DNA from: Acidaminococcus sp.
GTDB lineage: Bacteria > Bacillota > Negativicutes > Acidaminococcales > Acidaminococcaceae
Direction of reading: 5' to 3'
DNA length: 64,000 nucleotides
NCBI GenBank assembly: GCA_022482815.1
Contig: JAKVOM010000001.1
Location: 2,190,946 to 2,254,945, forward strand
Part shown: positions 1 to 64,000 of the stretch, piece after piece
How positions within the stretch are numbered: the stretch's first letter is position 1
Layout: each line of letters starts with the position of its first letter
Translations under genes and position numbers: made by a program
The notes under the pieces: generated by a model
What the model was told of the DNA's origin: nothing
What the model saw: only the letters and a program-made list of their open reading frames with translations
Databases searched by the model: none

Positions 1-1113
1 CTTGGCATTCAGCAAATCCGTACCCTGTTCCAGGGTCTGGAGGAAGCTGCTTTCTTCCATGTCGATGACTTTCTCGATAAATTCTTTCTTTTCGACAAGT
101 TCCTTGTAATGGTCACCGTACATTTCGATAACCTTGTCGGCAAGCTTAACGAGGAACTTATCATGGATACCAATGAGGCGGCCATGACGAACGGCACGGC
201 GCAGTACGCGGCGCAGCACATAACCGCGGCCTTCGTTGGACGGCAGGATGCCGTCGCCGATCATAAAGGTGACACTGCGGGCATGGTCGGCAATAACCTT
301 CAGGGAAACATCCGTTGCCGCATCGGCATTGTACTTCTTACCGGAAATCGCACAGGCCATTTCAATGAGCGGGAAAATCAAATCCGTTTCAAAGTTGGAC
401 GGCTTGCCCTGGATAACGGAAGCCAGACGTTCCAGACCGGCACCGGTATCGATGTTCTTATGAACCAGCGGCGTATACGTACCATCAGCGTTCTGGTTGT
501 ACTGAGTGAATACGAGGTTCCATAGTTCGAGGAAACGACCGCAGTCGCAGCCGGGGCCGCAAGTCGGTTTGCCGCAGCCTTTATCGGCGCCGAGGTCGAT
601 ATGGATTTCGGAGTCAGGACCGCACGGGCCGCTGCCGATTTCCCAGAAGTTATCTTCCAGACGTACGATTCTCTCATCAGGCACACCTACTACATCGTGC
701 CAGATATGATAAGCTTCATCGTCTTTCGGATAAATGGTGATCCACAGTTTGTCAGCCGGGAGTTCCAGTTCCTTGGTCAGAAATTCCCAGGCCCAGGGAA
801 TGACTTCTTTTTTGAAATAATCCCCAAAAGAGAAGTTGCCCAGCATTTCAAAATACGTATGATGGCGGGCCGTATGACCCACGTTTTCAATATCATCGGT
901 GCGGACGCACTTTTGGCAGGTCGTAATTCTCTTGGAAGGCGGCTTCTGCTTGCCCGTGAAGAAAGGCTTGAAAGGCGCCATACCGGCACCAATCAGGAGC
1001 AGCGTCGGATCATCGTGAGGAATGAGGGACGCACTCGGAAGGACCAGATGACCGCGGGCCTTGAAGAAGTCCAGATACTTTTGACGAATTTCATTACCGG
1101 TTAAATATTTCAT
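1..1113 (-). CDS. alaS: alanyl-tRNA synthetase, N-terminal part (cut by window edge)
   Basis: Class II aminoacyl-tRNA synthetase that charges tRNA-Ala in the cytoplasm. Reading leftward from the ATG at 1111-1113 gives an open frame of about 371 residues that leaves the window without a stop. It begins [17 protein letters not shown] and contains the family's catalytic-core signatures: [52 protein letters not shown], and [25 protein letters not shown] ribosome site precedes the start by a short spacer. The editing and C-Ala domains lie outside the window. No T-box leader is visible in the roughly 190 bp upstream. Confidence 0.96.
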
Positions 1114-1237
1114 TCATCTATCTCCCAACGTCATTTAATCGCAGCAGGAACGAGCAAGTCCCGCCCTGCCAAAAAGCTTTCAAGCATCCGTAAATTATAT
1201 AAAAATAACGGAAAAGTGTCAATTAAGAGGAAAATCC

Positions 1238-1280
1238 GACAGGCCAGAGATGGCTAAAAGAAACAAATCTACGGCCTGTC
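1238..1280 (-). terminator. possible terminator of the aminotransferase gene
   Basis: An 8-bp inverted repeat GACAGGCC / GGCCTGTC encloses about 27 nt, directly after the aminotransferase stop. On the minus strand it is followed by a short T-rich stretch. The loop is long and the T-run weak, so this is tentative. Confidence 0.4.
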
Positions 1281-1305
1281 GTGACAAATTCATATAAAAT
1301 TGGCT

Positions 1306-2490
1306 TTATTTATATTCCGCGGCCAGTTTCTTAAAGAGCGGCAGGCTGCGGCGAATCGTATCCTGATTAATGCAGTAGGAAGCACGGAAATAACCGGGGC
1401 ATCCGAAATCAGTACCGGGAACGAGGAGCAGATCGTACTTCTTTGCACGTTCGCAGAAAGCATAATCATCATCTTCGAGGCACTTCGGGAAGAGATAGAA
1501 AGCACCCTGCGGTTTCACACAGGAAATACCGGCTTCCATCAGGCCCTGGTACAGAAGACGTCCATTTTCTTCATACGGCTTGATATTGGAAGGTTTGCCT
1601 GCACAGCGAGCCACTACGAGCTGCCACAGGGACGGTGCATTGACGTGAGTCAGAATGCGGGCAGCACCGGCAATAGCGCCATAGACTTTGGCAAATTCAT
1701 CCACTTCGGAAGGAACGACAATATAACCGATACGTTCCCCCGGAAGCGAGAAGGATTTACTGTAAGAATAGCAGACCAGCGTATTGCGATAGTACAGCGG
1801 CACATAAGGCACCGTCAGACCATCGTAAACGATTTCACGATACGGTTCATCACTGATGATGAAAATCGGATGACCATATTCTTTTTGCTTCTTTTCGAGG
1901 ATGGCAGCAAGACTCTTGATGGTTTCCTCGGAATAGACCGTACCACTCGGGTTATTCGGAGAATTGATGATTACACCCTTCGTATGAGGCGTCAGTGCTT
2001 TTTCAAGTTCATCCAGGTTAATCTGAAAAGCCTTTAAATCTGCAGGAACGACGACAAGGCGTGCACCCGTAGATTCAACAAAGCAGCGATATTCAGGGAA
2101 GAACGGAGCCACTACGACGAATTCGTCTCCTTCCTCGGCCAAGGCCTTGAAAGAAATCGTGCAGGAAGCAGCCGCACCGCAAGTCATGAAGAGATTATCT
2201 CTCGTGAAGTGCGTGCCAAAACGCCGGTTGATATCGGCAGAAATCGTATCACGTACCTGCGGGTTGCCGGGAGCAACCGTATAGCTGTGAATCTCCTGCG
2301 GCGTCATGGTCGTCATAATATCGATGACGGCTTCCTTGATAAATTCCGGAGCCGGGACGTTCGGATTACCCAGACTGTAGTCGAAGATATTTTCTTCGCC
2401 GACTTCGGCGGCACGTTTCCGTCCGTATTCAAAAATCGTACGGATCGTAGACTTCTTGGACCCCAATTCATACATTTTTTCATTAACCAT
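1306..2490 (-). CDS. class I/II PLP-dependent aminotransferase (aspartate aminotransferase-like)
   Basis: Fold-type I pyridoxal-phosphate aminotransferase of 394 residues, a normal length for the family. Visible signatures are the SPNNPSG motif (residues 177-183), ISDEPYRE with the ring-binding Asp (about 214), and CYSYSKSFSLPGERIGYI carrying the Schiff-base Lys (245). The usual reaction is amino-group transfer between an amino acid and a 2-oxoacid such as 2-oxoglutarate; the substrate cannot be read from the sequence. It stands alone, with alaS downstream after a possible terminator. An aspartate or broad-specificity role is the most likely. Confidence 0.9.
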   Translation of the reverse strand: MVNEKMYELGSKKSTIRTIFEYGRKRAAEVGEENIFDYSLGNPNVPAPEFIKEAVIDIMTTMTPQEIHSYTVAPGNPQVRDTISADINRRFGTHFTRDNLFMTCGAAASCTISFKALAEEGDEFVVVAPFFPEYRCFVESTGARLVVVPADLKAFQINLDELEKALTPHTKGVIINSPNNPSGTVYSEETIKSLAAILEKKQKEYGHPIFIISDEPYREIVYDGLTVPYVPLYYRNTLVCYSYSKSFSLPGERIGYIVVPSEVDEFAKVYGAIAGAARILTHVNAPSLWQLVVARCAGKPSNIKPYEENGRLLYQGLMEAGISCVKPQGAFYLFPKCLEDDDYAFCERAKKYDLLLVPGTDFGCPGYFRASYCINQDTIRRSLPLFKKLAAEYK

Positions 2491-2580
2491 GGATTTGTCC
2501 CCTACTTTCTATCTATCATTTATACGTTGTCAACAGAAACATACATAATTATTTTAACACGGTTAATGGGCACATGCTAG

Positions 2581-2945
2581 GGTGAATATAAGCTGTGGTG
2601 CTATCGCGCTTTTGGCATATGGCTTTTAGCCCCATTTGAATCAGAAGATAAAGTGGCTAGTGGATAGTGGTGAGCGGTTAGTACTGTAGTGCGGGCAATT
2701 CATTGCGGATTTTTATCAGACCGATAGCTACGGTTAGCAGTAAAGCACTTTGGGCATTTGGCAAATGGCTTTTAGCCCATTTGTATCAGGGGATAAATGC
2801 AGCATGAAGTAAAAGAAGCTATCCCTCCATCGCAAGCGATTCTCCTTCTTCCAGTGCGACACGCGGCCAGAGAATAAAAAAGAGCCTTTGAAAAAATAAA
2901 ATGCGCATTTGGCTTATAGCCTATGGCATATAGTCTCGTTTGCAG
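2581..2945. repeat. mosaic of interspersed repeat fragments (C, D and A modules)
   Basis: No gene is seen here. The stretch holds several copies of the GGCATTTGGC / GCTTTTAGC type tract (D; near 2606-2640, 2745-2790, 2900-2945), a GTGGATAGTGGTG tract (C; about 2655-2690) and a fragment of the right end of repeat A in reverse orientation (AGCTATCCCTCCATCGC, near 2818). The same modules recur throughout the window. Confidence 0.7.
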
Positions 2946-2980
2946 CAGTATGGTAAAACTTTTGATTCAAATTAAATATA

Positions 2981-3024
2981 AAAACCCTAAAATTTATCAG
3001 ATAACCTGAATTTTAGGATTTTTA
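2981..3024. terminator. orphan bidirectional terminator-like hairpin
   Basis: The arms AAACCCTAAAATTT and AATTTTAGGATTTTT form a stem-loop with A/T runs on both sides. No gene ends immediately beside it, so it is either an orphan or shields the repeat block. Confidence 0.5.
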
Positions 3025-3098
3025 TAAGTTCGTAGAAAAATGCCCTGGCAATTTTTCTTCCACGGGCGGGATGCGGACGGCGGGCTGCGGAAAGCGTG

Positions 3099-3149
3099 AA
3101 AAAGGGGCTGCGAAATAATGCACACGCATTATCTCACAGTCCCTTTTTT
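3099..3149 (-). terminator. terminator of the DUF134-NifX gene
   Basis: Long hairpin just past the stop codon. On the minus strand one arm reads GGGACTGTGAGATAATGC, the loop is GTGT, the second arm is GCATTATTTCGCAGCCCC, and a T-run follows. Confidence 0.85.
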
Positions 3150-3157
3150 ATGCTATA

Positions 3158-3895
3158 TCAGGCGTGGCAGCCGCCTTGTTCGTGATGACCGCAGCCATTA
3201 TGATGGTGGCCGCAGGCATGGTCATGGTGCCCACAGGAAGGGGCTTCATTTGAATATTCGAGTGTACCTGCCGCATAAGCTGCAGCAGCGTCATCACAGG
3301 AACCGGTTACGCCCGGAAAGAATTGAATATTTTCTGCTGCCAGGGCCTGCCGGGCGCCACCGCCGATACCGCCGCAAAGGACAACATCGACATTGGCACC
3401 TTTAAGGAAACCGCTGAGCGCTCCGTGACCTTGACCGTTAGTCGGTAAGAGCGTCGAAGATACAACTGCACCATTTTCGATATCATAGACTTTAAACTGT
3501 TCCGTTTTTCCGAAATGCTGAAAAACTTCTCCTTCTTCACAAGGAATTGCGACTCTCATTACATCAGATCCTTTCTTTAACAGCAGGGCCTCCGGGTAAA
3601 GCGGAGAACGTTTCAGTTCATAGCGGCCGCCGGCCACGACAAGATTCTTTCCGTTTACCAGGCAATCAGCCAGGACAAAACGAGCATGGTCATAAATATC
3701 GGTTACAGTCGTTCGCGCAACGTGCATCCTTTCGGCGCATTCCTGCTGCGTCAAATGCTCCCAATCAATGAGACGGATTGTCTCAAATTCTTCAACGGTA
3801 AGAACGGCCGTCTCGGCTTGGCTCGATTCTTCCGGACCAAAACTATTCCACTGCGGATAGGATTCCACAAAGCGGCACCGTTTCATTCTGCCCAT
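3158..3895 (-). CDS. DUF134 (UPF0251) DNA-binding domain fused to a NifX/NifB-type cofactor domain
   Basis: 245-residue two-domain protein. Residues 1-95 match the DUF134/UPF0251 family (MKRCRFVE start, then a helix-turn-helix around 45-66, LTQQECAERMHVARTTVT). Residues 112-215 match the dinitrogenase iron-molybdenum cofactor (NifX/NifB C-terminal) family: VAIPCEEGEVFQHFG and VVLCGGIGGGARQAL. The tail (219-245) is very rich in His and Cys and looks metal-binding. Known members of the second family bind metal clusters; the combination suggests a metal- or cluster-sensing regulator, which is inference. No nif genes are nearby. Its promoter carries two identical palindromes, consistent with autoregulation. 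Confidence 0.85.
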   Translation of the reverse strand: MGRMKRCRFVESYPQWNSFGPEESSQAETAVLTVEEFETIRLIDWEHLTQQECAERMHVARTTVTDIYDHARFVLADCLVNGKNLVVAGGRYELKRSPLYPEALLLKKGSDVMRVAIPCEEGEVFQHFGKTEQFKVYDIENGAVVSSTLLPTNGQGHGALSGFLKGANVDVVLCGGIGGGARQALAAENIQFFPGVTGSCDDAAAAYAAGTLEYSNEAPSCGHHDHACGHHHNGCGHHEQGGCHA

Positions 3896-3918
3896 AGCGT
3901 AGCACCTTTCTTATTTTT

Positions 3919-3958
3919 GACATATGTCAAGTATAACATTATTTTCGACATATGTCAA
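3919..3958 (-). promoter_or_regulatory. sigma-70-type promoter with twin GACATATGTC operators
   Basis: On the minus strand TTGACA (3958-3953), a 17-nt spacer and TATACT (3935-3930) form a near-consensus promoter. Two copies of the perfect palindrome GACATATGTC lie at 3947-3956, overlapping the -35 and spacer, and at 3919-3928, just after the -10. Centre-to-centre spacing is 28 bp. This is a classic layout for repression, most simply by the DUF134-NifX protein itself. Confidence 0.75.
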
Positions 3959-3962
3959 AAAA

Positions 3963-4100
3963 AAGCTATGGGCCGATTGCATCGGCCGGCTGGACTGCCG
4001 AAGGCAGCCAGCTTTGCGAAGCGCCAATAAATGGCACTTCGCGGGCTTTGGGCACCTGCGGTGCCCGGCGGAAAAGAGGAATTTCAAACTTGACGGTTTA
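3963..4100. repeat. mini-palindrome cluster (P type)
   Basis: A run of adjacent small hairpins with different stems: GGCCGATTGCATCGGCC, CTGCCGAAGGCAG, a GCGAAGCGCC / GGCACTTCGC pair, and GGGCACCTGCGGTGCCC. The same set, reordered and with altered loops, recurs near 10204 and 23045. Confidence 0.75.
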
Positions 4101-4107
4101 GCTTCAT

Positions 4108-4152
4108 AAAAATACCCTCCTTGCTGATTGATCCAGCAAGGAAGGTATTTTG
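4108..4152 (-). terminator. terminator of the tricarboxylate operon
   Basis: The inverted repeat AAAATACC..CCTTGCTG and CAGCAAGG..GGTATTTT sits about 45 bp after the aconitase-like stop. It is a strong stem with T-rich ends on both strands. Confidence 0.85.
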
Positions 4153-4194
4153 TGAAGAGCGACGAACCCTTCATCTTAGGGAATGAATGTTTAA

Positions 4195-6492
4195 TTAACG
4201 GCGGGCGCGATTGAAGTTAATCAGGCAGCCGGCTTTGATGATTTCTTTTTCTTCTCCATTCAGTGGCAAAATATAGAGCGTCATAGCTTTTGCCTCGCCC
4301 TTTTTCAGAACATAGGCTTTGATATTATCCAACTTGCCGTCCAAGGCTTCACGAATATGAGGCACAAAGACGAAATCTCCGACTTCAAAAGGAATTTCCT
4401 CTTCCTTCAGATGGAACGGAATCATACCCCAGTTGATTACGTTGCTGCGATACCGTTTAGTCGCATACTCGCGGGTGATATTGGCAAGTCCGCCAATGAC
4501 TCGCTGACAGCTTGCAGCCTGTTCACGGGCTGAACCATCACCTGGTTTATTGGCATAAATAGTGGAACCGATTTCTGTATTGCTAAGATCCGCTTTTTCC
4601 ATACCAGCAATATGATGGATTACGTCAAATGCCGCTTTCACATCGGCATCTTTTGCAAGAACATCTTCTCCCTTTTCACGGGCAAGTTCCAGTTCCTTGA
4701 CAGCCTTCGTGCGGCCCACATACTGAGGATCACGGCGGCTCAAGGTAAATTCTGCAAGTCCCATCGGATTGGAACGGAAAGACGCCGTTTCTCCCGAAGG
4801 AATCAGTTCATCCGTTGTTGTAACGGGGTCTTCGATTCTGGAGCAAACCCGGAGGAGAATATTGTCGCTCAGAGGCGGCAGCTCCGGCCATGCCTTGATA
4901 TTGGGTCCTTCATAAAGCTTCTCTTTCGGATGAGCTTTGCCAAAGCCTTCATAGACGCGGGCTTTGTAGGCACTGTCATCAAAATGATAGGTTGGAACAT
5001 GGCCAAAGGCATCGGCGAATGCCTCTGCACTCGTAAGAACGCCATGGTTGGCTGCCGTAGCAGCAATGCTGCGGGCATCCATGAGTGCCACTGCTGCCAT
5101 CTGCCCCTTGCCTGGCTTACTGCCTTCGCGGTTCGGGAAGTTACGCGTCGTATGACGGATAGAGAACCCATTATTATTCGGCGTGTCGCCGGCTCCGAAG
5201 CAAGGTCCGCAGAAACAGGTCTTAATTACGGCACCGCAGGCCATAAGATCCGTCAGATAACCCTTTCTTGCAAGATCCATATAAACCGGCATGGAAGAAG
5301 GATATACACTGAGCGTAAATTCGCCCGCTCCGATAGAACGATTCTTGAGAAGGCTCGCTGCTTCTACGACATTCGTATAGTTACCGCCGGCACAACCACC
5401 GATAATGCCCTGCTGAACCATGAAATGACCATTTTGAACCTTGTCGGTCAGCGTATAGGAAGCACGGCCCTGGCTGACTGCTTCGGCCTTCTTTTCCGTC
5501 TCACGGAGGATATCCATAAGGTTGGCATTAAATTCATCAATTTCATAGGCATTGGAAGGATGAAAGGGAAGCGCAATCATTGGTTTGATTGTCGATAAAT
5601 CAATATAAACGCAGCCGTCATAGTAAGCGACATCGGCCGGATTGAGTTCCTTATAATCACCGGCACGGCCGTGTTCCGTCAGGAAGGCCTTCGTATCCTC
5701 ATCCGTCCTCCAGATGGAAGAAAGGCATGTCGTTTCTGTCGTCATGACATCAATACCATTGCGGTAATCTGTCGTCATGGACGAAACGCCGGGTCCTACA
5801 AATTCCATAATCTTATTCTTCACATAGCCTTTTTCGAAAACGGCACGGCAAATCGCAAGGGCAATATCGTGAGGTCCGACCCAGGGCGCCGGTTTCCCCG
5901 TAAGATAAATAGCGACAACATCCGGATAAGGAGTATCCCAGGTATCCCCCAGAATCTGTTTATCGAGTTCGCCGCCTCCTTCACCGACAGCAATGGTGCC
6001 AAGCGCGCCATAGCGGGTGTGGCTGTCACTGCCAAGAATCATCTTGCCGCAGCCGGCAAACATTTCACGCATATACTGGTGAATCACGGCCACATGGGGC
6101 GGAACAAAGATGCCGCCATATTTCTTGCAGGCCGAAAGTCCAAACATGTGGTCATCTTCGTTGATAGTTCCTCCGACAGCACACAGGGAATTATGGCAGC
6201 AAGTCAGGACATAAGGCATAGGGAACTTATCCATGCCGGAAGCGCGGGCCGTCTGAATAATGCCGACATAAGTAATGTCATGGCTCGTAAGGGCGTCAAA
6301 TTTAATTTTGAGATTCGCCATGTCCTTGTTCTTGTTGTGAGCCTTCAGAATACCATAGGCAATGGTTCCTTTCTTCGCCTCGGCTGCACTGACCTTATGA
6401 CCGACATGCTGTTCCACTTCATATACTTGTTCTTCGGGAATCATTTCTGTGCCGTGGAGCAAATATACACCTTTATCAAATAACTTAATCAT
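4195..6492 (-). CDS. aconitase-superfamily hydratase (YbhJ-like)
   Basis: 765-residue member of the aconitase superfamily. These enzymes use a [4Fe-4S] cluster to dehydrate and rehydrate tricarboxylates such as citrate or aconitate. Cluster-ligand candidates are Cys367 ([13 protein letters not shown]) and Cys428/Cys431 ([15 protein letters not shown]); [12 protein letters not shown] (about 154-165) is the substrate-binding signature. The C-terminal swivel domain is recognisable ([39 protein letters not shown]). It resembles the uncharacterised E. coli YbhJ branch more than housekeeping AcnA/AcnB; that is recognition from memory. It is last in a leftward set behind a carrier and a PrpF-like isomerase, which suggests it handles an imported tricarboxylate. 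Confidence 0.85.
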
Positions 6493-6526
6493 AGTTATTT
6501 CTCCTCTCTTACCTTACATACGATTC

Positions 6527-7789
6527 CTAAATAAGACCGCCCAGGTTAAACACATGGAGGGCTGCCATGAGGACATTCACACCTACATTGGCGACAGATA
6601 GCAGGAAGAGTGTCTTAAACATGTTGTTCATTTCTTCCGTCGTGGTCTGTTTAGCAGCCGAATAACTCGACATGATAATGGCACCACCGGTAGAAAGCGG
6701 ACTGATCGCCGCGGCAAAACTGGTAGCCGTAATGGCGGAAATGAGCTCAACATACCCTACCTGACCGGCAAAAGTCTTGGCAATCTGGTCGGCAATCGGA
6801 TACAACGTCGGCATAACAACACCGGTTGTGGAGCTGACCCAGGACAAAATACCACTCGTAGCAGCAATGATAGGAACAGCAGTGTTCTCATTCATATGAC
6901 TTGCAAGAAAGTCTGAAATTAACTTGATGCCGCCCAATTTCGTCAGAACATTAACCAGAACCCCTACGCCGCAAATCATCATCAGCGTGCCCCAGAGAAT
7001 TTGTTTAATGGCTTGTTTTTCATCGGCGCATCTCAGAAGAATCAAAACGGATGCTGCGGCGAAAGCGAAGAGCCCTGTATCAAACTTGAAGCCGATGCAG
7101 AAGATCACCATAGCTACGATAGCGCCAATCGTAATTTTCTGTTCATGATTGAATGCAGGAATTTCCGAAAGTTTCAAAGGGTTATCAGCCTTTACCTTCC
7201 AGCCCTTGTACCCTATATAAACAATCAGAGTAAAAACAAATCCGGATAACAAAGTTGAAATAAAGAGGTGAGCACCAAATCCGCTGTAGCCCATCGGTTC
7301 GGACAGATTCTTTGCCAGGATACCCGTCAGGGAAAGCACGGAAGCACAGCCCGCATTGGCGCCCAGCTTTGCATACAGTGCCGTAGCCATTGGGTTGATG
7401 CCCATTTCAAAAGCCAGATAAACAGCGAAAGTCGTCATCAGGATCCCCGAAGCAATATGGCCGGGTCCGATAGCGGAAATGAAAGCCGAGAGAACGAACA
7501 TCAGGATAGGGATGAGATACGTTCTTTTTCCTACCAGAGCCACAATTTTCTTAGAGAAAAGATCAAGGGTGCCATTAGCAGACGCCATACCAAAAAGGAA
7601 GGTAACGCCGACGAGTGTGACGAACATGGAACTGGAAAAACCGGCTGCAATCTGTTTGGCACTCATATTTCCCACTGTACCCAGCAGAAAGGCAGCACCG
7701 ATTGAGAAGAAACCGATATTTACTTTTTTGATGAATCCTACAGCAACAACTATAGCAAGTACAATCAGAGATATAGCAGCTAAACTCAT
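6527..7789 (-). CDS. MatC/SLC13-like carboxylate carrier
   Basis: 420-residue polytopic membrane protein with roughly 10-12 hydrophobic segments and hardly any soluble domain. The N-terminus (SLAAISLIVLAIVVAVGFIKK, then GVTFLFGMASANGTLD) is typical of the MatC dicarboxylate-carrier N-terminal family. The internal repeat contains SSTTGVVMPTLYP and AAISPLSTGGAIIMSSYS, resembling the substrate hairpins of the ion-transporter superfamily. It lies 15 bp after the PrpF-like gene and 34 bp before the aconitase-like gene, so it is probably co-transcribed. Substrate is inferred from context: a tri- or dicarboxylate. Confidence 0.8.
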   Translation of the reverse strand: MSLAAISLIVLAIVVAVGFIKKVNIGFFSIGAAFLLGTVGNMSAKQIAAGFSSSMFVTLVGVTFLFGMASANGTLDLFSKKIVALVGKRTYLIPILMFVLSAFISAIGPGHIASGILMTTFAVYLAFEMGINPMATALYAKLGANAGCASVLSLTGILAKNLSEPMGYSGFGAHLFISTLLSGFVFTLIVYIGYKGWKVKADNPLKLSEIPAFNHEQKITIGAIVAMVIFCIGFKFDTGLFAFAAASVLILLRCADEKQAIKQILWGTLMMICGVGVLVNVLTKLGGIKLISDFLASHMNENTAVPIIAATSGILSWVSSTTGVVMPTLYPIADQIAKTFAGQVGYVELISAITATSFAAAISPLSTGGAIIMSSYSAAKQTTTEEMNNMFKTLFLLSVANVGVNVLMAALHVFNLGGLI

Positions 7790-7804
7790 AACAGATGCCT
7801 CCTT

Positions 7805-8971
7805 TTATTTCATAACAGCAGCTTTGCCCGACAGATGAACTCTGGCAATTCCTTCCATAAGAAGATTTGCCGTACGATATCCGTAGGTTTCTTTAATAGT
7901 CGGGATATCGCCATTTTCGTCTGCAATCACACCACAAGTAAGAATTCCGGAACCATGACCAATCCTGACTTCAGGAAGTTTGGCCTCTTGGGATAACACT
8001 TCGTTAACAAGGCTTCCGGGGACTGCAGCGGCGGCTGCCGTACACATGGCACCCGTCATGGCATAACTGGGATGAGCCTTCTGCATGCTCATCATGCGTC
8101 CCAAAAGATCTATGTCATGACCGTCTACGTTACTTCCCGAAGATGTTACGTAAGAAGCAGGCGGTGCTACAATCGTCATCTTAGGAATGCCCGGAGTCTC
8201 CCAGGCTGCCTTTTCCCAAGATTCCGTGAGTCCCAATTTAACGGCTGCCGTACCGCGGATCCGTTCCAGACGATTCAGCAGTTCCGCATCGGCGTTTATT
8301 TCATCCGGTGTTTCCGTACCTTTCATATTGACGTCTTCAGCCTTCACAAACACGAGCGGATTCGCCGCATCCACAATGGAGACCCTGACATTTCCGACAC
8401 CTGGCACATCCAACATATCTGCAGCATGACCCGTTGGCAGCAGCCCCTTACCGAGGGTACCGCTTGGATCAACGAAACTCAGCTTGACAGGAGAGGCTGT
8501 GCCGGGTACACCGGCAATTTCGAAATCACCATCGTAAACGACTTCTCCGTCTTTTGTCTTTACAGTCTCATTGATGAGCTTTTTCGTATTCGTGTTGTAG
8601 ACGCGAACCAGCGTTTCATTACCTGTTGCCGGGACAATGCCTTTTTCGATAGCAAAAGGTCCGACACCGGAAGATATATTTCCGCAGTTTCCTCCGTAGC
8701 TCACAACAGCTTTATCTACAGAAACTTGAGCGAAGGTATAATCCACATCCGCGTCAGGGCGATTGGATTTATTGATGATAGCAACCTTGCTCGTTACGGA
8801 CTGGGCACCGCCAAGACCATCGATTTGCTTCTTGTCGGGGCTTCCCATGAGTCTCAGCAAAATGGCATCCCATTCAGAAGGATTTTCCGGCAAATCTTTC
8901 TTCAGAATATAGACGCCTTTACTCGTACCGCCTCTCATAATCGTGACCGGAACCTGAATTTTATTTTCCAT
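7805..8971 (-). CDS. PrpF-family isomerase (aconitate/methylaconitate delta-isomerase type)
   Basis: 388-residue PrpF family protein. The signatures VTIMRGGTSKGVY (N-terminal half) and IDGLGGAQSVTSKVAII are characteristic, and GGNCGNISSGVGPFAIEKG and GHASGILTCG-like segments follow. Characterised PrpF proteins move the double bond of 2-methylaconitate or trans-aconitate without metal or cofactor. Next to a carrier and an aconitase-like hydratase it fits a route trans-aconitate to cis-aconitate to (iso)citrate; this is inference. Related 4-oxalomesaconate tautomerases share the fold, so the exact substrate is open. It is first in its operon, divergent from a LysR gene. Confidence 0.88.
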   Translation of the reverse strand: MENKIQVPVTIMRGGTSKGVYILKKDLPENPSEWDAILLRLMGSPDKKQIDGLGGAQSVTSKVAIINKSNRPDADVDYTFAQVSVDKAVVSYGGNCGNISSGVGPFAIEKGIVPATGNETLVRVYNTNTKKLINETVKTKDGEVVYDGDFEIAGVPGTASPVKLSFVDPSGTLGKGLLPTGHAADMLDVPGVGNVRVSIVDAANPLVFVKAEDVNMKGTETPDEINADAELLNRLERIRGTAAVKLGLTESWEKAAWETPGIPKMTIVAPPASYVTSSGSNVDGHDIDLLGRMMSMQKAHPSYAMTGAMCTAAAAAVPGSLVNEVLSQEAKLPEVRIGHGSGILTCGVIADENGDIPTIKETYGYRTANLLMEGIARVHLSGKAAVMK

Positions 8972-9166
8972 AATGCTGCCTCCTCATATGCAGGAAATAT
9001 TTTTATTTTCTGAAAATATAATACCAACGAATTCGTTATAGGTGAAATTCATGTTACCCATATTTTTTATTCCTTTATTGCATGACATTTTCATTTATTA
9101 ATTTTAAATAATGAGAAGATATCAGCATTTTAGAAAAAAGATGATAAAAAATGACTCTTTTATTTA

Positions 9167-9220
9167 TCATAGTTACAATGCATTTTTTATATATAAACCA
9201 TGGTGATTTTTCATAGTTAC
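9167..9220. promoter_or_regulatory. direct repeat TCATAGTTAC x2 in the divergent LysR/prpF region
   Basis: The 10-mer TCATAGTTAC occurs at 9167-9176 and again at 9211-9220 in the 310-bp AT-rich gap between the divergent genes. A LysR-type regulator usually binds such a region. A likely -10 (TATAAT) for the LysR gene follows at about 9223-9230. Binding is inferred only. Confidence 0.4.
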
Positions 9221-9230
9221 TGATATAATA

Positions 9231-9256
9231 AAAAGGGCCCCTTAAAGGACCCTTGA
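9231..9256. other. hairpin in the LysR gene leader
   Basis: An imperfect stem AAGGG..CCTT / AAGG..CCCTT lies between the putative promoter and ribosome site. It could be a weak terminator for the minus strand (T-run on that side) or a leader structure. Confidence 0.35.
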
Positions 9257-9281
9257 ATTGTCATAAATAAGGAGGAACACT

Positions 9282-10190
9282 ATGGACTTTCGTGAGCTCT
9301 CCTATATTCTTGCCATTGCGAGAGAACAGAATATCACGCGTGCCGCTGAGTCCCTGTATCTCAGTCAGCCCACGCTTTCCAAATTTCTGAAATCCCTGGA
9401 GCAGCAGCTGGGCACTCCCCTCTTCAGACGACTCGGCAACAAGTATATTCCCACCTATGCGGGAGAACAATATATCAAGAAGGCGCGGGAAATCCTCAAT
9501 CTGAAAAAAGAATTGGACAATCAGATGAGCGATATCATCAAAAATAATGAGGGCTGCCTCAAAATTGGTTTTCCTGCCATGCGTGGCACCTATATGCTGC
9601 CCAGGACACTGCCGGTCTTCCATGACCGCTATCCCAATGTACGGATTGACCTCTGTGAAGCTAATTCCGAAAAGCTTACGCAAATGGTCATAGATGGGGA
9701 TATCGACCTTGCTTTCTTTAACTTTGTAGAAGATAATCCTGCCCTCAGCTATAATGTCATCAGCCATGAAGAAGTGGTTCTCGTGATGAGTGCCAAAAAT
9801 AGTTTCGTGCGCTTTGGGAAGAAACGTGCAGGATGCAAGTATCCGCATATGGATCTCAGGCTTTTAAAAGATCAGGGATTTATCCTGCAAAACAGAACCC
9901 AGCATACCCGACTCATTGTCGACCGCATCTTTCATAACCTGCACCTGGAACCTCATGTAATTTTGGAAACGACAAATATTCAGGCGGAAGCAGAACTTGC
10001 TGCAGAAGATTATGGATTTACCTTTATTACAGAGACGCACTTAAAGTACATTCCGCACAGGGAACGCCTTGCCCTGTTTTCAGTTGGATCTCCCAAGACA
10101 ACCGTGGACTTTGTAGCAACGTATCGAAGGAATTGTTATTTACCCTTCCATGCGCAGGAATATATTAAGATTGTAAAGGAGTTTACGTGA
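9282..10190 (+). CDS. LysR-family transcriptional regulator
   Basis: 302 residues with the N-terminal winged helix-turn-helix (MDFRELSYILAIAREQNITRAAESLYLSQPTLSK, described in two parts here: FRELSYILAIA then AAESLYLSQPTLSKFLK). A periplasmic-binding-protein-like effector domain occupies about 90-295. A GGAGG site precedes the ATG. It is divergent from the prpF/carrier/aconitase set, the standard arrangement for a LysR activator that responds to the pathway substrate, plausibly a tricarboxylate. A hairpin terminator follows about 210 bp later. Confidence 0.92.
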   Translation: MDFRELSYILAIAREQNITRAAESLYLSQPTLSKFLKSLEQQLGTPLFRRLGNKYIPTYAGEQYIKKAREILNLKKELDNQMSDIIKNNEGCLKIGFPAMRGTYMLPRTLPVFHDRYPNVRIDLCEANSEKLTQMVIDGDIDLAFFNFVEDNPALSYNVISHEEVVLVMSAKNSFVRFGKKRAGCKYPHMDLRLLKDQGFILQNRTQHTRLIVDRIFHNLHLEPHVILETTNIQAEAELAAEDYGFTFITETHLKYIPHRERLALFSVGSPKTTVDFVATYRRNCYLPFHAQEYIKIVKEFT

Positions 10191-10203
10191 ATGGAAGTGA
10201 GGC

Positions 10204-10385
10204 TTGTGTTGCCTTCGGCAACAGGCTTTGCGAAGCGTCATGGACGCTTCGCGGCTTTGGGCACCTGCGGTGCCCGGCGGTGAGGCTTCGGCCGATTACA
10301 TCGGCCGACTGGAAGGCTATGAGGTAGGAAGATTTGGCGCTTCGCGCTATAAAGCTGTGTTCGCCTTCGGCGACAATAAAAGAGG
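10204..10385. repeat. mini-palindrome cluster (P type)
   Basis: Adjacent hairpins include TTGCCTTCGGCAA, GCGAAGCGTC / GACGCTTCGC, GGGCACCTGCGGTGCCC, TCGGCCGATTACATCGGCCGA, and TCGCCTTCGGCGA. These are the same kinds of module as at 3963 and 23045 but in a different order. No gene is visible. Confidence 0.75.
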
Positions 10386-10397
10386 TAAATATAATTT

Positions 10398-10441
10398 AAA
10401 AAGGAGCTGAAAAGATGGTTGTATCTTTACAGCTCCTTTTG
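10398..10441 (+). terminator. terminator after the LysR gene
   Basis: The arms AAAAGGAGCTG and CAGCTCCTTTT, with inner AAAGAT / ATCTTT, form a strong stem ending in T's. Near-identical hairpins followed by GGTGTG occur at 32104 and 36205, so this terminator belongs to a repeated module. Confidence 0.85.
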
Positions 10442-10444
10442 GTG

Positions 10445-10640
10445 TGAGATAAAACATTCTATCCCTCCATCGCAAGCGATTCTCCTAAACTTACTTTCCT
10501 CCCCCACTTCGTGGTCCTTCCTTCCTACGGACGGAGGTGGCAGAGGAATTCCAAACCTTACGGTTTGGCTTAATTAGAGCGGCGTAATACAAGGTTCTCC
10601 GTAGCCAATGCTTCGCATTGCCTGAATTAATCAATAAAAA
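10445..10640. repeat. inverted fragment of repeat A with variant hairpins
   Basis: CATTCTATCCCTCCATCGC is the reverse complement of the right end of several A copies. CCACTTCGTGG, a CCTTCC..GGACGGAGG pair and CCAAACCTTACGGTTTGG hairpins follow. No gene is visible. Confidence 0.6.
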
Positions 10641-10661
10641 AAATTAAGCTATGAAATAAAC

Positions 10662-10699
10662 AAAAAAATCCCTGCCGCTTTCGCAGCAGGGATTTTTTA
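10662..10699 (-). terminator. terminator of the hgdH-like gene
   Basis: AAAAAATCCCTGC and GCAGGGATTTTTT flank a small GC-rich loop, seven bases past the stop codon. Confidence 0.9.
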
Positions 10700-10705
10700 A
10701 TGACA

Positions 10706-11698
10706 TTAGATCTTGTTCTTGCAATCGCCGGTTTCGATGAAGTCTTTCAGGTTCTGATAGGAGATATCAACCATTTCGCGAGCAGCTTCATCCGTGTAGG
10801 AGCCCAGATGCGGAGTGATCAGGACTTTCGGATAGAGGGACTGCAGTTTAGCCAGGGTCGGGTTCGGGATTTCCTTATCGCCGAAGTCTTTACCGAAGAT
10901 ATCAGCTTCATCAACCAGGGTATCAACGCCGAAGCCATTCAGCTTGCCGCTTTCAATACCTTCGATGACAGCTTCCGTATCAACAAGCTGACCACGAGCA
11001 GCGTTAACGAGGATAGCGCCGTCTTTCATCTTGGAGATAAATTCTTTATTGACGATAGCAGGATCGCCGGTGTTGTAACGAGCATGGATGGAAACGATAT
11101 CGCACTGAGGAATAAGTTCTTCCAGAGGAACCTGAGTGCAATAATCATCAATACCCTTGATCTGGAACATATCATAGCCGATAACATGAGCGCCCAGGCC
11201 ATGATACAGGGAAGCAGCCACGCGGCCGATACGGCCCAGGCCGATGCAGCCGACGGTGCAGTTGCGAATTTCCTTGGAGAATTCGAAGCTGTCGATCTTG
11301 AAGTTCTTCTTGCCAGAACGAGAAGTAGCATATGCAAGGTGTCTCAGCAGCATCATAGCATGAGTTACAGCCAGTTCAGCAATAGCGTTCGGGGAATAAC
11401 CAGGAACATATGCGCACTTGAAGCCCAGTTCATGAGCATAAGGCAGATCGATATGTTCATAGCCGGCAGTTCTGGTCATAATATATTTTACGCCCAGTTT
11501 CTTATAGATATCGAGGTTTTTCTTATTGGCAAAGCAGTTGCCGCGGAGAATAACAGCTTCAAAACCTTTAGCCAGGTTAGCCGTTTCATCCGTGTTCAGA
11601 TAATCAGGTACGCATTTGATTTCATACCCGTACTTCTTGTTGCAGCTTTCAAAAATCGGCAGCTCTACGTCTCTAACACCGTAACACAAAACCTTCAT
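10706..11698 (-). CDS. hgdH: (R)-2-hydroxyglutarate dehydrogenase-like D-2-hydroxyacid dehydrogenase
   Basis: 330-residue NAD-dependent D-2-hydroxyacid dehydrogenase. The Rossmann motif is [14 protein letters not shown] (about 147-160), the substrate Arg sits in [15 protein letters not shown], and the C-terminal catalytic His in [12 protein letters not shown]. From memory it resembles A. fermentans HgdH closely (same start [17 protein letters not shown] and same length). HgdH reduces 2-oxoglutarate to (R)-2-hydroxyglutarate in the hydroxyglutarate route of glutamate fermentation. Some positions differ ([18 protein letters not shown]), so a D-lactate-type paralogue is possible. It is a single gene with its own terminator. 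Confidence 0.72.
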
Positions 11699-11852
11699 GT
11701 CAATAACCTCCTAGAATGATGTTCGCTTCTTTTACGATTGCGGTTCTTCAATCGCTCTTCTCATTTTATCACGATTTTTAAATTAATCCATAATATTCTG
11801 TATTTTGTATACACTTTTTTAAGCGGACACAATCAATTAAGGACAAAAGCCA

Positions 11853-11903
11853 GGAAAACCGGTCAGAACTTACAAGTTTTTTAACTGCTCTGGCCGGTTT
11901 CCC
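11853..11903 (-). terminator. terminator of the superoxide reductase gene
   Basis: The inverted repeat GGAAAACCGGTCAGA / TCTGGCCGGTTTCCC lies just after the stop of the gene reading from the right. Confidence 0.8.
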
Positions 11904-11926
11904 ATACTTCACCTAATTCAATTGTG

Positions 11927-12301
11927 TCAGGCTTTCCACAGCCCATGAAGGTTGCAGTAAGCATAAACGGCAACCACTTCATCTCCGGGGACGATTGCAA
12001 AAGAAGTCTTCGGAACTTCACCCGGCTTCAGCACCTTGCGCTGCATGCCCTGCTTCGTTTCCAGAGAGATCCATTCAATATAATGCTCCGGCAGCATCGG
12101 ATGTTCAGTAGAACCCACGGTCACGGAAATGATATTGTCTTTCACTTCATATACCGGTACATGCTTTTCTTTGGCAGCATCTACGGTATTCGGAACAATT
12201 TCTTCCATCTTCTGGCCGCAGCACATTACGGGAACGCCTGTTTCTTTCACAACGGCAATAATTTTACCACAGTGAGCACATTTGTAGAACTTTGGAGCCA
12301 T
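11927..12301 (-). CDS. dfx: desulfoferrodoxin / superoxide reductase (2Fe type)
   Basis: 124 residues. The N-terminal desulforedoxin domain has Cys8, Cys11, Cys27 and Cys28 (YKCAHCGK, VMCCGQKM) for a rubredoxin-like Fe(S-Cys)4 centre. The C-terminal neelaredoxin domain provides the catalytic Fe ligands: EKHVPV (His47), STEHPM (His67), EHYIEW (His73) and YCNLHGLW (Cys116, His119). The enzyme reduces superoxide to peroxide without making oxygen, a standard defence of strict anaerobes. Glu45-Lys46 in the EKHVP loop are the usual active-site lid residues. Monocistronic. Confidence 0.96.
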   Translation of the reverse strand: MAPKFYKCAHCGKIIAVVKETGVPVMCCGQKMEEIVPNTVDAAKEKHVPVYEVKDNIISVTVGSTEHPMLPEHYIEWISLETKQGMQRKVLKPGEVPKTSFAIVPGDEVVAVYAYCNLHGLWKA

Positions 12302-12477
12302 CTTACTTTCCTCCTTCTGGAAACTAAAATATGTTGGTGGATTGTCGGTAGGAATAAACCCTACGGTGTCAGTATAACATGAGGAAATAGATTCTGGCTA
12401 CTTAATAAAGAATTATTTACAAAAAATATACATATTGAGAGTTATTATCCATCTTAAAACTCAGCGACCGTTCCCAG

Positions 12478-12863
12478 CCTTCTTTGATCGTTAGAGAGGA
12501 AGAAGGAGAACCGCAGTGGGCGTCGATTGCTAATGCAATCGCGAACACGTCTGCGGTGGATATTCAGTCAGATAACAAGTAAGGGTAATAAGAAGAGAGT
12601 AAAAACAGCAGCACTCCTGAATGTAGCCAAATCAAAGATTTGGCCCAATTGAATTAGGACACCCCCTTAATCGTACCCATTCCTGCGTTCTCACTGAATA
12701 CCCACCACGGACGGAAAGCGACTACGTCGCATTCCTGTGGTCCCTCCCTCTTATTTTTTTATCAAAAAACAAGAGGGCGAAAGAGCTGCTGAAATTTCCA
12801 TTAGTGCTTTTATAACAAGAGAAAAGCAAAAATTTAGTAAAAAAATAAAAAAATAATAAGGGT
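12478..12863. repeat. repeat B, copy 1
   Basis: Roughly 390-bp interspersed repeat with internal hairpins: CTTCTTC-type stem, CCAAATCAAAGATTTGG, GCGACTACGTCGC, and CCCTCTTATTTTTT / AAAAAACAAGAGGG. Other copies lie at 23578, 44098 and 51172. Its right end joins directly to the left end of repeat A. Confidence 0.85.
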
Positions 12864-12996
12864 CATCATCCACCGCAGGCGGTCCCCCTTCCTCAATGTC
12901 GCGTAGCGACGTCGAGGAAGGTCCCTAAAGAATAAACCGCTGCGATTTTTATATTTTCTTTGGCAAACCGACGTCAGGAGGTTTGGCTACGGGAAA
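12864..12996. repeat. repeat A, left half only (copy 1)
   Basis: Starts with the terminal inverted repeat ATCATCCACCGC. It has the CCTTCCTC..GAGGAAGG hairpin (inner CGCGTAGCG) and the GGCAAACC..GGTTTGGC hairpin, then diverges. The right half with the second terminal repeat is missing. Confidence 0.8.
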
Positions 12997-13081
12997 AGCC
13001 TGGTGCTGCTAATGAGGGGGTAAAAGGATTAGTTCTGTCTTTCTTTCCCCCACCATCGCCCTGTCTCACACCTCTTTTTAC

Positions 13082-13305
13082 ATTTTCTTTTTATGGACGG
13101 CACAGAAGATGGGTGCAGATACAAGGAAAGCGGGCTTAGGAACCCGAGATAATACAAAAATAGTATATCGAGTGGTTCCTAAGCCCGCTTGACACAGTAG
13201 ATGCGACCATATTTCTGCGCCGGACGGAAAAAGTTTCCCTAAATAAAACTCTGGCCAAATAGACGTCCGAAACAAGTCGAGGACTCTATTTGGCCAGGTG
13301 CCTTT
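13082..13305 (+). repeat. repeat E, copy 1
   Basis: About 220 bp. One hairpin has the stem AAGCGGGCTTAGGAACC with CTCGA near its tip. A second hairpin has stem CTGGCCAAATAGA / TCTATTTGGCCAG with the conserved loop motif CGAAACAAGTCGAG. It abuts the smpB stop codon on the opposite strand. Copies lie at 37136, 42032 (inverted) and 55213; a partial copy lies near 36720. Confidence 0.75.
13249..13303 (-). terminator. smpB operon terminator (part of repeat E)
   Basis: A 13-bp perfect stem CTGGCCAAATAGA / TCTATTTGGCCAG, followed on the minus strand by AGTTTTATTT. It begins six bases past the smpB stop. An almost identical hairpin ends fruA at 37296. Confidence 0.8.
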
Positions 13306-13309
13306 AAAC

Positions 13310-13777
13310 TTACCGGTTTCTATCCTTCATAGCCCTATCAATCTCTCTCTTAGCCGACCTCTCCGCCATATCACGTCTCTTATCGTAGAGTTTTTTACCG
13401 GTTGCCAGGGCAAGTTTGCACTTCACAAGTCCGTGCGAGAAATAAAGCTGCAGCGGCACCAGGGTGAAGCCTTTTTCCTTCGTCTTGCCAATGAGCTTCT
13501 GAATTTCTTTCTTATGCATCAGCAGCTTGCGGTCCCGCCGCGGCTCATGGTTAAAAATATTGCCATGCGTATATTCGCTGATGTGACAGTTATAGAGATA
13601 AACTTCTCCCGACTTCGTCACGGCTGCATAGGCATCCTTGAGATTTGCCTTACCGGCACGCAGGGACTTGACTTCCGTCCCTGTCAGGACGATACCGGTT
13701 TCATATGTCTCGTGGATATTATAGTCATGACGCGCTTTTCTATTTTCTGCGACGACCTTCACCGCGTTTTTTTCCAT
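13310..13777 (-). CDS. smpB: SsrA-binding protein SmpB
   Basis: 155-residue SmpB, which carries tmRNA to stalled ribosomes for trans-translation. Family signatures: [55 protein letters not shown], and the basic C-terminal tail [20 protein letters not shown]. The start codon lies inside the 3' end of rnr (38-bp overlap), so translation is probably coupled. The order secG-esterase-rnr-smpB matches the Bacillus-type operon. tmRNA, often next in that order, is not found here. Confidence 0.97.
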
Positions 13778-16082
13778 TTTTGCTTAGACTCCTTTTGCTC
13801 GATTTATTTCTATCAGAGCCGCGTTTTTCTTCTTTCTGGCGACGTTTCTTCTTGGAATTTTTCTTTTTCCCGGAACCGCCGTGCCTGCCGCTGGTTCCCG
13901 ACTGCAGCTGACGCGCTATCTGGTCTTCCATTGTTTTGCTGAATCCGGCGGGAGCAAAGTCAATCTTTCGTTCCGCAATATCGACATGAATCACCTCGAT
14001 TTTCATCGGATCACCCAGACGGTACCGCTTCCCGCTGTACTGCCCGACAATGGCAAATTCTGTTTCATCGTAACGGTAATAATCGTCATTGAGACTGGAA
14101 ATATGTACCAGTCCCTCTACCCCGTTCTGCAGTTGTACAAAAAGCCCGAAACCGGTCACGCCGGAAATTGTCCCTTCAAATTCCTGTCCGACAAACTGCG
14201 TCATGTATTCGGCCATCTTAAGATCCGTTGTCTGCCGTTCCACTTCAATGGCGGCGCGTTCACGATTCGACGCATGAGAAGCTGCAAGAGATAACTTGGC
14301 ATCAAGGTTCTTCGCCTCTTCGCCTGACATTTTCTTATGAGAAGCTTCGAGTTTCAAAAGACGGTGCACCATCAGATCGGGATAACGGCGGATAGGTGAA
14401 GTAAAGTGAGTATAATCCTTCGCCGCCAAACCAAAGTGCCCGATATTTTCCGTCTGATAAACGGCCTGCTTCATGCTGCGAAGGGTCAGGGTCGAAATCA
14501 TGCTTTCTTCCGGTCTGCCCTTAAATTTATTGAGGGCGGCCTGCAGATCCTTCGATTGAACTTTATCGCCGACTTTCAGTATCACGCCAAAATTGGCCAT
14601 GAGATGAGCCAGCTCCGTAATCCGGTCGCTGTCAGGCACATCATGGACACGATAAACAAAGGGAAAATGCCTCTTGCTCATATGCTCGGCCACGGTTTCA
14701 TTCGCCGCCAGCATGAATTCCTCAATCAGCATTTCGGCAATGCTGCGTTCCCGCAGCTGAATATCAATGGGTTTATTTTGTTCGTCCAGAATGACTTTAA
14801 CTTCCGGAATCTCAAAATCAATGGAACCGCGGCGAATCCGCTTCTTTTTGAGGACGCGGCAAAGATCGGCCATCGTATGCAGCATGGGTACGATATCGCT
14901 GTACTTCTGACACAGCTCTTTGTCACTATCTTCGATGATTTTCCGAACGTCAGGATAATTCATCCGGTGCGCCGAACGAATCACGGCCGGTGCAATCTCA
15001 TACGAAAGCACCTTGCCGGTCTTGCTGCTGATCAGCATTTCGCAGGACATAGCGAGGCGGTCTTCTCCTTCGTTCAGGCTGCAGATGCCGTTGGATAAGG
15101 TAAAAGGCAGCATAGGCAGCACACGGTCCACAAGATAGACACTCGTACCGCGGGCATACGCTTCCCGGTCAATCACGCTATAAGGGTGAACATAGTAGCT
15201 GACATCAGCAATATAGACGCCCAGGAAATAGTTCTCGCCCTGCTTTTCGGCATAAACTGCGTCATCCAGGTCTTTGGAATCGACACCATCGATTGTAATA
15301 ATAGACCAGTCGCGGCGGTCTTTGCGGCCGGCAAGTTCCTTCGCCTTGATTTTCTGGGGTACCTCTTCGGCAGCCTTCTGAACTTCCGGCGGGAAATCAA
15401 GAGGCAGGTCATTATCTTTGATAATGGAAACTATTTCAAGACCGACGTCGCCGGGATTCCCTAATACCTCGGTAATCTTTCCTTCGGCATGATGATACTC
15501 ATCCGGCCAGGAAGTTATCTTGACAACGACCTTTTGGTTATTTTCAGCGTGATTAAAATCTCGGCGGCGTACATAGATGTCCTGGTGAATTCGCTTGTTA
15601 TCCGGCTCCACGAAGGCAAAATCGCCAGATACGACAAACGTTCCTACAAGAGATTCGTGAGCGCGTTTGATAATACGGATGACCCGGCCTTCCTCCTGAC
15701 CGCGTTCATTCTTTCCGGAAACGCGGGCAATGACCGTATCATCCTGCATGGCTCCCAGAAGTGCTGAAGAAGGAATAAACAAATCCTCACGTTCTGTGCT
15801 TTTCTCAAGGGGTACGACAAAGCCGAATCCCTTGGTCGTAACCTGCATTCTTCCCGTAATGAGCCCCATGGCTTCCGGAATTCCGTATTTCTGATAGCGT
15901 GTACGGATAAGGGCACCCGAATTCTCAAGCGCTTCGAGAGCGGACCAGAACCCCTTAATATCCCTGTTTTTAACGCCCAATTCAGAAATCAGCGTCTCCG
16001 CATCTACCGGCCCCTGACAGTGGGAACGGACATACTCCATGATTTTCTCACTAATTTCTTGATTTGTCATGATCCTCCTCAT
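13740..16082 (-). CDS. rnr: ribonuclease R
   Basis: 780-residue RNase R, a processive 3'-5' exoribonuclease able to degrade structured RNA, and a partner of trans-translation. Order: N-terminal winged helix (1-70), cold-shock domains ([10 protein letters not shown], about 87; [19 protein letters not shown]), RNB catalytic core with [14 protein letters not shown]1 domain ([20 protein letters not shown]) and a strongly basic tail rich in Lys/Arg. A start at 16070 (MTNQEISEK) has AGGAGG only three to four bases ahead; the ATG at 16082 has a weaker AGGA at better spacing, so the start is uncertain by four codons. It overlaps the thioesterase gene upstream and smpB downstream. Confidence 0.97.
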
Positions 16083-16470
16083 ACATCATCCTGGCATCTG
16101 CTTCCGCAGCCACCGTACCATCCGGACGGATAATCTGTCCCGTCATTTCAAGCATCTGACCTTTGCGGCGCTTTACTTTTGTAATGATGGACAGCTCCTG
16201 GCCGATGACGACAGGCGCGCGAAAACGTACTTCCAACCGGGCCGTGTAAGCGACCTTTTTTTCATACATATAGGGATAATTCCCCATCGTTTCATCAAAT
16301 AACGTAGAAATAAGTCCCCCGTGCATCCGGCCATCATAACTTTGATGAACCGCCTGAGGGATAAACTTGGAATAGCAGCCATTGGCATCCACTTTAAAAT
16401 GCATGTGCAGGCCGATGGGATTGTCTTTTCCGCAGCCAAAGCACAAGGCATCACGATTAGAACGACTCAT
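16051..16470 (-). CDS. hotdog-fold PaaI-like thioesterase
   Basis: 139 residues. The hotdog thioesterase signature GRMHGGLISTLFDETMGNY (about 48-66) contains the catalytic-helix HGG..DE pattern. NP(I)GLHMHF and TARLEVRFRAPV are also typical. It hydrolyses an acyl-CoA or aryl-CoA thioester; the substrate is unknown. Its ATG overlaps the esterase stop by four bases and its end overlaps the start of rnr, so all are one transcript. Confidence 0.88.
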   Translation of the reverse strand: MSRSNRDALCFGCGKDNPIGLHMHFKVDANGCYSKFIPQAVHQSYDGRMHGGLISTLFDETMGNYPYMYEKKVAYTARLEVRFRAPVVIGQELSIITKVKRRKGQMLEMTGQIIRPDGTVAAEADARMMYEEDHDKSRN

Positions 16471-17204
16471 TGTGTTTCCTCCAAAAACTCATCTACCAGG
16501 CGGTAGACGGTAAATCTTTCTTTATATAATGTCAATACATGTTTTCCTTCCTGCAGATATACCAGCTGGCAGACAGGAGAACCAATATGGTCCTGCAGAT
16601 ACGCCGCACTTTCAGGGCGTACCGTATGATCCGTGTACGACTGGATAATCAGCGTCGGTGCCGAAATTCTGGAAAGCCAGTGTAACCGCACAGCTTTAAG
16701 AATTCGCCTCAACTGATCAACGGCCTTAAGCGGCATGCAGCGGTACGCCACATCATATTTCTGCGGTGCATCAATATGCCTTCTCCGCTTCGGAAGCGCA
16801 TCCGTGACGGGCATTGCCATCCAGAGAAAATGGATGCGCCAATCGTAGAGATAAATAGGTGTGGAAATCAGAATCAGACGATCGACGGAGCAGAAAGCAC
16901 CGGCGTAAATTGCCAGAAGGCCTCCCATGGAAAGACCGATGACGGTGACTTTTTCACATGTTTTTTTGAGTAAAGCAACAGCTTCCCGAACCTGATTGAG
17001 CCAGTCTTCGGCCTTCACGTGTTCCAGGTCCTCCGGAGCCGTGCCATGTCCCTTGAGCAGAATGCCTTCTACGGTATATCCCTTTTTATGCAGCCGCTCT
17101 CCCAATTCGCGAAGCTCTGAAGGGGAACCGGTGAAACCATGAATCAGAAGTACGCCTTCCCCGTTTGTTCCGGAGAAATGATAAGGTTCCGCTCCTGTCA
17201 GCAT
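16467..17204 (-). CDS. alpha/beta-hydrolase, Est30-type carboxylesterase
   Basis: 245 residues. Oxyanion segment VLLIHGFTGSPSELREL, nucleophile elbow GLSMGGLLA (Ser near 93), acid TDHTVRPESA and catalytic His in GKHVLTL. This is the carboxylesterase/YvaK family that sits between secG and rnr in Bacilli. It hydrolyses short-chain esters or monoacylglycerols; the physiological substrate is not known. GGAGG precedes the ATG closely. A hairpin separates it from secG. Confidence 0.9.
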   Translation of the reverse strand: MLTGAEPYHFSGTNGEGVLLIHGFTGSPSELRELGERLHKKGYTVEGILLKGHGTAPEDLEHVKAEDWLNQVREAVALLKKTCEKVTVIGLSMGGLLAIYAGAFCSVDRLILISTPIYLYDWRIHFLWMAMPVTDALPKRRRHIDAPQKYDVAYRCMPLKAVDQLRRILKAVRLHWLSRISAPTLIIQSYTDHTVRPESAAYLQDHIGSPVCQLVYLQEGKHVLTLYKERFTVYRLVDEFLEETQ

Positions 17205-17227
17205 AATCCATCCTCCCCTCAGATATA

Positions 17228-17269
17228 CAAAAAGGGCATTACCTGCAATAAGGCAATGCCGCTTCTTTT
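17228..17269 (-). terminator. terminator between secG and the esterase gene
   Basis: GGCATTGCCTTATTGCAGG..AATGCC on the minus strand, then TTTTT. It would limit read-through from secG and may be partial. Confidence 0.7.
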
Positions 17270-17293
17270 CCTCTATTCAAGCCTGTACTCATA

Positions 17294-17533
17294 TTATTGG
17301 AGCCGTGCAATGACGACGTTCAGCACTGCGAAAATCAGGCCAAACACAACAGTAATACGAGACAACGCTTCATCCATATCGGTTGGTTTCCCGGAAAACA
17401 GGGATTCGCCACCGCCCAGTCCGGCAAAACCGGAGCTCTTGCCAGATTGTAAAAGTACGGACGCAATCAAAATGACACTGATAATTACGTCAACAACCAT
17501 TAACACAGTCAATAACACTGTAATTCCCTCCAC
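17294..17533 (-). CDS. secG: protein translocase subunit SecG
   Basis: 79 residues with two transmembrane segments (about 5-27 and 56-77) separated by the SecG loop LLQSGKSSGFAGLGGGES. SecG joins SecY and SecE in the inner-membrane translocon. Position upstream of the esterase and rnr is conserved in Firmicutes. Confidence 0.95.
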   Translation of the reverse strand: MEGITVLLTVLMVVDVIISVILIASVLLQSGKSSGFAGLGGGESLFSGKPTDMDEALSRITVVFGLIFAVLNVVIARLQ

Positions 17534-17620
17534 ACTTTAGATTTAATAATCATAACATAAAAGGATTGGAGAATCAAGAAGGCAGCACCGCAGATTCATT
17601 CTCTCAGGCCGCAAAGATTG

Positions 17621-18583
17621 TCAGCTTTCGCTGAATTGTCTCTCCACAAAATCAAAGATAACAGCATAATATTGCTGCCCAAGAGATACACTTTCGGCAT
17701 GGCCCATACCGCGTACCGGAACAACTTCCTTGCGCTCCGCGGCACTCGATGCACCGAGTTCCTGCATCATCGTGACAGGAATGAGCCCGTCATTGGTTCC
17801 ATGAATAAAAAGAACGGGCACCGAAGATTGAGCCACGGCGCGGATAGGACTCACGTCGCTTAAAAAGACACCGGTACGCACCTTCATCAGGAGATTGGCC
17901 GCCAGAAGAATAAAATCTCGATATGGTACGTGAAGATCATCCATGCGATATGTAAGCAGCTCTTTAAGGTCGCTGTAACCGCTGTCTTCCACCACTGCTT
18001 TAACCTGTTTTGGAAGTCCTTCACCGAGAGCCATCATCACATCGGCACCGCCCATGGAGACGCCGTAAAGAACAATTTTGGCCGAAGGATCTTCCTCTGC
18101 GATAGCTCTGGCCCAGCGAGCCACATCCTTGCCTTCAAGCGCACCCATCGTCAGATACTGACCTTCGCTGCGTCCCGAGGCCCTCATGTCAGGAGTCAGT
18201 ACGTGATAACCGCGCTGCAGGTAACGACGGGCCATGGACCACATAAAACGCTGGTTACAGCCGTAACCATGAACCAGGATAGCCCAGCGGTGACTCCCGG
18301 CATTCTCCGGAACAAAGTGTGTCGCCGAAAGTTTCAGCCCGTCAAAAGAAGTCATCGTCCATTCCGCCCGTTCCACGTCCGGCGGATCAGGTTGGGCATA
18401 AGGATACTTATTGGCATACTGATATACATCTTCAAACGCGGCAGGCGGCGCCATCGGATCTTCGCTGTTCCCCCGCTTCAAAGCGTAATCCACGTAAGGG
18501 GAGCCAAAATAATAAATTGCCCCTGCAGCCCCGGCTCCAAGGAGAAGTGCCAGAACCAGCAAAAAGGCAAAAAACTTTTTCAT
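17621..18583 (-). CDS. membrane-anchored alpha/beta hydrolase
   Basis: 320 residues from the ATG at 18581-18583, which has AAGGAG ten bases upstream; the open frame extends further but without a ribosome site. Residues 4-24 (FFAFLLVLALLLGAGAAGAIY) form a signal anchor, so the enzyme likely faces outside the inner membrane. The hydrolase core has ILVHGYGCNQRFMW, the nucleophile elbow YGVSMGGADVMMA, acid GTNDGLIPV and His in GMGHAESV. It belongs to the YqiA/BAAT-like extended family of uncharacterised hydrolases (DUF1749/Hydrolase_4 type). Monocistronic. Confidence 0.85.
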   Translation of the reverse strand: MKKFFAFLLVLALLLGAGAAGAIYYFGSPYVDYALKRGNSEDPMAPPAAFEDVYQYANKYPYAQPDPPDVERAEWTMTSFDGLKLSATHFVPENAGSHRWAILVHGYGCNQRFMWSMARRYLQRGYHVLTPDMRASGRSEGQYLTMGALEGKDVARWARAIAEEDPSAKIVLYGVSMGGADVMMALGEGLPKQVKAVVEDSGYSDLKELLTYRMDDLHVPYRDFILLAANLLMKVRTGVFLSDVSPIRAVAQSSVPVLFIHGTNDGLIPVTMMQELGASSAAERKEVVPVRGMGHAESVSLGQQYYAVIFDFVERQFSES

Positions 18584-18714
18584 ATACGTCCACTCCTTGT
18601 GAGAATAGGACTTTATTGTACAACAAAAAGGGAGGATCAGAGAGAAATTCCTTAAAAATTCACAAATGGTAGGAATCGCCGTCAGCAAGCAGTTCCGCGG
18701 CCTTCGGCCGTATT

Positions 18715-18830
18715 GAAAAGGATAGTGGGTAGTGGCTAGTGGATAGTACACCCGTGCGGGTATTTTTCTTGGCGGATTCTTGAGAAAGGGTGCAGAGGGC
18801 ATTAAGAAATTAGCCTTCGGCAGAAAAGGT
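18715..18830. repeat. repeat C tract
   Basis: Tandem TAGTGG-type hexamers (GATAGTGGGTAGTGGCTAGT), a small ACCCGTGCGGGTATTTTT hairpin, TTGGCGGATTC, and GCCTTCGGC before repeat A. The same order of pieces is seen at 32205 and 36298. Confidence 0.7.
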
Positions 18831-18831
18831 C

Positions 18832-19054
18832 ATCATCCACCGCAAGCGGTCCCCCTTCCTCAATGTCGCAAAGCGACGTCGAGGAAGGTCCCTAAAGAAT
18901 ATACCGCAGCGATTTTTTAATTTAATTTTTGGCAAACTGACGAGAGGAGGTTTGCTTCTAAAGGACCTTCTTTCAAGCCGCTTCGCGGCTTCGGAAGAAG
19001 GAGAATCGCAGTCAGCGCTGACGTAAGGAAGCGTTGACGAGTGCGGTGGATGAT
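18832..19054. repeat. repeat A, complete copy 2
   Basis: 223 bp between perfect 12-bp terminal inverted repeats ATCATCCACCGC and GCGGTGGATGAT. Internal hairpins: CCTTCCTC..GAGGAAGG (tip CGCAAAGCG) and CTTCTTTC..GAAGAAGG (GCCGCTTCGCGGC). It is followed by AGCTTCTTTTATT. Confidence 0.88.
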
Positions 19055-19084
19055 AGCTTCTTTTATTCTTTTCTTTATGCTACG

Positions 19085-19215
19085 TTATCTCCCAATATAA
19101 ATCCGCTGCAAAAAATACCCGCATTAGAGTACTATCCACTATACACTAGCCACTAACCACTTTTTCGTCAATAAAGCTAAATGCCATATGCCAAATGCCA
19201 AAAGCGCCTTTGATT
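19085..19215. repeat. inverted repeat C tract plus repeat D tract
   Basis: AATACCCGCATTAG, ACTATCCACTATACACTAGC and ACCACTTTTTC are the reverse complement of tract C. GCCATATGCCAAATGCC is tract D. Together with the forward C at 18715 they flank repeat A as a larger inverted pair. Confidence 0.65.
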
Positions 19216-19223
19216 TTTTCTGG

Positions 19224-20276
19224 CTATTTCCCGTTCTTATACTTCCCTGCACTGCCGTACAATATTTCATCCTGCTCTTCCCTCGTCAATGCTTCCACCG
19301 TTCCTTCTTCACTCAAAAGGGCGATTTCCGCGCTCTGGCGGAGATTAGCTTCAATATCTTTAATCCTATGCATCGTTTCTCCAACAATATAGGCACAGCC
19401 CTGATATAAAATCACAGCCGGCGTACCATACTTTGCCTCAAAAGCCGTAATTTTATCCCTGGAAAGGGTATCTCCCATCACAAGAATCGTCCTTCCGCAA
19501 TAGGTCAGCCCATCGGGGCTGATGGCAACGGGCCAGCCTGTATCAGCAAAACGCCGTGCTGCCTTACAAATGACGGCATCCGTACTGACAGAGATGAGCT
19601 TACCTACTGGCCCGTCGTTCCACTTACGAAAAGCATTATAGAAAGCAGAAGCATTCTGATAGGGGACGTAATCCGCCTTGAGATAATCAGCCGCTCGCTT
19701 TTCTGTTTCTTCCGTCCTGCGAATGACCTCATCCGTAGTTTTACCGCTCACAATAAGGCCGTGATTTTTAAGAAAGACAAGTGGAAATTTCCCCTGCACA
19801 TCCGCATCTCTCAGTACTTCATAAAACATCGCCGCCAGCGGATACCCCGGCGTCCCGTACCCAACAAAGACAGCTCCTGGAAATAGTGCCTGCATAGTTT
19901 CCATCCCGCCTTTACGCGAGAGCAGCACATTGACAAAGGTCGGATGCGTATGGAGCGTCACCGCGTCCGTCACGGCGTGCAAAAACGTTTCTATGGAAGG
20001 GCGCTTACCCTCAATAAGAGCCTTAGCGATAATTTTAGAGGCCTCTTCAGCCGGCACTGCCTGGCCTACATGACCTTTCATAAAGTATGCCAGCATCGCA
20101 TAATCCACGCTGGACCAGCCGTAGTCTGCCCGCATCTCACCCATCTGGCAGCCCGACGCCTTGATAAGCATTTCATGATCATTGATTTTGACGGAACTAT
20201 TTCCGCCGCCTGCCTGGGCCAGATCTTCCCGCATGCCTGCATAATGGGAAATCACAAGTAAATCATTGATATCCAT
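19224..20276 (-). CDS. class II aldolase/adducin family protein
   Basis: 350 residues from the ATG at 20274-20276 (MDINDLLVIS), chosen because GGAAGGAAGG lies about eight bases upstream; an in-frame TTG at 20294 has no ribosome site. Zinc-site motifs of class II aldolases are present: LHTHPTFVNVL and FLKNHGLIVSG, with AGGGNSSVK near the start. The C-terminal part (about 230-350) is longer than in FucA and resembles the RhaD/YtaP-like group. Family members cleave or decarboxylate phosphorylated sugars; the substrate is not evident. It lies after the kinase terminator, so it is probably a separate unit. Confidence 0.85.
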   Translation of the reverse strand: MDINDLLVISHYAGMREDLAQAGGGNSSVKINDHEMLIKASGCQMGEMRADYGWSSVDYAMLAYFMKGHVGQAVPAEEASKIIAKALIEGKRPSIETFLHAVTDAVTLHTHPTFVNVLLSRKGGMETMQALFPGAVFVGYGTPGYPLAAMFYEVLRDADVQGKFPLVFLKNHGLIVSGKTTDEVIRRTEETEKRAADYLKADYVPYQNASAFYNAFRKWNDGPVGKLISVSTDAVICKAARRFADTGWPVAISPDGLTYCGRTILVMGDTLSRDKITAFEAKYGTPAVILYQGCAYIVGETMHRIKDIEANLRQSAEIALLSEEGTVEALTREEQDEILYGSAGKYKNGK

Positions 20277-20291
20277 CTTCTGCCTTCCTTC

Positions 20292-20333
20292 CAAAAACCG
20301 GCTGCCTCACGGAAAAACTCCGGAAGCAGCCGG
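20292..20333 (-). terminator. terminator of the SAS / two-component operon
   Basis: CGGCTGCTTCCGG..GGCAGCCG on the minus strand, then GTTTTTGG. The T-stretch runs into the aldolase gene's ribosome site. Confidence 0.75.
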
Positions 20334-20342
20334 TGCAACCAT

Positions 20343-21611
20343 TTAAAATTGTACAGTATAGGTAATAATCCCGTCTTTAAATGAAACTTTGATGCTGCCC
20401 TTCAACAGCTCCGTCAAATCCCTTGCCATGGAAAGTCCGATGCCGTAACCGGCTACTTTTCCTGTGCCTGTCGAATGGGAAGTATCCCCACGGTAAAAGC
20501 GTTCAAAGAAGTGCGTGTAGTCTTTGTTCGCTCCTGCCGCATAGCTGTTTGATACAGATACCTTGAAACCATGTCTGCCGCTCTTTGAAAGGGCTGCCGT
20601 AATCGTTCCATTGGGATCGCAGTACTTGACGGCATTGTCCATGAGGATGTTAAAAATCTCGTAAAGCGATTTCTCCTCAGTTTTGGCCACGACATTCGGT
20701 TCAATCTGCGCTTCAATTTTCTTTCCGTTGTCATCCAGTACCAGCGGACGGAACGATTCTACAGAATTGTCAAGCAGACCGGATACATTGACTTCCGTCA
20801 GTTTCAAATCTTTTCTCGTCCGTTCGCCCATCTTAGCCAGCGTAATAAGGTCATTGATCAGGTGAGTCAGCCGCTTGACCTGCGTCAGGATGTTGGTCGT
20901 CCATTCCGACTTGCCCTGCAGCAGCTCCATCGCTTCCGCATTAGCCGAAATAATGGCAATCGGGGTCTTCAGTTCATGACTGGCATTCGTGATAAACCGT
21001 TTTTGGTTCTGCATATTGTTGATAAACGGACGGATAATGATGTTACATATACCAATCAGAATCAGAGCGTAAATCACGACACAGATCAATCCGAAACGGA
21101 AAGAGTACCTCATGAACTGCTCTACGGCCCCATAGTCACGAGTCGTATCGAGCACGACGAGCAAATAATGGGTGCTGTCCGGCTCTGTAATCTGGTAACT
21201 GTAGTGAGCGCGGTTTCTCTTAAAAGTGCCCTTTGGCGTTTTGCTTGCCAGCACTTCCTTGATGCATTCCTGCACGTCCAGCTTGCCAAAGGATGCAATA
21301 TTGTTCAGGTTCGCTCTGACAAGTTCACCCGACTGTGTCATTAGAACGCTGAAATACCGCATCTGGTAGTGCGATTCCGGAGAATCGTTGTACCAGTCCG
21401 GTTCGTCAATTAAGGTATCTCTCTTCGGGGCGGGAACGTTGGGCAAGTGCCCGTCGTTTTCTGAAATCATGGTCAGATGGTCGTCGACTTCTTCCTGCAT
21501 TCGCACGTAGGCCATGGCATTAATCAGCCCCAGGGCCACAGTCACAATAATGACTACTGCAAGCGTGGCTGTCAGTATAAATTTCCGGCGCAGCCGGCGA
21601 ATCTCATCCAT
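20343..21611 (-). CDS. sensor histidine kinase
   Basis: 422 residues. TM1 about 11-33, extracytoplasmic sensor about 34-171, TM2 about 172-195, dimerisation/phosphoacceptor helix with ASHELKTPIAI (His212), then the HATPase domain (IFNILMDNAVKYCDP, GYGIGLSMARDL). The partner response regulator ends 17 bp upstream, so they are co-transcribed. No HAMP domain is obvious between TM2 and the H-box. Its signal is unknown. Confidence 0.93.
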   Translation of the reverse strand: MDEIRRLRRKFILTATLAVVIIVTVALGLINAMAYVRMQEEVDDHLTMISENDGHLPNVPAPKRDTLIDEPDWYNDSPESHYQMRYFSVLMTQSGELVRANLNNIASFGKLDVQECIKEVLASKTPKGTFKRNRAHYSYQITEPDSTHYLLVVLDTTRDYGAVEQFMRYSFRFGLICVVIYALILIGICNIIIRPFINNMQNQKRFITNASHELKTPIAIISANAEAMELLQGKSEWTTNILTQVKRLTHLINDLITLAKMGERTRKDLKLTEVNVSGLLDNSVESFRPLVLDDNGKKIEAQIEPNVVAKTEEKSLYEIFNILMDNAVKYCDPNGTITAALSKSGRHGFKVSVSNSYAAGANKDYTHFFERFYRGDTSHSTGTGKVAGYGIGLSMARDLTELLKGSIKVSFKDGIITYTVQF

Positions 21612-21628
21612 CCATTAAGTCCTTCCCC

Positions 21629-22300
21629 TCAGGCCCCCTGAGTACAAAGTTTAAAGTTTCCTCCGCGTTTACCGTCAATGCGGACATCACCGCCGATGGC
21701 GGCCAGTTTTTCCCGCAGATAAGAGACATAGATCCAGACGATACCGCTGTCCGACTGTTCCTCTTTATCCCAGACGCGGTCAAAAAGCATTTCTGTCGAA
21801 CATTCCTTGTCAGGATTCATCATGAGCACCTTCATCAGCTGGGTTTCCTTAGCGGAAAGCCGGACGGCGCTCTTACAGGAAAGCTCACCTTCCCCGACTT
21901 TCAGCGTCACAGAGCCCTGATGCAGGGCTTCCGAGTCCTTCTGGTTGCGACGCACCATAGAGCGGATGCGGGCCAGAAGTTCTCCCATAGCAAAAGGTTT
22001 CGTCAAATAATCATCGGCCCCGGCATCGAGCCCGTTGATTTTATCATCGACTTCTGATTTCGCCGTAAGCAGAATGACCGGCGTCGTGTTGCCGCTTTGC
22101 CTCAATTCCTGAAGGGCAGTGATTCCGTCCTTGCGCGGCATCATAACATCGAAAATCATACAGTCGTAAGGGTGACTCTGGGCCTTATCCACAGCTTCCT
22201 GACCATCATAAGCCGGATCCACATGGTATCCGGAATGATTCAGGACAGCAGATACAGCCATTGACATCGCCTTTTCGTCTTCTGCCAGCAAAATATCCAT
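21629..22300 (-). CDS. OmpR-family response regulator
   Basis: 223 residues. The receiver has acidic pocket E7/D8, phospho-Asp51 (CMIFDVMMPRKDG), Thr79 and Lys101 (YLTKPF). The C-terminal winged helix (LSAKETQLMKVLMMNP, WVYVSYLREKL-like) is of OmpR/PhoB type. It sits three bases after the alarmone synthetase gene and just before its kinase. Confidence 0.95.
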   Translation of the reverse strand: MDILLAEDEKAMSMAVSAVLNHSGYHVDPAYDGQEAVDKAQSHPYDCMIFDVMMPRKDGITALQELRQSGNTTPVILLTAKSEVDDKINGLDAGADDYLTKPFAMGELLARIRSMVRRNQKDSEALHQGSVTLKVGEGELSCKSAVRLSAKETQLMKVLMMNPDKECSTEMLFDRVWDKEEQSDSGIVWIYVSYLREKLAAIGGDVRIDGKRGGNFKLCTQGA

Positions 22301-22303
22301 TCG

Positions 22304-22945
22304 TCATGACTCCTTTCCATCATCTTCGCTATCCTGTATGAGGTTACGGATAGTTTGCATGGATAAATCGCACGCTGCCAGTTCATCGGCGCAGCGTTTT
22401 AATTCTGCTACTATCAGTTCAGGATTTTTGATGTTGTGTTTGTATTTCATTTCGTGTTCCAGGCTGGCCCATGTATCCATGGCAATGGTGCGCAGCTGAA
22501 TTTCGGCATAAAAATGACCCGGATTGTTCCCGTCGATATCCTCGTAGGGAGCCTCCAGTTCAATAATCATATGATAACTCCGGTAACCATTTGGTTTAAC
22601 ATTTTTGATATAATCCTTTTCCTTCACCACACGGCAGCCGGGTATATTTCTAATTGCTTCAATATTGGCATACACATCGTGGATAAAACGGCACACCACA
22701 CGGAGGCCGATGGCATCATAGAGATGCCTCAGCGCCGAATAGGCCGACACTTCATAACCCTTGCGGGTACACTTCTCATTCATGCTGTCGGGTGCCTTGA
22801 TGCGGTAAATCAAATGCTCGTACGCACCATGACCTGTTTCCGACTTCATCTTTTCGTTATAGGCTTGAATCTGATCAATAAGATAGGTCTGAACTTTTTT
22901 CAGGACTGGAACCCATGCTTCATAATGAGTTTTGTCTGTTTCCAT
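22304..22945 (-). CDS. small alarmone synthetase, RelA/SpoT domain
   Basis: 213 residues with only the synthetase domain, the size of RelQ/RelP-type enzymes that make (p)ppGpp from ATP and GDP/GTP. Signatures: YRIKAPDSMNEKC (ATP-binding basic strand), DAIGLRVVCRF, DYIKNVKPNGYRSYHMII and AEIQLRTIAMDTWASLEHE with the catalytic Glu. No hydrolase, TGS or ACT domain. A ribosome site AGGTGAAGAG precedes the ATG. Being first in an operon with a two-component system suggests a coupling of alarmone synthesis to that signal; this is inference. Confidence 0.9.
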   Translation of the reverse strand: METDKTHYEAWVPVLKKVQTYLIDQIQAYNEKMKSETGHGAYEHLIYRIKAPDSMNEKCTRKGYEVSAYSALRHLYDAIGLRVVCRFIHDVYANIEAIRNIPGCRVVKEKDYIKNVKPNGYRSYHMIIELEAPYEDIDGNNPGHFYAEIQLRTIAMDTWASLEHEMKYKHNIKNPELIVAELKRCADELAACDLSMQTIRNLIQDSEDDGKES

Positions 22946-23044
22946 CTCTTCACCTACTTTTGCATCATTGACTTACCCTGCTATTATTGTAACATATTTT
23001 ACGACAGAAATTTGAGGATATTTTCAGACATTTGTAACAAAGAT

Positions 23045-23175
23045 GTAACATGGCCGCCAAAGGCGGCAGAATGGAGTTGCCTTCGGCAACTCGCTGCGGG
23101 CCGACTGCGTCGGCCGGGAAGCAAAGCGCCATTTCATGGACGCTTTGCATGTGGGGCACCAAAGGTGCCCGGGAT
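23045..23175. repeat. mini-palindrome cluster (P type)
   Basis: GGCCGCCAAAGGCGGC, TTGCCTTCGGCAA, GGCCGACTGCGTCGGCC, AAGCGCC..GGACGCTTT and GGGCACCAAAGGTGCCC in tandem. Compare GGGCACCTGCGGTGCCC at 3963: same stem, different loop. Confidence 0.75.
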
Positions 23176-23324
23176 TATCGTACATCTACTTTTCGTATGC
23201 TAGTATGATATACAAAAAATATGAAAAATATATTAAGAAAGGGAAAAATATTTAGTAAAGAAGGGCTTAATTTTGGTTATCGCGATACCGTTAGAAAAAT
23301 AAAAAAAATAAAAAAATTAGGGTC

Positions 23325-23554
23325 ATCATCCACCGCAAGCGGTCCCCCTTCCTCAATGTCGCGCAGCGACGTCGAGGAAGGTCCCTAAAGAATATGCCGC
23401 AGTGATTTTTAATTTTCTTTTTGGCAAACCGACGTAAGGAGGTTTGGCTACGGTGAACCTTCTTCCAAGCCGCCCCACTCGTGGCGGCTTCGGAAGGAGG
23501 AGAATCGCAGGAAGCACTGGCGCTAGCCAGGGCTGACGATTGCGATGGAGGGAT
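23325..23554. repeat. repeat A, copy 3
   Basis: About 230 bp, starting ATCATCCACCGCAAGCGG and ending with the variant TGCGATGGAGGGATAGC. It contains the CGCGCAGCG and GCCGCC..CTCGTGGCGGC hairpins, and GGCGCTAGCCAGG replaces the GCAGTCAGCGC segment of other copies. Confidence 0.85.
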
Positions 23555-23577
23555 AGCTTCTTTTATTATTTTATTAT

Positions 23578-23992
23578 TTTTTGCTAAAGCGGAGCTTTAG
23601 CGACTATATCCGTGCCTTCTTCGAGCGTCAGCGAGGAAGAAGGGGAACCGCAGTGGGCGTCGATTGACTTGGCAATCGCGCACACGGCCGCGGTGGATAT
23701 TCAGTTGGATAACAAGTAAGGGTAAATAAGAGAGAGGTAAAACAGCAGCACTCCTGGATGTAACCAAATGTCCCATTTGGCTCAATTGAATTAGTTCGTA
23801 GCTTAATCGTACCCATTCCTGCGTTCAGAATGAATACCCACCACGGACGGAAAGCGACTGCGTCGCATTCCTGTGGTCCCTCCCTCTTATTTTTTTATCA
23901 AAAAACAAGAGGGCGAAAGAGCTGCTGAAATTTCTATTAGTGCTTTTAATAACTAGAGAAAGACTAAAATATAGTAAAAAATAATAAGAGGG
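23578..23992. repeat. repeat B, copy 2
   Basis: Starts GCTAAAGCGGAGCTTTAGC (hairpin) and runs to the GAGGG junction with A. The inner hairpin here is CCAAATGTCCCATTTGG where other copies have CCAAATCAAAGATTTGG: the stem is kept although the centre changed. Confidence 0.85.
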
Positions 23993-24046
23993 TCCCTAAA
24001 GAATGTACCGCAGCGATTTTTTAATTTTCATTTTGCAAACCGTTTA
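23993..24046. repeat. repeat A fragment
   Basis: Only the middle of A (GTCCCTAAAGAATGTACCGC to GCAAACCG) remains, joined to the end of repeat B. Confidence 0.7.
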
Positions 24047-24080
24047 CATTTTGCCACCTACAGTGTGACCAGCGATCTAC

Positions 24081-24119
24081 AAAAAAAGAGCTGTGAAGAA
24101 TTTCTCCACAGCTCTTTTC
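24081..24119 (-). terminator. terminator of the glycolytic operon
   Basis: AAAAGAGCTGTGGAGAAA..CTTCACAGCTCTTTTTTT on the minus strand, a few bases after the eno stop. Confidence 0.92.
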
Positions 24120-24126
24120 ACGTGCT

Positions 24127-25416
<1,290 letters not shown>

Positions 25417-25423
25417 TCACCTC

Positions 25424-26953
25424 TCACTTTCTATTAATCAGACTGCTGCCAGTCATGGCTTCAGGTTTGGGAAGACCCATCAAATCAAGCAGGGTCGGAG
25501 CAATATCGGACAAACCGCCGCTGCGGACCGTAGCGCCTTCTTCGGCACCGGCCACCAGGAACGGTACCGGATTCGTCGTATGCGCCGTCATAGGTTCGCC
25601 CGTTTTAACGTCAATCATTTCCTCCAGGTTGCCGTGATCTGCCGTAATGCAGACCGCGCCGCCCATGGCGAGTACCTGGTCGACAATCTTACCGGCACAG
25701 GTATCGACAGCCTCCATCGCTTTGATAGCTGCCTCGAGGACACCCGTATGGCCTACCATATCCGGGTTTGCAAAGTTCAGGATGACCAGGTCATAAATAC
25801 CTTTACTCAGTGCTTCCTGAAGCTTTTCCGTCACGATGTACGCGCTCATCTCGGGCTGCAGGTCATACGTCGCCACCTTCGGAGACGGTACCAGAATCCG
25901 GTCTTCGCCTTCATGGGGCTGTTCCCGGCCGCCGTTAAAGAAGAACGTCACATGTGCATATTTTTCGGTTTCCGCAATATGGAGCTGATGGAGACCTTTA
26001 CGGGAAACGACTTCTGCCAGCGTATCCTTCACATCTTCCGGACCAAAGGCAACCGGAGCCGGAAGCGTGGCTTCATACTGGGTCATGCAGACCACATGTA
26101 CGGGCTGAGCTTCCGCATACCGTTCAAAGTTCGCAAACTTAGGATCGGCAAAGGCCGACGTAATTTCACGAGCCCGGTCTGGACGGAAGTTGAAGCAGAT
26201 CAAACTATCCCCGGCCTTTACGGCACCAGGGACACCGTCTACGGCAAAAGGCACCACAAACTCATCGGTTTGTCCCGACTTATAGGCATTCTCCAGGCCT
26301 TCCAAAGCAGAAGGCGCGGTCACACTGCCATGGCCCGTCATCGTATCATAGGCCTTCTTGATGCGGTCCCAGCGCTTATCGCGGTCCATCGCATAATAGC
26401 GGCCGGACACATCGGCAATCTTTCCGACGCCGATACGGCGGCATTCTTTTTCAATCTGCTCAATGTACGGACCGGCACTCTTCGGAGGCGTATCACGGCC
26501 GTCAAGGAACATATGCAGATAGACGTTCTTGACGCCTTCCTTTTTCGCCATTTCCAGAAGGCCAATCAGGTGATCGATGTGGCTGTGCACGCCGCCGTCA
26601 CTCAATAGTCCCATGAAATGCAGGGCATGACCCTCTTGGCAGGCCAGCTGCATCGCTTCCTTGAGCACAGGATTCTCAAAAAGGGAACCGTCTTTGATAG
26701 CCCGGGAAATACGAGTCAGACTTTGGTAAATAATGCGGCCGGAGCCAATCGTCATATGACCAACTTCGGAGTTGCCCATCTGCCCGTCCGGAAGACCAAC
26801 GGCTTCACCGCTTGCCCGCAGCTCATTGTGCGGGAATTTGGCAAAGTAGCTGTCCAGATGGGGCGTCTTGGCAAGGACTGCCGCATTCCCCGGACCGGGA
26901 GGGGCAATGCCCCACCCGTCGAGGATCATCAACATTACAGGTTTTTTAGACAT
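25424..26953 (-). CDS. gpmI: 2,3-bisphosphoglycerate-independent phosphoglycerate mutase
   Basis: 509 residues from the ATG at 26951-26953 (MSKKPVMLMILDGWG); GAGG about seven bases upstream supports this rather than the in-frame TTG at 26965. The Mn-dependent alkaline-phosphatase-fold enzyme has the phospho-Ser62 (GQMGNSEVGH), FLDGRDTPPKSA, RYYAMDRDKRWDR, NFANPDMVGHTG and ADHGNLEEM metal-binding segments. It interconverts 3- and 2-phosphoglycerate. Its ribosome site overlaps the pgk-tpi stop. Confidence 0.98.
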   Translation of the reverse strand: MSKKPVMLMILDGWGIAPPGPGNAAVLAKTPHLDSYFAKFPHNELRASGEAVGLPDGQMGNSEVGHMTIGSGRIIYQSLTRISRAIKDGSLFENPVLKEAMQLACQEGHALHFMGLLSDGGVHSHIDHLIGLLEMAKKEGVKNVYLHMFLDGRDTPPKSAGPYIEQIEKECRRIGVGKIADVSGRYYAMDRDKRWDRIKKAYDTMTGHGSVTAPSALEGLENAYKSGQTDEFVVPFAVDGVPGAVKAGDSLICFNFRPDRAREITSAFADPKFANFERYAEAQPVHVVCMTQYEATLPAPVAFGPEDVKDTLAEVVSRKGLHQLHIAETEKYAHVTFFFNGGREQPHEGEDRILVPSPKVATYDLQPEMSAYIVTEKLQEALSKGIYDLVILNFANPDMVGHTGVLEAAIKAMEAVDTCAGKIVDQVLAMGGAVCITADHGNLEEMIDVKTGEPMTAHTTNPVPFLVAGAEEGATVRSGGLSDIAPTLLDLMGLPKPEAMTGSSLINRK

Positions 26954-26961
26954 CTTGCGCC

Positions 26962-28884
26962 TCAAAACGTATTGGCAATTTCAGCGAAGCTTTCCGCATT
27001 CAGGCTGGCACCGCCGACGAGCACGCCGTCTACTCCTTCTACGTGGAAGGAATGAGCATTTTCCGGCTTGACGCTGCCGCCGTAGAGTACACGGACTCTG
27101 CGGGAAGTATCATGATCAAAATGGTCTTCCACTGCTTTACGAATGACGTCAGCTGCCTTCACGGCATCTTCGACAGAAGCCGTATGACCGGAGCCGATAG
27201 CCCAGATCGGTTCATAGGCAACTACGAGATGGCAAGCCTGTTCTTTCGTAATAGAATCCAGTACAGGGTTCAGTTCGGAAAGAATCACGTCTTCCTGCTT
27301 ACCGGCATCATGTTCATCGGCATTTTCACCAACGCACAGTACCGGATCAAGATTGTTCCGATATGCCGCAGCAATCTTCTTGACAACGATTTCATTCGTG
27401 TCGCCGAAGTACTGCCGTCTTTCGGAATGACCAACAATGACGTACTGAGAGCCGATTTCGGCAATCATCGGGCCGGAAACAGCACCCGTGTACGCACCTT
27501 TATCTTCGTAGAACAAATCCTGGGCACCATATTCGAGAACGCCGTCAACCAGAGCAGCAACCGATTCCAGCGCCGTGAAAGGCGGGAAAAGGACCACTTC
27601 ACAACGAGCCGTTTCGGTTCTGTGCATTAATTCATGCGCCAGTTCCATCGCCTCGTCAACGGTCTTGTTGCATTTCCAGTTGCCGGCCACCATAGGGTCC
27701 CGAAGGTCGTCCAATGCGGCCACGCCGGGCAGGACTTTCCCTTCCAGATATTCCAGGGAGGCACCGCCGCCCGTGGAAACATGACTCATCTTGTCGCCAA
27801 GACCCATTTGCTTAACAGCAGCCGCGCTGTCGCCGCCGCCGACGATAGTCACACCGCCGCAGTTCGCCATAGCTTCAGCTACGCCGCGCGTACCGGCAGC
27901 AAACGGAGCCATTTCAAATACGCCCATCGGGCCGTTCCAGACTACAGTCTTCATGCCGGCAAGCGTGTCAGCATACAGTTTCGTCGTCTTCGGGCCGATA
28001 TCGAGGGCCATGTATTCAGGATTCAGATGATCCAGGTCTTCCGGTTCATGCTTGGCATCTGCAGCAAAAGCGGAAGCCATTTCCAGGTCAACCGGCAGGA
28101 GCATCTTCGTGCCATGGTTCTTCGCCATGTCAATGAGATCCTTAGCGACTTCAATGCTTTCCTTTTCTACCAGGGACTTACCCATGTCGTAGCCCTGAGC
28201 AGCGAGGAACGTGTTAGCCATACCGCCGCCGATCAGAATGACGTCAGCCTTTTCGATAAGGCTCTTGATAACAGCAATCTTATCAGCTACCTTGGCACCG
28301 CCGACAATGGCAGCAAACGGACGAGCCGGATTATCTACGGCATTGCCCAGGTAAGCAATTTCCTTTTCCAGCAGGAAACCAGCCACAGCCGGCAGGAAAT
28401 GGGTTACGCCTTCTACGGAAGCGTGGGCGCGGTGGGATACACCGAAACCGTCGTTGACGTAGACTTCAGCGAGTTCAGCCAGTTCCTGTGCGAACTTCGG
28501 GTCGTTCTTTTCTTCTTCCGGATGGAAGCGAAGGTTTTCGAGCATCAGTACTTCGCCCGGCTTCAGGTCGGCAGCAGCCTTCTTGGCTTCTTCACCGATG
28601 CAGTCATTAGCAAATTTAACGTCCTTACCCAGGAAACCGGACAGGCATTTAGCCACCGGCTTCAGGGAGTACTTAGCCACAACCTTCCCTTTCGGACGGC
28701 CCAGATGAGCCATCAGAATCAGGGCAGCGCCGTGATCAAGCAGATAACGAAGCGTCGGGAGAGACGCCTCGACACGAGTCGTGTCAGTAATCTCTCCCGC
28801 TTCGTTCATGGGGACGTTATAGTCAACGCGAACCAATACTTTTTTACCGGATACGTCAATATCCTTTAACGTTTTCTTCTCCAT
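26962..28884 (-). CDS. pgk-tpi: phosphoglycerate kinase-triosephosphate isomerase fusion
   Basis: Single 640-residue frame with two complete glycolytic enzymes. Residues 1 to about 390 are phosphoglycerate kinase ([58 protein letters not shown]). From about 396 follows triosephosphate isomerase: VAGNWKCN (catalytic Lys), [14 protein letters not shown] (His) and [13 protein letters not shown] (Glu). The linker reads [14 protein letters not shown], and the usual TIM start codon is replaced by a Leu codon, so no separate initiation is evident. Fusions of this kind are known from Thermotoga. It lies between gapA and gpmI. Confidence 0.97.
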
Positions 28885-28909
28885 GAATAACGCTCCTTAC
28901 AGGCCAGAA

Positions 28910-29914
28910 TTATAAGCCTTTGCTGGCTACATAAACAGCCAGTTCAACGAGGCGGTTGGAATAGCCCCATTCGTTATCATACCAGGAAATAACCTTAGCA
29001 GTACGAGGACCAATCATCATGGTGGACAGACCATCAACAATGGAGCTCAGCGGGCAGCCCTTGTAGTCAATGGAAACCAGCGGCAGTTCATTGTAGCCCA
29101 GGATACCCTTCATGGTGGTTTCGGAAGCAACCTTCATGGCTTCGTTGATTTCTTCCTTCGTGGTGTCTTTCTTCAGGTTGACAACGAGGTCGGTCAGGGA
29201 AACATCAGGGGTCGGGACACGGATGGAGATACCATTCAGTTTGCCCTTCAGTTCCGGCAGTACCAGAGCGGTAGCCTTAGCAGCACCGGTCGTGGTCGGA
29301 ATGATGGAGCAAGCGCCGGCACGAGCACGCCTCAGATCCTTGTGAGAAGCATCCAGAATCTTCTGGTCGTTGGTATAGGAGTGAACCGTGGTCATCAGGC
29401 CGCTTTCAATACCGAAGTTGTCCATCAGGACCTTCGTGAACGGAGCCAGGCAGTTGGTCGTGCAGGAAGCGTTGGAAATAATGTTGTGTTTCTTCGGATC
29501 ATATTTATCCTGGTTAACGCCCAGAACGATGGTGATATCTTCACCCTTAGCAGGAGCAGCAATCAGGACTTTCTTGGCACCGTTATCCAGATGCGGCTGA
29601 ACTTGTTCACGATTCTTGAACTTACCAGTCGTTTCCAGAACAACGTCAACACCCAGTTCGCCCCAGGGAATATCTTTCGGTTCGTTGAAACGGGTAAATT
29701 TGACGGAACGGTTGCCAATCTTCATGATATCGCCGTCTACGGAAATATCTTCATCAAAAGTACCATGGATGGAGTCGTATTTCAGCAGATGAGCATAAGT
29801 GTCAATTCCGGAACGAGCGTTGACAGCGACGACTTCGACTTCCGGATTCTTGACAGCGATACGCAGAGCGCAGCGACCAATCCGACCAAAACCGTTAATA
29901 CCAATCTTTACCAT
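28910..29914 (-). CDS. gapA: glyceraldehyde-3-phosphate dehydrogenase, type I
   Basis: 334 residues. NAD-binding INGFGRIGRCALR at the start, catalytic Cys151 in NASCTTNCLAPF, and WYDNEWGYSNRLVEL near the C-terminus. It oxidises glyceraldehyde-3-phosphate to 1,3-bisphosphoglycerate. Located 28 bp after cggR and ahead of pgk-tpi, the standard CggR-controlled order. Confidence 0.99.
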   Translation of the reverse strand: MVKIGINGFGRIGRCALRIAVKNPEVEVVAVNARSGIDTYAHLLKYDSIHGTFDEDISVDGDIMKIGNRSVKFTRFNEPKDIPWGELGVDVVLETTGKFKNREQVQPHLDNGAKKVLIAAPAKGEDITIVLGVNQDKYDPKKHNIISNASCTTNCLAPFTKVLMDNFGIESGLMTTVHSYTNDQKILDASHKDLRRARAGACSIIPTTTGAAKATALVLPELKGKLNGISIRVPTPDVSLTDLVVNLKKDTTKEEINEAMKVASETTMKGILGYNELPLVSIDYKGCPLSSIVDGLSTMMIGPRTAKVISWYDNEWGYSNRLVELAVYVASKGL

Positions 29915-29942
29915 TTGTAAAAACCTCCTAATAAAATATTTA

Positions 29943-31067
29943 TTATTTGCTGTTCAGCCAATAAATAATTTCACGGGCAGCCGCCTCATCCGTGACCAGG
30001 ATATCATCCTGACCGCTTCTCAGGACGGACAGCATAGCTTTGCCCTTCGAATGACCACCGGCAATGCCGATGACCGTTTGAATCCTCTCCAGGTCTGTAA
30101 TCATAAGACCCAGGGAATCTGTGCTGTAGACGACTTTGCCGTCCAGCCGGAAGTACTGTCCCAGGGCTTCCCCTACGGCACCTTCCGTTTCCAGCTTCTT
30201 GCTGACGGCTTCGGGAACACCGCGTTTACGCGCCATGACGAGCGCTTGTCCCATCCCATGGACCAGGATGTCGGCCCCTTTGATGGTGTCAATGACATCA
30301 CTTACCGTCGGATCCTCATCGAGGATCTGGGAAAGAACATCTTCACTCACACTGTCCGGCACATAAAGCTGTAAATACTTGGCCTTGAGCCGCCTTGCCA
30401 ATACGGTGGCAATCGTGTTGGCCTGCAGTTCGATTTTGTCACCCAGACCACCCCGTGCGGGAACAATCACGCAGTTGGGCTGGCTTCCATAAATCGTTTC
30501 AGCCATCGCTGCCACTGTGGAGCCGCCGGTTACGGCGACAATGTGCTTTTCCTTGTTGCTGATGAGTCCCAGCAGAATCCGCGCGGCCGTACGGCCGATT
30601 TCCTGCCGTACAACCTTGTTTTCATCCGCGTCGCCGGGAATGACTACCACCTTCTTCAGTTTGAGTTGATCCTTCAGGATACTTTCGAGGGAAGACAATT
30701 TTTGCAGACGGTTCACATAGGCACGCAGCTCCTGGAGCAGGCTGTCGCCTTCGTCCGTAAGGGTCATGCCCGTGAGGCCAAAACTAAGAAGTCCCGCCTC
30801 TTTGAGGAAATCCACATGGGAACGGACGACGCGCTCGGAAAGTCCCAGCTTCTTTGCCAGGGTCCGGCGGCCAATAGGCTGGTCGTTGCGGATCTGCAGC
30901 AAGACGCTGTACCGCTCAATCAGCAGCTGAACCATTTCTGGAACCAGTTTATTCTGCAGATTAATGACTTCATCGATGCTGACGTGTTCAATTTTGTCCC
31001 GCGTGTTACTTTTTATGTCCCACCATCTCCAAAAAAAATATGTATTTCCAAACTCATTATAGCACAA
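29943..31067 (-). CDS. cggR: central glycolytic genes regulator CggR (SorC/DeoR type)
   Basis: The conserved protein starts around VINLQNKLVPEMVQLL and runs to the stop. A winged helix-turn-helix (IGRRTLAKKLGLSERVVRSHVDF) is followed by the sugar-phosphate-sensing SorC domain (VAVTGGSTVAAMAE, ILVHGMGQALVMA, GIAGGHSKGKAML). In Bacillus CggR represses the gapA operon until fructose-1,6-bisphosphate binds. The start is unclear. The only in-frame canonical-type start upstream is TTG at 31067, but it lies within the promoter's -10 region. The ATG at 31026 is out of frame by one base relative to an A5 run (31010-31014), and ATA/ATT are the only in-frame alternatives. The interval given is the open frame. 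Confidence 0.9.
   Translation of the reverse strand: MCYNEFGNTYFFWRWWDIKSNTRDKIEHVSIDEVINLQNKLVPEMVQLLIERYSVLLQIRNDQPIGRRTLAKKLGLSERVVRSHVDFLKEAGLLSFGLTGMTLTDEGDSLLQELRAYVNRLQKLSSLESILKDQLKLKKVVVIPGDADENKVVRQEIGRTAARILLGLISNKEKHIVAVTGGSTVAAMAETIYGSQPNCVIVPARGGLGDKIELQANTIATVLARRLKAKYLQLYVPDSVSEDVLSQILDEDPTVSDVIDTIKGADILVHGMGQALVMARKRGVPEAVSKKLETEGAVGEALGQYFRLDGKVVYSTDSLGLMITDLERIQTVIGIAGGHSKGKAMLSVLRSGQDDILVTDEAAAREIIYWLNSK
31056..31066 (-). promoter_or_regulatory. extended -10 promoter of the cggR operon
   Basis: TGTGCTATAAT on the minus strand, an extended -10 with a perfect TATAAT at 31056-31061. The same 11-mer occurs before the Y-family polymerase (48444-48454) and the YdcF-like gene (63819-63829). 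Confidence 0.65.
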
Positions 31068-31359
31068 TGAACTATTTAGAAAAGGGCTATTTATCTTTTT
31101 ATACGGAAATAATTTTTTTAGGAAAAAATTCTGTACCCTTAAAAAATGCCGTATGTCTCAGATTTTTGTCATTATCGTTACATATTTTGAAATAGCATAT
31201 GCCAATTTTTTCACAATATTATCGAAAAATTGTCAAATTTCGAATCCAAAGAAATTTTTATACATTTTCTATTAAAGTACACTATTTTCGTAAAACAGCA
31301 TTTTATGCTATACTTTTTTCTTGTATACAAAAAACAAAATATGAAAGTGAGGTCTTTTC

Positions 31360-32079
31360 ATGTTCCATGTAGCCGTCTTAGACAAGAAACGGACCACAAA
31401 TACCGCCCTTATCGATCAACTTCATTCTCTGCATCATCTACCACAGCGAGTCATCCCCCACTCCTTTTGCCACGAGGAAGACTTACTAGACAGCTACTAT
31501 TACGGGAACCGATATCATGCTTTAATCGTACAGGAAACTCAGACTGTATTGGAAGACCTGAGGTTAGAAGAGAGTATCCGCCGCTATGACCAGGATGTCC
31601 CCATCGTCCTGATCAACCCTTTCGAAGAATTATCCGTGGAAGGGTACCGCATCCCGCTTTTCCGGTATTATCGGGAAACGCCGGACAGTCAGGAACTCTA
31701 TGACTTACTCGTCGACTTGATTAATGAAGAAGAAAATCATGTTCCCAATACGTTTATCTTCAATAATGGACAGGGCTATCACCGCCTGGATATCTGTGAG
31801 ATTCGTTATTTCCATGCGGAGGAAAACCGCGTCCTCATCTATACGAGCAAAACAGTCTATAAATTCCGCGAGTCCATCCGGCGCCTGGAAGAAGCACTGG
31901 AGAGATGTGATTTCTGCAGGATACATCGAGGATATCTGGTAAATGTTGATTACATACGGACGATTACGGGATCTACCGTCATCCTGAAAGATGGCGATGA
32001 ACTGCCGCTGAGCAAGAAGCATGGCACGCAGATCAGGGAGAAACTGAAAAGTATGATGGGACTGCAGAGGGGCCGCTGA
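31360..32079 (+). CDS. LytTR-family regulator with a receiver-like N-terminus
   Basis: 239 residues. The C-terminal part (about 130-235) is a LytTR DNA-binding domain: IRYFHAEENRVLIYTSKTVY, FCRIHRGYLVNVDYIRTI and LPLSKKHGTQIREKL. The N-terminal 110 residues have receiver-like periodicity (MFHVAVLDKKRT) but the position expected for the phospho-Asp reads ALIVQETQ, so phosphorylation is unlikely. GTGAGG precedes the ATG. It is divergent from cggR; an extended -10 TATGCTATACT lies at 31304-31314. No kinase gene is adjacent. Targets are unknown. Confidence 0.85.
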   Translation: MFHVAVLDKKRTTNTALIDQLHSLHHLPQRVIPHSFCHEEDLLDSYYYGNRYHALIVQETQTVLEDLRLEESIRRYDQDVPIVLINPFEELSVEGYRIPLFRYYRETPDSQELYDLLVDLINEEENHVPNTFIFNNGQGYHRLDICEIRYFHAEENRVLIYTSKTVYKFRESIRRLEEALERCDFCRIHRGYLVNVDYIRTITGSTVILKDGDELPLSKKHGTQIREKLKSMMGLQRGR

Positions 32080-32103
32080 GGCGGAAGTAAAACAGGCAGA
32101 TAT

Positions 32104-32152
32104 AATTTTGTATGGAGCTGTAAAGAGGATTGTTTCTTTACAGCTCCTTTTG
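32104..32152 (+). terminator. terminator after the LytTR gene
   Basis: GGAGCTGTAAAGA..TCTTTACAGCTCC followed by TTTT and GGTGTG, the same hairpin module as at 10398 and 36205. Confidence 0.88.
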
Positions 32153-32204
32153 GTGTGTGGAAAACATTCTATCCATCCACCAGCCTTCGGCCGAATCGGA
32201 GTGG

Positions 32205-32318
32205 TTAGTGGCTAGTGGCAAGTGGTTAGTACACCCGTGCGAGTATTTTTCTTGGCGGATTCACGATGAAGAAAGATGCGGACAGTAAGTAATAAGAATA
32301 AGCCTTCGGCAGAAAGGA
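32205..32318. repeat. repeat C tract
   Basis: GTGGTTAGTGGCTAGTGG, CACCCGTGCGAGTATTTTTC, TTGGCGGATTCACGATG and AGCCTTCGGC, nearly identical to 36298-36412. Confidence 0.75.
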
Positions 32319-32470
32319 GCATCATCCACCGCAAGCGGTCCCCCTTCCTCAATGTCGCGCAGCGACGTCGAGGAAGGTCCCTAAAGAATATACCGCAGCG
32401 GTTTTTAATTTTTATTTTTGGCAAACCGACGGAGGAGGTTTACTTCTAAAAGACCTTGTATCATATGTAT

Positions 32471-32645
32471 TGGGACTTTACCCCTCTTCTGGGGGAAAGT
32501 GCTACACTGTAAAAGATGCTGTGGATTGGTTTTGGGACCTACCGATTAACGGTTTGAAGAAGACTCCAACCACAGCTCTTTGCAGCGATGTTAATAAGTT
32601 AGATACCGCCAGACGGTTTATATAGAACAAGGATACATGGCAGAG
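32471..32645 (+). ncRNA. putative IS110 bridge RNA
   Basis: Three successive structures lie in the 5' non-coding end. (1) Stem ACTTTACCCC / GGGGGAAAGT (32475-32500). (2) A loop closed by CTGTGGATTGG / CCAACCACAG (32519-32529 with 32566-32575) holding GGGACCT (32534-32540), a small ACCG..CGGT hairpin and TTGAAGAAG (32554-32562). (3) A loop closed by GC..ATGT / ACAT..GC (32585-32591 with 32635-32641) holding AGTTAG, an ACCG..CGGT hairpin and ACAAG. The second loop matches the insertion site (GACCT identical; AAGAAG complementary to CTTCTT) and the third matches the element ends. Exact RNA ends are unknown. Confidence 0.72.
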
Positions 32646-32688
32646 AGTCTGTGGTTTCAGCATCATATTTTTTAGGAGGTTTTATATT

Positions 32689-33933
32689 ATGATCTACGTT
32701 GGAATTGATGTGTCCAAAGACAAACATGACTGCTGCATCCTTGACCCAGAGCATAAGTCCAGGTACAAGCAATTTACTATTACCAATGATTGGGAGGGCT
32801 TTGACTTTCTGCTGAAGCAGATATGCTCTTACAAACAACCGGCAGAAAACATAAAAGTAGGGCTTGAAGCCACCGGACCTTACAGCGAGAATATCACCAG
32901 ATTCCTGCTGAATAACGGGCTACCAACTTATGTCTTCAATCCCATGTTGACAGATCAATACAAAAAGAGTCATAGCCTTCGCAAAACTAAAACCGATCGC
33001 ATTGATGCTCATTTCATAGCCTGTATGTTCATGTCCGATTTGGATCTCAAACCCTACGTTCCTAAAGAATACCACAATGAACGTCTCATGTCACTTACCA
33101 GATCTCGGTTCAGAATGGTTCAGGCAAGAACAAAGATTAAACAAGACGTGGATCGGCTTGTGGTTCTCAACTTCCCTGAACTAGGAAAATATATGAACCT
33201 GAATTCTGCTACTGCTCACGCTATATTCATGGAATATCCTACTCCCGAGGAGCTGGCAAACGCCAACTTGAAACACTTGAAAAACATTATTCACAAGGCA
33301 TCCAGAGGCAGCTTAAATGAGGATTTGGCTGAACAAATTCGTGACGAAGCAAAAAAATCTATCGGTAAACACAACAATCTGGGCAATGAACATGAATTGC
33401 GGGCGAACATCCGGATTCTTGAGGACTATGATGAAGAAATTCGCAAAATCGAGGCTGAGGAAAAGGAGCTGCTGAGCGAGCATCCGGAACCTTTGCTTAC
33501 AATTCCTGGGATTGGTGCCGTCACAGGAGCTGCAATTTTAGCGGAAGTCGGGGATTTTTCCAGGTTCTCTTCTCCCGACAAAGTTCTAGCCTATGCCGGG
33601 CTTGCACCGTCCAGGAACCAGTCAGGACGTCGAAGTGGGATAGGTCGAAGCGCCCACATGGAGAAAAGAGGGTCACGTTATCTACGATTTGCGCTCTTTA
33701 ACGCAGCGATATTCGTCTGCCGGTACGAACCAGCCTACAAGGAATATTTAGCTAAGAAACTAAACGAAGGCAAGCATTACTACATAGCAATCTCTCATGC
33801 AGTTAAAAAATTGGTACGGTTAATTTATGCACTTCAGACAACAGGAAATACATACAAAACATCTGCTCAATTAATGCTTCAAAAGCAGATAAACACTAGC
33901 TCCGATTCACAGAAATTTGCACTTGACATATGA
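32689..33933 (+). CDS. IS110-family transposase (bridge-RNA-guided recombinase type)
   Basis: 414 residues. The N-terminal RuvC-like DEDD domain shows YVGIDVSKDKHDCC (Asp6), VGLEATGPYSEN (Glu) and KTDRIDAHFIACM (Asp). The C-terminal transposase-20 domain has TIPGIGAVTGAAILAEVGDF and LAYAGLAPSRNQSGRR with the catalytic-Ser region. TAGGAGGT precedes the ATG. The frame is intact and full length, so the element may be active. It is co-oriented with the putative bridge RNA. Confidence 0.96.
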   Translation: MIYVGIDVSKDKHDCCILDPEHKSRYKQFTITNDWEGFDFLLKQICSYKQPAENIKVGLEATGPYSENITRFLLNNGLPTYVFNPMLTDQYKKSHSLRKTKTDRIDAHFIACMFMSDLDLKPYVPKEYHNERLMSLTRSRFRMVQARTKIKQDVDRLVVLNFPELGKYMNLNSATAHAIFMEYPTPEELANANLKHLKNIIHKASRGSLNEDLAEQIRDEAKKSIGKHNNLGNEHELRANIRILEDYDEEIRKIEAEEKELLSEHPEPLLTIPGIGAVTGAAILAEVGDFSRFSSPDKVLAYAGLAPSRNQSGRRSGIGRSAHMEKRGSRYLRFALFNAAIFVCRYEPAYKEYLAKKLNEGKHYYIAISHAVKKLVRLIYALQTTGNTYKTSAQLMLQKQINTSSDSQKFALDI

Positions 33934-34067
33934 TAGTTAGTCTTCTTTCAAGCCGCTCCGCGGCTTCGAAAGAAGGGGAACCGCAGTCAGCGCTGACGTA
34001 AGGAAGCGGTGACGAGTGCGGTGGATGATAGCTTCTTTTATCTTTTTCTTAATGCTCTTGGCCATCC

Positions 34068-34145
34068 TTCTCAAGAATCCGCCACGGTAGATGCCCGCAC
34101 TAGCGCGCTAACCACTATGCACTATCCTCTAGCCACTTTTATTCT
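34068..34145. repeat. inverted repeat C tract
   Basis: TCAAGAATCCGCC, GCCCGCACTAGCGCGC and CTAACCACTATGCAC are the reverse complement of tract C. Small hairpins GCCGCCGAAGGCGGC and GCGCGAAGCGC follow to about 34195. Confidence 0.65.
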
Positions 34146-34218
34146 CCCTCGCCGCCGAAGGCGGCCACAGCGTCACAGCTTTCTTTTTGCGCGAAGCGCC
34201 ACAGCTTCTAATTTCCTC

Positions 34219-34267
34219 TTGACTCTCACCTATAATGGTATTATTATACAATAGTTACTTAAAGTAA
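34219..34267 (+). promoter_or_regulatory. promoter with palindromic operator for the marR-MFS operon
   Basis: TTGACT (34219-34224), a 17-nt spacer and TATTAT (34242-34247). The palindrome TTACTT-A-AAGTAA (34255-34267) falls at the expected transcription start, the usual place for a MarR autorepressor operator. Confidence 0.6.
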
Positions 34268-34303
34268 TTATCTTACATACTAATTTAGAAAGGGAGTTAA
34301 ACT

Positions 34304-34780
34304 ATGGATGCAGTTCTTGTCGGGCAATTTCTGCTGGCCTGCGATACGGCGCGGCATATGCGTTCGCGCATGCCCAAACTGCCGAAGGGAATTCTTCCGA
34401 GACAGGTTCATATTATTGAAGCCATCCATGTTCTGAAGGAACATCAGGACACTGTCCGAGTCGGCGACGTAGCTCACTTTATGCACGGCACCGCCCCGAG
34501 CATTACCAAATTACTGGCTGATCTTTGTGCCAGAGGCTATGTTGAAAAGCAGCAGCAGCCCGACGATCACCGGATTTTTACGGTACGGCTCACGGAGTCA
34601 GGAGAGAAGTTCTATGACTTCTACTGCCACCAGATGTATCACTGGCTGGCCGACCGCATGCAGGATCTCGACAGCGCCAAAGTTGAAATCGCTATCGATG
34701 TGATTCGTCGTTTTGCCCGTGAAATCGGAGCTACCGCTAAAGAATTTCCAAAGGAGGCTTCTCAAAATGGAACCATTTGA
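34304..34780 (+). CDS. MarR-family transcriptional regulator
   Basis: 158 residues. Winged helix-turn-helix with VRVGDVAHFMHGTAPSITKLL (recognition helix) and the wing QQQPDDHRIFTVRLTESG, where DDHRxxxVxLT is the MarR signature. GGGAG precedes the ATG. Its 3' end overlaps the MFS gene by 14 bp. It probably represses its own operon and is released by a drug-like ligand, as in typical MarR-exporter pairs. Confidence 0.93.
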   Translation: MDAVLVGQFLLACDTARHMRSRMPKLPKGILPRQVHIIEAIHVLKEHQDTVRVGDVAHFMHGTAPSITKLLADLCARGYVEKQQQPDDHRIFTVRLTESGEKFYDFYCHQMYHWLADRMQDLDSAKVEIAIDVIRRFAREIGATAKEFPKEASQNGTI

Positions 34781-36188
34781 GCGCCGGGCCGATGCGAAAC
34801 TTTATCTTTCCATTCTGGCAACCGGTATTCTTGCCTTTATCGGCATTGTCATTGAAACGTCTATGAACGTAATCTTCCCTACCCTGATGAAGCAGTTCTC
34901 CATCAGTACGTCCCTCGTACAGTGGATTACCACAGGGTATCTGCTGGTGCTTTCTGTTATCATTCCGACGTCCAGCTATCTCAAACGCCGCTTCCCGCTG
35001 AAACGTCTTTTCGTCTGCGGCAACCTCATTTTCCTGACCGGCACGCTGCTCGGTGCCTTTGCTCCGAACTTTCCGATTCTGCTTCTGGGCCGTTTGCTGC
35101 AGGGAGCGGGTACCGGTGTATCCCTGCCGCTGATGTTCAACATCGTACTGGAACAGGCTCCGCTTGAACACATCGGTTTCATCATGGGTGCCGCTATGCT
35201 GGTTTGTGCCCTGGCTCCTGCCATCGGGCCTTCCTTTGGCGGATTCGTCGTCATGCACTGGGGCTGGCATATGATTTTCTTCATTCTGCTTCCCTTTATT
35301 GTATTATCTTTTCTGGCAGGCACGTATGCCATTCGTCAATCCTGCGAATACGGGCCTCGTCCCTTTGATTTCAAAGGCCTTGTGCTTCTGGCCATCGGCT
35401 TTACGACGTTCATTCTCGGCTGCAGTGAAACAGCGTCCATCGTCGATAACCCACTGCCCTGCATCGTACTCTTTATCGCTGCCATTATCTTTCTGGGACT
35501 CTTCAACCGTCACGTGGAGTCTTATTTGAAGAACGGTAAAGAACCGCTGATTAACCTGCGTCCTCTCCATTCTCCTTCCTTCGTGCTGAGCATGGCATCC
35601 CTTGCCATCGTCATGATTATCTGTCTCGGCACCGGCTTTGCGCTGCCGAACTTTGGACAGATCTATTTAAAAGAATCCGCTTTTGTTTCTGGCTGCATCC
35701 TTCTTCCCGGCTGCTTTATCGGCGCTGTCATTACGCCGGTCTGCGGACGCCTGTATGATTCCATGGGCCCGAAAAAGCCGCTGCTCGCCGGCAGCTTCTG
35801 TATCTTACTTGCCTGCGTAATTTATCAAATTGTCTTCCGCGCACCTGCCGTATGGCCCCTTGCCCTCACGTATATTTTCTTTACGACCGGGCAGTCCCTG
35901 TCTGTCGGCAATACCCTGACCTTTGGCATCAGCCATCTGAGCCCGGAACTCCAGGCAGACGGCAACGCCATTGCCACGACAACTCAGCAGCTCTCCGGAG
36001 CAGTAGGAACGGCCATCAGTGCCGCTGTCGTTGCTATCTTCCAGCATGGTGCCACTGATTTTGCACAAGCGACCTTTGACGGTACGGAAGCAGATTTTAT
36101 TATCTTCCTGGTGCTGGCGGTTGTGCATAATGTGACGATTAGAATGGCACTGAAGAAGGCGGGAGCTGCGCCTGCGGCGCAGAAATAA
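34767..36188 (+). CDS. MFS drug:H+ antiporter, DHA2 (EmrB/QacA-like) family
   Basis: 473 residues from the ATG at 34767, chosen for AAGGAGG ten bases upstream; the longer open frame runs within marR. About 13-14 membrane segments. Motifs: WITTGYLLVLSVIIPTSSYL (motif D region), LGRLLQGAGTGVSLPLMF (motif C region) and TTTQQLSGAVGTAISAAVV. Family members export lipophilic drugs by proton antiport. Translationally coupled to MarR. The actual substrate is not inferable. Confidence 0.92.
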   Translation: MEPFERRADAKLYLSILATGILAFIGIVIETSMNVIFPTLMKQFSISTSLVQWITTGYLLVLSVIIPTSSYLKRRFPLKRLFVCGNLIFLTGTLLGAFAPNFPILLLGRLLQGAGTGVSLPLMFNIVLEQAPLEHIGFIMGAAMLVCALAPAIGPSFGGFVVMHWGWHMIFFILLPFIVLSFLAGTYAIRQSCEYGPRPFDFKGLVLLAIGFTTFILGCSETASIVDNPLPCIVLFIAAIIFLGLFNRHVESYLKNGKEPLINLRPLHSPSFVLSMASLAIVMIICLGTGFALPNFGQIYLKESAFVSGCILLPGCFIGAVITPVCGRLYDSMGPKKPLLAGSFCILLACVIYQIVFRAPAVWPLALTYIFFTTGQSLSVGNTLTFGISHLSPELQADGNAIATTTQQLSGAVGTAISAAVVAIFQHGATDFAQATFDGTEADFIIFLVLAVVHNVTIRMALKKAGAAPAAQK

Positions 36189-36204
36189 TAAAAGGTAAAT
36201 ATAA

Positions 36205-36251
36205 TTAAGTTAGGAGCTGTAAAGACGATTGAATCTTTACAGCTCCTTTTG
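36205..36251 (+). terminator. terminator after the MFS gene
   Basis: AGGAGCTGTAAAGA..TCTTTACAGCTCCTTTT followed by GGTGTG; third copy of the repeated terminator module. Confidence 0.88.
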
Positions 36252-36297
36252 GTGTGGAAGAAAACATTCTATCCATCCACCAGCCTTCGGCCGATTA

Positions 36298-36412
36298 GAA
36301 GTGGTTAGTGGCTAGTGGCAAGTGGATAGCACACCCGTGCGAGTATTTTTCTTGGCGGATTCACGATGAAGAAAGATGCGGGCAGTAAGTAATAAGCCTT
36401 CGGCAGAGATGG
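36298..36412. repeat. repeat C tract
   Basis: GTGGTTAGTGGCTAGTGG, CACCCGTGCGAGTATTTTTC and AGCCTTCGGC, nearly identical to 32205-32318. Confidence 0.75.
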
Positions 36413-36414
36413 TC

Positions 36415-36637
36415 ATCATCCACCGCAAGCGGTCCCCCTTCCTCAATGTCGCGCAGCGACGTCGAGGAAGGTCCCTAAAGAATAGACCGCCGCAATCTTT
36501 TTATATTTTTTAAGGCAAACCGACGACAGGAGATTTGCTTCTAAAAGACCTTCTTTCAAGCCGCTCCGCGGCTTCGAAAGAAGGGGAACCGCAGTCAACG
36601 CTGACGTGAGGAAGCGCTGACGAGTGCGGTGGATGAT
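36415..36637. repeat. repeat A, complete copy
   Basis: 223 bp between ATCATCCACCGC and GCGGTGGATGAT; it contains the uninterrupted AAAAGACCTTCTTTCAAG site used by the IS110 element in the sister copy at 32321. Confidence 0.9.
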
Positions 36638-36654
36638 AGCTTCTTTTAGCTACA

Positions 36655-37120
36655 AAATAAGGCATACGTTTCATTCATCTAGAAACGTACGCCCCATTAT
36701 CACACATGCTTTTTTATTTTGTTTCTGATGGACTTTGCTGCAAGACAGTCGCAGATACGAGGAAGACCGGATTGGGGCCACGAAGACGGAACTGAGCGCC
36801 AACGATCCACAAGCGCAGCGCCGTGGGAGTGAGGGGAGCCACTGACCCATTCAACATCCCATCTTCGCACATCTATGCCGTTCTCTCTTTGTCGACAAGG
36901 ACTGGGCTTACGCCCGGTAAACGGCGCCTTGTCTCCTAGAGAGAACCGGTATATCTGCGTAAATCTGGAGATATTTCATTGAGTCAGCGGCTCCCCACGC
37001 CGCGAAGTGTCTCAGAAGCAGCGACGAGGAGGAGCTGCGTGAGCTTCCTATTCGGCCGAAGGCCGCGGTTTTTAGCACTGGCGCTAGCCAGGGCTGACGA
37101 TTGCGATGGAGGGATAGCTT
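36655..37120. repeat. mosaic of repeat pieces (hairpin, partial E, F segments)
   Basis: A GGCATACGTTTC / GAAACGTACGCC hairpin (about 36662-36693), the left part of repeat E (36720-36800), a segment GAACTGAGCGCCAACGATCC shared with 45566, and a block AGAAGCAGCGACGA..GGAGCTGCGTGAGC shared with 45630, then an A right-end variant. No gene is supported. Confidence 0.6.
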
Positions 37121-37135
37121 CTTTTATTTCAATTT

Positions 37136-37346
37136 TCACAGAAGATTTGCTGCAAGACGGCTGCAGGGACGCGAAGGGCCGGGCTGAGGCCATGAAGTCG
37201 TACAAAAGAGGTACGTCGAATGGTCGCAGCCCGGCCCGACAAAGTCCATGCGGCTGGATTCTGCAAATCGCTCTGTGAAATTCCTTAGAAAAAACTCTGG
37301 CCAAATAGACGCCCGAGACAAGTCGAGGACTCTATTTGGCCAGGTG
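37136..37346 (+). repeat. repeat E copy carrying the fru operon terminator
   Basis: A hairpin with stem GGGCCGGGCTG and inner TCGACGTAC / GTACGACTTC. The terminator stem CTGGCCAAATAGA / TCTATTTGGCCAG (about 37302-37342) has loop CGAGACAAGTCGAGG. On the minus strand the latter follows the fruA stop and ends in AGTTTTTTC. Confidence 0.8.
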
Positions 37347-37357
37347 CATTAATTAAA

Positions 37358-39301
37358 TTATTTCTCTACCGGTCTCTTAAGAATCCCAAGCAGCACAGCC
37401 CCCACAAGAGATCCCACAACCAGCGCCACAAAATACATCGGCCAGTTATGTACAACCCCAAACACGAAGATGCCGCCGTGCGGTGCCGGGATGGTGCAGC
37501 CAAAGTACATGCTGATGGCACCGGCTACAGCCGCGCCGATAGCGCAGGACGGAATGACTCTCACCGGGTCTTCTGCGGCATACGGGATAGCGCCTTCGGT
37601 GATAAAAGCGAGTCCCATGACAAAGGTCGTCAGCGAATTATGACGGTCCTTATCGGTAAATTTGCTGCGGAAGAACTGGGAAGCGACTGCAATGGCAATC
37701 GGAGGTACCATGCCGCCAATCATGACAGAAGCCATGAACGGAGACGATACGGCAGAACCATCTGCGCCGGCAAGAGAAGCCGTGCCGAATACGTAAGCTG
37801 CCTTATTGAGCGGACCGCCAAAGTCGATACTCATCATGCCTCCCAGGACAAAGCCCATAAGGAGCTTACTGCTGCTGCCCATGCTGGCAAGTCCGTTTGT
37901 CACGCCCTGGTTAAAGGAAGCCATCACTGGGTTCACGGCAAACTGCATCATGGCACCGGTAATGAGAAGTCCCAGTACCGGATATATCAGAATCGGTTTC
38001 AGGCTTTCCAGAGATGCAGGCAGGGAGCTGAAGAGCTTCTTGAGGCCCAGGATAATATAGCCTGCGGCAAAACCGCCGATCAGGGCACCGAAGAATCCGC
38101 TGCCGCCGGCATTTGCCATCGCACCGGCAATGAAACCAACGAGGAGGCCCGGACGATCCGCGATACTGGCCGCGATATAACCTGCGAGCATCGGCATCAT
38201 GAAACCGAAAGCCACACCGCCCGTATTCTTCAGGAAGGCTGCAAGCGGCGTACTCGTACCGAATTTAGCCGTACCGGCTGCATCCATATCAAAGAGGAAT
38301 GCCAGAGCAATCAGGATACCGCCGCCGATGACAAACGGCAGCATATGGGAAACACCGTTCATCAGGTGCTTATAAATCTTGCGGGCACCGCTTTCTTCCG
38401 CTTCCTCTTCTGCACCGGCAGCCGCCGCGCCGGCACCGCCTTTTTCGCCTTCGAAAATCGGAGCATTGCCGCTCAGCGCCTCATCAAGAAGCTGATCCGC
38501 TTTATTGATGCCGTCAGCAACCTTGACGATAACGACGCGTTTGCCCTTGAAGCGGTTCATAGGTACGTATTTATCAGCTGCTACGATAATGCCCGTCGCT
38601 TTTTCGATATCTTCCGGTGTCAGGGCGTTCTTCACGCCGCTCTGGCCGTTCGTTTCGACTTTAATGCGGATATTCCGCTTTGCTGCATGCTGTTCCAGGC
38701 TTTCTGCCGCCATATACGTGTGGGCAATGCCCGTCGGGCAGGCCGTCACAGCCAGTACCTGATAGCTTTCCTCGGTCGGTTCGGCAGCAGCCGCTGCTTC
38801 CGGTGCTGCTTCTGCAGCCGCTTCAGGAGCCTTTTCCTGCACTTCATCAGTCTCTGCTTTTTCAATGAGGGCAAAGAGCTCATCTACTGTACTTACGCCC
38901 ATGAGGCCATCAATGAATTCCGGATCCATCAGCAGCGTGGAGAGGCGGGCCAATACGTCCAGATGCACGTTGTCTTCCGTGTTCGGAGCTGCAATCAGGA
39001 AAAAAAGCTTGGCAGGCTGGCCATCGAGAGAATCAAATTCGACGCCTTCTTTGACCCGCATAAAAGCAAGGCCCGGTGCGGATACAGCCGGCGTCTTGGC
39101 ATGCGGAATGGCAACGCCTTCACCGACGCCCGTACTGCCTTCTTCTTCACGATGGTAGACGCACTGACGGTACGTTTCCACATCGTTGATATTCCCCTGT
39201 TTGCTCATCAAGTCGATGAGTTTATCCAGTGCTTCTTTCTTCGTGACGGCATGGCCTTCCAGGTTGACACTCTCTTTTTTCAACAAATCTGTGATACGCA
39301 T
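37358..39301 (-). CDS. fruA: fructose-specific PTS enzyme IIABC
   Basis: 647 residues in order IIA-IIB-IIC. IIA (1-150) has the phospho-His67 (GVAIPHAKTPAV). An Ala/Glu-rich linker (155-178) leads to IIB with phospho-Cys188 (VTACPTGIAHTYMAAE). IIC (about 310-640) holds the membrane segments with HMLPFVIGGGILIALAF and FITEGAIPYAAEDP. It imports fructose and delivers it as fructose-1-phosphate, the substrate of the adjacent fruK. No fruR gene is in the cluster. Confidence 0.96.
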   Translation of the reverse strand: MRITDLLKKESVNLEGHAVTKKEALDKLIDLMSKQGNINDVETYRQCVYHREEEGSTGVGEGVAIPHAKTPAVSAPGLAFMRVKEGVEFDSLDGQPAKLFFLIAAPNTEDNVHLDVLARLSTLLMDPEFIDGLMGVSTVDELFALIEKAETDEVQEKAPEAAAEAAPEAAAAAEPTEESYQVLAVTACPTGIAHTYMAAESLEQHAAKRNIRIKVETNGQSGVKNALTPEDIEKATGIIVAADKYVPMNRFKGKRVVIVKVADGINKADQLLDEALSGNAPIFEGEKGGAGAAAAGAEEEAEESGARKIYKHLMNGVSHMLPFVIGGGILIALAFLFDMDAAGTAKFGTSTPLAAFLKNTGGVAFGFMMPMLAGYIAASIADRPGLLVGFIAGAMANAGGSGFFGALIGGFAAGYIILGLKKLFSSLPASLESLKPILIYPVLGLLITGAMMQFAVNPVMASFNQGVTNGLASMGSSSKLLMGFVLGGMMSIDFGGPLNKAAYVFGTASLAGADGSAVSSPFMASVMIGGMVPPIAIAVASQFFRSKFTDKDRHNSLTTFVMGLAFITEGAIPYAAEDPVRVIPSCAIGAAVAGAISMYFGCTIPAPHGGIFVFGVVHNWPMYFVALVVGSLVGAVLLGILKRPVEK

Positions 39302-39307
39302 AGCTGA

Positions 39308-40213
39308 CTACTCTCCTTTTTGGATAATGGCTTCAATGGCTTCTTTATCGGCAAGATGCATCGTAAAGGCCGTGGCACTGCCGGCACTGATGCCCCAAAG
39401 CAGAGCCTTTTCGTAATCATTATATTTCAGATAGCCGGCCAGGAACCCGGCGACCATACTGTCGCCCGCTCCGACCGTATTGACCGGTGTCCCATGCGGG
39501 GCTTCCCGGAAATGAACCTCGTTATTTTCATCAAGGAGCAGCGCCCCTTCACCACCCAGGGAAACGAGGATGTTCCTGGCACCCATTTTCTGCATTTCCC
39601 GGGCACCATCGGCGATATCTTCCTTTGTCGGCAGCTTCTCGCCCAAAATTTCTTCCATCTCTTCCCGGTTAGGTTTCACAAGGAAAGGATGACACGGCAA
39701 TGCGCATTTGAGCAAATCTCCCGTTGCGTCGACAACGCAGCGCACACCACGAGAGTTCATCATCTTCACAATGTCGGCATACAGTGCGTCCGTTCCATTA
39801 GCCGGACGGCTGCCGGAAAGCACGAGAATATCACCGTCATCCAGCGTGGCAATTTCCTTTACGAGCGCGGCAATATCGTCCATACCGACTTCCGGACCTT
39901 TACCGTTCAGTGCCGTTTCCACGTCGCCGCGAATCTTCACATTGATGCGGGAAAAGCCCTTTTTGACCGGCAGCAGCTTGACGTCAAGATTGCGCTTTTT
40001 CAAAAGGCGCTCGATTTCATCGCCCGTAAAGCCCGCCTTAAAGCCCAGGACACGGGACTTGATGTCCAGATTCTGGAGCATAATGGAAACGTTGATGCCC
40101 TTGCCGCCGGGAAAAATTTCTTCTTTCACACTGCGGTTAATATTCCCAATAGTAAAATGACTCGCCGTAACGACGTAATCCAGGGAAGGATTGAAAGTGA
40201 CCGTATAAATCAT
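39308..40213 (-). CDS. fruK: 1-phosphofructokinase
   Basis: 301-residue PfkB-family kinase. MIYTVTFNPSLDYVV start, the glycine-rich FPGGKGINVS, and the catalytic NTVGAGDSMVAGFLAG (Asp base). It phosphorylates fructose-1-phosphate to fructose-1,6-bisphosphate, which feeds glycolysis and is the expected CggR effector. It ends six bases before fruA. Confidence 0.96.
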   Translation of the reverse strand: MIYTVTFNPSLDYVVTASHFTIGNINRSVKEEIFPGGKGINVSIMLQNLDIKSRVLGFKAGFTGDEIERLLKKRNLDVKLLPVKKGFSRINVKIRGDVETALNGKGPEVGMDDIAALVKEIATLDDGDILVLSGSRPANGTDALYADIVKMMNSRGVRCVVDATGDLLKCALPCHPFLVKPNREEMEEILGEKLPTKEDIADGAREMQKMGARNILVSLGGEGALLLDENNEVHFREAPHGTPVNTVGAGDSMVAGFLAGYLKYNDYEKALLWGISAGSATAFTMHLADKEAIEAIIQKGE

Positions 40214-40228
40214 GACAGCAACCCCTTT

Positions 40229-41113
40229 TTATAGTTGATGGAGACCGCGGAAATTTTCCGCCGTAATGCCTAGTTGTTTCGTAAGTTTCACATTGCCCGG
40301 ATCGGTCACAGCACGAAGTTCCGTCGTATAGCTGTGATCCCAGTGGGAATCGGCCTGCAGAATGGCGTCGTCCGTTCCGGGATGAACCATGATTTCTGTT
40401 GCACCGGGGCGCATCTGAAGCAGAATCGTGCGGATGCAGGCCGTATCCACGGCATTACCCGCTACAATTCCCCCAAAATAATCCGGCGTCAAAAGGCCAT
40501 GCCTTCTGGCCTTGCGCCGTGCCTGTTCGGAGAGGACATGAAGCCCCGTCCGCCCAATCTGTTCGCCCAGATTGCTCAGCCGCGTATCCGTAAGACTGAC
40601 CGGAATGGCAGGAATCCGCATCGCCGGAATGCCAGCCTTGACGCATAAATCCACAATGACATCAATAATGCCCGGCAGCACATGCATATGCTGATGACTG
40701 TCTGCATGGGTCGGAACCAGCCCCGTGGCAAGGAACTTATCGAGCTGTGCCTGACACTCTGCCCGCACTTCCGAAAGCTTGACGCGCCCCTTCAAAAAAT
40801 GCTTCACAAACGCGCCGTGGTCCGGATAAAATCGCCCTGTAGCAGGATCTACAAGCGAAGGAATCTGTTCCGGCGGCAGTACCGGCAGACCATCTACGAG
40901 GGTAAAATGGATACCCATACCGAGCTGCGGATATTTTTTCGCAAGTGCCACGGCACCATCGAATGCCTTACCCGTTACCATGACCGTAGCCGAACGAATG
41001 AGACCGTGGAGCATGCCCTCCTCCACAGCCTTGTTAATCAGCTCATGACGGCCAAAATCATCGGCATTCACGATCAAAATCTTTTTATTATTCACAGAAT
41101 GGAAATGCCTCAC
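40229..41113 (-). CDS. ChbG/YdjC-family carbohydrate deacetylase
   Basis: 294 residues. Metal-site motifs of the YdjC family: LIVNADDFGRHELIN (Asp near 18-19), GMGIHFTLVDGLP, and THADSHQHMHVLPGI. These enzymes remove N-acetyl groups from chito-oligosaccharides or related glycans; the HpnK subgroup acts on a hopanoid sugar. It lies 15 bp upstream of fruK, so it probably shares the transcript, yet a functional link with fructose is not obvious. Confidence 0.88.
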   Translation of the reverse strand: MRHFHSVNNKKILIVNADDFGRHELINKAVEEGMLHGLIRSATVMVTGKAFDGAVALAKKYPQLGMGIHFTLVDGLPVLPPEQIPSLVDPATGRFYPDHGAFVKHFLKGRVKLSEVRAECQAQLDKFLATGLVPTHADSHQHMHVLPGIIDVIVDLCVKAGIPAMRIPAIPVSLTDTRLSNLGEQIGRTGLHVLSEQARRKARRHGLLTPDYFGGIVAGNAVDTACIRTILLQMRPGATEIMVHPGTDDAILQADSHWDHSYTTELRAVTDPGNVKLTKQLGITAENFRGLHQL

Positions 41114-41179
41114 TTTCCGTTACGATAAAGCATACTTTTCAATATATATAATTATAGTATAAGGGAAGGATTGTTGCTA

Positions 41180-41335
41180 GGGGGAAAAGAGGAGCTGTGG
41201 CGCTTCGCGCTTTTATAAAAAGGCGCTTTTGGCATTTGGCTTTTAGCATTTGACCGGTCTGCGGAATGAAGTGGTTAGTGGGAACAGTGGTTAGTGCGCT
41301 AGTGCGGGCAGATTGTTGGGTAAAGCAAGATGCAG
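41180..41335. repeat. D and C tracts
   Basis: GGAGCTGTGGCGCTTCGCGC, GGCGCTTTTGGCATTTGGC and GTGGTTAGTGGGAACAGTGG. Nothing coding is seen in this 300-bp gap. Confidence 0.65.
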
Positions 41336-41370
41336 ATTGCAGATAGCTGCAGATGGCGGGTAGCTGCTTT

Positions 41371-41381
41371 TATGCTATAAT
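41371..41381 (+). promoter_or_regulatory. extended -10 promoter of the ribU-like gene
   Basis: TATGCTATAAT, a TGn extended -10 with a perfect TATAAT (41376-41381). The short leader after it shows no FMN riboswitch. Confidence 0.6.
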
Positions 41382-41415
41382 AAGGGGCGTAGCAATTTCC
41401 AAGGAGGTTGTTCTT

Positions 41416-42027
41416 GTGAATCGTACGTTAACACCGAGAGCGATGGTGTTTATTTCACTGATGGGAGCGCTCTCTTTCCTTTTAATGTCCTTTGAATTCC
41501 CGCTGCCTTTTGCACCGGCGTATATGAAGTTTGAGATTTCCGATTTACCGGCGCTCTTCGGAGGTTTTTTCCTGGGGCCCCTTGCAGGTACGATGGCTTG
41601 TCTTATCAAGATTCTGCTGAAGCTCATTATTATCGGAACCCATTCGGCCCTCGTCGGGGAAATGATGAACCTGTTCTGCAGTATGGCCTTTGTCGTAACG
41701 GCTACGTGGTATTATCATTTTCATCGCACGAAGCACGGTGCTTTAGGTGCCCTCATTATTTCGTCTATTTTTGCCAGTGTCTTTGCCGTCGTGACCAACT
41801 ATTACTTTGCCATTCCCATGTACGTCCGGCTCTACGGCATTCCCCTGGATACCATCTTAAAGATGGCTTCGGCCGCCAATCCCTTCGTGCATTCCATGTT
41901 TGGATTTTTACTTTTTACCGTGCTGCCGTTTAATTTGATCAAGTATGCGGCTGTGTCGGGCGTGACGTATATGGTGTATAAGAGGATCAGTAATTCGCTG
42001 CAGGCGTTGATTGATAGAGGGAAGTAA
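41416..42027 (+). CDS. ribU: ECF transporter S component, RibU-like
   Basis: 203 residues from the GTG at 41416, chosen for AAGGAGG eight bases upstream. About six membrane helices. EISDLPALFGGFFLGPLAG is typical of the riboflavin-binding subunit RibU of energy-coupling-factor transporters. The shared EcfA/EcfT module is not in the window. Other vitamin S components look similar, so the riboflavin assignment is tentative. Confidence 0.75.
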   Translation: MNRTLTPRAMVFISLMGALSFLLMSFEFPLPFAPAYMKFEISDLPALFGGFFLGPLAGTMACLIKILLKLIIIGTHSALVGEMMNLFCSMAFVVTATWYYHFHRTKHGALGALIISSIFASVFAVVTNYYFAIPMYVRLYGIPLDTILKMASAANPFVHSMFGFLLFTVLPFNLIKYAAVSGVTYMVYKRISNSLQALIDRGK

Positions 42028-42031
42028 TGTA

Positions 42032-42255
42032 AAGGCACCTGTCTCACGCTGGTGCTCGACATGTCTCGCACGCATCTTGAGACAGAGCTTTTTATAAAGA
42101 GGTTTCAGTTGTCCTCTGAAGAATCCAGCCGCATCTGCTTTGTCAGACCGGGGTGTGACCACTCGACGTACGTTTTTTGTACGACTTCGTGGCCCCATCC
42201 CGGTCTTTCTCGCATCTGCGCCTGTCTTGCATCAGAGTCCACCAGAAACAAATAA
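42032..42255 (-). repeat. repeat E, inverted copy, with terminator for the ribU-like gene
   Basis: Starting five bases after the stop: the stem CTGTCTCA / TGAGACAG (42037-42094) encloses GGTGCTCGACATGTCTCGCACGC and is followed by AGCTTTTTAT. Then comes a hairpin GACCGGG..CCCGGTC with inner CCACTCGACGTACG / TGTACGACTTCGTGG. The stems differ completely from the copies at 13082 and 37136 but still pair. Confidence 0.8.
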
Positions 42256-42305
42256 AGCCGCCTTTGGCGGCTGGCTGTGTGATGAAGTATAAATGATTTT
42301 AATAA

Positions 42306-42346
42306 AAGACTGTGCAAGAGTGAAAATTCGTTTTTGCACAGTTTTT
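42306..42346 (+). terminator. second terminator-like hairpin before the lnu(C) transposon
   Basis: ACTGTGCAA..TTGCACAGT followed by TTTTTATTAT. It lies immediately left of the transposon's target duplication. Confidence 0.65.
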
Positions 42347-42440
42347 ATTATATTTATTAGGCTATGTCACAACAAACAGTTGATAAATAGCCATTTTTAT
42401 AGGGGAGTATCAGAACTCCCCTACAAACTGTTATTTGCAG

Positions 42441-42935
42441 TTATCTATACTCATTTGGAATTTCGATATGAAGTGTCTCACACAATAACTTCACATCATG
42501 TGCATCATTTTCATCAAACTCGTATCCCAGATGGAACATTACTTGACTATATGGTTCAATACAGGAAACCTCTATTTCCTCAATTCTTCCTTTACCCGAA
42601 AAAGTTTCTACCGGAAAACAATCCCCATCATAAAGAATTTCACCTTCGTCCGTATATTCAAAACAATGCAAATCAATAATTCTGTTTTTCAAATCTTCCC
42701 ATACAGTATGGTTCAATGTTGTATATTCCATCTTAATCTCATAAAAGCCATTAGCTTTCATTATTTCTATAAAGTTCTGATAATCGTTCTTTTCTACAAA
42801 AATGTCAATATCATTATGGGCTCTTGACTGATATCCAAGAAGAGCATCTACACCCCAGCCACCATCAAGAAAGACTTTAATCTCCGCATCTATTGCAAAT
42901 TGAAGAATCTGTTTTACATCTGTTATATTGACCAT
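42441..42935 (-). CDS. lnu(C): lincosamide nucleotidyltransferase Lnu(C)
   Basis: 164 residues from the ATG at 42933-42935, with GGAG about eight bases upstream; the open frame continues into the transposase gene but without reason to start there. The nucleotidyltransferase signature is FLDGGWGVDALLGYQ followed by HNDIDIFVEK (metal-binding Asp pair). It adenylylates lincomycin and clindamycin, giving lincosamide resistance. Length and sequence agree with my memory of Lnu(C). Transcribed in the same direction as the transposase, 23 bp after its stop. Confidence 0.95.
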   Translation of the reverse strand: MVNITDVKQILQFAIDAEIKVFLDGGWGVDALLGYQSRAHNDIDIFVEKNDYQNFIEIMKANGFYEIKMEYTTLNHTVWEDLKNRIIDLHCFEYTDEGEILYDGDCFPVETFSGKGRIEEIEVSCIEPYSQVMFHLGYEFDENDAHDVKLLCETLHIEIPNEYR

Positions 42936-42958
42936 CTTATCATCTCCACAAATTCTAA

Positions 42959-44002
42959 TTAGGCGACCAGAGGAACTGCTGGTCTGTTTGATAAATCTCT
43001 GCATTTAGCAGTTTTCAATGTTGCCAAAACAAAAGTTAAGAAGATGTTCCTTTTCTCCATGTCGCTTTCTTTGGCGTAATTTACAAGGTTATTCCACACA
43101 AGATAGTTGTTCAGATACTTGGTAGAAACACCGTTAAAGCCACGCATAAACCTCTTTAGCTGGCTATGGTAGCTATTGATATGTTGGATATTATAAATGC
43201 CTTTCTTGGCTTTGCCAGTCTTTAACTGCACAAGGTCAATGCCATTGGCATTTGTAAATCTCACATAGGAGTTCATCTTGTCCGTAACAAGAGTGGAATT
43301 GGTCTTAATCCTACCATCATAAATATGATGTAAATCTCTTGTAGAAACTCTACCAGTATTCGTAATCTTGGAGATAGACAAGCCATTCCTATTAACCGCA
43401 CAAGGAACACATACCTTTTCTTGGGACAAGCCTCTGATATGTGTAGAATGACCACGCTTATGAGCCTTGCGTGGCATAGCAAATGTCTTACTCTTGCTAT
43501 GATTGCCCTTGTACGAGATGGCGAAAAAAGTTTCGTCAGCCTCAATAATGCCGTCAAGGGTAACATCGTCTGCCATATTCTGAAGTGCATCCAAAATCTT
43601 GTGTCTCCAAAGGAATGCGGTGTTTCTGTGAATCCCACAAGCAACAGCAGTCTTACGAATGGATAAGCCATTCATCATACAATCAATGTACTGCTCCCAC
43701 ACGGACAAGTCTTTTCTTGTACCAGACACAATGGAGTTCGTAGCAATCACGAAGGACTTGCCACAATCCTTACATACATATCGCTGTGTGCCATCTTTAC
43801 GATGACCATTGCGAACCACATGGATACAGCCACAAAGAGGGCATACACGACCATTTGCAAAGCGTTCCTTTGCTACGAAATCTTCAATATTCAAAGACTT
43901 TACAAAGGCAGGACTTAAAAGCATTGTTTTAAGGCTTTCCTGCTCTGCGACAGTCAACATACCGATAATATCTAATGCGTCTTTGATAGTAGGCATATCC
44001 AA
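42959..44002 (-). CDS. IS1595-family (ISSag10-like) transposase
   Basis: 347 residues. The N-terminal zinc ribbon CPLCGCIHVVRNGH..CKDCGKSF is followed by the ISXO2-like nuclease domain: IIEADETFFAIS, LVTDKMNSY and HINSYHSQLKRFM, giving Asp, Asp and a third position with Asn/His rather than Glu. Intact, with the start near the right inverted repeat. It should mobilise the 1725-bp unit including lnu(C). Confidence 0.95.
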   Translation of the reverse strand: MDMPTIKDALDIIGMLTVAEQESLKTMLLSPAFVKSLNIEDFVAKERFANGRVCPLCGCIHVVRNGHRKDGTQRYVCKDCGKSFVIATNSIVSGTRKDLSVWEQYIDCMMNGLSIRKTAVACGIHRNTAFLWRHKILDALQNMADDVTLDGIIEADETFFAISYKGNHSKSKTFAMPRKAHKRGHSTHIRGLSQEKVCVPCAVNRNGLSISKITNTGRVSTRDLHHIYDGRIKTNSTLVTDKMNSYVRFTNANGIDLVQLKTGKAKKGIYNIQHINSYHSQLKRFMRGFNGVSTKYLNNYLVWNNLVNYAKESDMEKRNIFLTFVLATLKTAKCRDLSNRPAVPLVA

Positions 44003-44097
44003 TTACCTCCTTCGGTGGTACTGTTTCTTACTATTATTATACGCTATTTCTCGTCAAAAATCAACCATTTGTTGTGACAGAGCCATTTATTATATTT

Positions 44098-44514
44098 TGC
44101 TAAAGCGGAGCTTTAGCGACTGCATCCGTGCCTTCTTCGAGCGTCAGCGAGGAAGAAGGGGAACCGCAGTGGGCGTCGATTGACTTGGTAATCGCGCACA
44201 CGACCGCGGGGGATATTCAGTTGGATAACAAGTAAGGGTAAATACGAGAGACTGGAAAACAGGAGCTCTCCTGGAGGAAGCCAAATCAAAGATTTGGCAC
44301 AATCAAACTAGGTCGACCCCTGATCGTACCCATTCCTGCGTTCTGAATGAATACCCACCACGGACGGAAAGCGACTGCGTCGCATTCCTGTGGTCCCTCC
44401 CTCTTAGTCGCGAAAACCACGCGACCAAGAGGGCAATGCAGTTACTGAAATTTCCATTGGTACTTTTATAACCAGAGAAAGAATAAAAATTTAGTGAAAA
44501 ATAATAAGATGGTC
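44098..44514. repeat. repeat B, copy 3
   Basis: GCTAAAGCGGAGCTTTAGC to AATAAGATGGTC. The left side abuts the transposon's target duplication and the right side abuts the group II intron. The CCCTCTTAGTCGCG..CGCGACCAAGAGGG hairpin here has a wholly different inner stem from other copies, and it still pairs. Confidence 0.85.
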
Positions 44515-45180
44515 GTCGAGTAGACGGGTCGAGTTGCCTCGCCCGCCCCTCACAGAACCGTACGTGCGGTTTTCCCGCATACGGCTCTTAGAATAATCTT
44601 TCAGCACCATATCTGCACTCTTGCACTCGGTGCCTTAATTTCTGTGTCGCAATTTCCATTATGGTAACCTCTTTGTGTTACCTTCTGTTTTGAGACAGAA
44701 ATCGATTATTCTTTGCCCCCTTCGCTCCGCCTACTTTCATAGGTTTCATCACTACTATGAGGCAATCCGACTACTGACTCAGCTTTTGCCAACCTCCGTA
44801 CAGTTAAGTATTTAAGTCAGCATACCACTGTCCCTTGGACTGAGTCAGTTCTCCCAGGTACATGAATAGTGTTTGTGTACTCGCCGTGCACTTGGACCCC
44901 GATGGAACTCTGTGCAGTTCTCGCCGCAGTTTCCTGCTAACGAACTGTACGCTTCTGCCTGCGACCGGTGATAAGGTATCGGCTTCCATATTACGGTTAA
45001 CGAGGCTGATTCTGCTTTACGCCTTGCTCATCGCATTTGGCATTACGGCTCTCACACTCCCTGTCTACGCTTCATGCTCACCTCACGGCTCTGCATGCAA
45101 GACTCGGTACCAGCTGCTTGCTAGACTTTACTGGATTCGGACTTTCACCGAACTATACTATTCACGCCGAACTGGCGCAC
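44515..45180 (-). ncRNA. ORF-less group II intron
   Basis: On the minus strand it begins GTGCGCC (GUGYG consensus) at 45180 and ends TACTCGAC at 44515. Domain V is the hairpin GAGCCGTATGCGGG..CCGCACGTACGGTTC (44555-44587), and domain VI follows with GCGGGCGAGGCAACTCGACC. Domain IV keeps only a 23-codon remnant (44588-44659) instead of a reverse-transcriptase gene. The exons are exactly repeat A's end GGATGAT and repeat B's GACC, which are contiguous in uninterrupted copies (51557, 54985). It needs a maturase in trans for mobility. Confidence 0.87.
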
Positions 45181-45462
45181 ATCATCCCCCGCAAGCGGGC
45201 CCCCTTCCTCAATGTCGCTCCGCGACGTCGAGGAAGGTCCCTAAAGAATATACCGCAGGTGTTCTACATTTTCTTTAGGCAAAGCGAAACACTGGCTACG
45301 TAAAGACTTTCAAAGCGCTTGTAGTGTTTCACCGCTACAAAATATAGCAGGCCTGCAGTTCATAGTAGAGACCTTCTTCGACGTCGCCATAGCGACATTG
45401 AAGAAGGGGAACCGCAGGAAGGCCTGGTGATATCAGGCCTTCCGATAAGCGGTGGATGATGT
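45181..45462. repeat. repeat A, long variant next to the intron
   Basis: Starts ATCATCCCCCGCAAGCGGG and ends GCGGTGGATGAT, then GTCCCTTTATT. The centre (GGTGTTCTACATTTTC to AAATATAGCAGGCCTG) matches the copy at 61574 rather than the common form. It contains GGAAGGCCTGGTGATATCAGG. Confidence 0.82.
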
Positions 45463-45770
45463 CCCTTTATTTTTTCTTTTTATATTTTTAAGGCAAACCG
45501 ACGTCAGGAGGTTTGGCTTCGAAGAACCTTCTTCTTCCAAGCCGCTCCGCGGCTTCGGAAGGAGGAGAAGCGGAACTGAGCGCCAACGATCCGCAAGCGC
45601 AGCGCCGCGGGAGTTGTCGACGCGAAGTTTCTCAGAAGCAGCGACGAAAAGGAGCTGCGTGAGCTTCCTATTCGGCCGAAGGCCGCATCATTTATCGCTG
45701 ACGTAAGGAAGCGGTGACGATTGCAATGGAGGGGATAGCTTCTTTTATTCTTTTATTCTTTTATTCTTTT
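45463..45770. repeat. repeat A right half with F segments
   Basis: GGCAAACCGACGTCAGGAGG, GCCGCTCCGCGGC hairpin, the GAACTGAGCGCC and AGAAGCAGCGACGA blocks seen at 36785-37070, and a right-end variant TTGCAATGGAGGGG. A TTTTATTC tandem run follows (about 45744-45770). Confidence 0.65.
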
Positions 45771-45798
45771 ATTTTTTTATTTTTGCCAAATGGCATAC

Positions 45799-45842
45799 AA
45801 AAAAGCACTACAGATCTTTCTTTGCAATCTGTAGTGCTTTTC
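45799..45842 (-). terminator. terminator of the toxin-antitoxin operon
   Basis: AAAAGCACTACAGAT / ATCTGTAGTGCTTTT, about ten bases after the antitoxin stop. Confidence 0.9.
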
Positions 45843-45853
45843 ATTTATTTCTC

Positions 45854-46129
45854 TCAAACAAAATTGATTTGCAGTACTTTTCCCATGCCTGCAGCGAGAC
45901 GCTGCAATGTCTTTATGGAAGGATTAGCGTTACCGTTCTCAATTTTACTGATATCGCTTTGCGTCATTCCACTTTTAGCAGCCAACTCTTTTTGAGTCAG
46001 GCCAGACCCTTTACGGGCATCAATAATGGCTTGAATAATTGCTCTTTCAGGTTCAAGTGCTTCATACTTCTTCTTGAAGCTTTTATTTTTCATTTCTTCA
46101 TTGAGATAGTCATTAAATTTAACTGTCAT
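45854..46129 (-). CDS. XRE-family antitoxin (HigA-like)
   Basis: 91 residues from the ATG at 46127-46129 (MTVKFNDYLNEEMK), chosen because AGGAGG lies eight bases upstream. The helix-turn-helix occupies about 40-85 (LTQKELAAKSGMTQSDISKIE, seen as QKELAAKSG and QSDISKIENG). It follows the toxin gene by one base, the toxin-first order of higBA. The expected role is to neutralise the toxin and repress the operon through the palindrome at 46511. Confidence 0.9.
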   Translation of the reverse strand: MTVKFNDYLNEEMKNKSFKKKYEALEPERAIIQAIIDARKGSGLTQKELAAKSGMTQSDISKIENGNANPSIKTLQRLAAGMGKVLQINFV

Positions 46130-46130
46130 T

Positions 46131-46481
46131 TCATTTCCCTCCTCTTGAAAGGAAATCATTTCGATATTTAATCGCTTTTTCTATTTCACTTTTTGGTGTC
46201 TTATTCTGCTTTTTTATAAAACCATTTGTCATAATAATCCGATGCTCAACATAGAAAAAATACAAAACTCTAAATGAATTCGAGCCTTTTCTAACTCTTA
46301 ACTCAAAAATTCCATTTTTAAGAGGTTTGGAATACGGTTCCCGCAAAGAATTACCATTATGTTGCAAAAGTGTGATAAAACTTGATATTTTAACTCGCGT
46401 ATCTTCATCTAAAGTACGAAAAAAATCAAGAACTGGACAAAATCCATCACAAGTTTCGTAAAATTCTACAGTAAAGTTCAT
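46131..46481 (-). CDS. RelE/HigB-superfamily toxin (phage Gp49-like)
   Basis: 116 residues. MNFTVEFYETCDG start, SLREPYSKPLKNGIFELRVR, and FRVLYFFYVEHRIIMTNGFIKK with many basic residues, as in ribosome-dependent mRNases of the RelE/HigB fold (Gp49 family). Paired with an XRE antitoxin. The C-terminal KxxKTPxxEIEKA helix is typical. Activity is inferred from family. Confidence 0.9.
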   Translation of the reverse strand: MNFTVEFYETCDGFCPVLDFFRTLDEDTRVKISSFITLLQHNGNSLREPYSKPLKNGIFELRVRKGSNSFRVLYFFYVEHRIIMTNGFIKKQNKTPKSEIEKAIKYRNDFLSRGGK

Positions 46482-46505
46482 CGTGCTGCATCCTTTGCTA
46501 AATTT

Positions 46506-46534
46506 ATTTTATTGGATATATCCAATATTGTCAA
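46506..46534 (-). promoter_or_regulatory. higBA-type promoter with operator in the spacer
   Basis: On the minus strand TTGACA (46534-46529), a 17-nt spacer and TAAAAT (46511-46506). The perfect 16-bp palindrome ATTGGATATATCCAAT (46511-46526) fills almost the whole spacer, an ideal site for the XRE antitoxin to block RNA polymerase. Confidence 0.8.
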
Positions 46535-46563
46535 ATGAGTATTTTATTTAAACGCTTTACTCT

Positions 46564-46965
46564 TCACACCTTCTCCAGCTTCACGATCCTTTTCACCGGC
46601 ACGACTTCTCCTGTCTCCAGCGTCAGTGTCTTTCTGGTCAGGTCTATTTTCCTCAGCATGCCTTTGATTTCCACATATTTCCCGCCTTCTTTACGTGCAT
46701 CGGGCAGGAAGCAGGTGATGGCGACGACCGGGCCTTCGTCGATGCAGTGCATGAGTGCCTGCAGATGCCGGTCGAGTTCGGCTTTGGCTTCTTCGTCTAA
46801 AATATGTTCTGTATCGGTAAAACGTGCTGTCTCCCGCACGATATCGCCGTATCCTTCCAACGCATCAAAGGAGGCAAACTGTGCCGCCCGCGCCGCCTGC
46901 GGCATGGTATGGCAGTGCGGTTTGTCCGGATAGGGCCGGTGCAGGATATCTTCGTAGCGTTTCAT
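46564..46965 (-). CDS. YolD-like protein
   Basis: 133 residues. The N-terminal RYEDILHRPYPDKPHCHTMP and the C-terminal beta-rich part with GMLRKIDLTRKTLTLETGE match the YolD family that accompanies UvrX/UmuC-type Y-family polymerases in Firmicutes. Its ATG overlaps the polymerase stop by four bases. The molecular role is unknown; a polymerase accessory function (UmuD-like) has been suggested for the family. Confidence 0.82.
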   Translation of the reverse strand: MKRYEDILHRPYPDKPHCHTMPQAARAAQFASFDALEGYGDIVRETARFTDTEHILDEEAKAELDRHLQALMHCIDEGPVVAITCFLPDARKEGGKYVEIKGMLRKIDLTRKTLTLETGEVVPVKRIVKLEKV

Positions 46966-48401
46966 GCCCGATGCCCCCCAACCTGTTGATTTCTTTCCAG
47001 CGTCCTTGCCCCTTCGCAGAGGCTGCTGGCCTTAAAGAGACAGCTCCGGCCGTACCGGTGATGCAGTGCGACGGCCGCCTGCTGGAGCCGGTCTTCCCGG
47101 AGATTGGGCATAGCCGCCAGTGTCTCTTCCGTTCCAAACAGCGACGGCAGCATCTTTTCTTCCATGACAGACGCTGTCCGGTCCCGCACATGAAGTACCG
47201 TCACCGTCACGCGCCGAATCTGCCGGTACGGATTCACGATACGGTCATAGAGCGCCAGTGCCGTCCGCGTAAGAAGCGATACAGAATCGGTAAACCCCTT
47301 GAGCCGCTGCGACCCATGGACACGAAAATCAAAGAACCCGGCCGACAGATCACTGACCTTATGCTCATAACCGAGCGTCAGCACCACTTCGTCCGTAACG
47401 ACGCCCTTTTCCGTCAGGCTGAGTGCCAGGGCATCCATCATCTCCCGTATAATTAAACGGGCGCTTTCCGCACTATAAGGCCGCGGCAGTACCTGCCCGG
47501 ACCCGAGACTGTTGTCCCGCGGCCGGTACGCCTTGATATCTTTCATCGTGCAGGGCTCCCAGCCCCAGGCATGGTCAATCAAGAGCTCGGCATTGATGCC
47601 AAAAAGCTTATACAGCTGCGCCTCACTCGTGAGAGAAAAGCGGGCAATATCGCCCATCGTATAGAGCCCGTGCGCTTCCAGCTTCGACGCGTATCCCGGC
47701 CCGATTCGCCAAAAGTCCGTCAGCGGCTGATGATCCCACAGCTGCCGCCGGTAGCCCATCTCATCGAGCGAGGCAATCCGCATCCCGTAGGCGTCGGGCT
47801 GCATGGACTTAGCCACGATATCCATGGCCACCTTACTGAGATAGAGATTCGTCCCGATGCCCGCTGTCGCCGTAATGCCCGTTTCCTTATAGACATCATC
47901 CAGCATGACCCGTGTCAGTTCGTACGGCGTGAGCCTGTACATCTCCCGATAAGGCGTCACGTCCATCATCACTTCATCGACGGAATAGACGTGAATATCC
48001 TCAGGTGCCAGATAGCGCAGATAAATCCCGTAAATCCGCCGGCTGTAATCCATATAGAGCTTCATGCGCGGCGTTGCCGTAATATAATCCAGTTTGAGAG
48101 AAGGATCGGCCTTGAGTTCCGCATCTATGTAGGAAGAATCACGAAACTTTTTACTCGGTGCCCGCGTAAGGCGCAGCTTATTCAGATCTTCCACGCGGCG
48201 GATTACTTCAAAAAGCCGCGGCCGTCCCGGTACCCCACGTGCCTTGAGCGGCGGCGATACAGCGAGACAAATCGTCTTGTCCGTACGGCTCTTATCCGCT
48301 ACAACTAAACAAGTGTTTAACGGGTCAAGGCCCCGCTCCACACATTCTACGGAGGCATAAAATGACTTTAAATCGATGGATACGTAACTGCGCTGCTCCA
48401 T
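46962..48401 (-). CDS. Y-family DNA polymerase (UmuC/UvrX-like)
   Basis: 479 residues from the ATG at 48399-48401, supported by AGGAGG seven bases upstream. Palm motifs: YVSIDLKSFYASVECVERG (first metal Asp) and IHVYSVDEVMMDVTPY (the SxDE catalytic pair, here SVDE). The thumb and little-finger domain carries DFWRIGPGYASKLEAHGL. It performs error-prone bypass of DNA lesions. A LexA box upstream implies SOS induction. Co-transcribed with the YolD-like gene. Confidence 0.93.
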   Translation of the reverse strand: MEQRSYVSIDLKSFYASVECVERGLDPLNTCLVVADKSRTDKTICLAVSPPLKARGVPGRPRLFEVIRRVEDLNKLRLTRAPSKKFRDSSYIDAELKADPSLKLDYITATPRMKLYMDYSRRIYGIYLRYLAPEDIHVYSVDEVMMDVTPYREMYRLTPYELTRVMLDDVYKETGITATAGIGTNLYLSKVAMDIVAKSMQPDAYGMRIASLDEMGYRRQLWDHQPLTDFWRIGPGYASKLEAHGLYTMGDIARFSLTSEAQLYKLFGINAELLIDHAWGWEPCTMKDIKAYRPRDNSLGSGQVLPRPYSAESARLIIREMMDALALSLTEKGVVTDEVVLTLGYEHKVSDLSAGFFDFRVHGSQRLKGFTDSVSLLTRTALALYDRIVNPYRQIRRVTVTVLHVRDRTASVMEEKMLPSLFGTEETLAAMPNLREDRLQQAAVALHHRYGRSCLFKASSLCEGARTLERNQQVGGHRA

Positions 48402-48420
48402 GGTATGCCTCCTTATATTG

Positions 48421-48434
48421 CAAACATTTGTTCG
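48421..48434 (-). promoter_or_regulatory. LexA (SOS) box before the Y-family polymerase gene
   Basis: CGAACAAATGTTTG on the minus strand matches 13 of 14 positions of the Gram-positive LexA box CGAACRNRYGTTYC. It lies ten bases downstream of the extended -10 TGTGCTATAAT (48444-48454), i.e. at the transcription start. Confidence 0.8.
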
Positions 48435-48460
48435 TGTATTTGTATTATAGCACAGTTTGC

Positions 48461-48503
48461 AAAAAAAGACAGAGGGGAAAGTAAATTTTTCCTCTCTGTC
48501 CAT
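48461..48503 (-). terminator. terminator of the helicase gene
   Basis: GACAGAGAGGAAAAA..TTTCCCCTCTGTC then TTTTTTT on the minus strand. It separates the helicase gene from the polymerase promoter. Confidence 0.88.
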
Positions 48504-48525
48504 TTTTATGTACCCTATTGAAAAA

Positions 48526-50781
48526 TTACGGTAAAAGCTCTTGACGGCCGTGGGTTTCCGCCCATTCCTTCACGCGGGCCTTTACCTCATCCATGCGCAG
48601 GACACCGAAAGCAAAACCCTTCTGCACGAGTTCCGGCGGCACGTATTCATCGTACTTATCAAAAATCGGTACTTCCTTCGGATAAATCAGCTCCATCGGA
48701 TCCGTAAGCTTCTCGCCCTCTTCGGCCAGCACTTCAAAGAACGTATCTTCATCGGCTTCCATCGTAAACTGCATGAAGTAAGGCCGGAATGTATCCAGAT
48801 GTTTGAGACCCAGCCGGTGAGCGCACTTCAGATTAAGGAAGCGCTCCATGGCAAGGAACCCGTACGAACCGAGCCACGGCAGGAGACACCACATCTTACC
48901 GCCCAGGAAAATGAGTACCCGGTTGGCCGCCCCACTGGCAAGCGCCGTACCCCGTGCCTGTTCAAGGCGGGCCGCCGCGTTTTTCATGAGATACGGATAA
49001 GTCTGCTTTTCCTGCAGGACGCGCCGCATCCGTTCCAGGATCTTCGTATGAATATCACCGGGGCATTCACCGAAGTACGCCGGCACCTTGCCCTTTACCA
49101 GTTCACAGTAAATCAAATGGCGTTTGCGGTCGACCTCGAGGACGCGCCACACGTGCCCTGCAAGAGCAATCTTTTCACCCGGCGGAGGCGGTGCCACGAC
49201 CGTCCCGAGTTCCTGGGAATCATTGCGTACCGTGTATTCTTCGCTTTCCTGAAAAACACCATAGAATTTAAAAGAATTAATGATACGTTCGCCTGCAAGG
49301 CCAACAATGAGCCCGCCGCGTTCCGTTTTTTCGATATGATTTTCTGCCACGAGATACTGCAGCAAGACCTTGTAATCTTCCTGCGTAATCCGGTGGAAAT
49401 ACGGCAGTGTCAGCACCTTTTCCGCCAGCGACGCCGGGGACATCTCCCCGCCGGAAGCCAGCGTACTCATGGTCTGATGGTACAGCAGGCTGAATGGCAG
49501 CCGGTCAAGACGAGGCGGCTCTACCCAGTGTTCTTCCCGGTAAAGCTGAATCAAGGCAATGGCCTGCAGCAGCTTCCAGGGAATCGTTGCCGGGAGCATG
49601 GCCCGGATTTCCGGTTCATCCTCGCGGATAACAAACCACATTTCAGGCGGCAGATTGCGCCGTCCCGTGCGGCCCATACGCTGCAGAAAAGAAGAAACTG
49701 TCCACGGTGCATCGATCTGAAACGCCCGTTCCAGCTTCCCGATATCAATACCGAGTTCCAGCGTCGACGTCGTCACTGTCGTATAGACGTGTGACTCATC
49801 CTTCATCAGCTCTTCGGCACTTTCCCGGTATGACGCAGAAAGGTTGCCGTGGTGAATGAGGAAACGGTCGCGCTCATGACGCAGGTCGCAGTACTGGCGC
49901 AGCGTCGTCGTGACGCCTTCGCACTCTTCACGGGAATTGACAAAGACGAGGCACTTCTTGCCCCGCGTATGTTCAAAGATATAACCAAGACCGGGGTCGG
50001 CCTGCACCGGTGCCTCATCCGTCTTTTCATCAAGGACGGGACTTGCCTGGATGTCCGTTCGTTCATCGCCGGCCTGGGCATCCTTCACATAGAAATGTTC
50101 TACCGAGAGGCGCCATTTGCTGCCCGGAGCCTTGACCCGCGGAATCCGGGTGATGCGCCCTGTTCCCTGGGACAAGAAAGCACCGGTTGCCTCCGGATCA
50201 CCCATTGTCGCCGAAAGCCCGATTCGCCGCGGGTTCACACCGGCAAGGCGGCTCAATCGTTCAATGAGGCAGAGCGTCTGCCCGCCGCGGTCACCGCGCA
50301 GGAGCGAATGCACTTCATCGATGACGACAAAGCGCAGATCCGAGAAAAGACGCGGCACTGCCATATGCTTGTGCAGCAAAATCGCTTCGAGAGACTCCGG
50401 CGTCAGCTGCAGAACACCGGCAGGATGGCGCATGAGCCGTGCCTTATGCGACTGGGACACATCGCCGTGCCAGCGCGTCAGCGGAATATCCCCGGCCTCA
50501 CAGAGCGGCGTCAACCGTTCATACTGGTCGTTAATCAGCGCCTTGAGCGGTGCAATATAGAGGCATCCTACCGACTGGGGCGGATTCTTTTCAAAGAGGC
50601 TCAGAATCGGGAAAAAAGCCGCTTCCGTCTTGCCCGAAGCCGTCGACGCCGTCAGCAGCAGATTATCGTCCGTATGAAAAATTACATCTCCCGCTGCGAC
50701 CTGGATCGGCCGCAGCTCGCCCCAGCCGGACTGATAAATGTAGTCCTGCACAAAAGGCGCATATTCGTCAAAAATGGTCAT
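48526..50781 (-). CDS. Lhr-like DEAD/DEAH-box helicase (BrxHI-like)
   Basis: 751 residues. Superfamily 2 core: Q-like GELRPIQVAA, Walker A TASTASGKTE (44-53), DEVH box 155-158 (FVVIDEVHSLLRG), motif III GLSATMG, and motifs V-VI TSTLELGIDIG and QRMGRTGRRN. A winged-helix and C-terminal region of about 350 residues follow, as in Lhr-type helicases. It is the third gene of a set with a DUF2791 ATPase and a TerB-domain protein, although about 980 bp of repeats separate it from them. GGAG precedes the ATG. Lhr-like BrxHI helicases with DUF2791/BrxD occur in BREX type 2 systems, so defence is the leading guess. Confidence 0.88.
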   Translation of the reverse strand: MTIFDEYAPFVQDYIYQSGWGELRPIQVAAGDVIFHTDDNLLLTASTASGKTEAAFFPILSLFEKNPPQSVGCLYIAPLKALINDQYERLTPLCEAGDIPLTRWHGDVSQSHKARLMRHPAGVLQLTPESLEAILLHKHMAVPRLFSDLRFVVIDEVHSLLRGDRGGQTLCLIERLSRLAGVNPRRIGLSATMGDPEATGAFLSQGTGRITRIPRVKAPGSKWRLSVEHFYVKDAQAGDERTDIQASPVLDEKTDEAPVQADPGLGYIFEHTRGKKCLVFVNSREECEGVTTTLRQYCDLRHERDRFLIHHGNLSASYRESAEELMKDESHVYTTVTTSTLELGIDIGKLERAFQIDAPWTVSSFLQRMGRTGRRNLPPEMWFVIREDEPEIRAMLPATIPWKLLQAIALIQLYREEHWVEPPRLDRLPFSLLYHQTMSTLASGGEMSPASLAEKVLTLPYFHRITQEDYKVLLQYLVAENHIEKTERGGLIVGLAGERIINSFKFYGVFQESEEYTVRNDSQELGTVVAPPPPGEKIALAGHVWRVLEVDRKRHLIYCELVKGKVPAYFGECPGDIHTKILERMRRVLQEKQTYPYLMKNAAARLEQARGTALASGAANRVLIFLGGKMWCLLPWLGSYGFLAMERFLNLKCAHRLGLKHLDTFRPYFMQFTMEADEDTFFEVLAEEGEKLTDPMELIYPKEVPIFDKYDEYVPPELVQKGFAFGVLRMDEVKARVKEWAETHGRQELLP

Positions 50782-50809
50782 AATTTAACTCCATGCCAAA
50801 TCGTTAGAT

Positions 50810-50932
50810 TTGGCTATCCTCTACAACCTTCTTCCACGATGCGAAGCATCGTCGGAAGGAGGTCTCTAAGTTGCAATGCTCCGCATTGCTCGAATAGAAT
50901 AAAAAATTAAAAGATTAAAAGATATAAGGGAC
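50810..50932. repeat. short hairpin fragments before repeat A
   Basis: CCAAATCGTTAGATTTGG, CCTTCTTCCACGATGCGAAGCATCGTCGGAAGGAGG (described as arms CCTTCTTCC and GGAAGGAGG) and GCAATGCTCCGCATTGC. Confidence 0.6.
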
Positions 50933-51164
50933 ATCATCCCCCGCAAGCGGTCCCCCTTCCTCAATGTCGCGCAGCGACGTCGAGGAAGGTCCCTAAAGAA
51001 TATATCGCAGCGATCTTTTTATATTTTTTAAGGCAAACCGACGTCAGGAGGTTTGGCTACGGGGTACCTTCTTCCAAGCCGCCCCGCTCGTGGCGGCTTC
51101 GGAAGGAGGAGAATCGCAGTCGCCGCTGACAAAGGAAGCGGTGACGAGTGCGATGGAGGATAGC
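50933..51164. repeat. repeat A copy
   Basis: ATCATCCCCCGCAAGCGG at the left and the variant GTGCGATGGAGGATAGC at the right. The hairpin tips are CGCGCAGCG and GCCGCCCCGCTCGTGGCGGC. Confidence 0.82.
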
Positions 51165-51171
51165 ATTTTTA

Positions 51172-51560
51172 ATTTATTTGCCAAGGCGGAGCCTTGGCGA
51201 CTATATCCGTGCCTTCTTCGAGCGTCAGCGAGGAAGAAGGAGGGACCGCTTGCGGGGGATATTCAGTTAGATAACAGGTAAGGGTAAATAAGAGAATAAA
51301 AACAGCAGCACTCCTGAAGGTAGCCAAATCAAAGATTTGGCTCAATGGAATTAGGACGAACCTTTATCGTACCCATTCCTGTTCCTGCGTTCTGAATGAA
51401 TACCCACCACGGACGGAAAGCGACTACGTCGCATTCCTGTGGTCCCTCCCTCTTATTTTTTTATCAAAAAACAAGAGGGCGAAAGAGCTGCTGAAATTTC
51501 CAATAGTACTTTTAGAATAATGAAACGTTTAAAAAGGAGTTACAAAATAATAAGAGGGTC
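51172..51560. repeat. repeat B, copy 4
   Basis: GCCAAGGCGGAGCCTTGGC at the left: the stem is changed from GCTAAAGC / GCTTTAGC in other copies but still pairs. It ends AATAAGAGGGTC, joined directly to repeat A. Confidence 0.85.
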
Positions 51561-51754
51561 ATCATCCACCGCAAGCGGTCCCCCTTCCTCAATGTCGCGC
51601 AGCGACGTCGAGGAAGGTCCCTAAAGAATATACCGCAGCGATCTTTTTATATTTTTAAGGCAAACCGACGTCAGGAGGTTTGGCTACGTTGAACCTCCTT
51701 TCACGACGCTTCGCGTCGTCGAAAGGAGGAGAATCGCTTGCGATGGAGGATAGC
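51561..51754. repeat. repeat A copy joined to B
   Basis: ATCATCCACCGC start. The second hairpin is CCTCCTTTCACGACG..CGTCGTCGAAAGGAGG (shorter arms CTTTC / GAAAG), and the end is TTGCGATGGAGGATAGC. It stops 11 bases before the DUF2791 gene's stop. Confidence 0.82.
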
Positions 51755-51765
51755 TTCTTTTGCTT

Positions 51766-53079
51766 TTAAATCGTAAATTCCGCAAACTCTTTCTTTGTTT
51801 TCTCGCCTTCTACTTCATTCTGCGCATACGTAAACTCATCCGACTTCATAAAGTCTCCAATACTCTTCTCAGGATGCTGGTACACGAGGTCGAGCAATTC
51901 GATAAAGTCACGGATAATCTCACGCGGCGTAATATGCGAATCAGCGCCGACACGAGCGTATTCGAGTTTGATAAACGTCGCCAGATCTGTTTCCTTCACA
52001 GTCGTCTCATAATCATACAGCGTGCTGTGAATATCCCGCAGCTTCTCCGTCAGAATCAGCATTTCTTCCGGTGTGAGCGGCTGCAGGTAAATGACAGGCG
52101 CCATAAGGTCTTTGACTTCCGTGCTGAAATGCCCGGACGCCAGGCGCGAACGCAGCGCTTCATAGCTGTAGATACCACGGCGCTGGTCTTCGACACACTG
52201 CGGCGTGCCGCTCATCAAAATACCCAGATAATGAGCCTTGCCCTGCATCGTATCATTGAACATAGTCAGGATCTTTTCGTAGTTATTCTGTCTCGACAGG
52301 GCATTTGGGATCTTATAGATATTCACGAGTTCATCAATGAGGATAAAGAGGCCCTTGTATCCGGCCTGCTTCAGGAACATGGCAAAAACCTTCAGATAAT
52401 CATACCAGCTGTCATCGCTGATAATGACGCCGACACCCAGTTCCTGCCGCGCTTCGGTCTTCGTATTGTATTCCCCGCGGAACCATTTGACGACCTTAGC
52501 CTTCGTCACTTCGTCGTCGTCGCGGTACGCGTTATAATACAGCGTCAACAGACGCGCAAAATCAAAGCCGTGCACCAATTCATTCAGGGAAAACACGACT
52601 TCCTGGATTTTCTTTTCCACGGCAAGCGACAAATTCGGATCCGTCATGGCAAAATTGCCATCCGTCATGACCTGCTGCTGCACGCGGCTGATCCACCGGT
52701 CCAGAATGAGCGTCAACGCGCCGCCCTCCGGTTTCGTCTTGGTCGACATATTGCGAACCAGTTCCCGGTATGTCGCAAGCCCCTGCCCTTTCGTACCGGA
52801 TAAACGCCGTTCCGGAGAAAGATCCCCATCGACCACGACAAAATTCTTTTCCAGCACGTAATTGCGGATGGTCTGCAGCAAAAAGCTCTTGCCGCTGCCG
52901 TACCGTCCGACAATAAAACGAAACGAAGCCCCACCGTCCTCAATGACCGAAACATCATGGAGCAGCGCGTCGATTTCGTTTTTGCGGCCCACCGTAATAT
53001 AAGGCAGCCCGATACGCGGTACGACGCCGCCCTTCAGCGATCCAATGACCGTCCGGGCAATGCGTTTGGGAATTTTCAT
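51766..53079 (-). CDS. DUF2791-family ATP-binding protein (BrxD-like)
   Basis: 437-residue AAA-type P-loop ATPase. Walker A GRYGSGKS at 58-65, Walker B GLFILIDELVNIY, and a sensor-like GILMSGTPQCVED. This is the DUF2791 family, to which BREX BrxD belongs. The first base quartet overlaps the TerB-domain gene stop (ATGA), so the two are co-translated. Known relatives are ATPases of defence systems that probably act on DNA with a helicase partner; its precise role is unknown. Confidence 0.85.
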   Translation of the reverse strand: MKIPKRIARTVIGSLKGGVVPRIGLPYITVGRKNEIDALLHDVSVIEDGGASFRFIVGRYGSGKSFLLQTIRNYVLEKNFVVVDGDLSPERRLSGTKGQGLATYRELVRNMSTKTKPEGGALTLILDRWISRVQQQVMTDGNFAMTDPNLSLAVEKKIQEVVFSLNELVHGFDFARLLTLYYNAYRDDDEVTKAKVVKWFRGEYNTKTEARQELGVGVIISDDSWYDYLKVFAMFLKQAGYKGLFILIDELVNIYKIPNALSRQNNYEKILTMFNDTMQGKAHYLGILMSGTPQCVEDQRRGIYSYEALRSRLASGHFSTEVKDLMAPVIYLQPLTPEEMLILTEKLRDIHSTLYDYETTVKETDLATFIKLEYARVGADSHITPREIIRDFIELLDLVYQHPEKSIGDFMKSDEFTYAQNEVEGEKTKKEFAEFTI

Positions 53080-54719
53080 GGCTTAATCGTTCCTTTCAAT
53101 TCTTCGATATAATCTTCAATCAGCTCGGGTCCGTCACCTTCCGTGAGGACCGTGTCGCTAAACTCATCATACAATTTTTCATTGATGCTGTCGATAAGGA
53201 GGGACGCCATCAGGCCCTTCCCCGTAATCCAGTGCCAATCTCTGCCATAGAGCAGGCACTGCAGGAAATGATACTCGTCCTCCGACAGCCCGTAAGGCAG
53301 TTCTCCCGCAGTAGCAGCCTCCGCTGTTTCACCAGGTGTTTTCCCCGCAGGCTCAGCATCAGATGCTTCGGTCTGCTCTTCCGCAGCCTGTTCTGTTTCC
53401 TGCACTGCAGGCATTTCCACCTCGTGTACAGCCACTTCACGCTGCGTTTCTTCCGCAGCAGCCGGTGTTACCTCCTGCGGTGCTTCCGCATCTTCTACGT
53501 CACTAAGCATCTCTGCAGCCGGATGGCCCGACCGTTCTTCTTCCGTCATCAGCTTATCCCGCGTCGTCTCGGAGTCCCGGCGGATAGATGACAGCCTCGA
53601 AAGATCGATATGGACGTGGCGCCGCTGTTCCAGCTTCTGCGCCTCCAGCATCTCTTCATACGTCTCATCAAAGATCCGCGTCAGATATTTTTTCTCAATA
53701 GGCACGACGAGAGGATACTTAAACTGTACCTTGTCCCGCAGATACGCGTCCATAGCCCGCAGGATTTTCCGGAGCCGCACCAGTTTCCGCTCATTCAGCA
53801 CGCGGTGCTTAATCATAAAAAAACTGCCCTTGCAGGAAACCTGGCAGCGCGGCGTCAGTTCATACGTAAATTCCGGAAGATGGGGTTCCGCCACAAAAAT
53901 TGCCGTCGCAAAAAGAGACAGCCATTCATACGTTTCGTCGTACACATAGGACTCCCAAAACGTATTCTGCCGATGGCGCCTGCAGTATTCAATAAACTTC
54001 ATCGTAGCATGGGCCGCAAAATAAGATAACCACTGTGGATTCTGCTTATAAAGGCGCGACTTCGTCAGGCAGTTCTTGCCCAGCGTGTCCACAAGCGCAA
54101 AAAGATCTTTCGGTGCCAGAGAATCTGCATCTGCCACAACTTCCAGTATATCATTACCCGGAAGGAATAGATTCTTTTCCTCTTCCGTCCATAAGGACAG
54201 CGGCAGGCGGTAATAAATCATATAATCGGGAATCCAGTGCACCAACTTACCGTGGATTACACCGTCCCGTTTCCCGTAAACCTGGTCGATACGGCGCAGC
54301 TTCCGGAGACCATCTTCCACGTTCTCCGTGCCGACCTGGTTCAAGAGTTCATAAATATGGAGAAAAACAAACGTCGTCGGAGCCTCTTCCGTGCCTCCCT
54401 TGCGAAAACGCGTCCGCCAGCCAAAATAGCCGCGAAGCTCCGCATCGGTGAGCGAAGCATACGTGGGGAAATAATGACGGCACGGCCAGGGATACGCCGT
54501 ATCGTCTTCATAGTCTACCGCCGCCCGCGCTTCCTTGAGAAACGCTGCAGGCGGATAGTCGTATACCTGATACTGTCCCAGACACTTCCGTTCCATCTCG
54601 CGCAAATGGCGCAGCGTCTCCGGCAGCTCCACTTCCGTCTTCCGCTTCGGAATCGCCTCCGACTCGTATGTAAAAGGATGGTCGCCGTCCGTCCTGAAAA
54701 TTTTTCTCTTTCCGTACAT
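53076..54719 (-). CDS. TerB-domain protein (TerB_N / TerB_C type)
   Basis: 547 residues from the ATG at 54717-54719 (MYGKRKIFRTDG), selected for GGGAGG eight bases upstream. The TerB_N-like part (about 60-350) includes YFGWRTRFRKGG and FLHIYELLNQVG. A low-complexity linker rich in Ala, Glu and Thr (about 425-490) precedes a C-terminal TerB_C-like domain (LSEDEYHFLQCLLYGRDW). No signal peptide or membrane segment. It is the first gene of the DUF2791/helicase set. TerB-type domains are linked to tellurite and phage-stress systems; the function here is unknown. Confidence 0.8.
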   Translation of the reverse strand: MYGKRKIFRTDGDHPFTYESEAIPKRKTEVELPETLRHLREMERKCLGQYQVYDYPPAAFLKEARAAVDYEDDTAYPWPCRHYFPTYASLTDAELRGYFGWRTRFRKGGTEEAPTTFVFLHIYELLNQVGTENVEDGLRKLRRIDQVYGKRDGVIHGKLVHWIPDYMIYYRLPLSLWTEEEKNLFLPGNDILEVVADADSLAPKDLFALVDTLGKNCLTKSRLYKQNPQWLSYFAAHATMKFIEYCRRHRQNTFWESYVYDETYEWLSLFATAIFVAEPHLPEFTYELTPRCQVSCKGSFFMIKHRVLNERKLVRLRKILRAMDAYLRDKVQFKYPLVVPIEKKYLTRIFDETYEEMLEAQKLEQRRHVHIDLSRLSSIRRDSETTRDKLMTEEERSGHPAAEMLSDVEDAEAPQEVTPAAAEETQREVAVHEVEMPAVQETEQAAEEQTEASDAEPAGKTPGETAEAATAGELPYGLSEDEYHFLQCLLYGRDWHWITGKGLMASLLIDSINEKLYDEFSDTVLTEGDGPELIEDYIEELKGTIKP

Positions 54720-54824
54720 GGACAGCGCCTCCCTTCTCCATAAATCATAGTAAACAAACATATATTCGCTTTCTCCATTATAAAATACTTACGAAAAACG
54801 TCAAGAGGGGAGGAAGAAAGAATA

Positions 54825-54988
54825 AAGAAGCTGTGGCGCTTCGCGCGAAAAGAAGCTGGAAGCTGTGGTCGCCTTCGGCGACGGGCCTGCGGCAGCGAGG
54901 AAAAAGGCGAAAGAGCGGCTGAAATTTCAATTAGTACTTTTAGAATGATGAAACGTCTAAAAAGGAGTTACAAAATAATAAGATGGTC
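54825..54988. repeat. P-type hairpins and the right end of repeat B
   Basis: AGCTGTGGCGCTTCGCGC, GTCGCCTTCGGCGAC, then the terminal 85 bp of B (GGCGAAAGAGCGGCTGAAAT to AATAAGATGGTC) leading into A. Confidence 0.65.
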
Positions 54989-55194
54989 ATCATCCACCGC
55001 AAAGCGGTCCCCCTTCCTCAATGTCGCGCAGCGACGTCGAGGAAGGTCCCTAAAGAATATACCGCAGCATTTTTTTATTTTATTTTCTCTGGCAAACCGA
55101 CGAAGGAGGTTTGGCTACGAAGAGCCTTCTTCCAAGCCGCCCCGCTCGTGGCGGCTTCGGAAGGAGGAGAATCGCTTGCGATGGAGGGATAGCT
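54989..55194. repeat. repeat A copy
   Basis: ATCATCCACCGCAAAGCGG at the left, TTGCGATGGAGGGATAGC at the right; hairpin tips CGCGCAGCG and GCCGCC..GGCGGC. Confidence 0.82.
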
Positions 55195-55212
55195 TTTTTT
55201 ATCTTTTTTATT

Positions 55213-55434
55213 TTCTGTTTCCGATGGACTCTGATGCAAGACAGTCGCAGATGCGCGGAAGACCGGATTGGGGCCACGAAGTCGTACAAAAAGAGGTACG
55301 TCGAGTGGTCACAAGACGGTCTGACAAAGCAGATGCGGCTGGATTCTTCAGAGGACATCGGAAACTACCCTAGATAAAGCTCTGCACACGATGCGTGCGA
55401 GACCTGTCGAGCAACAGAGTGGGCAGGTGCTTTT
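55213..55434 (+). repeat. repeat E, copy upstream of the EptA-like gene
   Basis: CCACGAAGTCGTAC / GTACGTCGAGTGG hairpin within AGACCGG..GGTCT, then GCTCTGCACACGATGCGTGC with GAGACCTGTCGAGC and GCAGGTGC. Here it precedes a co-oriented gene rather than facing a stop codon. Confidence 0.72.
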
Positions 55435-55491
55435 AAATTATAAATGCTTTATACTATATACATACACTATGCTTAACTGGAGTAATCGATA

Positions 55492-57276
55492 ATGTCACAC
55501 CTAATCCGCAGCATCCTCATTTCCATACTGACTTTCCTCATCTCCGCCGGTATTTGTTTCGGCGTGCCTTACTGCTTCGCCGAACCCAACTACTGGCAGG
55601 ATAAGTATGCCCTCATTCCGGCAGCGCTCTTTGCGCTTATGGTTTATTTCAAAGAGAAAAAATCCACCTGCCTGATCCACGCTTACTGGAATGGTCTGAT
55701 TTACATACTTCCTCTGGCACTTCTTTTCTGGCAGCCCAATGCCAAAGTGACATACCTGGAAGGTCATTCCGCCCTCGTCACATCCCTCATGGCAAGCATG
55801 GCGCTGACGCTCTTACTCACATTCTGTAAGAGTACTGCAAAGAAATGGCTGCACCGCACACTGACAGTGCTTACCGTCATCATTGCCCTAATCCTGGAAC
55901 TCTTTCCGCTCGGAGCTATATTCTACGCTGTCCTGAGCCACGGCCGGCCGCTCCTTGCCGAAATTGTCCTGACCCTGTTCCAGACGAATCTCAACGAATC
56001 CTGGTCCTACATCAAGACGCAGCCTGCTGAGAACTGGATCATGGCCACGGCTGCCCTGCTCCTTTTTGGCGGCATCGAAGCCTATCTGCTCAATAAACTC
56101 CACAAAGAAGCGCAGCCTATATCCTCGCGTCCACTTGCCATAGCTTTCATCGCCCTTTTTGCTGCCTCTGCAGGATTCACCATTTATTATGGTAAGGATT
56201 ATCCCGTCGGCATCACCCTCAAGGAAACCGTGGAATCCTTAGGAGAATACTACGAGTATGCCCAGGCTAAGACAGAGCGCATGGAACGCCTCGAGAATCT
56301 GAAATCACTTACCATCGCCCAGGAAGCAAAAGGCCTACACGTCCTCGTCATTGGGGAATCGGCGACCAAAGACCATATGCATACCTACGGCTACAAACGC
56401 CCGACAACGCCCTGGCTTGATGAGTTCAGCAAAGAACCCGGCACCCTGCTCTTTAACCACGCTTATTCGAATCACGTCCATACCGTGCAGTCACTCACCT
56501 ATGCCCTGAGTGAAAAAAACCAGTACAACGATATCGAGCAGGAAGATGCCAACTCCATTATCGAAATCGCCAAAGCTGCCGGCTACGATACGTGGTGGAT
56601 CAGCAATCAGCGCCTGTTCGGCGTCTGGGATACACCCACATCGGAAATTGCCTCTACCGCCGACCACCAAATCTGGCTGAACGGACACGCCGGCACCGGC
56701 GTCAGTACGGACCACTACGATGGCATCATTCTGCAGCATCTCCCCAAGCTTACGACCGCACAGCCCACGCTCATCGTCATTCACCTCATGGGAAGCCACA
56801 ACGATTACGAAGATCGTTACCCCAAAGCGAATGCGCCCTTCGAAGTCGAAAATTACCATACCGATACCTATGACAACAGCATCGCTTACACCGATTACGT
56901 CCTCAAAGGCATCTACAAATGGTGTGTGAAGCAGCCCCATTTCGCCAGCTTCATCTATATGCCCGACCACGCCGAAGACATCGATCACTTTGAAGGACAC
57001 GAAATCACGCGATTTACCTTCGACATGACTCATATACCCCTCGTCATTCACTTGTCCAAAGAAACAAGAGATAACAGACCGGGCTTGTACCTCACCCTGG
57101 CAGAGCACATCGACAGCTACTGGACGAATGATTTGCTCTATAACCTCATGCTGGATACTCTCGGGATAGAGAATGCGCCGGTGGTGGAAGAGAAGTTGGA
57201 TATAGCTTCTCCAGAATACAGTTTGCGAAAAGACGAACTTTGGCTGCTGCATAATAGGAGAAGGTTAGAGGAATAA
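55492..57276 (+). CDS. phosphoethanolamine transferase (EptA/CptA-like, sulfatase fold)
   Basis: 594 residues. Five or so N-terminal membrane helices (about 8-220), then a periplasmic alkaline-phosphatase-fold domain: VLVIGESATKDHMHTYGY (metal site), SNHVHTVQSL with the Thr nucleophile, VIHLMGSHNDYEDRYP and FIYMPDHAEDID. The family transfers phosphoethanolamine from phosphatidylethanolamine to lipid A or other cell-surface glycans. This implies an outer membrane and fits a Negativicute. CTGGAG precedes the ATG. Acceptor specificity cannot be read. Relatives modify polymyxin susceptibility. Confidence 0.9.
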   Translation: MSHLIRSILISILTFLISAGICFGVPYCFAEPNYWQDKYALIPAALFALMVYFKEKKSTCLIHAYWNGLIYILPLALLFWQPNAKVTYLEGHSALVTSLMASMALTLLLTFCKSTAKKWLHRTLTVLTVIIALILELFPLGAIFYAVLSHGRPLLAEIVLTLFQTNLNESWSYIKTQPAENWIMATAALLLFGGIEAYLLNKLHKEAQPISSRPLAIAFIALFAASAGFTIYYGKDYPVGITLKETVESLGEYYEYAQAKTERMERLENLKSLTIAQEAKGLHVLVIGESATKDHMHTYGYKRPTTPWLDEFSKEPGTLLFNHAYSNHVHTVQSLTYALSEKNQYNDIEQEDANSIIEIAKAAGYDTWWISNQRLFGVWDTPTSEIASTADHQIWLNGHAGTGVSTDHYDGIILQHLPKLTTAQPTLIVIHLMGSHNDYEDRYPKANAPFEVENYHTDTYDNSIAYTDYVLKGIYKWCVKQPHFASFIYMPDHAEDIDHFEGHEITRFTFDMTHIPLVIHLSKETRDNRPGLYLTLAEHIDSYWTNDLLYNLMLDTLGIENAPVVEEKLDIASPEYSLRKDELWLLHNRRRLEE

Positions 57277-57283
57277 AAAATCT

Positions 57284-57340
57284 ATCATTCCCCGCACTCG
57301 TCAGCGCTTCCTACTGTCAGCGCTGACTGCGGTGGATGAT
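57284..57340. repeat. minimal repeat A (ends only)
   Basis: 57-bp internally deleted copy: ATCATTCCCCGCACTCG, GTCAGCGCTTCC..GTCAGCGCTGAC and GCGGTGGATGATAGAATG. Confidence 0.75.
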
Positions 57341-57472
57341 AGAATGTTTTTAATTCTTTTTCCCTTTTACTTCCACTTTTAGTCCATTCACACCAGAATC
57401 GCACACTTTTACTTTGATTTCATGTATAGTATCAGTATCTTCAATATCTAATTCTTACAACAGGAGGTACTC

Positions 57473-57871
57473 ATGATCAAAGTAAAAGATGAAATTTCAG
57501 ACGAAGAATATGATGAGCTGCAAAAACATGCCAGAAGAATGCGTAAAAGTATGACCGTCCACGAGAGGATTCTATGGTTCCAGTTTTTAAGGAAATTCCC
57601 GGTTCGATTTGTGCGGCAAAAAGTCTTATATCACTATATTGTCGATTTTTACTGCGCAAAAGCTAAGTTAATCATAGAAGTCGATGGAGTTCAACACAGC
57701 GAAGAGCAAAATACGGCGTATGATGCGCAGAGGACTGCTTTCCTACGTACGAAAGGGTATGAAGTAATGAGATTTTCGAATTTAGAGATTCAAACACAGT
57801 TACAAACGGTCAAAGCAGAAATAAAGAAAAGATTAGAAGAGAAGTTGGGGATAGAAATAGAAGAGGAATAA
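57473..57871 (+). CDS. DUF559 domain protein
   Basis: 132 residues. The DUF559 signature runs KSMTVHERILWFQFL, FRRQ-like FVRQKVLYHYIVDFYCAKAKL, and IIEVDGVQHSEEQ. The FYC..LIIEVDG..H arrangement resembles the PD-(D/E)XK fold of very-short-patch-repair-like nucleases, so a nuclease function is plausible. AGGAGG precedes the ATG. A short gene between two A repeats, probably monocistronic. Confidence 0.88.
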   Translation: MIKVKDEISDEEYDELQKHARRMRKSMTVHERILWFQFLRKFPVRFVRQKVLYHYIVDFYCAKAKLIIEVDGVQHSEEQNTAYDAQRTAFLRTKGYEVMRFSNLEIQTQLQTVKAEIKKRLEEKLGIEIEEE

Positions 57872-57881
57872 AAGGAATTCT

Positions 57882-58124
57882 ATCATCCCCCGCAATCGTC
57901 AGCGCTTCCTACCGTCAGCGCTGACTGCGGTTCCCCTTCTTTCGAAGCCGCGGAGCGGCTTGAAAGAAGGTCCTCTCTCGCATTTAGATAGCAAAACATT
58001 CTACATTTTCTTGGTCGGTGGGCCAACAACAAAAGTGTAAAATCACCGATGCTAAATTTTTAAAGACCTTCTTTCATTTCACTTCGTGAAATCGATACAA
58101 GGGGAACCGCTTGCGGTGGATGAT
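57882..58124. repeat. repeat A copy
   Basis: ATCATCCCCCGCAATCG at the left, GCGGTGGATGATAGAATG at the right. The internal hairpins are partly exchanged: GCCGCGGAGCGGC and GAAAGAAGG arms occur in the left half, where other copies carry them on the right. Confidence 0.78.
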
Positions 58125-58249
58125 AGAATGTTTCCTCTCTTCTCCATACTAAAAAGGGGCTGTCGCAAGTGACCGATTTTTAATCCCTGAAATAACTTGC
58201 TAAAGACCCCAAATTGCCTTACTTTTTAGTTGAATATGTTTTGAGATGA

Positions 58250-58305
58250 AAAAAGGGCGCACGAAATTAAGCAACTCTAAGTTGCTTTTTTTCGTGCGCT
58301 CTTTT
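58250..58305 (-). terminator. terminator of the IS1182 transposase gene
   Basis: AAAAGAGCGCACGAAAAAAAGC..GCAACTTAGAG with inner AGCAACTC / AAGTTGCT and outer GCGCACGAAA / TTTCGTGCGC arms. Confidence 0.75.
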
Positions 58306-58313
58306 TGTATCTT

Positions 58314-59942
58314 TTAGGCCTCTTTTTTCAGCGGATATAAGTGCAAATCCTCTTTGCCGTCTTGAACTTTGTGATGGACCTTCAGGACATTCCGTGCCAT
58401 GGCACATATTCCCACTGTTACCAGGGCATTTCCTTTGCCTCGGGTTTCTAGTCTTCTGACGTTTAATGAATCCTTGAGATCCGCAAAGGCTCCTTCTGCC
58501 TGTATACTGCGGTTCATCCTCAGTTCCTTACCATATTCGGAAGTAATGTTCTTCAGGGATTCTGCCCTCAATGCAGCAAAATTCTTCGAGACCACTAATT
58601 TCTTGTTTCTTTTCTCCATGGGTGTCCTGCAATTGTTCCCATGGATGCACTGTTCCTTGTAGGGACAACCGCTGCAGTCCTTACATTCGTAATATGTTTT
58701 CTCTGACACATATCCTGACCGGTTCTTTACCTGGGTTACTTTACTGACTTTCAGCAGTCTCCTACCTTTACAGATATACATGTCTTGATCAGGCAAATAT
58801 GTCATGTTTTCTGCTTTGCCGATGTCGTTCTTATACTTTTTCCTCTTGCTTCTTTCATAATTGTTAGGCTTGATATATGAAGTATACTGATTCTTCTTCA
58901 GCCAGACCAAGTTCTCTTCGCTTTCATAGCCTGCATCGGCTACAATGTTTGCAAATTTCTGACCGAAGTGGGCTTCAAATCCTTCAAGAAAAGGAATGAG
59001 TGTCCGCATATCTGTTGGATGTGCACTCACATCTGCAAACAAGGTAAAACCGGAATTGTTGGCATATTGGACATTGTATCCCGGCTTTAAGGCGCCATTA
59101 AGCATGGCGTCTTCTTTCATCCTCATAAAGGTAGCATCCGGGTCTGTTTTGGCAAAGCTGTTCCGTTCCCCACAGATGTGAAGCTGCTTCGTATACACCT
59201 TAAGCCGTTTGAGATAGTTAGCTAAAATCTCATAGTACTTCTGTAGAATGGTCTTTCTTTTCCCACATCCGTGAACAAACTCGATCCCTTCAGCCCGCTT
59301 TATGACAAGCAGTTTTTTTAGGAGCTTCTTTAAATGACGGATGTGGAAAGTGTTTCCGTAACAGACCTTGATTCCGAAACGTTCCTCGATTTCGGGAACC
59401 AGTTGCTCCAGTTTCTCTATGAGTTTGTTCTGGCTGCCTAAGACTCTGTTTTTCCAAACAAATTTGTATTTGTTTGCCACAGATTCAATTTTTGTCCCAT
59501 CGATGAACAGGCTATCCAGCGTGATGAAACCGCGAGCCAGCAGCCATTTATCCATCTGAATCATGAGCTCCTTGATACATGGTTTTAGATGGAGGGAACA
59601 AAATCTTGCAATGGTTGCATTATCCGGAGCTTTTTTCCCATCTAAGAGGAACATGAAATGAGTGTCTCTTTTACAGGATTGCTCTATCTTACGCGAACCA
59701 CGAATTCCTTCCATACATGCATAAATGACGATCTCCAGCAGCTGAATTGGTGACGTTAATTTATTCTCGACATGAGAATACGTGTCATACAATGCCTTTA
59801 CATCCATCCCTTCTACCATGGCACGCACCAAGCGAACAGGATCGTCATTAGGGATTTGTACTTCAAAATTTAGAGGAAGAAAAAGTTGATAAGAACTGCC
59901 AATTTTTGTATAATCCTTTTGTGTAGGTTTGTTTTTTGGCAT
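58314..59942 (-). CDS. IS1182-family transposase
   Basis: 542 residues. The N-terminal DUF772-type domain (LPLNFEVQIPNDDPVRLVRA; EGIRGSRKIEQSCKRD) is followed by a DDE nuclease domain: DSLFIDGTKIESVANKY (Asp), NIVADAGYESEENL (Asp), and RSIQAEGAFADLKDSLNVRR (Glu). A Cys cluster CKDCSGCPYKEQC lies near 420. Complete and unbroken, so probably functional. Confidence 0.95.
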   Translation of the reverse strand: MPKNKPTQKDYTKIGSSYQLFLPLNFEVQIPNDDPVRLVRAMVEGMDVKALYDTYSHVENKLTSPIQLLEIVIYACMEGIRGSRKIEQSCKRDTHFMFLLDGKKAPDNATIARFCSLHLKPCIKELMIQMDKWLLARGFITLDSLFIDGTKIESVANKYKFVWKNRVLGSQNKLIEKLEQLVPEIEERFGIKVCYGNTFHIRHLKKLLKKLLVIKRAEGIEFVHGCGKRKTILQKYYEILANYLKRLKVYTKQLHICGERNSFAKTDPDATFMRMKEDAMLNGALKPGYNVQYANNSGFTLFADVSAHPTDMRTLIPFLEGFEAHFGQKFANIVADAGYESEENLVWLKKNQYTSYIKPNNYERSKRKKYKNDIGKAENMTYLPDQDMYICKGRRLLKVSKVTQVKNRSGYVSEKTYYECKDCSGCPYKEQCIHGNNCRTPMEKRNKKLVVSKNFAALRAESLKNITSEYGKELRMNRSIQAEGAFADLKDSLNVRRLETRGKGNALVTVGICAMARNVLKVHHKVQDGKEDLHLYPLKKEA

Positions 59943-60054
59943 ATTTAAATTCTACACCAAGGCGCGGTCTCATTCAATGAGGCCGCGCCTTGCTTTTACC
60001 TTGTTTTTGATACAAAAGGGGCCGTCGCAAAATGCGACAGCCCCTTTTATTTCA

Positions 60055-61296
60055 TCACTGATTCCCTTTTTCACTCGTGACTTTCACAGTCTTCTGGTTT
60101 ACTTCCTTACTATCCTTTTTATTGTCTTTTTCTTTCTCTTTATCCTTCTTCTCTTCTTTTTCCTTTACTTCTTTCTTTGCCTTTTTCTTCTTCCCGTAGT
60201 TGAGATCATTCAGCCGGGCGGCCAGGGTATCGGCGGATTCGTCGCCGGCAACGCATGTGATAATGGGCTGAACGCCCAGCATGACCGTATTGCCATCGGC
60301 ATAGGCGTTAGGAATGACTTTATTATTGTGATACGCTGCGGCCAAATTGCCCAGCACGAAATAACTGCGTTCCTTACTCGACATACCGCCCGCTGCGACC
60401 GGCATGACAAACTGCTTTTTATTGACGTAGACGACGCCGTCTTTATCCGTCACATGCTTATTGCTGTATTTATAGAGCTTCTTCACATAGTTCTCACGGC
60501 GCTGCGTGCAGGTCGGATGGTCGCTCCAATGAATATTCATATCGCCGTACTTTTCAAGGAACCTCTGCCAGCAGGCTGCCGTCGCTCCGGGATTATAGTT
60601 CGTATGCGTAATATAATCAAAAGCCAGGTTGTCAGCTTCCCATTCCTGCGGCTTCGTCAGATGCACATTCTGTGTATAGACATAAAGCTGATTGATAGCG
60701 CCGGACGCCAGACCGCCAGTAGCGGCATCGGCCATACCGGCGACAATGGCAGCATTGATGGCGCTCTTTACGCCATGAATCGGATGTTCCTTCTGACCAT
60801 GGCCCAGTTCATGACCCAGGACGACTGCGATTTCATCATCATTAGCCATGAGATTTAAGATACCTCGCTGTATCGTCAGGTTGTGCCCGATCGTACAGGA
60901 CGCGTTTGGTTTATCATTGGCACTCACATAATAGTTATAAGGTTTCTTATCGACCGTCGGATCCACCGCACGGATGCCGGCAATGACGTTTGCCATAATC
61001 GTATCTACTCGATTATTGATAGCCCAGTCATAATCAGGTGCCTCTTCTTTCTTCATTTCGGCAAACCATTTATTGCGGCCCTCGTCCGTATTGTTGTACT
61101 TCTTATAGACCGCCATGATCTTGTCCCGGTACATCGTACCAATGACTGCCGTACCCAGCACATCACCAAGGATGCTGGCTTCTGCCGGTTGTGCCGGAAC
61201 CATACCGATACTTAACGTAATCCCCAAAAGGCCCGTCGCACACAGCTTGCCTAACCGGCGAAGTGTGCGGTGAGAGCGTAAAGTGTGAAGTAACAT
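60055..61296 (-). CDS. secreted M48-family metalloprotease
   Basis: 413 residues. Signal peptide (about 1-40, LCATGLLGITLSIGMVPAQPAEA). Zinc site HELGH at 162-166 in VLGHELGHGQKEHP, third ligand Glu in PQEWEADNLAFDYI. The C-terminal tail (from about 365) is extremely rich in Lys and Glu with no clear fold. Periplasmic M48 proteases such as BepA take part in outer-membrane quality control; that role here is inference. A hairpin follows within the IS1182 end. Confidence 0.9.
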   Translation of the reverse strand: MLLHTLRSHRTLRRLGKLCATGLLGITLSIGMVPAQPAEASILGDVLGTAVIGTMYRDKIMAVYKKYNNTDEGRNKWFAEMKKEEAPDYDWAINNRVDTIMANVIAGIRAVDPTVDKKPYNYYVSANDKPNASCTIGHNLTIQRGILNLMANDDEIAVVLGHELGHGQKEHPIHGVKSAINAAIVAGMADAATGGLASGAINQLYVYTQNVHLTKPQEWEADNLAFDYITHTNYNPGATAACWQRFLEKYGDMNIHWSDHPTCTQRRENYVKKLYKYSNKHVTDKDGVVYVNKKQFVMPVAAGGMSSKERSYFVLGNLAAAYHNNKVIPNAYADGNTVMLGVQPIITCVAGDESADTLAARLNDLNYGKKKKAKKEVKEKEEKKDKEKEKDNKKDSKEVNQKTVKVTSEKGNQ

Positions 61297-61379
61297 TTTT
61301 CCAAAATCCCCTCCCCAAGGAAATTTCGAACTATAATTTTAATTATTATTTTAGCGCGAAAAGATGGCGGGGTAAAGGA

Positions 61380-61545
61380 AAAATGAAGTGGTTAGCGGTT
61401 AGTGTTTAGTGGTTAGTGCGCTAGTGCGGGCAGCTACCAACGCGGATTCTTGAGAATGTTAGCAGCAGGCAGTTTATTCAGGAAATAAAGGCGCTTTTGG
61501 CTTTTAGCATTTGGCATTTAGCCTCGCCTGCGGCAGCGTGGTAGA
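61380..61545. repeat. C and D tracts
   Basis: GTGGTTAGCGGTTAGTGTTT, GCGCTAGTGCGGGCAG, GCGGATTCTTGAGAATG, GGCGCTTTTGGCTTTTAGC and CATTTGGCATTTAGCC. Confidence 0.7.
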
Positions 61546-61573
61546 AAATAACAGAAAAAGAAAATAGATGGCC

Positions 61574-61845
61574 ATCATCCACCGCTAATCGGAAGGCCTA
61601 AAGGCGGCCTTCCTGCGGTCCCCCTTCCTCATCTCACAAGTGAGGACGAGGAAGGTCCCTAAAAAAAATACTGCAGGTATTCTACATTTTCTTTAGGCAA
61701 AGGAATCTCCGGCTACATGAAGACCTGTAAATCTTCTGTAGTGCTTCGTCGATACAAAATATAGCAGGCCTGAAGTTCATAGCAGAGACCTTCTTCGACG
61801 TCGCGGAGCGACATTGAAGAAGGGGGACCGCTTGCGGTGGATGAT
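61574..61845. repeat. repeat A, long variant
   Basis: ATCATCCACCGC to GCGGTGGATGAT with the alternative centre TATTCTACATTTTC..AAATATAGCAGGCCTG shared with 45181-45462. The first hairpin is CTCATCTCACAAGTGAGGACGAG: a different stem that still pairs. Confidence 0.82.
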
Positions 61846-61854
61846 GTCCCTTTA

Positions 61855-61970
61855 TTTTTTATTTATTTTTTAAGGCAATGCGAAGCATTGGCTACGAAGA
61901 ACCTTCTTTCACGACGCGAAGCGGCGTCGATAGGAGGAGAATCGCTTGCGATGGAGGATAGAATGTTTTC
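61855..61970. repeat. repeat A right-half fragment
   Basis: GGCAATGCGAAGCATTGGC replaces the GGCAAACC..GGTTTGGC hairpin. Then CCTTCTTTCACGACGC..GCGTCG and TTGCGATGGAGGATAGAATG follow. Confidence 0.7.
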
Positions 61971-61978
61971 CCTTCCCC

Positions 61979-63130
61979 CTACTTCAAACAATGTGCCGGA
62001 TATAAGGCAAGAATCATCTTGCCGTAAAAATCGAGTTCAGGAGACCACCTAGCTTCTTCAGCCCATCTCACAAGTTCCTTATGCTGCGGATGTTCAGGAT
62101 CGTTATATGCTTTCATAAACTCCCTGTAGCCGTCTACTCCACCCACGTCCTGGGGAGGCGCCTGCCCTTCCGCTTCAATACGTTCCGGTGAATATTTATC
62201 ATACGATGGCATGGTCTTTACATGCTCAATCCGGAAAAACCAATCGTCCCCAAAGTCATAATTGTAATAAGCATGCGTATGGGGCTTAAAAAGGTCAGAC
62301 ACCGTATGTTCCGCTTCGGGTGCCCACTTATCGTAGCGGCCACCCTTAAAAATCTGGGGATCTCCGTAATAAAACGCCGACCGTCTTTCTTCCCGGCCCC
62401 CTTTAGCCACCTTGAAGAGCGCAAACTGATGCAAATGGCCGCCCATGATTGTCGGCGCATAAATCGCCCTCATCACGTGACTTAGCGCATCAAGCGGCAA
62501 ATCTGCCGGTACAATCACGCGCCGAACAGCTTTATAAGATTCCAGGTCGAGGGTAATCAGAAGCTCGTATGCCTTATAATTCCGGACAGGCATGCCAAAA
62601 TGCTCCTGCAGTTTCTTTTCCATCAATTCCTGCGGTGTAAACACGCTTCCCCTATTTATCATTTTTCCTTCATGGTAGAGTACTTGATTGACTCGCAGAT
62701 CAAAATCCACCGGATAATCGAATCCGTTATCCGTATATGTGTAGTAAAGATATCTAGCATCCGTAGCCTGTTTGTTCAAACGCGACGTCATAAGTTTACT
62801 GTGATTCGGATGGTAAGAAAAAGTGCCTCCCTCCTTTAAGTAGCCATCATAGACCTCAGGACGCAGCCTAAACTTTTTAAAAAGTTCCAGAATACGATCC
62901 TGAAGCGTCAGTAATGTCTTCCGGATACTTGTTTTTCGCACCTTAGGAATTACAATCACAAGGCGCATTGCCTCGTTCACAAAGACCATCGTATCCCCTT
63001 TAGCCCTTGTCTGGTAGAAAGGAACCCAATCCGCATACCAGCTGAACAACGGATCCACAGGACCTTCAGGTTCCGTGATTGTAAGCTTCGGGCACGCGTC
63101 CCGCATCTTCTTCGTTAAGAAAATATCCAT
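61979..63130 (-). CDS. PRiA4-ORF3-like protein with DUF6933-type N-terminus
   Basis: 383 residues from the ATG at 63128-63130 (MDIFLTKKMRDACPKL), with AGGATG upstream; the frame extends further without a ribosome site. The N-terminal half resembles DUF6933 proteins (MVFVNEAMRLVIVIP). The C-terminal half has the plasmid pRiA4b ORF-3 (IS1096 TnpR) signature: LDALSHVMRAIYAP, GGHLHQFAL, YNYDFGDDWFFRIEHV and DVGGVDGYREFM. The family's function is unknown, despite its name derived from plasmids and transposons. Monocistronic. Confidence 0.85.
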   Translation of the reverse strand: MDIFLTKKMRDACPKLTITEPEGPVDPLFSWYADWVPFYQTRAKGDTMVFVNEAMRLVIVIPKVRKTSIRKTLLTLQDRILELFKKFRLRPEVYDGYLKEGGTFSYHPNHSKLMTSRLNKQATDARYLYYTYTDNGFDYPVDFDLRVNQVLYHEGKMINRGSVFTPQELMEKKLQEHFGMPVRNYKAYELLITLDLESYKAVRRVIVPADLPLDALSHVMRAIYAPTIMGGHLHQFALFKVAKGGREERRSAFYYGDPQIFKGGRYDKWAPEAEHTVSDLFKPHTHAYYNYDFGDDWFFRIEHVKTMPSYDKYSPERIEAEGQAPPQDVGGVDGYREFMKAYNDPEHPQHKELVRWAEEARWSPELDFYGKMILALYPAHCLK

Positions 63131-63245
63131 AGCTTCACATCCTTTTTGAGAGAGCAGGAAAGAAAAGTCTAAACAATTTACTAAAAATCCCAACATCATT
63201 TTAAAGCATTTTCATTATATTACAAAATAAATACACATATAAACT

Positions 63246-63300
63246 AAAAAAGTCCCACAGTGGTCCGCAGTGCGTTTCCGCCTGATGCGTTGTGGGCTCT
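63246..63300 (-). terminator. second terminator-like hairpin after the small membrane protein gene
   Basis: AGCCCACA..TGTGGGACT then TTTTTT on the minus strand, with a long inner loop. Confidence 0.55.
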
Positions 63301-63358
63301 CTCGAATTAAATTATACAGGAAATGGTAATATAGTCAAATTGAGATGGAAACATAAAA

Positions 63359-63397
63359 AGCATCACAGATGCGCTGCAAGGTCTGTGATGCTCGTGG
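63359..63397 (-). terminator. terminator of the small membrane protein gene
   Basis: AGCATCACAGA / TCTGTGATGCT followed by TTTTATG on the minus strand. Confidence 0.88.
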
Positions 63398-63399
63398 TT

Positions 63400-63714
63400 C
63401 TATTTATTGATTTTCTTTTTAATCGCAATAAAGATTCTGCCAGAGATATAGCTGGATAGCAGCAAGCCAAAAAGCAGTAAAAAGTAGTTCGGAACACTAT
63501 CGACTTCAAATTGGAATATGGCATCGATGAGGAAAAAGAGCCATCCCCAGCATACAAAATAGAAAACGCTGGAGATAAAGTAAGAAAATACTTTATCGCA
63601 GGCAGCATCATTGGCCGGCGGAAAAGCTCTTCTCATCATATAACTGACAATGCAGCCTGGCAGCAGAATCATACAAACGAGACTTAAATCAAAAAACTCC
63701 CCTAAGATACCCAT
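63400..63714 (-). CDS. small membrane protein, possibly DUF6338-like
   Basis: 104 residues with three hydrophobic segments (about 8-28, 42-66, 76-98) and a basic tail ISGRIFIAIKKKINK. LVCMILLPGCIVSYMMRR near the N-terminus resembles the start of DUF6338 family proteins, but the match is weak. AGGAGG lies five bases before the ATG and a strong terminator follows, so it is a real gene. Function unknown. Confidence 0.72.
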   Translation of the reverse strand: MGILGEFFDLSLVCMILLPGCIVSYMMRRAFPPANDAACDKVFSYFISSVFYFVCWGWLFFLIDAIFQFEVDSVPNYFLLLFGLLLSSYISGRIFIAIKKKINK

Positions 63715-63818
63715 GTGACCTCCTGCTGTTTATCCTTTACCGGTTATTTCACATCGTTACGAACAGTCTACACTAGTTATGGCCCTTTTTCAATTTACCG
63801 ACAGAAGGATGCTTGCTC

Positions 63819-63829
63819 TGTGCTATAAT
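63819..63829 (+). promoter_or_regulatory. extended -10 promoter of the YdcF-like gene
   Basis: TGTGCTATAAT, identical to the extended -10 elements of cggR and the Y-family polymerase. The start codon is 30 bp downstream. Confidence 0.6.
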
Positions 63830-63858
63830 CATACTATCTCACACATCGGAGGTCTTCC

Positions 63859-64000
63859 ATGTACATTATAAAATTCATCTACCAGTGGCTCCTGCCGCCT
63901 GGTATTTTCATTTTACTTGCCCTGTTCGGCACGATCTACGCGTACCGTCACCACAGTAAATTTCGCCATGTCCTGCTTGCTGCGACACTGCTGGCGTATT
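63859..64000 (+). CDS. YdcF/ElyC-like DUF218 membrane protein, N-terminus only
   Basis: The frame starts MYIIKFIYQWLLPPGIFILL, with GGAGG eight bases upstream, and runs off the window after 47 codons. The Trp-Leu-Leu-Pro-Pro-Gly start followed by two membrane segments is typical of the ElyC/SanA/YdcF group, whose DUF218 domain (outside the window) is linked to envelope biogenesis. Assignment rests on the N-terminus alone. Confidence 0.6.
   Translation, partial: MYIIKFIYQWLLPPGIFILLALFGTIYAYRHHSKFRHVLLAATLLAY

What the first reader, a model, noticed from the sequence alone, without database searches (positions are those of the whole stretch)
48526..54719. TerB-domain / DUF2791 ATPase / Lhr-like helicase module: candidate defence system
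Three leftward genes encode a TerB_N/TerB_C-like protein, a BrxD-type (DUF2791) ATPase overlapping it by four bases, and an Lhr-like helicase. DUF2791 and Lhr-like helicases are also found together in BREX type 2, but no PglX methylase, PglZ phosphatase or BrxC is in the window. The set therefore looks like a compact, stand-alone system, plausibly anti-phage or DNA-stress related. A YolD/Y-polymerase pair under LexA control lies just downstream. The function is inference.
Basis: partly seen in the sequence, partly recalled or inferred. Interest (0 to 1): 0.75.

Follow-up and report, generated by a model that had tools for sequence, protein, structure and literature searches.

The report
Shango defence operon under SOS control
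The three genes are a known bacterial anti-virus system called Shango, found here in a gut bacterium; the new observation is that its promoter carries what looks like the switch sequence of the cell's DNA-damage (SOS) alarm, as do related copies in several other bacterial groups.

Summary
In detail: three leftward genes encode a TerB_N/TerB_C protein, a BrxD-like ATPase overlapping it by four bases, and an Lhr-like SF2 helicase. It is not BREX: the genome's only BrxC/BrxD-family match is this ATPase. SngA is in 8 of 9 genomes of the genus (Acidaminococcus), 1 of 28 others of the family and 23 of 398 of a phylum sample that includes this genome.

New is the regulation. An SOS (LexA)-type box follows the -10 of the sngA promoter here and, in weaker forms too, in 8 of 8 related loci. 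Of 14 near-consensus sites in the 3.06 Mb genome, those in clear promoter position belong to recA, lexA, the Y-polymerase and sngA. Boxes recur in Lactobacillaceae, some Clostridia and Aeriscardovia: 29 of 67 loci against 3.7% of matched windows. None reached that score in 22 other Bacillota loci, nor was an E. coli-type box seen in six gammaproteobacterial ones. My searches found no paper linking Shango to LexA. SngA evolves much faster than SngB and SngC. LexA binding is predicted, not shown.

The parts
53076..54719 (-). sngA: TerB_N + TerB_C protein, 547 aa; fast-evolving subunit
   Evidence: PADLOC SngA 3e-59; Pfam TerB_N, TerB_C; start codon and SD read
51766..53079 (-). sngB: BrxC/BrxD-family AAA+ ATPase, 437 aa, GRYGSGKS Walker A and IDE Walker B intact
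   Evidence: PADLOC SngB 4e-191; Pfam BrxC_BrxD 2e-170; motifs invariant in 9 of 9; model resembles ORC/Cdc6 AAA+
48526..50781 (-). sngC: Lhr-like SF2 helicase, 751 aa, TASGKT, DEVH and QRMGRTGR motifs intact
   Evidence: PADLOC SngC 3e-265, BrxHI 6e-124; PDB helicase 5v9x 3e-27; motifs read
54755..54768 (-). predicted LexA (SOS) box CGAATATATGTTTG, 8 bases after the -10 of the sngA promoter
54777..54804 (-). sngA promoter: TTGACG, 16-base spacer, TATAAT
   Evidence: read
50782..51765 (.). 984-base non-coding insertion of dispersed palindromic repeats between sngB and sngC
   Evidence: gap is about 16-90 bases in relatives
46962..48401 (-). neighbour: Y-family DNA polymerase (not part of Shango)
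   Evidence: Pfam IMS 8e-24, IMS_C 2e-11
48421..48434 (-). LexA-type box CGAACAAATGTTTG of the Y-polymerase operon
46564..46965 (-). neighbour: small protein overlapping the polymerase gene by four bases ('YolD-like' by recall)
   Evidence: no Pfam match; homologues beside the polymerase in L016 and L018

Best explanation
The locus is a Shango anti-phage system (shown by family and gene order) whose upstream promoter is repressed by LexA (predicted from the box). In an undamaged cell LexA keeps it low. When phage replication, prophage induction or another DNA insult makes single-stranded DNA, RecA filaments trigger LexA self-cleavage and sngABC is induced with recA, lexA and the Y-polymerase (established LexA logic; inferred here). 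SngB, an AAA+ ATPase whose predicted fold resembles ORC/Cdc6 initiators, would load or gate the Lhr-like helicase SngC on aberrant replication intermediates, and the fast-evolving SngA would be the part that recognises, or is escaped by, the invader (inferred). My estimates: Shango 0.97; LexA control in this organism 0.85; helicase-loading DNA-surveillance mechanism 0.5.
For: PADLOC SngA/B/C matches in order, far above BrxD and BrxHI. sngC follows sngB in 79 of 80 relatives; TerB/ATPase/helicase trios annotated in three of four plasmid records and two of two E. coli records opened. Box: YGAANNNNTGTTTR 5-9 bases after TATAAT in 9 of 9 loci of the family (partly read by eye). The recA promoters of all nine genomes of the genus examined carry a site within 2 mismatches of CGAACN4GTTCG (for G001 it lies 248 bases before the match), and lexA of this genome has CAAACAAATGTTTG 76 bases before its start. 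Genome-wide, CRAAYNNRYGTTTR has 9 sites (reversed control 6); the four with core ATGTTTR are recA, lexA, Y-polymerase and sngA. A matrix built only from 39 recA/lexA boxes reaches 8 bits upstream of sngA in 29 of 67 loci (28 unrounded) against 3.7% of GC-matched windows; sngA boxes resemble the lineage's own lexA boxes in Limosilactobacillus and Aeriscardovia. SngB model: Cdc6/Orc1 on DNA Z 16.2, rmsd 4.2, 262 aligned. SngA mean identity in the genus 44% against 80% SngB, 85% SngC, 96.5% RecA.
Against: No experiment. Sites within 2 mismatches are no more numerous in the genome than for the reversed control (14 against 14), so the case rests on position and conservation; the core ATGTTTR was picked after seeing the list. 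The sngA boxes are not perfect: CGAAT here, TGAAA in four relatives (3 mismatches of 10 to CGAACN4GTTCG) and 4 mismatches in L017, found by eye. lexA promoters of the genus are less clear than recA: 4 of 8 others within 2 mismatches, nothing convincing in G003 and G007. A further phylum sample has 0 of 22 loci at 8 bits (one, L223, is a fragment), a large Lachnospiraceae/Ruminococcaceae clade mostly lacks it and six gammaproteobacterial loci have no E. coli-type box (best CTGTN8ACAG site 2-3 mismatches of 8): LexA control is not general for Shango. The 984-base insertion may uncouple sngC from the promoter. The SngA model has no convincing structural match; the five SngB models vary (mean pLDDT 50-78); no complex was predicted.
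Confidence: 0.62

Rival explanations
1. Ordinary Shango, constitutively expressed; the box is coincidental or bound by another repressor.
For: The count of near-consensus sites equals the reversed control; box absent in the 22 further Bacillota loci and six gammaproteobacterial ones.
Against: 9 of 9 loci of the family carry a site at the same promoter position; the strict sites in the genome are the recA, lexA and Y-polymerase boxes plus this one; enrichment with a matrix not trained on sngA, in several lineages.
Confidence: 0.14
2. In this genus the module is mainly a housekeeping DNA-repair helicase system of the SOS regulon, kept in most species, and phage defence is secondary.
For: 8 of 9 genomes, SOS-type box, Y-polymerase near it in 4 of 9 loci.
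Against: SngA diverges far more than RecA or its partners, as expected in an arms race; patchy outside the genus (1 of 28 in the family, 0 of 24 further out in order and class); SngB relatives in 691 plasmid records; neighbouring genes differ between species.
Confidence: 0.18
3. A degenerate or minimal BREX type 2 relic.
For: SngB and SngC are homologous to BrxD and BrxHI.
Against: The Shango models score about 460 bits higher for each of the two; the genome has one BrxC/BrxD-family match; the trio stands without BREX-named partners in the six annotated loci opened.
Confidence: 0.02

Closest known systems
Shango (SngABC)
   Same: Gene order, families and domain content: TerB-like protein, ATPase, DEAD/DEAH helicase; phage protection shown for the Pseudomonas aeruginosa PA14 copy and reported for E. 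coli (PMC10250203, passages read).
   Different: LexA-type box on the promoter; ATPase and helicase genes separated by a 984-base repeat insertion; SngA only 200 bits to the PADLOC model.
BREX type 2 (BrxD, BrxHI)
   Same: ATPase and helicase families; a published tree puts SngC with BrxHI, DruE and DpdJ (PMC12278908, passages read).
   Different: No separate BrxC in the genome; a TerB protein instead.
Lhr helicase (PDB 5v9x; the name Lhr is recalled, the entry says ATP-dependent DNA helicase)
   Same: SF2 core, phmmer 3e-27.
   Different: Shorter, in an operon with an AAA+ partner; Lhr winged-helix match below cut-off.
ORC/Cdc6 AAA+ initiators
   Same: Predicted fold of SngB, Z up to 16.2.
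   Different: 12% identity; other AAA+ families score 12-13; no evidence of origin binding.

Membership tests
Shango | SngA: TerB-domain protein | tested here: met
   PADLOC SngA 3e-59; Pfam TerB_N and TerB_C above cut-off
Shango | SngB: BrxD-like ATPase next to it | tested here: met
   SngB 4e-191 against BrxD 1e-51; 4-base overlap
Shango | SngC: SF2 helicase downstream, same strand | tested here: met
   SngC 3e-265 against BrxHI 6e-124; 984-base gap
Shango | ATPase and helicase motifs intact | tested here: met
   Walker A and B residues invariant in 9 of 9; helicase motifs read in the translation (motif names recalled)
Shango | protection against phages | not testable with these tools
   shown for other copies (PMC10250203)
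BREX | BrxC/PglY present | tested here: not met
   one BrxC/BrxD-family match in the whole genome, the SngB gene itself
BREX | PglX methylase and PglZ | not tested
   not searched genome-wide; not among the window proteins scanned with Pfam (18)
LexA/SOS regulon | LexA-type box in the promoter | tested here: met
LexA/SOS regulon | LexA binding and induction by DNA damage | not testable with these tools
   needs experiment

The most novel reading that the evidence does not exclude
In Acidaminococcus, Lactobacillaceae, some Clostridia and an actinobacterium, Shango has been wired into the SOS response, probably more than once, making it an inducible immune system that fires on the DNA damage caused by phage replication or prophage induction; the invader is sensed through RecA and LexA at the level of transcription, and SngA's rapid divergence marks the subunit that phages must escape.
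Probability: 0.45. Interest if true: 0.68.

Novelty: new member of a known kind. Interest (0 to 1): 0.5.

Why it matters
Shango protects against phages, but I found no mechanism for it in the passages I saw. A LexA-type box at its promoter in several lineages gives a directly testable clue: the system answers to DNA damage, and may handle the same single-stranded intermediates that activate RecA. It predicts that mitomycin C or fluoroquinolones raise phage resistance in lactobacilli that carry it, and that it restrains induced prophages. The contrast between a conserved ATPase-helicase engine and a fast-changing TerB subunit points to SngA as the recognition part.

Tried and rejected
BREX relic: rejected. 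Y-polymerase pair as part of the system: rejected; next to Shango in 2 of the 80 loci. In the family it is near Shango in 4 of 9 loci (window, L018, L016, and L014 about 3 kb away); L011 and L017 hold only about 1.5-2 kb on that side. LexA control as a general Shango trait: rejected. Phage-borne copies: no SngB match in 50,697 phage records. Known fold for SngA: no Foldseek match at E<=0.001; a second look at Foldseek's own candidates gave Z up to 5.0 only, the two top rows being a MarR-type winged-helix protein on residues 473-546 and an AVAST5 filament chain on residues 53-184, too weak to use. Solved structure of SngB by sequence: two hits at E about 0.03, not convincing. A recent paper on YprA-family helicases does not mention Shango in its main text (PMC12458937, term search); another lists TerB for Shango and Bunzi without a function (PMC10952713, passage). 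A conserved CGTACTTGATTT stretch upstream of sngA in four Bacillota loci (L139, L140, L157, L158) looked like a second operator; I read it as a -35 region. Loci L094 and L097-L101 carry (C)AAACATNTG-type sites at the promoter; I could not match them to a box on their lexA genes (lexA missing or its stretch cut for some), so they stay 'weak'.

Rows dropped: of 80 loci, 11 had no callable sngA frame and 3 had under 80 bases upstream, leaving 66 plus the window. L093 counts as 'none' only because its start was called too far upstream; its box is seen (as L012). L146 has the same SngB as L152, which scores 12.8, and was probably missed in the same way. On the other side, L158 passes 8 bits with a doubtful site inside the called frame. 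L089 has p 0.59 and L110 p 0.21 against their own matched windows, in L089 probably because its short locus holds the polymerase box.
Full report
What is there. The window lies in a 3.06 Mb single-contig genome whose genus, judged by the named records of its closest relatives, is Acidaminococcus. Pfam gives TerB_N and TerB_C, BrxC_BrxD, and DEAD plus Helicase_C. PADLOC gives SngA 3e-59, SngB 4e-191 and SngC 3e-265, well above BrxD (1e-51) and BrxHI (6e-124). This is Shango, which inhibited phages when the P. aeruginosa PA14 copy was moved into PAO1 and, as that paper reports, modestly in E. coli (PMC10250203, passages read). The first E. coli paper was not held (its identifier was recalled).

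Distribution. SngA is found in 8 of 9 genomes of the genus, 1 of 28 others of the family, 0 of 4 others of the order and 0 of 20 others of the class, and in 23 of 398 genomes drawn from the phylum, this genome included. SngB relatives lie in 691 of 72,556 plasmid records, 449 of them Klebsiella; I opened four, and all four have the three-gene order, the first gene being annotated only as hypothetical in one. With the DNA of a Klebsiella plasmid sngB as query, 479 of 5,426 E. coli genomes match, 467 over at least 80% of it. There is no match in 50,697 phage records. A scan of species genomes found 308 relatives, of which the best 80 were kept; most are Bacillota, and a few, several of them metagenome bins, are labelled with other phyla. 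In 79 of the 80 sngC follows sngB (L105 lacks it). Within the genus the neighbours differ: G006 and G007 share one neighbourhood, the window and G001 share another gene, and SngB of another genus (G020) is closer to the window's (79.6%) than those of four congeners are (74-75%). This fits a horizontally moving system that is well retained in this genus.

Regulation. The sngA promoter is TTGACG, 16 bases, TATAAT (54804-54777), and 8 bases later comes CGAATATATGTTTG (54768-54755). In all eight related loci a site of the form YGAANNNNTGTTTR stands 5-9 bases after TATAAT (spacing and the L017 site read by eye). Quality varies: 2 mismatches of 10 to CGAACN4GTTCG in the window, L015, L016 and L018, 3 in L011-L014, 4 in L017. 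The recA promoters of the nine genomes of the genus carry CGAACAAATGTTTA/G and close forms; lexA of this genome carries CAAACAAATGTTTG, while of eight other lexA genes of the genus four have a site within 2 mismatches and G003 and G007 have none that convinces; the Y-polymerase carries CGAACAAATGTTTG 20 bases before its ATG. In the whole genome CRAAYNNRYGTTTR has nine sites (reversed control six), and the four with the core ATGTTTR are recA, lexA, the Y-polymerase and sngA; that core was picked after seeing the list. A less chosen test, up to two mismatches from CGAACAAATGTTTG, gives 14 sites, and the reversed control also 14, so there is no excess in number. Of those 14, recA, lexA, the Y-polymerase and sngA sit in promoters; one (L231) lies 44 bases before a GTG frame but inside the end of another frame; the others are inside frames or away from starts by a mechanical reading of open frames.

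A matrix built from 39 recA and lexA boxes, none from sngA, was run upstream of sngA in 67 loci: 29 reach 8 bits (28 before rounding), against 3.7% of GC-matched windows from the same loci. Six of the 29 are from the Acidaminococcus family; the others are Lactobacillus, Limosilactobacillus, Aeriscardovia and four Clostridia, one of these (L158) doubtful. A simpler mismatch count gave 26 of 66 at two or fewer mismatches, and 6 of 66 at one, against 4 and 0 of 66 for the reversed pattern. On the SngB tree the label (weak sites counted as box) needs 12 changes; gains and losses cannot be told apart. The result has a clear limit: the 22 further loci from the phylum sample, which were not placed on the tree, have none at 8 bits, the best being 7.1, and in four plasmid and two E. 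coli loci the best CTGTN8ACAG site has 2-3 mismatches of 8 and the best TACTGTN8ACAGTA site 4-5 of 12.

Evolution and structure. Among eight Acidaminococcus genomes (28 pairs) mean identity is 44% for SngA, 80% for SngB, 85% for SngC and 96.5% for RecA; inside SngA the middle part (172-357) is 36% and the linker (401-470) 19%, while TerB_N and the two TerB_C parts are 54-57%. The SngB model (mean pLDDT 77.8, pTM 0.76; the other four models 50-68) aligns best with Cdc6/Orc1 and ORC2 (Z 16.2 and 15.5, rmsd 4.2 and 3.8, 262 and 264 aligned), with TnsC (Z 13.2) and many other AAA+ proteins at 12-13; the AAA+ class is safe and the ORC likeness is a lead. The SngA model (mean pLDDT 83.2) has no convincing match among solved structures. 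SngC is nearest by sequence to 5v9x and 7lhl helicases, with YprA further down; a published tree groups SngC with BrxHI, DruE and DpdJ (PMC12278908, passages read).

Mechanism. Shown: families, order, box, its position and its recurrence. Inferred: repression by LexA, induction when RecA filaments form during infection, loading of SngC by SngB on abnormal replication DNA, recognition by SngA. The 984-base insertion of repeats between sngB and sngC (84 matches listed in this genome, itself included) could weaken sngC expression in this strain; a scan found 4 promoter-like sites there against 1.0 (sd 0.9) in shuffles, two of them on the coding strand, and 3 terminator-like sites against 1.6, so a promoter of its own is possible.

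Known or new. The system is known. Searches for Shango with LexA and for Shango with SOS response each found one paper; in the first (PMC13216270) the passages read do not link the two, and the second (PMC10457874) was seen only as a search listing. Two broader searches on LexA and anti-phage systems listed no title on Shango; in one of those papers (PMC13192584) a term search found no mention of Shango. Subscription papers are not in that library, so the absence is limited to these searches.

Noticed in passing
window 50782-51765; also about 54860-55250: Long non-coding blocks built of palindromic repeats, with 84 matches listed across this genome; one block lies between sngB and sngC, another just upstream of sngA.
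   Followed up: partly
window 44515-45145, - strand: Group II intron RNA: Rfam group-II-D1D4-6 (104 bits) and Intron_gpII (59 bits) about 300 bases apart, too close for a reverse-transcriptase gene between them: looks like an intron without its protein gene.
   Followed up: no
window 45854-46481, - strand: Gp49-like (DUF891) protein followed by an HTH protein overlapping it, as in HigBA-type toxin-antitoxin pairs (recalled), just beyond the Y-polymerase operon.
   Followed up: partly
window 42959-44002, 58314-59942 and 32689-33933: IS1595-type, DDE (DUF772) and IS110-type transposases around the region.
   Followed up: partly
L205, L206, L208 (upstream of sngA): An inverted repeat ACAAGTGT...ACACTTGT (one mismatch in L206) brackets the -10 region of sngA in three Bacillota genomes without a LexA-type box: perhaps a different operator.
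   Followed up: no
L143, L133, L159 (sngC): The best SngC match is split near residue 240 in these loci, with 0.2-1.4 kb between sngB and sngC: maybe insertions in or before the helicase gene.
   Followed up: no
L228, 1-19317: In one E. coli strain Shango is followed directly by two large genes of unknown function (the first over 1500 aa) and preceded by an AbiEii-family pair, an AAA ATPase and an integrase-domain gene: a defence-island-like setting.
   Followed up: no
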